NCBI GenBank assembly: GCA_910579155.1
Contig: CAJTTS010000091.1
Coordinates: 1 to 11,920 of the forward strand
Source of the DNA: an uncultured Oscillospiraceae bacterium
Lineage (GTDB): Bacteria > Bacillota_A > Clostridia > Oscillospirales > Oscillospiraceae
DNA length: 11,920 bases
Direction of reading: 5' to 3'
A program made the position numbers and the translations under genes. The notes under the pieces are model-generated. The model was given only the letters and a program-made list of their open reading frames with translations, was not told the DNA's origin and did not search any database. This document shows, piece by piece, positions 1-11,920 of the stretch (position 1 is its first letter; every line of letters starts with the position of its first letter).

Positions 1-2
1 AC

Positions 3-353
3 AAGGCCCCCGCCGCTCCCGGCGAGAAGCCCAAGGAGGACAAGGCCCCCGCCGCTCCCGGCGAGAAGCCCAAGGAGGACAAGGCCCCCGCCGCCCCCGG
101 CGATAAGACCAAGGAGGACAAGGCCCCCGCCGCCCCCGGCGAGAAGCCCAAGGAGGACAAGGCCCCCGCCGTCCCCGGCGAGAAGCCCAAGGAGGACAAG
201 GCCCCCGCCGCCCCTGGTGAGAAGCCCAAGGAGGACAAGGCCCCCGCCGCCCCTGGTGAGAAACCCAAGGAGGACAAGGCCCCCGCCGCCCCTGGCGAGA
301 AGCCCAAGGAGGACAAGGCCCCCGCCGCTCCCGGCGAGAAACCCAAGGCGGAC
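3..353 (+). repeat. Nine tandem 39-bp repeats encoding KAPAAPGEKPKED
   Basis: Nine consecutive in-frame 39-base units start at 3, 42, 81, 120, 159, 198, 237, 276 and 315. Each encodes KAPAAPGEKPKED or a close variant. Unit 3 has GDKTKED, unit 5 has a valine and unit 9 ends in KAD. Many differences are silent third-base changes. A partial tenth unit (KAPTAGKP) follows. The array may extend left beyond the window. The peptide is proline/alanine-rich with alternating lysine and acidic residues, so a disordered spacer is expected. Confidence 0.95.
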
Positions 354-1835
354 AAGGCCCCCACCGCAGGCAAGCCCACGCCCACGGTTGCCGAGCTGGA
401 GGCACAGGCCAAGTCTGGCCAGCCCATTCTGCTGACAGACCTTGCCAACGCTGAGAGAGCGGAGCGCGAGGCGCAGAAAGGCGGCGCGGCCCCCGGCAAG
501 GGTAAGCCCGATCAATCCGCCGTCCCGGACAAGGACACAGGCGAGGCCCTGACCGCCGCCAAGGAGGGGCCGTCCGGCACTTCCATTACGCAGATTTTCG
601 ATAAGCGCCTCGCGCCCCCGGATGAGGCGTCCCGGAAAACCCTGCCCACGCCGAAAGAGGGCGAGTCCTATTTTATCACCCTCCATCCGGCCTATTTGGA
701 GAAATCCGTGTTCAATAATTTCTCCGTGGACACCGAGAGCGAGAATTTCAAGGAGCTTTTGAAATCTGTGGAGCTGGTAGGCATCAAAGACCCGGTGCTG
801 GCGCGGTTTAACCCGGAGGGCAAGCTGGAAATCCTGTCCGGCCAGCGCCGCCACATCGCCGCCACCATGCTCAATCAGGCTGTCCCCACTATCATCCAGA
901 AAATCGACGATGCGGACGCCAAAATCATTGTTGCGGACGGCAACCTGCACCGTGACAAAATTTCCAGCTATGACCTGTCCCGCGCCCTGCGGATGAAGAT
1001 GGAGGGCATGAAGCAGAAAGCAGGCCGACGCAAAAAGGGCTACTCTGCCAACGAACTGCAAAGCGACGCGAAGCTGGCGCAGGAAATGGGTATGACCGTT
1101 TCCAAGCTCAACCGGCTGATCCGTATGTCTGAGGCGGTCAAGGGTGTGTGCGACCTGGTTGACGAGGGCAAGCTCACCATTTCCGTTGCGGCGGAAATGT
1201 CCGCGCTGAAGCCCAAGACCCAGGAGTCCGTGCTGCACCTGCTTGACCTGGGCTATAAGGCCACCAATGAGCGTGTCTCCCGCATGAAGAAAGCCGAGGG
1301 CGGCGGGCAGAAGCTGGACGAGATGGCTCTGCGGAGCATTTTGGATGACAAGGACATCGCGCCCAAGCAGCAGGAGGCCCCCGCCGCCCCCACTCCCGGC
1401 GCGGCCCCGGAAGCCCCCGGTGCGGCTGTCGGCCAGCCGCCCATCCCCGCCTCTCCCGACGTTCCCGCTGCCCCGGAACCCCCTGCCGCCCCGAATACTC
1501 CCGCCGCTGAGGATGTTCCCCCGTGGGAGGAGCCGGGAAAAGGCCCCGTCCCGGAGCCGGAGGCCGGACAGCCTGCTCCTACCCCTGGCGCCCCCGCCCC
1601 CGACACTCCCGCGCCGGAAAAAGAGGACGATCCGCTGAAAGGGCCGCAAGAGCGCCCGGAAGTCACCAAGGTGATTTTGACCGGCGACCGCCTCCGCAAG
1701 TATTTCCCCGATGTGTCCATGACCCCCCGCGAGATCGAGGAAAGCGTGTACTCCGCGCTGGAGGAGCGCCGCCAGCGGCAGTTGAAAGAGCAGCAGAAAG
1801 CCACCATTTTCAAAAGGGGCGGGCCGTCCCATTGA
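3..1835 (+). CDS. ParB-family partition/regulatory protein with N-terminal 13-residue tandem repeats (5' end missing)
   Basis: The frame is open from the left edge to the TGA at 1833-1835, so the start lies outside the window; a TTG at 696 is only an internal codon. Seen in order: nine 13-residue repeats (3-353), a charged linker (354-650), a ParB N-terminal domain (about 655-1000) with the signature SGQRRHIAA at 837-863 and a box-III-like ADGNLHRDKIS at 933-965, a helix-turn-helix region (about 1071-1140, KLAQEMGMTVSKLNRLIRM), a second proline/alanine-rich linker (about 1369-1635) and a basic C-terminal segment. ParB/KorB/Spo0J proteins bind palindromic DNA sites for partition or, in KorB, for repression at many promoters. 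A ParA gene probably lies upstream (inference). The two disordered linkers make it far longer than the usual 280-350 residues. Family is confident; partition versus regulation is not decided. Confidence 0.85.
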   Translation, partial: KAPAAPGEKPKEDKAPAAPGEKPKEDKAPAAPGDKTKEDKAPAAPGEKPKEDKAPAVPGEKPKEDKAPAAPGEKPKEDKAPAAPGEKPKEDKAPAAPGEKPKEDKAPAAPGEKPKADKAPTAGKPTPTVAELEAQAKSGQPILLTDLANAERAEREAQKGGAAPGKGKPDQSAVPDKDTGEALTAAKEGPSGTSITQIFDKRLAPPDEASRKTLPTPKEGESYFITLHPAYLEKSVFNNFSVDTESENFKELLKSVELVGIKDPVLARFNPEGKLEILSGQRRHIAATMLNQAVPTIIQKIDDADAKIIVADGNLHRDKISSYDLSRALRMKMEGMKQKAGRRKKGYSANELQSDAKLAQEMGMTVSKLNRLIRMSEAVKGVCDLVDEGKLTISVAAEMSALKPKTQESVLHLLDLGYKATNERVSRMKKAEGGGQKLDEMALRSILDDKDIAPKQQEAPAAPTPGAAPEAPGAAVGQPPIPASPDVPAAPEPPAAPNTPAAEDVPPWEEPGKGPVPEPEAGQPAPTPGAPAPDTPAPEKEDDPLKGPQERPEVTKVILTGDRLRKYFPDVSMTPREIEESVYSALEERRQRQLKEQQKATIFKRGGPSH

Positions 1836-1874
1836 ACGCCCGCTCTCAAACCATCAAGCAGCCTCCGCGAACGT

Positions 1875-1897
1875 GCGCCCAAAGGGGCGCTTTTTTT
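1875..1897 (+). terminator. Rho-independent terminator after the parB-like gene
   Basis: A GC-rich stem GCGCCC (1875-1880) pairs with GGGCGC (1885-1890) across an AAAG loop and runs directly into seven T residues (1891-1897). It sits 40 bases after the ParB-family stop codon, and only about 12 bases separate the T-run from the ribosome binding site of the next gene. That leaves little room for a separate promoter, so the next gene may depend on read-through. Confidence 0.8.
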
Positions 1898-1921
1898 GTG
1901 CCCGGAAGCAGGTGACAGCGC

Positions 1922-2854
1922 ATAGCTGACAAATATTACCACGCCGTTTCCTGCTCCGGGGGCAAGGACTCGACAGCCATGCTCCTGCTTATGTTGGAAG
2001 CCGGGATGCCCATTGACTGCGTTCTCACAGCGGACACGGGGATGGAATTTCCCGAAATGTACCGCCATTGGGACAAGATCGACCAAATACTCTATCAGGA
2101 GCGCGGCATCCACCTGACGATCCTGCGGCACCCGAAAGGCTTTGAGTGGTGTATGTTCGACCAGCCGAAAGTCAAGCCGTCCACGCTGGAAAACCGCGAA
2201 CGGCTGGGCGTACCGCCCTACGGGAACGGCTGGCCGGGAATCCAAGTCCGCTGGTGTACCGGCCAGCTCAAGACCCATTTGATTGACAAAGAGGTAAACC
2301 GGCTGAAAAAGGAAAAGCACGCAATTCACTATGTTGGGATCGCTGCTGACGAGCCTGACCGCATTAAGGATGAGGTTTATCCCCTGGTGGAGTGGGGCAT
2401 CACTGAAGCCCAGGCACTGCAAATCTGTTATGACCGAGGCTTTGATTGGGATGGCCTCTATGAACTTTACCACCGCTGTTCCTGTTGGTGCTGCCCGTTC
2501 CAGCGGATAGACGAGCTGCGTACCCTGCGCCGCCACCACCCGGAGCTATGGGCCAAGCTGCTGGAACTGGACGGACGGGCTTTAGGCCAGTTTGGACACA
2601 GCGCGTTAGGCCGTTTCAAGGATAACTGGAGCGTGGAGCAGTTGGAACAGCGTTTTGCCGCTGAAGATGTCAAGAGAAAGGAGGCTGAGATGGAAAAGGA
2701 CAAATCCGGGGAAATCCGCGATATGTTCAAGGGTGTACCGCCCAAGAATGTGATTATCGCCGTGGACGATCTGCCACCCAAGACGCTGGAACAGCACTTG
2801 AAAGAGCGTCAGAAAGGGCAGGAAAAGCCCAAAAAGTACAAGAAAAGCCGCTGA
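1922..2854 (+). CDS. Phosphoadenosine phosphosulfate reductase family (PP-loop ATPase) protein, apparent ATA start
   Basis: The protein has the PP-loop motif SCSGGKDST near its N terminus (residues 10-18 counted from 1922), a VRWCTGQLK motif (about 95-103), YVGIAADEPDR, and a cysteine cluster RCSCWCCPFQ (about 184-193) followed by a helical, basic C-terminal tail. This is the PAPS reductase/adenine-nucleotide alpha-hydrolase fold, which activates substrates with ATP; related domains occur in sulfate assimilation, tRNA thiolation and DNA phosphorothioation (DndC). The clustered cysteines could bind Fe-S or zinc. The first in-frame ATG (1979) falls after the PP-loop, so it cannot be the true start. 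Extending back, the frame opens after a TGA at 1913-1915, and an AGGTGA at 1910-1915 lies six bases before ATA (1922) in the context IADKYYHAVS. I therefore place the start at ATA, one base from ATG. It may be poorly translated. Biological role on this element unknown. Confidence 0.75.
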   Translation: MADKYYHAVSCSGGKDSTAMLLLMLEAGMPIDCVLTADTGMEFPEMYRHWDKIDQILYQERGIHLTILRHPKGFEWCMFDQPKVKPSTLENRERLGVPPYGNGWPGIQVRWCTGQLKTHLIDKEVNRLKKEKHAIHYVGIAADEPDRIKDEVYPLVEWGITEAQALQICYDRGFDWDGLYELYHRCSCWCCPFQRIDELRTLRRHHPELWAKLLELDGRALGQFGHSALGRFKDNWSVEQLEQRFAAEDVKRKEAEMEKDKSGEIRDMFKGVPPKNVIIAVDDLPPKTLEQHLKERQKGQEKPKKYKKSR

Positions 2855-2860
2855 TTTTAT

Positions 2861-2908
2861 GTCAAAGCGGAAATGCGTCTCACCGTGAGACGCATTTCCA
2901 GCTTTGAC
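2861..2908 (+). repeat. Palindrome family copy 1, with extended arms
   Basis: The 27-base core at 2871-2897 has 13-base arms around a single central C (core GCGTCTCACCGTGAGACGC). In this copy the pairing continues outward: GTCAAAGCGG (2861-2870) matches CC-A-GCTTTGAC (2898-2908), giving 23 paired positions per side with one bulged A. No T-run follows, unlike copies 4 and 5. It lies between the PP-loop gene and the DUF3560 gene, ending 26 bases before the latter's start. Confidence 0.9.
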
Positions 2909-2934
2909 GCCGGACAGCAGGAAAGGATGATTAT

Positions 2935-3762
2935 TTGAACGATTACGAACAGAAAAAGCAAGATCGTATTGACCGCCTCCGCGCAAGGGCGGATAAGGCC
3001 CGCGCTGAGAGTGGCGCCCTGTTCCAGCAGTCTACGGATATGGCCTCCGTCATCCCGTTTGGTCAGCCTGTACATGGAGCCGCAGACCGGCGCTACCGCG
3101 AAAAAATCGGCAAAAAAATGGAACAGTCCATCGCGGCATCCGATAAGGCTGACTATTACGAGCGTAGGGCGCAGGCGGCAGAAAACAACACTGCCATTTC
3201 CTCTGATGACCCGGAAGCCATCACCAAGCTAACAGAGAAGCTGGAGGGGCTGAAAAAGGCGCAGGAGTTTATGAAAGCAATTAACGCTCACTATCGCAAG
3301 CATGGAACCTGCCACGGCACAGAGGGCTTGTCTGAAGAACGGGCCGAGGAACTGGATCAGGATGTGAAAAACGGCCCCTCGTGGGTAACTGTTCCATTTT
3401 CTACTTATTCCCTCTCCCTCAATAATAAGGAAATCCACCGTATCCAAGACCGAATCACAAAGCTGACCGAGGCAAAGGAGCTGGGCTATACCGGCTGGGC
3501 GTTTGAGGGCGGCAGAGTTGAGGCCAACGAGGACAAAAACCGGCTGCAAATCTTTTTTGATAAAATCCCCAGCGAGGAAGTCCGAAAAGAGCTGAAAAGC
3601 TGGGGCTTTCGCTGGGCACGGAGTGAGGGCGCATGGCAGCGGCAGTTGACGGACAACGCCATCTACGCCGCCAGCCGGATCAAGGCCATCCAGCCCACGG
3701 ACGGCACCGACCCTGTGAAAATCCAGCCGAAACGGAAGAAGCAGGGCGGCCCCACAAGATAG
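2935..3762 (+). CDS. DUF3560 domain-containing protein
   Basis: A 275-residue soluble protein starting at TTG, placed by an AAAGGA motif about ten bases upstream; no ATG in frame fits better. The N-terminal region (about residues 10-90) is helical and charged, with the stretch VIPFGQPVHGAADRRYREKI that I recognise as typical of DUF3560 proteins of Firmicutes and Actinobacteria mobile elements. The middle is coiled-coil-like (TEKLEGLKKAQEFMKAINAHYRK). The C-terminal part contains LQIFFDKIPSEEVRKELKSWGFRWARSEGAWQR, a motif also found in other element-borne proteins. The tail is basic. It is the first gene of a compact operon, 11 bases before the DUF3846 gene, and sits just after a copy of the palindrome family. 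Molecular function is unknown; a role in establishment or antirestriction is inference from context only. Confidence 0.8.
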   Translation: MNDYEQKKQDRIDRLRARADKARAESGALFQQSTDMASVIPFGQPVHGAADRRYREKIGKKMEQSIAASDKADYYERRAQAAENNTAISSDDPEAITKLTEKLEGLKKAQEFMKAINAHYRKHGTCHGTEGLSEERAEELDQDVKNGPSWVTVPFSTYSLSLNNKEIHRIQDRITKLTEAKELGYTGWAFEGGRVEANEDKNRLQIFFDKIPSEEVRKELKSWGFRWARSEGAWQRQLTDNAIYAASRIKAIQPTDGTDPVKIQPKRKKQGGPTR

Positions 3763-3773
3763 GGGGCGCGAAG

Positions 3774-4184
3774 ATGAATGTTTTAGTTGTGGAACCCGGT
3801 TTTTTGCCCTATGAGCAGGAGATCAACGGCCTCTCTGATATGGAAAAAATCGTAGGCGGGCCTATTGAGGCCCTTTATCCATTTCAAGAAAATGTCGCTG
3901 TTGTCACCAACGCGAATGGTGCAAACAACAAGCTGGAGTTTAACCGCAGTATCCCGGAACGAAGTTACGGCGGCGTGTTCGGCACGTTCTTTGTGTGCGG
4001 CCTCGGTGAAGAAACCTTTGCCTCCCTCACTCCAGAACAGATGACCACATATAAGGAGCGTTTCAAAAAGGCGGAAGTCCTGGTACTCATGCTGGGTGAT
4101 ACGCCGGTTATAGTGGAAGAAACCGCAAAACGAAAGCATCATTCCGGCAAACTGAAGCGTCCGCGTAAGCCTAAAAAGAGGTGA
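3774..4184 (+). CDS. DUF3846 domain-containing protein
   Basis: A 136-residue protein starting MNVLVVEPGFLPYEQEINGLSDMEKIVGG, the characteristic opening of DUF3846 proteins (VLVVEPG, then KIVGG.I.ALYPF, then LEFNR). The frame is open further upstream, but that extension overlaps the DUF3560 gene and looks like out-of-frame shadow. The ATG at 3774 is preceded by AGGGGG (3761-3766) and begins the family-conserved strand, so I choose it. The C-terminal 15 residues are strongly basic (KRKHHSGKLKRPRKPKKR). DUF3846 proteins are common next to ArdC-like and MobC/relaxase genes on clostridial elements, and their role is unknown. It is separated from the following ArdC-like gene by six bases, so the two are probably translationally coupled. 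Confidence 0.8.
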   Translation: MNVLVVEPGFLPYEQEINGLSDMEKIVGGPIEALYPFQENVAVVTNANGANNKLEFNRSIPERSYGGVFGTFFVCGLGEETFASLTPEQMTTYKERFKKAEVLVLMLGDTPVIVEETAKRKHHSGKLKRPRKPKKR

Positions 4185-4190
4185 CACGCC

Positions 4191-5135
4191 ATGTCCTATG
4201 AAACCGATGAGCGTGTGGCCGAGCTGACAGAACGGCTGGAAAACGGCGTAAAGGAAATGTATTCCAGCGGCAAATATGAGCAGTACATTACCTCAATGGC
4301 AAAATTCCATCAGTACAGTTACAGAAATGCACTGCTGATCCTCTTTCAATGTCCCCATGCGTCTCAGGTTGCCGGATTTGGCACATGGAAAGAGCTGGGG
4401 CGGCAGGTGAAGAAAGGCGAAAAGGGCATCCAGATTTTAGCGCCCTGTAACTTTCAGCGGGTAGTTGAACGAGATAAGATCGACCCCAAGACCGGGCGAA
4501 CGCTATACGGGCCGGACGGAAAGCCCCTCACCGAAAAGGAGTATACCGCCCCTAACCGATTTAGGATCGCTCATGTTTTTGACCTGAGCCAGACTGAGGG
4601 CCGGGAACTGCTTCCCGTTGCACCCCCCGCGCTGACCGGCGATGTGGAGGACTATACCGGCATCTATGACCGGCTGGCCGCTATTTCCCCGCTGCCAGTG
4701 GTGCAGGAGGACTTTCAGCAGAGTGCATACGGCTATGCCAGCCTTGCTGAAAACAAGGTTGTTGTCAAGCCCGGTTTAAGTCAGGTGCAGACGATCAAGA
4801 CGCTGGTACATGAAATTGCCCATGCGAAGCGCCACCAGCCGGGGGCTTTTCTGGAGGAACAGACGCCGGCACAGAAGCGGCAAAATGAGATAGAGGCCGA
4901 AAGCATCGCCTATGTTGTCTGCCAGCATTTTGGTATCGACACCTCGGATTACTCCCTGGCCTATATCGCCCAATGGAGCAAAGACGAGGAATTGACTGTG
5001 TTAAAGGCTTCTCTTGATGCAATCCATTCTACCGCCGGGGAAATCATAGACGCCATCTCCCCACCCCCGCCGAAACTGGAGCGGCAGTTGTCTCAAGCCC
5101 CAGAAAGGAAACCAAAACGAGCAAAACGAAAGTGA
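4191..5135 (+). CDS. ArdC-like antirestriction protein (ssDNA-binding domain plus zincin metallopeptidase)
   Basis: This 314-residue protein has the two-part architecture of the ArdC family. The N-terminal part (about residues 5-130) contains YSYRNALLILFQCPHASQVAGFGTWKELGRQVKKGEKGIQILAPC, the ssDNA-binding (DUF1738-like) signature, followed by VFDLSQTEG. The C-terminal part contains the zinc-protease motif HEIAH (207-211) and EIEAESIAYVVCQHFGID (233-250), where acidic residues can supply the third ligand. ArdC proteins bind single-stranded DNA and help incoming conjugative DNA escape restriction. The ATG at 4191 follows AGAGGTGA at 4177-4184, which overlaps the stop of the preceding gene. The tail is basic and proline-rich. 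The motif set is intact, so it should be functional. A second, degenerate relative is encoded at 10054. Confidence 0.88.
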   Translation: MSYETDERVAELTERLENGVKEMYSSGKYEQYITSMAKFHQYSYRNALLILFQCPHASQVAGFGTWKELGRQVKKGEKGIQILAPCNFQRVVERDKIDPKTGRTLYGPDGKPLTEKEYTAPNRFRIAHVFDLSQTEGRELLPVAPPALTGDVEDYTGIYDRLAAISPLPVVQEDFQQSAYGYASLAENKVVVKPGLSQVQTIKTLVHEIAHAKRHQPGAFLEEQTPAQKRQNEIEAESIAYVVCQHFGIDTSDYSLAYIAQWSKDEELTVLKASLDAIHSTAGEIIDAISPPPPKLERQLSQAPERKPKRAKRK

Positions 5136-5146
5136 GGCAAAACACA

Positions 5147-5470
5147 ATGGAAAACACCAGCAGCATCCCGGAGCGTATGCGGGAAATTGAACTTTTTGGC
5201 GTTCCCGCCTTGTTTACCGAAAATCAGATCCCGCCGGACGGCATTTATCCCGGTATGTCCCTCTATGAGCTGCAGGGCGGGGACGGCCGGTTTATGGCCT
5301 CCGTCCTCACCCCCGTCCCTATCCCGGTGCTGGAGAACGGCCCCCGCGAGTTGGAACCGGGCGATCTGGTGATGGACACCGGGGCCGGGTATTACACCCC
5401 CTCCGAGTTTGAGGAAAAATACCTGTGCCCGGAGTTTGACGGAATGGATCGGTATGGAAAAGATGATTGA
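5147..5470 (+). CDS. Small LPD28-like domain protein
   Basis: A 107-residue acidic protein. The stretch EIELFGVPALFTENQIPPDGIYPGMSLYELQG resembles the LPD28 domain (large polyvalent-protein-associated domain), which is usually one module in very large phage or element proteins but also occurs alone. I choose the ATG at 5147, preceded by GAGG with about nine bases of spacing, over an in-frame GTG at 5132 that overlaps the ArdC-like stop. The remainder (LEPGDLVMDTGAGYYTPSEFEEKYL) is soluble and has no catalytic motif that I can see. It lies 11 bases after the ArdC-like gene in the same operon. Domain assignment is from memory of the pattern and moderate; function unknown. Confidence 0.7.
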   Translation: MENTSSIPERMREIELFGVPALFTENQIPPDGIYPGMSLYELQGGDGRFMASVLTPVPIPVLENGPRELEPGDLVMDTGAGYYTPSEFEEKYLCPEFDGMDRYGKDD

Positions 5471-6047
5471 CATTATCCCTTTTTTGGCTGGGATTGTGGA
5501 AAAAAACACCGCAACTCATCAATCAGACTTTCTCCTTGACAGAAAAATCCTGCAAGGAGCTACCTGGCAACCCCATCAGGAGAGCCGCACATTTCTCTGG
5601 ATGAGCCGCCCCTGTGGTACGAATTGCGTATTGGAGGCAGAAGTTTTTCAACGAGAAACAGACGCGCACATCGTCTGGACGCACTATGAGTATGACGCTG
5701 ATCGCATTAAGGCATACCGTGTCATCGTTGCCCCCGAACGCGCTGCCGGGCTTGTGCTGGGAAAAGTCCAACCCTTGAATTACAAAGAACAGGTACAGCG
5801 CGTCAAGCAAAAGGCGCTCCATGTTCAATCTGTAAAATTGCAGTTTGAGGACGGGGAACAGTACAATCTGTCCCACGAGGACTACAAACGGCAAATTCAC
5901 GGCTTGATTGACGTACATGGCAGGGTGGAAACCATCTGCTTTGTGCCCGAAAATGAGCATGAGCTATTTTGTACGCTCCAAACAGAGCGTGCTATCTCCA
6001 CCCGCAAAAAGAAGTCTCCCCATAAGAAGAAACCGCCTACCCGGTAG
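5454..6047 (+). CDS. Hypothetical protein of the accessory operon
   Basis: A 197-residue protein I do not recognise. The start is taken at ATG 5454, which follows a GGAATGGA sequence and overlaps the previous gene by 17 bases; the open frame extends further upstream (5409) and an ATG at 5463 is an alternative. It has no signal peptide or membrane segment. The body alternates predicted strands and helices (for example AYRVIVAPERAAGLVLGKVQPLNYKEQ) with several aromatic and cysteine residues (FLWMSRPCGTNCVLEAEVF). The C terminus is very basic (STRKKKSPHKKKPPTR), a feature shared with its operon neighbours and compatible with nucleic-acid binding (inference). It closes the operon before a hairpin-rich gap. 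Confidence 0.7.
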   Translation: MEKMIDIIPFLAGIVEKNTATHQSDFLLDRKILQGATWQPHQESRTFLWMSRPCGTNCVLEAEVFQRETDAHIVWTHYEYDADRIKAYRVIVAPERAAGLVLGKVQPLNYKEQVQRVKQKALHVQSVKLQFEDGEQYNLSHEDYKRQIHGLIDVHGRVETICFVPENEHELFCTLQTERAISTRKKKSPHKKKPPTR

Positions 6048-6056
6048 CACCCACAG

Positions 6057-6088
6057 CGGACAGCGCCGCCGAAAGGCGGTGCTGTCCG
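6057..6088 (+). terminator. Strong GC-rich hairpin with GAAA tetraloop
   Basis: CGGACAGCGCCGCC (6057-6070) pairs with GGCGGTGCTGTCCG (6075-6088) across a GAAA loop: 14 pairs, including one G-U. It starts nine bases after the preceding stop codon. There is no T-run after it, so it would be an atypical terminator; mRNA 3'-end protection or a relaxosome element are alternatives. Confidence 0.5.
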
Positions 6089-6097
6089 AGCAAGTAT

Positions 6098-6122
6098 GTC
6101 ATTTGGTAGCACACCAAATGAC
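6098..6122. repeat. Perfect 10-bp inverted repeat (candidate oriT or operator)
   Basis: GTCATTTGGT (6098-6107) and ACCAAATGAC (6113-6122) are perfect reverse complements around AGCAC. It is followed by a third hairpin, AGGGGGC-GCA-GCCCCCT (6130-6146), then an A/C-rich tract. An inverted repeat beside a GC-rich hairpin on an element that carries MobC and a relaxase is compatible with an origin of transfer, but I cannot identify a known nick sequence, and the position is not directly upstream of mobC. Confidence 0.35.
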
Positions 6123-6129
6123 CCTTGTT

Positions 6130-6146
6130 AGGGGGCGCAGCCCCCT
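6130..6146. repeat. GC hairpin AGGGGGC/GCCCCCT
   Basis: Seven-base perfect arms AGGGGGC (6130-6136) and GCCCCCT (6140-6146) enclose GCA. It is the third hairpin in the 6048-6261 gap. It is followed by TTAAAACCCCC rather than a T-run, so it is not a canonical terminator on the + strand. Confidence 0.5.
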
Positions 6147-6164
6147 TAAAACCCCCGCCTACGG

Positions 6165-6191
6165 AAATACGTCTCACCGTGAGACGTATTT
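6165..6191. repeat. Palindrome family copy 2 (compensatory variant)
   Basis: Thirteen-base arms surround a central C. Relative to the other copies, one G has become A in the left arm and the facing C has become T in the right arm, so the core reads ACGTCTCACCGTGAGACGT and pairing is kept. Two further T residues follow (five T in a row, 6189-6193). It is 20 bases upstream of copy 3. Confidence 0.9.
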
Positions 6192-6211
6192 TTCAGCGCA
6201 CTTTATACGGA

Positions 6212-6236
6212 AATGCGTCTCACCGTGAGACGCATT
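6212..6236. repeat. Palindrome family copy 3
   Basis: Twelve-base perfect arms around a central C (core GCGTCTCACCGTGAGACGC). Outside the core, CGGA (6208-6211) can pair with TCCG (6238-6241) with one bulged A, as in copy 1. It ends 25 bases before the ATG of the LPD25-like gene, with the AAGGAGG ribosome binding site in between. Confidence 0.9.
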
Positions 6237-6261
6237 ATCCGGCACCAATAAGGAGGCAAAC

Positions 6262-7227
6262 ATGGAACCCAATAGCCGAATGAGCGAAATCACCGGCAAT
6301 CTCAAAAAGGATGTGAAAGACCTCCTATCAGAGAGCGCCAACATCGTGACCGGATTCTTTAAGCGCGGGCTTTGCACCGTGCGGGCTGTGGCCGACAAAT
6401 GGAAAACCTTTGCACAGAGCATTTCCAGCGCGGCGGACGAACTGATGAAGCCGCCGTTTGTCGAGGGGCCGGAGGCCCCGACTGCCAGTCTCCACCCTGC
6501 CGCCGAACCCGTTGTTACCGTTATGGAGAGCCGGGATCGGGATTTTCCCGTGGGAAAACAGATGACATTATCGGAAGCCAACGAATATGTACGCCAGATG
6601 GACGCCCGCCGCCATGAGGCAAAGGGCGCTCCCCATACGGTCAAAGTCAAAGTTGACTATATGTGGGGAGAACGCTGTGACCGCTACTGGCTCCCCCTGG
6701 AGATCGGATCGGGCCGGGGCGGGCTACTGCAGCAGATGGAGCAGCTCCTGGCCTACTACCGCGCCGACCCGAAGCGTATCATGCAGGAGCTTGATTTTCC
6801 CAAAGAAAACGGAAAATACCGGGAAGATTTTCGAGCGTTCTTTCTGCCGTTTGTGCAACAGAGCATTGACGATCTGCATAACAATCTGCTGCCCTATTTC
6901 CGCAACCACTGCAATATTACAGAAATGAAACGGACAGCGGAGGCCCTTATGCCAGCGTTGGGCGAAAACGGACAGGCACAGTATAAGCAGAAGCTGGAGA
7001 ACAAGGCCGCTGCGCTGCGGCAAAAGGTGAACAGCCTGGAGGTGAAGTTGTCCCCCAGGCAGGAGCAGCGCAGACCGGATGCGCCCCAGCGAGCCGCACA
7101 GGATAACCCCCCACAGGCACGCCCGCCGGTCAAAGTACGGCTGGAGCAGATCAAAGCGAGGCAGGGCGCACAGGCCAAGCAGCCGGACAGGGCGCGTCAT
7201 GCTCCCAGCCGTCCAAAGCAGAAATAA
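6262..7227 (+). CDS. LPD25-like domain protein
   Basis: A 321-residue protein with a clear AAGGAGG ribosome binding site before ATG 6262. Residues about 86-170 (ESRDRDFPVGKQMTLSEANEYVRQMDARR, then VKVKVDYMWGERCDRYWLPLEIGSGRGGLLQQMEQLLAYY) match my recollection of the LPD25 large-polyvalent-associated domain. The N-terminal 65 residues are helical (NLKKDVKDLLSESANIVTGFF). Residues about 215-265 form a likely coiled coil, and the last 55 residues are a basic, proline/glutamine-rich tail (PQARPPVKVRLEQIKARQG). No enzyme motif or membrane segment is visible. Two palindromes (copies 2 and 3) lie directly upstream, so it probably starts a new transcription or regulation unit. Function unknown. Confidence 0.75.
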   Translation: MEPNSRMSEITGNLKKDVKDLLSESANIVTGFFKRGLCTVRAVADKWKTFAQSISSAADELMKPPFVEGPEAPTASLHPAAEPVVTVMESRDRDFPVGKQMTLSEANEYVRQMDARRHEAKGAPHTVKVKVDYMWGERCDRYWLPLEIGSGRGGLLQQMEQLLAYYRADPKRIMQELDFPKENGKYREDFRAFFLPFVQQSIDDLHNNLLPYFRNHCNITEMKRTAEALMPALGENGQAQYKQKLENKAAALRQKVNSLEVKLSPRQEQRRPDAPQRAAQDNPPQARPPVKVRLEQIKARQGAQAKQPDRARHAPSRPKQK

Positions 7228-7267
7228 CAGGCCCCCAAACTTATGAGACATACTCATTCGCTATTGC

Positions 7268-7296
7268 TTGACAGCGCACCCTAATTCGGTTATTTT
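7268..7296 (+). promoter_or_regulatory. Sigma-70/SigA-type promoter
   Basis: TTGACA (7268-7273) is a perfect -35 box, followed after 17 bases by TATTTT (7291-7296) as a -10 box. It lies in an AT-rich gap 39-67 bases upstream of the ATG at 7335. This is the most consensus-like promoter I found in the window. Confidence 0.6.
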
Positions 7297-7318
7297 ATAG
7301 TTTAGAGAAGTAACTATA
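7296..7318. promoter_or_regulatory. Inverted repeat overlapping the start of transcription (candidate operator)
   Basis: TATAGTT (7296-7302) and AACTATA (7312-7318) are perfect reverse complements separated by nine bases. They overlap the end of the -10 box and the expected +1 region, and end seven bases before the GGAGGG ribosome binding site (7325-7330). A dimeric repressor could bind here (inference). Confidence 0.45.
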
Positions 7319-7334
7319 GAAGCTGGAGGGCAAT

Positions 7335-7718
7335 ATGGATAATCAACTATTTTCCCACATCACCAGTGACTACTACACCCGTCACTATGAACTTGATCCC
7401 AAATTCACAAATGGCTTGCAAGTCACCGTTTATGCGGAGTGCTCCCCTAACACAACAGGTATGAACGGCCATTATTATGCCCTTGATTTATATTTTTCCG
7501 CAGATGAAATTCCTGTCCGCGATCATATTGTAGGAGTGTCTTTTGGCGAAGGGCAAATGGACAAGCACCGTATGGATGCGGCGATAGATGGCTGGGTAGA
7601 ACAGATTGTAGGTGAAGAAACTTTCCCCGTGTTCCTAAAAGACTACATTAGGAAAGAAAAAATGTGGGAAGATGCCCAAACCAACGAATATTTAAGCGGC
7701 ACAGATGATGCTGAATAA
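7335..7718 (+). CDS. Hypothetical protein, separately promoted AT-richer insert
   Basis: A 127-residue acidic protein with a good ribosome binding site (GGAGGG) before ATG 7335. I do not recognise the family. It is rich in aromatic and acidic residues (SDYYTRHYELDPKF, GHYYALDLYFSADEIPVRDHIVGVSFGEGQMDKHRMDAAIDGWV) and looks like one small globular alpha/beta domain without signal peptide or membrane segment. Its codon use is clearly AT-richer than the mobilisation genes around it. It has its own promoter and putative operator and sits alone between the LPD25-like gene and mobC, followed by a palindrome copy with a T-run. These signs suggest a separately regulated cargo gene acquired later than the backbone (inference). 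Confidence 0.75.
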   Translation: MDNQLFSHITSDYYTRHYELDPKFTNGLQVTVYAECSPNTTGMNGHYYALDLYFSADEIPVRDHIVGVSFGEGQMDKHRMDAAIDGWVEQIVGEETFPVFLKDYIRKEKMWEDAQTNEYLSGTDDAE

Positions 7719-7738
7719 AGCTACCAAGTGAATACCGC

Positions 7739-7769
7739 AAAAATGCGTCTCACCGTGAGACGCATTTTT
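7739..7769 (+). repeat. Palindrome family copy 4, with T-run (possible terminator)
   Basis: Fifteen-base perfect arms (7739-7753 and 7755-7769) around a central C, core GCGTCTCACCGTGAGACGC, with A5 on the left and T6 on the right. It could act as a bidirectional intrinsic terminator. It follows the 7335 gene by 20 bases and precedes the mobC start by 22 bases, with the AAAGGAGG ribosome binding site between. Confidence 0.9.
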
Positions 7770-7791
7770 TGTTGCCCGAAAGGAGGATGCC

Positions 7792-8100
7792 ATGCGGAAA
7801 CGTGAAAAATTTATCGGTTTGTGGCTGAGTGACGCAGAGTACCGGCACCTGCTGAAACAATGCGCCCTGTCCGGCCTCAACACCAGCTCCCTGCTCCGGC
7901 ACAGCATCATGGGCGTCAATATCCAGCCGCGCCCGCCCGATACCTACGCCGCCCTGCTGCGGGAGCTGTCAGCCATCGGCAATAATGTGAACCAAATCGC
8001 GTATTGGGCCAATGCCACCAAGGGCATCGGCAAAGCGGAGATTGCGGAAGCCGCCGCCCTTGTCCGGCAGGCGTGGCGCATGGTAAAGGAGACGCTGTAA
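7792..8100 (+). CDS. mobC: MobC-like relaxosome accessory protein
   Basis: A 102-residue protein with the MobC pattern: a basic N terminus (MRKREKFIGLWLSDAEYRHLLKQCALSGLNTSSLLRHSIMG) typical of the ribbon-helix-helix-like part, then LLRELSAIGNNVNQIAYWANATKGIGKAEIAEAAALVRQAWRMVK, where the GNNVNQIA segment is the MobC hallmark. MobC proteins bind near oriT and help the relaxase open the DNA strands. The ATG at 7792 has a strong AAAGGAGG at 7779-7786. The stop codon abuts the GTG start of the relaxase with no spacing, so the two are co-translated. Length is normal for the Firmicutes form. Confidence 0.88.
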   Translation: MRKREKFIGLWLSDAEYRHLLKQCALSGLNTSSLLRHSIMGVNIQPRPPDTYAALLRELSAIGNNVNQIAYWANATKGIGKAEIAEAAALVRQAWRMVKETL

Positions 8101-9477
8101 GTGGCCTACGATAAGATCATCACCCTGCACGGGCGCATGGATCACTGTATTGACTATGTGCTGAACGAGGAAAAGACCGGCCTCGCCGCTGCGCTGGCCT
8201 ATGCGGAGAACCCATCCAAGACACATCGGCTTGTGACAGGCATTAACTGCGACCCGGAAACGGCGCTGTCGGATATGCGTTCCACCAAGAAACGCTGGGA
8301 CAAAAAAGGCGGCGTCCTGGGCTACCATATCATCCATTCCTACGCCCCTGGTGAGGTAACGCCGGACGAGGCCCACGCCGCCGGAGTGGAATTTGCCCGC
8401 CGCCTGCTGGGGGATAAATACGAGGTTGTTGTGGCGACCCACGTTGACCGCGACCATCTGCACTGTCACATCGTTTTCAATTCCGTTTCCTTTGTGGATG
8501 GAAAGAAGTACCGTAGCGACTTCCAAAGCTATTTTGGAGATTTGCGGGGCACCTCCAACGAAGTGAGCCGGGAGCGCGGCCTGTCGGTGATTGAGCCAGC
8601 GGGCCACGGAAAGCATTATACAGAGTGGACGGCGGAAAAGCAAGGGCGAAAGATTGTGCAGGGCGGCGTAAGACAGGACATTGATGCAGCTATCGCGGAG
8701 AGCTTCACCTTTGACTCCTTCCTCGCCACCCTGCGGCGGCAGGGCTACACCATTAAATATGGCTCGAATGTGAAGCATACCACCGTCCAGCCCCCCGGCG
8801 GGAGCTATGTGTTCCGTCTTGACAACCTGGGCGCTGGCTACACCGAGGCCCACATCCGGGAACGGCTGGCGGCAGCGCGGAGAGGTGAACCCTATGAAAT
8901 GCCAGCGCCGCTGTCAACAGCACCCATACCGCCGGTACGTCCCATCCCGCAAGTGCGGAGACGCTATACCGTCCGATGGGGCACTGTCCCCCGCCAGCCG
9001 CGCCGGAAGCTGCGCGGTTTTCGTGCGCTCTATATGCGCTACCTATATATGCTCAACAGCTACCGAAAGCCCCGGCGCACTCCGCCGCCCGCCGCCGTCC
9101 GTAAGGAAGTGGCGAAGCTCCAACGGTATGAAAAGCAGTTTCGTTTTCTTCTGCAATACCGCATTGACACGGACAGCCAGCTTGCCATGCTGGGCGACGC
9201 CCTGCAAGGCCAGATCGACCTGCTGGTTGACTATCGCAGGGAGTTGTACGAGGCGCGGCGCGAGGGCCGGGACGTGGAGGCAGAGCTGGAAACCGTCAAT
9301 GGCAAGCTGCGCTCCACCCGCCGCGAGCTGACGATCTGCCGAAAAATTACGGAGGATATTCCGAAAATCAGGGATCGGGAGCAGCTCATGCGGCAGGAAG
9401 AACGGAGCAGCCATAAGGCCGTCCGGGATCGAACGGACGAGCAAGTAAGAAAGGAGAAGAAAGGCAAATGGATGTAA
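8101..9477 (+). CDS. MobA/VirD2-type (MOB-P) relaxase
   Basis: This 458-residue protein has the relaxase nuclease motifs in order. Motif I is around DHCIDYVLNEEKT with Tyr19 the likely nucleophile that attacks DNA at oriT. Motif II is around GYHIIHSYAPGEVTPDEAHAAG (about 74-95). The histidine motif is HVDRDHLHCHIVFN (114-127), with His121, His123 and Asn127 in the HxHxxxN arrangement for metal binding. SRERGLSVIEP follows near 155. Residues about 320-450 are charged and helical, likely a coiled coil for partner binding. It starts with GTG immediately after the mobC stop, and its end overlaps the next gene by ten bases. It cleaves one strand at oriT and pilots it to the recipient. The sequence resembles relaxases of Tn1549/pCF10-like Gram-positive systems. 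All key residues are present. Confidence 0.92.
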   Translation: MAYDKIITLHGRMDHCIDYVLNEEKTGLAAALAYAENPSKTHRLVTGINCDPETALSDMRSTKKRWDKKGGVLGYHIIHSYAPGEVTPDEAHAAGVEFARRLLGDKYEVVVATHVDRDHLHCHIVFNSVSFVDGKKYRSDFQSYFGDLRGTSNEVSRERGLSVIEPAGHGKHYTEWTAEKQGRKIVQGGVRQDIDAAIAESFTFDSFLATLRRQGYTIKYGSNVKHTTVQPPGGSYVFRLDNLGAGYTEAHIRERLAAARRGEPYEMPAPLSTAPIPPVRPIPQVRRRYTVRWGTVPRQPRRKLRGFRALYMRYLYMLNSYRKPRRTPPPAAVRKEVAKLQRYEKQFRFLLQYRIDTDSQLAMLGDALQGQIDLLVDYRRELYEARREGRDVEAELETVNGKLRSTRRELTICRKITEDIPKIRDREQLMRQEERSSHKAVRDRTDEQVRKEKKGKWM

Positions 9478-10049
9478 GTGCTGAAGCTGCCGATGTGGTA
9501 GTCCGAGAGAGCTTACAGGCAACCGAGGCGGCGGCGAAGCTGACCCTGGAGGGCATGAAAAATGTCGCCGCCCTGCTGCTGGCGATTGCCAAGCAGGACA
9601 TGAAAGTTGTGGGCCAGACCACGGCCAAGCGGCTGGCACGCGACCCCGCCCCCGCCGTCGTTATCCCCATCAAGGCCGAGGACAAGGCCAAATTCCAGAA
9701 GCTGGCCAAGGAGTTTGGAGTCCTCTATTTTTTCGCACAGAAAAAGGGGAACGACAACGGTATGCTCAATGTTGTTTCCAATGAGAACTACGCCGCCCTG
9801 CTTAACGCCATCATGCAGCAGTTGGGCTACCCCATCCCCCAAAAGGAACAGGAGGAGCCAAAAAAAGCGAAGTCCCGCGCTCCACAAAAGAAATCCTCGC
9901 CAGAGCGCGGGAATGGCTTGAAACCGTCTCAGACGACTGCGGCGGCTGTTGAGCAGGACTCCCCCACGAAAAAGAAGCTGGATCAGTTACAGCGGCTGGC
10001 GGCACAGTCCCGCCCTGGGCCGGAAAAGACGAAAGGAAAGGTAAGGTAA
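9468..10049 (+). CDS. PcfB family (DUF3801) relaxosome/transfer accessory protein
   Basis: A 193-residue protein whose first 125 residues fit the PcfB/DUF3801 pattern: an N-terminal helix (VVVRESLQATEAAAKLTLEGMKNVAALLLAIAKQ), a basic linker, then VIPIKAEDKAKFQKLAKEFGVLYFFAQKKGNDNGMLNVVSNENYAALLNAIMQQLGY. The C-terminal 70 residues are lysine- and proline-rich and probably disordered. In the pCF10 system PcfB assists the relaxase PcfG and contacts the coupling protein, so a similar role is likely here (established for that family, inferred for this copy). The ATG at 9468 overlaps the relaxase stop by ten bases and is preceded by AAGGAGAAGAAAGG within the relaxase gene, showing tight coupling. 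The next gene follows after four bases. Confidence 0.85.
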   Translation: MDVSAEAADVVVRESLQATEAAAKLTLEGMKNVAALLLAIAKQDMKVVGQTTAKRLARDPAPAVVIPIKAEDKAKFQKLAKEFGVLYFFAQKKGNDNGMLNVVSNENYAALLNAIMQQLGYPIPQKEQEEPKKAKSRAPQKKSSPERGNGLKPSQTTAAAVEQDSPTKKKLDQLQRLAAQSRPGPEKTKGKVR

Positions 10050-10053
10050 CAGT

Positions 10054-10947
10054 ATGCCGAGTTTAAGTGAAATCCTCAATTCCAAGGCTGAGAGCAAGCA
10101 GCAGCGCACCGAGAGCCGCAGGGCCGAGCGTGAGCAGTTGTCCCAAATGCGGGACGCCTCCCTTACGGCCATCACCACGACCCCGGAGTGCTACACGCAG
10201 TACTTGGTTTTGCAGGGGGACAACATCGGCCTGAGCGCCGGGAACATCGCCCTGGCCTTGTCCCAGATGGTGAACCCCACCAAGATCGGCACCACCGACT
10301 TCTGGCACAAACAGGGCCGGTATGTGATGGACGAGGAAATGAACAAGGGGGCCTCGGTTTTCGTCCCGCCCCGTGACCGGAACTTCCGGGGCTACCTCAT
10401 GGGCAGCTACTACGATGTGAGCCAGACCACCGGCAGACCGCTGAAAGAGAGTGTTCCGCTGGCCGAGGGCAGCGAGAGGATGAACACGGCCTTTGCCGCC
10501 CTGTTGGACGCCGCCCCCGTGGGCTTTGTTGAGAACACGAAGCTGGATGCGCCCGCCCGCTACAATGAGCGCAACTGCGTTTTGGAGATCAACACGGAGT
10601 ACAGCGCGGGGCAGGTGTTCGCCGCCCTCGCCACCGAGATCAGCTACGCCCGCATCCATGACCGGGGCATGAACCGGGACTATGACCGGGAGTCGTTTCA
10701 GTTGACGGCGGAGAGCATCGGATTTATGGTTTGCCGCCGTTTTGGGGTGGACTGTCCTGTGCCCGATACGGCGGGCGTGGAGAGGTTTTACGGTTACTAC
10801 ACGCCCGATGAGCGTGGCAAAGCCCTGGACATGATGCGGCAGACCGCCCGGAACATGGGCGACACCGTGGAGCGGAGCATCCAGCCCCGCCAGCAGGAGC
10901 ATACCGCCAGCCGGGGCAGCAATAACCGGCAATACGGCAGGCGGTAA
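10054..10947 (+). CDS. ArdC-like protein with a degenerate zincin site
   Basis: A 297-residue protein starting four bases after the PcfB-like stop. Seen by eye, it follows the ArdC order: LALSQMVNPTKIGTTDFWHKQGRYVMDEEMNKGASVFVPPRD (about 66-108) parallels the ssDNA-binding block of the 4191 protein, YYDVSQTTGRPL (119-130) parallels its VFDLSQTEGREL, and FQLTAESIGFMVCRRFGVDC (215-234) parallels EIEAESIAYVVCQHFGID. At the expected HExxH position the sequence is TEISY (194-198): both histidine ligands are lost while the glutamate remains. It cannot be a normal zinc protease, though the ssDNA-binding part may work. The N-terminal 30 residues are very basic and glutamine-rich. Its position inside the relaxase block suggests a role with transferred single strands (inference). 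Confidence 0.72.
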   Translation: MPSLSEILNSKAESKQQRTESRRAEREQLSQMRDASLTAITTTPECYTQYLVLQGDNIGLSAGNIALALSQMVNPTKIGTTDFWHKQGRYVMDEEMNKGASVFVPPRDRNFRGYLMGSYYDVSQTTGRPLKESVPLAEGSERMNTAFAALLDAAPVGFVENTKLDAPARYNERNCVLEINTEYSAGQVFAALATEISYARIHDRGMNRDYDRESFQLTAESIGFMVCRRFGVDCPVPDTAGVERFYGYYTPDERGKALDMMRQTARNMGDTVERSIQPRQQEHTASRGSNNRQYGRR

Positions 10948-10963
10948 TCAGGCGGCACGATCC

Positions 10964-11112
10964 GGGGTATGCCCCCAGCCCTGCGGATTTTACACCGTCG
11001 TTCTTTGTCCGTCAAGGCCAAGACAAGCCGCGCCGCCCGCCAGGGGCGGTCGGCGCGGGCCTTGACTGCCAAAGCCCGCCGGTGCTTTTTGTAGCCAAGG
11101 GGGGCATACCCC
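10964..11112 (+). other. Nested inverted repeats in a long gene gap (possible structured RNA)
   Basis: The gap 10948-11286 has no gene I can support. In it, GGGGTATGCCCCC (10964-10976) is the exact reverse complement of 11100-11112. Inside this, GTCAAGGCC (11011-11019) pairs with GGCCTTGAC (11058-11066), and within that CCGCGCCG (11028-11035) pairs with CGGCGCGG (11051-11058, sharing one base with the previous arm). The outermost stem ends exactly where an intrinsic terminator begins (11113). A weaker hairpin AAAGC/GCTTT with T5 lies at 11071-11090. The outer arms can also fold locally, since GGGG and CCCC face each other within each arm. RNA gene, leader or transfer-related DNA are all possible. 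Confidence 0.4.
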
Positions 11113-11136
11113 AAAAACCGGCTGAAGCCGGTTTTT
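11113..11136 (+). terminator. Intrinsic terminator, A-tract/T-tract hairpin
   Basis: AAAAACCGGCT (11113-11123) and AGCCGGTTTTT (11126-11136) are perfect reverse complements around GA. The T5 (with A5 on the other side) makes it a plausible bidirectional terminator. It lies 166 bases after the degenerate ArdC-like stop and likely ends the mobilisation transcript or the structured RNA. Confidence 0.7.
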
Positions 11137-11200
11137 GCTACTATGGGGAGACGGGCGCGTTCCCCTGAAAAGCACAGCGGCTGACGGTGGCAGGGATGGC

Positions 11201-11216
11201 GGGCGCGTTCGCGCCC
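11201..11216. repeat. Short GC hairpin GGGCGCG/CGCGCCC
   Basis: Seven-base perfect arms at 11201-11207 and 11210-11216 with TT between. It lies 10 bases before palindrome copy 5. It has no T-run and may only reflect high GC content. Confidence 0.3.
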
Positions 11217-11226
11217 CGGAACCGGC

Positions 11227-11257
11227 AAAAATGCGTTTCACGGTGAGACGCATTTTT
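11227..11257 (+). repeat. Palindrome family copy 5 (inverted centre, T-run)
   Basis: Fifteen-base arms (11227-11241 and 11243-11257) around a central G, core GCGTTTCACGGTGAGACGC. It has one G-T (G-U in RNA) pair; the central base is G rather than C, so this copy reads as the family in the opposite orientation. It has A5 on the left and T6 on the right like copy 4, and lies just upstream of the ribosome binding site of the methyltransferase gene. Confidence 0.88.
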
Positions 11258-11286
11258 TATCACCAAGAAAGGAGGAGCCAAGCAAT

Positions 11287-11901
11287 ATCAATGTAGCCTA
11301 CAATATGGACTGCACCGGCGTTTTGTGGGAGCTGCCGGAAAATGCCTTTGACCTGGCTGTTGTCGATCCACCATACGGCCTCAATATCCGGGGCGATATG
11401 GGGCGGCGCAAGGGCAGGCCCCGCAAATACAAGCAGGTATTTTGGGACGCTAAACCGCCTCCCCCGGAGTATTTCCGGGAGCTGCGGCGCGTGTCCAGGC
11501 ATCAGGTAATTTGGGGGGCCAACCACTTCATCAGTATGCTCCCCGCCGCAGACAGCCACTGCTGGCTGTGCTGGGACAAGAAGTATTCCCCGGAAGTCTC
11601 CTTTGCGTCCTTTGAACTGGCCTGGACGAATTTCGACCTGCCCTGCAAGCGGATCGCGCTGTCATCATTTCAACCGGGCCGCATCCACCCCACGCAGAAG
11701 CCCATCGGCCTCTATGCCTGGATATATGCCCTTTTCGCTAAACCGGGCGACAAAATTCTGGATACCCATTTAGGCAGCGGGAGCAGCCGGATCGCCGCCT
11801 ATGACGCTGGACTGGACTTCACCGGCTATGAGATAGACGGCGACTATTTTGAAGCGCAGGAAAAACGCTTTGCCGCCTATGTACGAGAACACCCACATTA
11901 A
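11287..11901 (+). CDS. Orphan N4/N6 DNA methyltransferase (beta-class order), no conventional start
   Basis: The product has the catalytic motif IV as DLAVVDPPYGLN near the N terminus and the SAM-binding motif I near the C terminus (PGDKILDTHLGSGSSRIAAYDAGLDFTGYEID), preceded by HPTQKPIGLYAWIY. The order IV then I defines beta-class amino-methyltransferases (N6-adenine or N4-cytosine). At about 204 residues it is compact. The first in-frame ATG (11305) is 29 bases after the strong ribosome binding site AAAGGAGG (11268-11275) and would remove the NINVAY strand, so initiation more likely occurs upstream. No ATG, GTG or TTG is available in frame there; ATC at 11287 is the best-placed codon. The out-of-frame ATG at 11291 is immediately followed by TAG. 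No restriction enzyme lies beside it, so it may protect element DNA in new hosts (inference). Confidence 0.82.
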   Translation: MNVAYNMDCTGVLWELPENAFDLAVVDPPYGLNIRGDMGRRKGRPRKYKQVFWDAKPPPPEYFRELRRVSRHQVIWGANHFISMLPAADSHCWLCWDKKYSPEVSFASFELAWTNFDLPCKRIALSSFQPGRIHPTQKPIGLYAWIYALFAKPGDKILDTHLGSGSSRIAAYDAGLDFTGYEIDGDYFEAQEKRFAAYVREHPH

Positions 11902-11905
11902 GAAA

Positions 11906-11912
11906 CAGGAGG
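11906..11912 (+). promoter_or_regulatory. Ribosome binding site of a gene beyond the window
   Basis: CAGGAGG lies five bases after the methyltransferase stop and eight bases before the right edge, without a start codon inside the window. A co-transcribed gene, possibly the coupling protein or another transfer gene, probably starts just outside. Confidence 0.55.
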
Positions 11913-11920
11913 TTTTTCCA

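Follow-up and report, generated by a model that had tools for sequence, protein, structure and literature searches.

Dispersed palindromes of a clostridial mobile element as candidate operators of an element-encoded ParB-like protein

Introduction

What are the short palindromes that recur between the genes of a mobile element from Oscillospiraceae, and which protein, if any, reads them? The window, i.e., the whole stretch of DNA analysed here (11,920 nucleotides of contig CAJTTS010000091.1, from an uncultured Oscillospiraceae bacterium), has five of them (Table 1). A preliminary description had listed these copies, placed them outside all supported genes, singly or as the pair 6165/6212 ahead of the ribosome binding sites of the DUF3560, LPD25, MobC/NikA and methylase genes, and taken them for a shared control element. 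The placement holds throughout the window, the copy given as 2871-2897 now extending over 2869-2899. The palindromes had not been linked to the ParB gene, which lies at the window's left end.

To our knowledge, the silencing and joint switch-on of the dozens of transfer genes of large clostridial ICEs is largely an open question, which operators scattered over the element, together with a candidate for their reader, would make testable. We propose that a single DNA-binding protein, encoded by the element and acting in trans, uses the palindromes as dispersed operators, and that this protein is most likely the element's ParB; we put the probability of this reading at about two in three.

Table 1. 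Genes and palindromic sites of the window, with positions counted from its first nucleotide.
Feature	Positions	Strand	Remarks
ParB-like gene	3..1835	+	frame open at left window edge; repeat linker (1-400), ParB_N domain and putative HTH; PF02195; Noc/Spo0J-like by sequence; fold; orthologs; proposed reader of the sites
Palindromic site 1 (type I)	2869..2899	none	before DUF3560 gene; centre 51 bp from gene start
DUF3560 gene	2935..3762	+	3′ of site 1
Hairpin-rich stretch	6090..6160	none	adjoins sites 2 and 3
Palindromic site 2 (ACGT-type arm variant)	6165..6191	none	first member of pair, 46 bp apart
Palindromic site 3 (type I)	6212..6236	none	second of pair with site 2; before LPD25 gene
LPD25 gene	6262..7227	+	3′ of sites 2 and 3
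Palindromic site 4 (type I)	7739..7769	none	before mobC; centre 38 bp from mobC start
mobC (NikA-like)	7792..8100	+	3′ of site 4; alternative candidate reader
MobA/VirD2-like relaxase gene	8101..9477	+	
Palindromic site 5 (one GTTTCAC half)	11227..11257	none	before DNA methylase gene
N6/N4 DNA methylase gene	11305..11901	+	3′ of site 5

Results

With up to three mismatches, the core occurs at five places in the window (10 strand matches), against an average of 0.04 and a maximum of 2 matches in 200 shuffles, which marks these as real sites. Their arms are perfect in sites 1 to 4, and one mismatched pair is found in site 5. All repeat one double-stranded DNA site of fixed size, AAATGCGTCTCAC-S-GTGAGACGCATTT, the type I sequence being AAATGCGTCTCACCGTGAGACGCATTT. 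The hairpin-rich stretch beside sites 2 and 3 may, as we assume, contain oriT; blastn found no plasmid relatives of positions 6062-6262, and no viral relatives of MobC were found.

Random or chromosome-wide occurrence, which the preliminary description had named as evidence against its reading, was not what our search returned: the exact core is present in 8 of 250 genomes of the family, the copies are mostly clustered, and those examined all lie within conjugative or mobilizable elements. A REP-like chromosomal repeat was rejected on the same grounds, i.e., rarity in the family, clustering in mobile elements and no scatter over the host chromosome. Copies extend over 50-60 kb of an element and number up to about 25 in one of them. 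Of 34 close pairs, 30 are spaced by 34-36, 45-47, 57-58 or 68 bp, which fits proteins lined up along a single face of the DNA; helical phasing calculated from the distinct spacings alone gives p = 0.04.

The 124 independent contexts, delimited by open frames from a simple in-house gene caller, comprise 51 tandem gaps, 12 divergent and 19 convergent gaps, 27 positions inside frames and 15 contig edges. Fifteen loci from other taxa or without outer arms were left out before counting (L001, L002, L003, L006, L011, L026, L037, L059, L062, L069, L079, L089, L091, L097 and L111; L011 is labelled Clostridiales and L097 Oscillospiraceae). Occurrence inside genes, which the preliminary description had also named as evidence against its reading, is absent from the window and found in part among relatives: the frame exceeds 200 aa for 9 of the 27 copies inside frames and is, for many of the others, probably spurious. 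One copy lies inside a 325-aa frame of G004, and six lie at 123-bp spacing inside one open frame of G184. Copies inside genes or between converging genes misfit a simple promoter operator.

The preliminary description had raised the question of whether transcripts start, stop or attenuate at the palindromes. As RNA hairpins, the palindromes would terminate transcription in both directions, attenuate it or stabilise mRNA as stems between cistrons; the A-runs 5′ and T-runs 3′ of the stem at sites 4 and 5 fit this, as do the co-directional genes that flank many copies. The class as a whole behaves otherwise. T-runs and A-runs around the stems are equal (3.53 vs 3.53), the centre base is unoriented (G 61, C 60), and the 51 gene-oriented copies show no bias in T-tract, orientation or wobble. 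The directional T-tract 3′ of the stem that is typical of intrinsic terminators is absent for the class, sites 4 and 5 having T-runs individually. One-sided changes at distances 1-10 amount to 14 of the G-T type and 11 of the A-C type (summed from the table), i.e., there is no preference for wobble. The extent is fixed at 27-31 bp, arm pairing ends at distance 15 with none past the fixed arm, and conservation ends at one common distance across all 124 contexts; since most loci were retrieved by an exact 17-mer, conservation is selection-biased at distances 1 to 8 and unaffected at 9 to 15. Asymmetric GTGAGATTT halves occur among the copies, Rfam gave no match for the palindromes, and the concerted half-site switches from element to element described below are unexpected for hairpins. 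A terminator scan listed none of the five window sites, but its stem rule probably swallows their T-run, and for this reason it was given no weight. We consider RNA hairpins very improbable and, on the symmetry and asymmetry tests and the Rfam result, reject hairpins and terminators as a class. The shared control element survives from the earlier reading; action as RNA is unsupported, since these tests favour double-stranded DNA.

Elements with an orthologous ParB have sites of a common architecture, related elements tending to have a half-site version of their own (GTGAGAC, GTGAAAC, TTGAGAC or TTGGGAC). The version is largely uniform within an element, and element-wide switches go in step with the ParB lineage. 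Positions are retained, typically 29-50 bp 5′ of parB and mobC; in diverged relatives the site is kept before parB and mobC, and at some loci also before virB6 and prgI, its sequence changing with the element, and this module-upstream placement bears out the idea of shared control. Blind clustering returned a palindrome family (at least three copies) of types I-IV in 9 of 14 given ParB-ortholog loci and none in the other five; a palindrome family alone proves little, given that the null was shuffled DNA and that unrelated palindrome families lie beside the element of G939. With the family-derived pattern, sites were found in all 16 ParB-ortholog loci (two weak matches in G164C12), in none of the block shuffles, and in 2 of 15 other regions. 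A type-matched site lies 29-102 bp 5′ of parB in 9 of 11 loci, eight of these at 29-48 bp, and the 200 bp 5′ of parB have no site in G004C15 and G184. A TA-rich stretch often follows 3′ of the site at parB; no firm -35/-10 pair was seen upstream of the gene. Site and ParB ortholog occur together in 4 of the 250 genomes, against 0.26 expected (Fisher p = 2.9e-5), and G001, G026, G040 and G214 have sites and no close ParB ortholog. Recognition-helix residues of ParB vary between types, the few independent switches being insufficient to assign bases to residues. Co-divergence alone cannot single out ParB because every gene of an element diverges along with the others.

The ParB gene of the window has the ParB N-terminal domain (PF02195) above the cut-off. 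Its core is closest to Noc by sequence, and the modelled fold aligns with Noc, ParB and KorB across the HTH part. HTH_ParB scores above its cut-off in 4 of 7 full relatives and below it in the window frame and its three nearest relatives, and two ParB_N stretches are present in 3 of the 7 scanned orthologs. SGxRRH and NxHR are invariant across 14 ParB sequences; the canonical ParB motifs differ from these in detail, and the element ParB may bind CTP and slide as a clamp. No ParA gene, as found beside parB in ParABS partition, was seen in 16 fetched partial loci of 3-80 kb each (no KGGxGK[ST] frame). The elements show features of a KorB-OB-like system, namely several copies of one odd-centred palindrome per element, one of them at a ParB-type gene; the copy upstream of parB is taken from relatives, as the window lacks the parB start. 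We regard ParB as the most likely reader.

Another element-encoded protein could occupy the sites, first of all MobC, a NikA-like ribbon-helix-helix protein common to conjugative and mobilizable elements. A type-matched site lies 29-68 bp 5′ of mobC in 9 of 12 elements, MobC is associated with site-bearing genomes (p = 7e-5), and it is present, with 85-92% identity, in three site-bearing elements whose genomes have no intact ParB ortholog. G215, intended as a MobC-positive, palindrome-free control, was dropped since a small site family of another type was later found there, besides a ParB of 33% identity. NikA/MobC proteins bind at oriT, and this reading is weakened by sites that span 50-60 kb. 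Moreover, the half-site is like parS and unlike any MobC site known to us, and a site is present at parB and missing at mobC in two elements of type III and one of type IV. We regard MobC as an unlikely reader.

Less likely still, the sites might be centromere-like and, instead of controlling transcription, serve segregation of the excised circle via a ParA of the host. A reader of the ParB family, copies within coding frames and the regular array of G184, reminiscent of plasmid sopC, would suit such a role. SGI1, a mobilizable element with parS-like sites of its own, offers a precedent (PMC10954446). Against it stand the regular position just 5′ of gene starts and the lack of a ParA-like Walker motif in the 16 partial ParB loci.

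Discussion

The best reading of these comparisons is a system like that of KorB: a ParB encoded by the ICE would load at dispersed sites, repress its own gene and coordinate the transfer modules. The KorB operator OB has a consensus with one central S base, occurs at several sites and controls transfer genes. As proposed here, both systems pair a ParB-fold protein with several odd-centred operators; ours differs in residing on an integrative clostridial element, in its 27-bp site with GTGARACGCATTT halves and in having no ParA in the fetched loci. KorB of plasmid RK2 is described as a ParB-fold protein with several operators that acts on promoters from distal sites (PMC11790492).

The type II outward half-site, GTGAAAC, is identical to that of chromosomal parS and the Noc NBS, and the ParB core is closest to Noc. 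The element sites differ by an extra central base, a longer half-site that includes GCATTT and up to about 25 copies per element. Chromosomal parS proper was rejected as an identity for the palindromes: it is a 16-bp TGTTTCACGTGAAACA without a central base, as opposed to the odd centre of types I-IV, and it occurs elsewhere in the same genomes, within one mismatch in 14 of 14 tested (exactly in 11) and on contigs other than those of the palindromic sites. REP palindromes are likewise short, repeated and mostly intergenic; the present ones differ in that few genomes of the family have them and that they cluster in mobile elements instead of being spread over the chromosome. We know of no element-wide site family for BisD of ICEclc. 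Like the ParB considered here, BisD is an ICE-encoded protein, reported as a ParB-like regulator (PMC7423338; PMC12704722). On SGI1, two parS-like sites are read by the ParB of an IncC plasmid, so that a mobilizable element bears copies of its helper's sites (PMC10954446); that case differs in having two sites and ParABS, with no ParA seen here and reading by a helper being what we infer. A search of the open-access literature found no description of such a system.

In the proposed operator system, a ParB dimer would bind the outward half-site N-TG-RR-AC-GCATTT and repress transcription from the parB promoter as well as from the promoters of the MobC/relaxase and secretion modules. ParB may load at the sites, up to about 25, and coat the element as a sliding clamp, so that the integrated element would be kept quiet and then derepressed as a unit. 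Mobilizable elements without this ParB bear the same sites, which the ParB of a co-resident element would read. More tentatively, and with odds somewhat short of even, we hypothesize that each clostridial ICE has its own orphan ParB 'code', with element-wide parS-like sites (up to about 25) and, across ICEs, at least four and probably at least seven half-site specificities (GTGAGAC, GTGAAAC, TTGAGAC, TTGGGAC, TTGAGGGG and others). Such a code might mark self, silence or activate the element as a unit through clamp coating, block cross-regulation and be tapped by ParB-less mobilizable elements.

The evolution of DNA recognition could be studied on the ParB-site specificity pairs that these elements naturally provide, and the site type could serve as a sequence key for matching mobilizable elements with the helper ICEs to which they may be wired. 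One such mobilizable element has genes for VanY, D-Ala-D-Ala ligase, alanine racemase and a two-component system.

Probable DNA Sites Rather than RNA Structures

We favour reading the palindromes as DNA sites and do not favour an RNA role. The window holds five copies against 0.04 expected by chance, each in the gap 5′ of a gene start (6178/6224 counted as a pair), as the preliminary description had placed them, and its gene content is of the conjugative element type (table). Across the 124 independent flanking contexts on which the site statistics are based, the extent of the site is fixed: conservation of the half-site GTGAGACGCATTT extends through distance 13, persists in part as far as 15 and reaches background at 16, with no outer-arm pairing past distance 15; 61 contexts have a central G and 60 a central C. 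Where gene direction is clear (51 contexts), downstream T-richness and upstream A-richness have the same value of 3.53, no orientation is seen in the central base (C in 27, G in 22, T in 2), and one-sided changes at distances 1–10 comprise 14 wobble-type pairs and 11 A–C-type mispairs. Some copies have asymmetric arms, e.g., AAATCTCAC paired with GTGAGACGC. Of 34 close pairs (≤80 bp), 30 have spacings of 34–36, 45–47, 57–58 or 68 bp; many are inherited at one place, and p for an 11-bp period is 0.04 when just the 13 distinct spacings are used. Pairs at 45–47 bp (window 6165–6236; fetched loci L057, L066, L068, L076 and L110) combine one site having GCGT arms with a partner having ACGT.

Matches to the exact 17-base core come from 3 viral-contig loci and at least 120 genome-contig stretches, mostly labelled Oscillospiraceae or other Clostridia; the counts leave out all 3 viral loci plus 12 from genomes, for the most part single matches from other phyla. 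At ≤3 mismatches there are 317 places in 1.16 Mb of fetched loci versus 1.0 in arm-shuffled controls; these loci overlap (243 places are distinct), and exact matches are overrepresented through the way they were fetched. Clustering is the usual pattern in the 12 genomes read whole, and the exact site is carried by only 8 of 250 genomes of the family. An IMG/VR phage contig (L002:74–5738), whose record holds no ParB_N match, has six exact CGTCTCACCGTGAGACG palindromes lacking CATTT arms, at least four of them directly 5′ of ribosome sites.

Features of the window, site versions and clustering of copies in compared genomes (G numbers)
Feature	Location	Details
ParB_N protein	Window, left edge	Frame open at the edge
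PAPS-reductase-like, DUF3560, DUF3846, ArdC-like, LPD28, LPD25	Window	Further genes
MobC/NikA, relaxase, DUF3801, DNA methylase	Window	Transfer and other genes
Palindrome centres	Window 2884, 6178, 6224, 7754, 11242	Five copies of one palindrome
Type I (GTGAGAC)	G004, G006, G007, G225	ATGCGTCTCAC-S-GTGAGACGCAT
Type II (GTGAAAC)	G184	ATGCGTTTCAC-S-GTGAAACGCAT; ParB 55% identical
Type III (TTGAGAC)	G074	ATGCGTCTCAA-N-TTGAGACGCAT; ParB 37%
Type IV (TTGGGAC)	G782, G939, G914	ATGCGTCCCAA-S-TTGGGACGCAT; ParB 38–42%
Site cluster	G004 (5.1 Mb)	15/16 copies inside 61 kb
Site cluster	G001	5/5 copies inside 19 kb
Site cluster	G002	5/5 copies inside 7.5 kb
Site cluster	G006	8/9 copies on one contig
Sites	G003, G012	Copies on two contigs in each genome
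Site	G010	Single copy

Elements Tend to Have Their Own Version of the Site

The site types come from a blind search for clustered near-palindromes in elements with ParB orthologs. It returned families of at least three members in 9 of 14 such loci and none in five (G004C15, G003C14, G010C22, G194C37 (3 kb) and G164C1); its null, shuffled DNA from one 20-kb stretch, gave no family in 10 trials. The family-derived pattern has sites in all 16 ParB-ortholog loci, the window included, versus 0 in shuffled controls, and none in 13 of 15 other regions; G164C12 gave only two weak matches. A single half-site predominates inside each element. At ≤1 mismatch, type I cores outnumber type II cores 14 to 2 in G004 and are absent from G184, whose 25 type II copies (≤3 mismatches) are all confined to positions 17.6–64.8 kb of the fetched 80 kb, adjoined by a recombinase-like frame. 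Of 16 additional groups, most of which have long and more distant ParBs, eight also show families, some having only three members; the other eight, including a locus with a ParA–ParB pair, have none. These families include the TTGAGGGG-type sites of G001, one of which lies 50 bp upstream of its element's ParB gene.

Unrelated palindrome families, e.g., CGAGTTTTGCTTCGCAAAACTCG, crowd the flank of the G939 type IV element (L171:783–13209). A different ICE family carries dispersed palindromes of its own, CTTTGGGACA-NNN-TGTCCCAAAG (L126/L127, the nested element of G004; L183, L187, L196, L190 and L198), which share one G004 contig with type I sites.

We scored places gene by gene, using the site of the element's own type. 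Such a site lies 29–102 bp upstream of parB in 9 of 11 loci (29–48 bp in eight of these), the exceptions being G004C15 and G184, where a small module intervenes in the latter. It lies 29–68 bp upstream of mobC in 9 of 12, and upstream of virB6 and prgI in 4 and 3, respectively, of the six loci where each gene was found; none precedes virB4, unk10054 or the relaxase (one exception, counted with mobC). Orthologous places thus often retain a site while its sequence switches along with the element, and this observation argues most strongly for a single trans-acting reader in each element.

ParB as Candidate Reader

Co-switching by itself does not prove that this reader is ParB rather than its rival MobC, since divergence is shared by all of an element's genes. 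The half-site forms a further part of the argument for ParB: type II GTGAAAC is identical, in polarity too, to the chromosomal parS half-site. Among 14 genomes tested, all have parS within 1 mismatch (1–4 copies; exact in 11), on different contigs from the sites. Chromosomal parS lacks the extra central base of the element sites, which the KorB operator shares.

The ParB core of the window resembles Noc and Spo0J in sequence searches, and the structures matched by its AlphaFold model (pLDDT 87.6) are Noc, ParB and RK2 KorB, at TM-scores around 0.3–0.6, values taken to reflect differing domain arrangement. A ParB ortholog (E ≤ 1e-35) occurs in 8 of 250 family genomes; four carry both it and the exact site versus 0.26 expected (p 2.9e-5), and the remaining four have variant or degenerate sites, as clear families (G184, G074) or single or few copies (G164, G194). 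Copy 16 of G004 shares its contig with that genome's second ParB ortholog.

Ortholog frames span 405–854 aa by a simple gene caller, some perhaps cut, and 3 of 7 full-length proteins scanned have two ParB_N stretches; in the G004 ortholog a long repeat linker separates the two domains. The gene contains a 39-bp repeat linker of DKAPAAPGEKPKE-like units in the window (1–400) and in L127:16181–18583. The G164 frame (L153:9467–15976) ceases to resemble ParB some 166 residues into the core, runs on to 2169 aa and appears fused or truncated.

Proposed Function

No ParA-like Walker motif was found in the 16 fetched, partial loci, which argues against ordinary partition. Sites located 5′ of parB, mobC and the secretion genes suggest that autoregulation is combined with coordinated repression, a role that would be like that of KorB, a ParB-type protein, as outlined in PMC11790492. 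Some sites lie inside genes or between converging genes, and six in G184 are spaced at 123 bp inside one frame; such positions suggest that an additional role, such as clamp loading, may exist.

Searches of an open-access library, judged by titles and abstract openings, gave no description of such site families in clostridial ICEs. According to a 2025 survey (PMC12704722), orphan ParB proteins often have links to mobile elements; it also cites BisD, an ICE protein, as a regulator. PMC7383237 describes switches in specificity between ParB and Noc.

Mobilizable Elements and Insertions

Exact copies, plus near-exact ones, occur in G002 (5), G008 (3) and G009 (2), surrounding a MobC 85–92% identical to that of the window, whose other genes are not beside it. 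RepA_N and a serine recombinase were confirmed in G002 and G009. These three draft genomes contain no intact ParB ortholog, G002 having a decayed fragment, and their elements would depend on a helper for mobilization. A precedent is SGI1, on which parS-like sites are read by the ParB of the helper (PMC10954446). Sites are likewise present, and a close ParB ortholog absent, in G001, G026, G040 and G214. The site-bearing element of G002 (L134/L135) encodes VanY, D-Ala-D-Ala ligase, alanine racemase and two-component genes.

At L136:15354–16965, one palindrome is split by a transposase element of the DDE type (PF01609) that lies exactly inside it, with CTCACGGTGAG repeated on each side, as if the palindrome had been its insertion target. 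A conserved stretch, TACTTGCGTCGGCTATGCGTCACAGCGTAGGACGCC or a close variant, lies 134–155 bp from a site at L133:9317, L134:17472, L136:17494, L139:7526 and L140:10008, with a recombinase gene nearby in L134 and L136.
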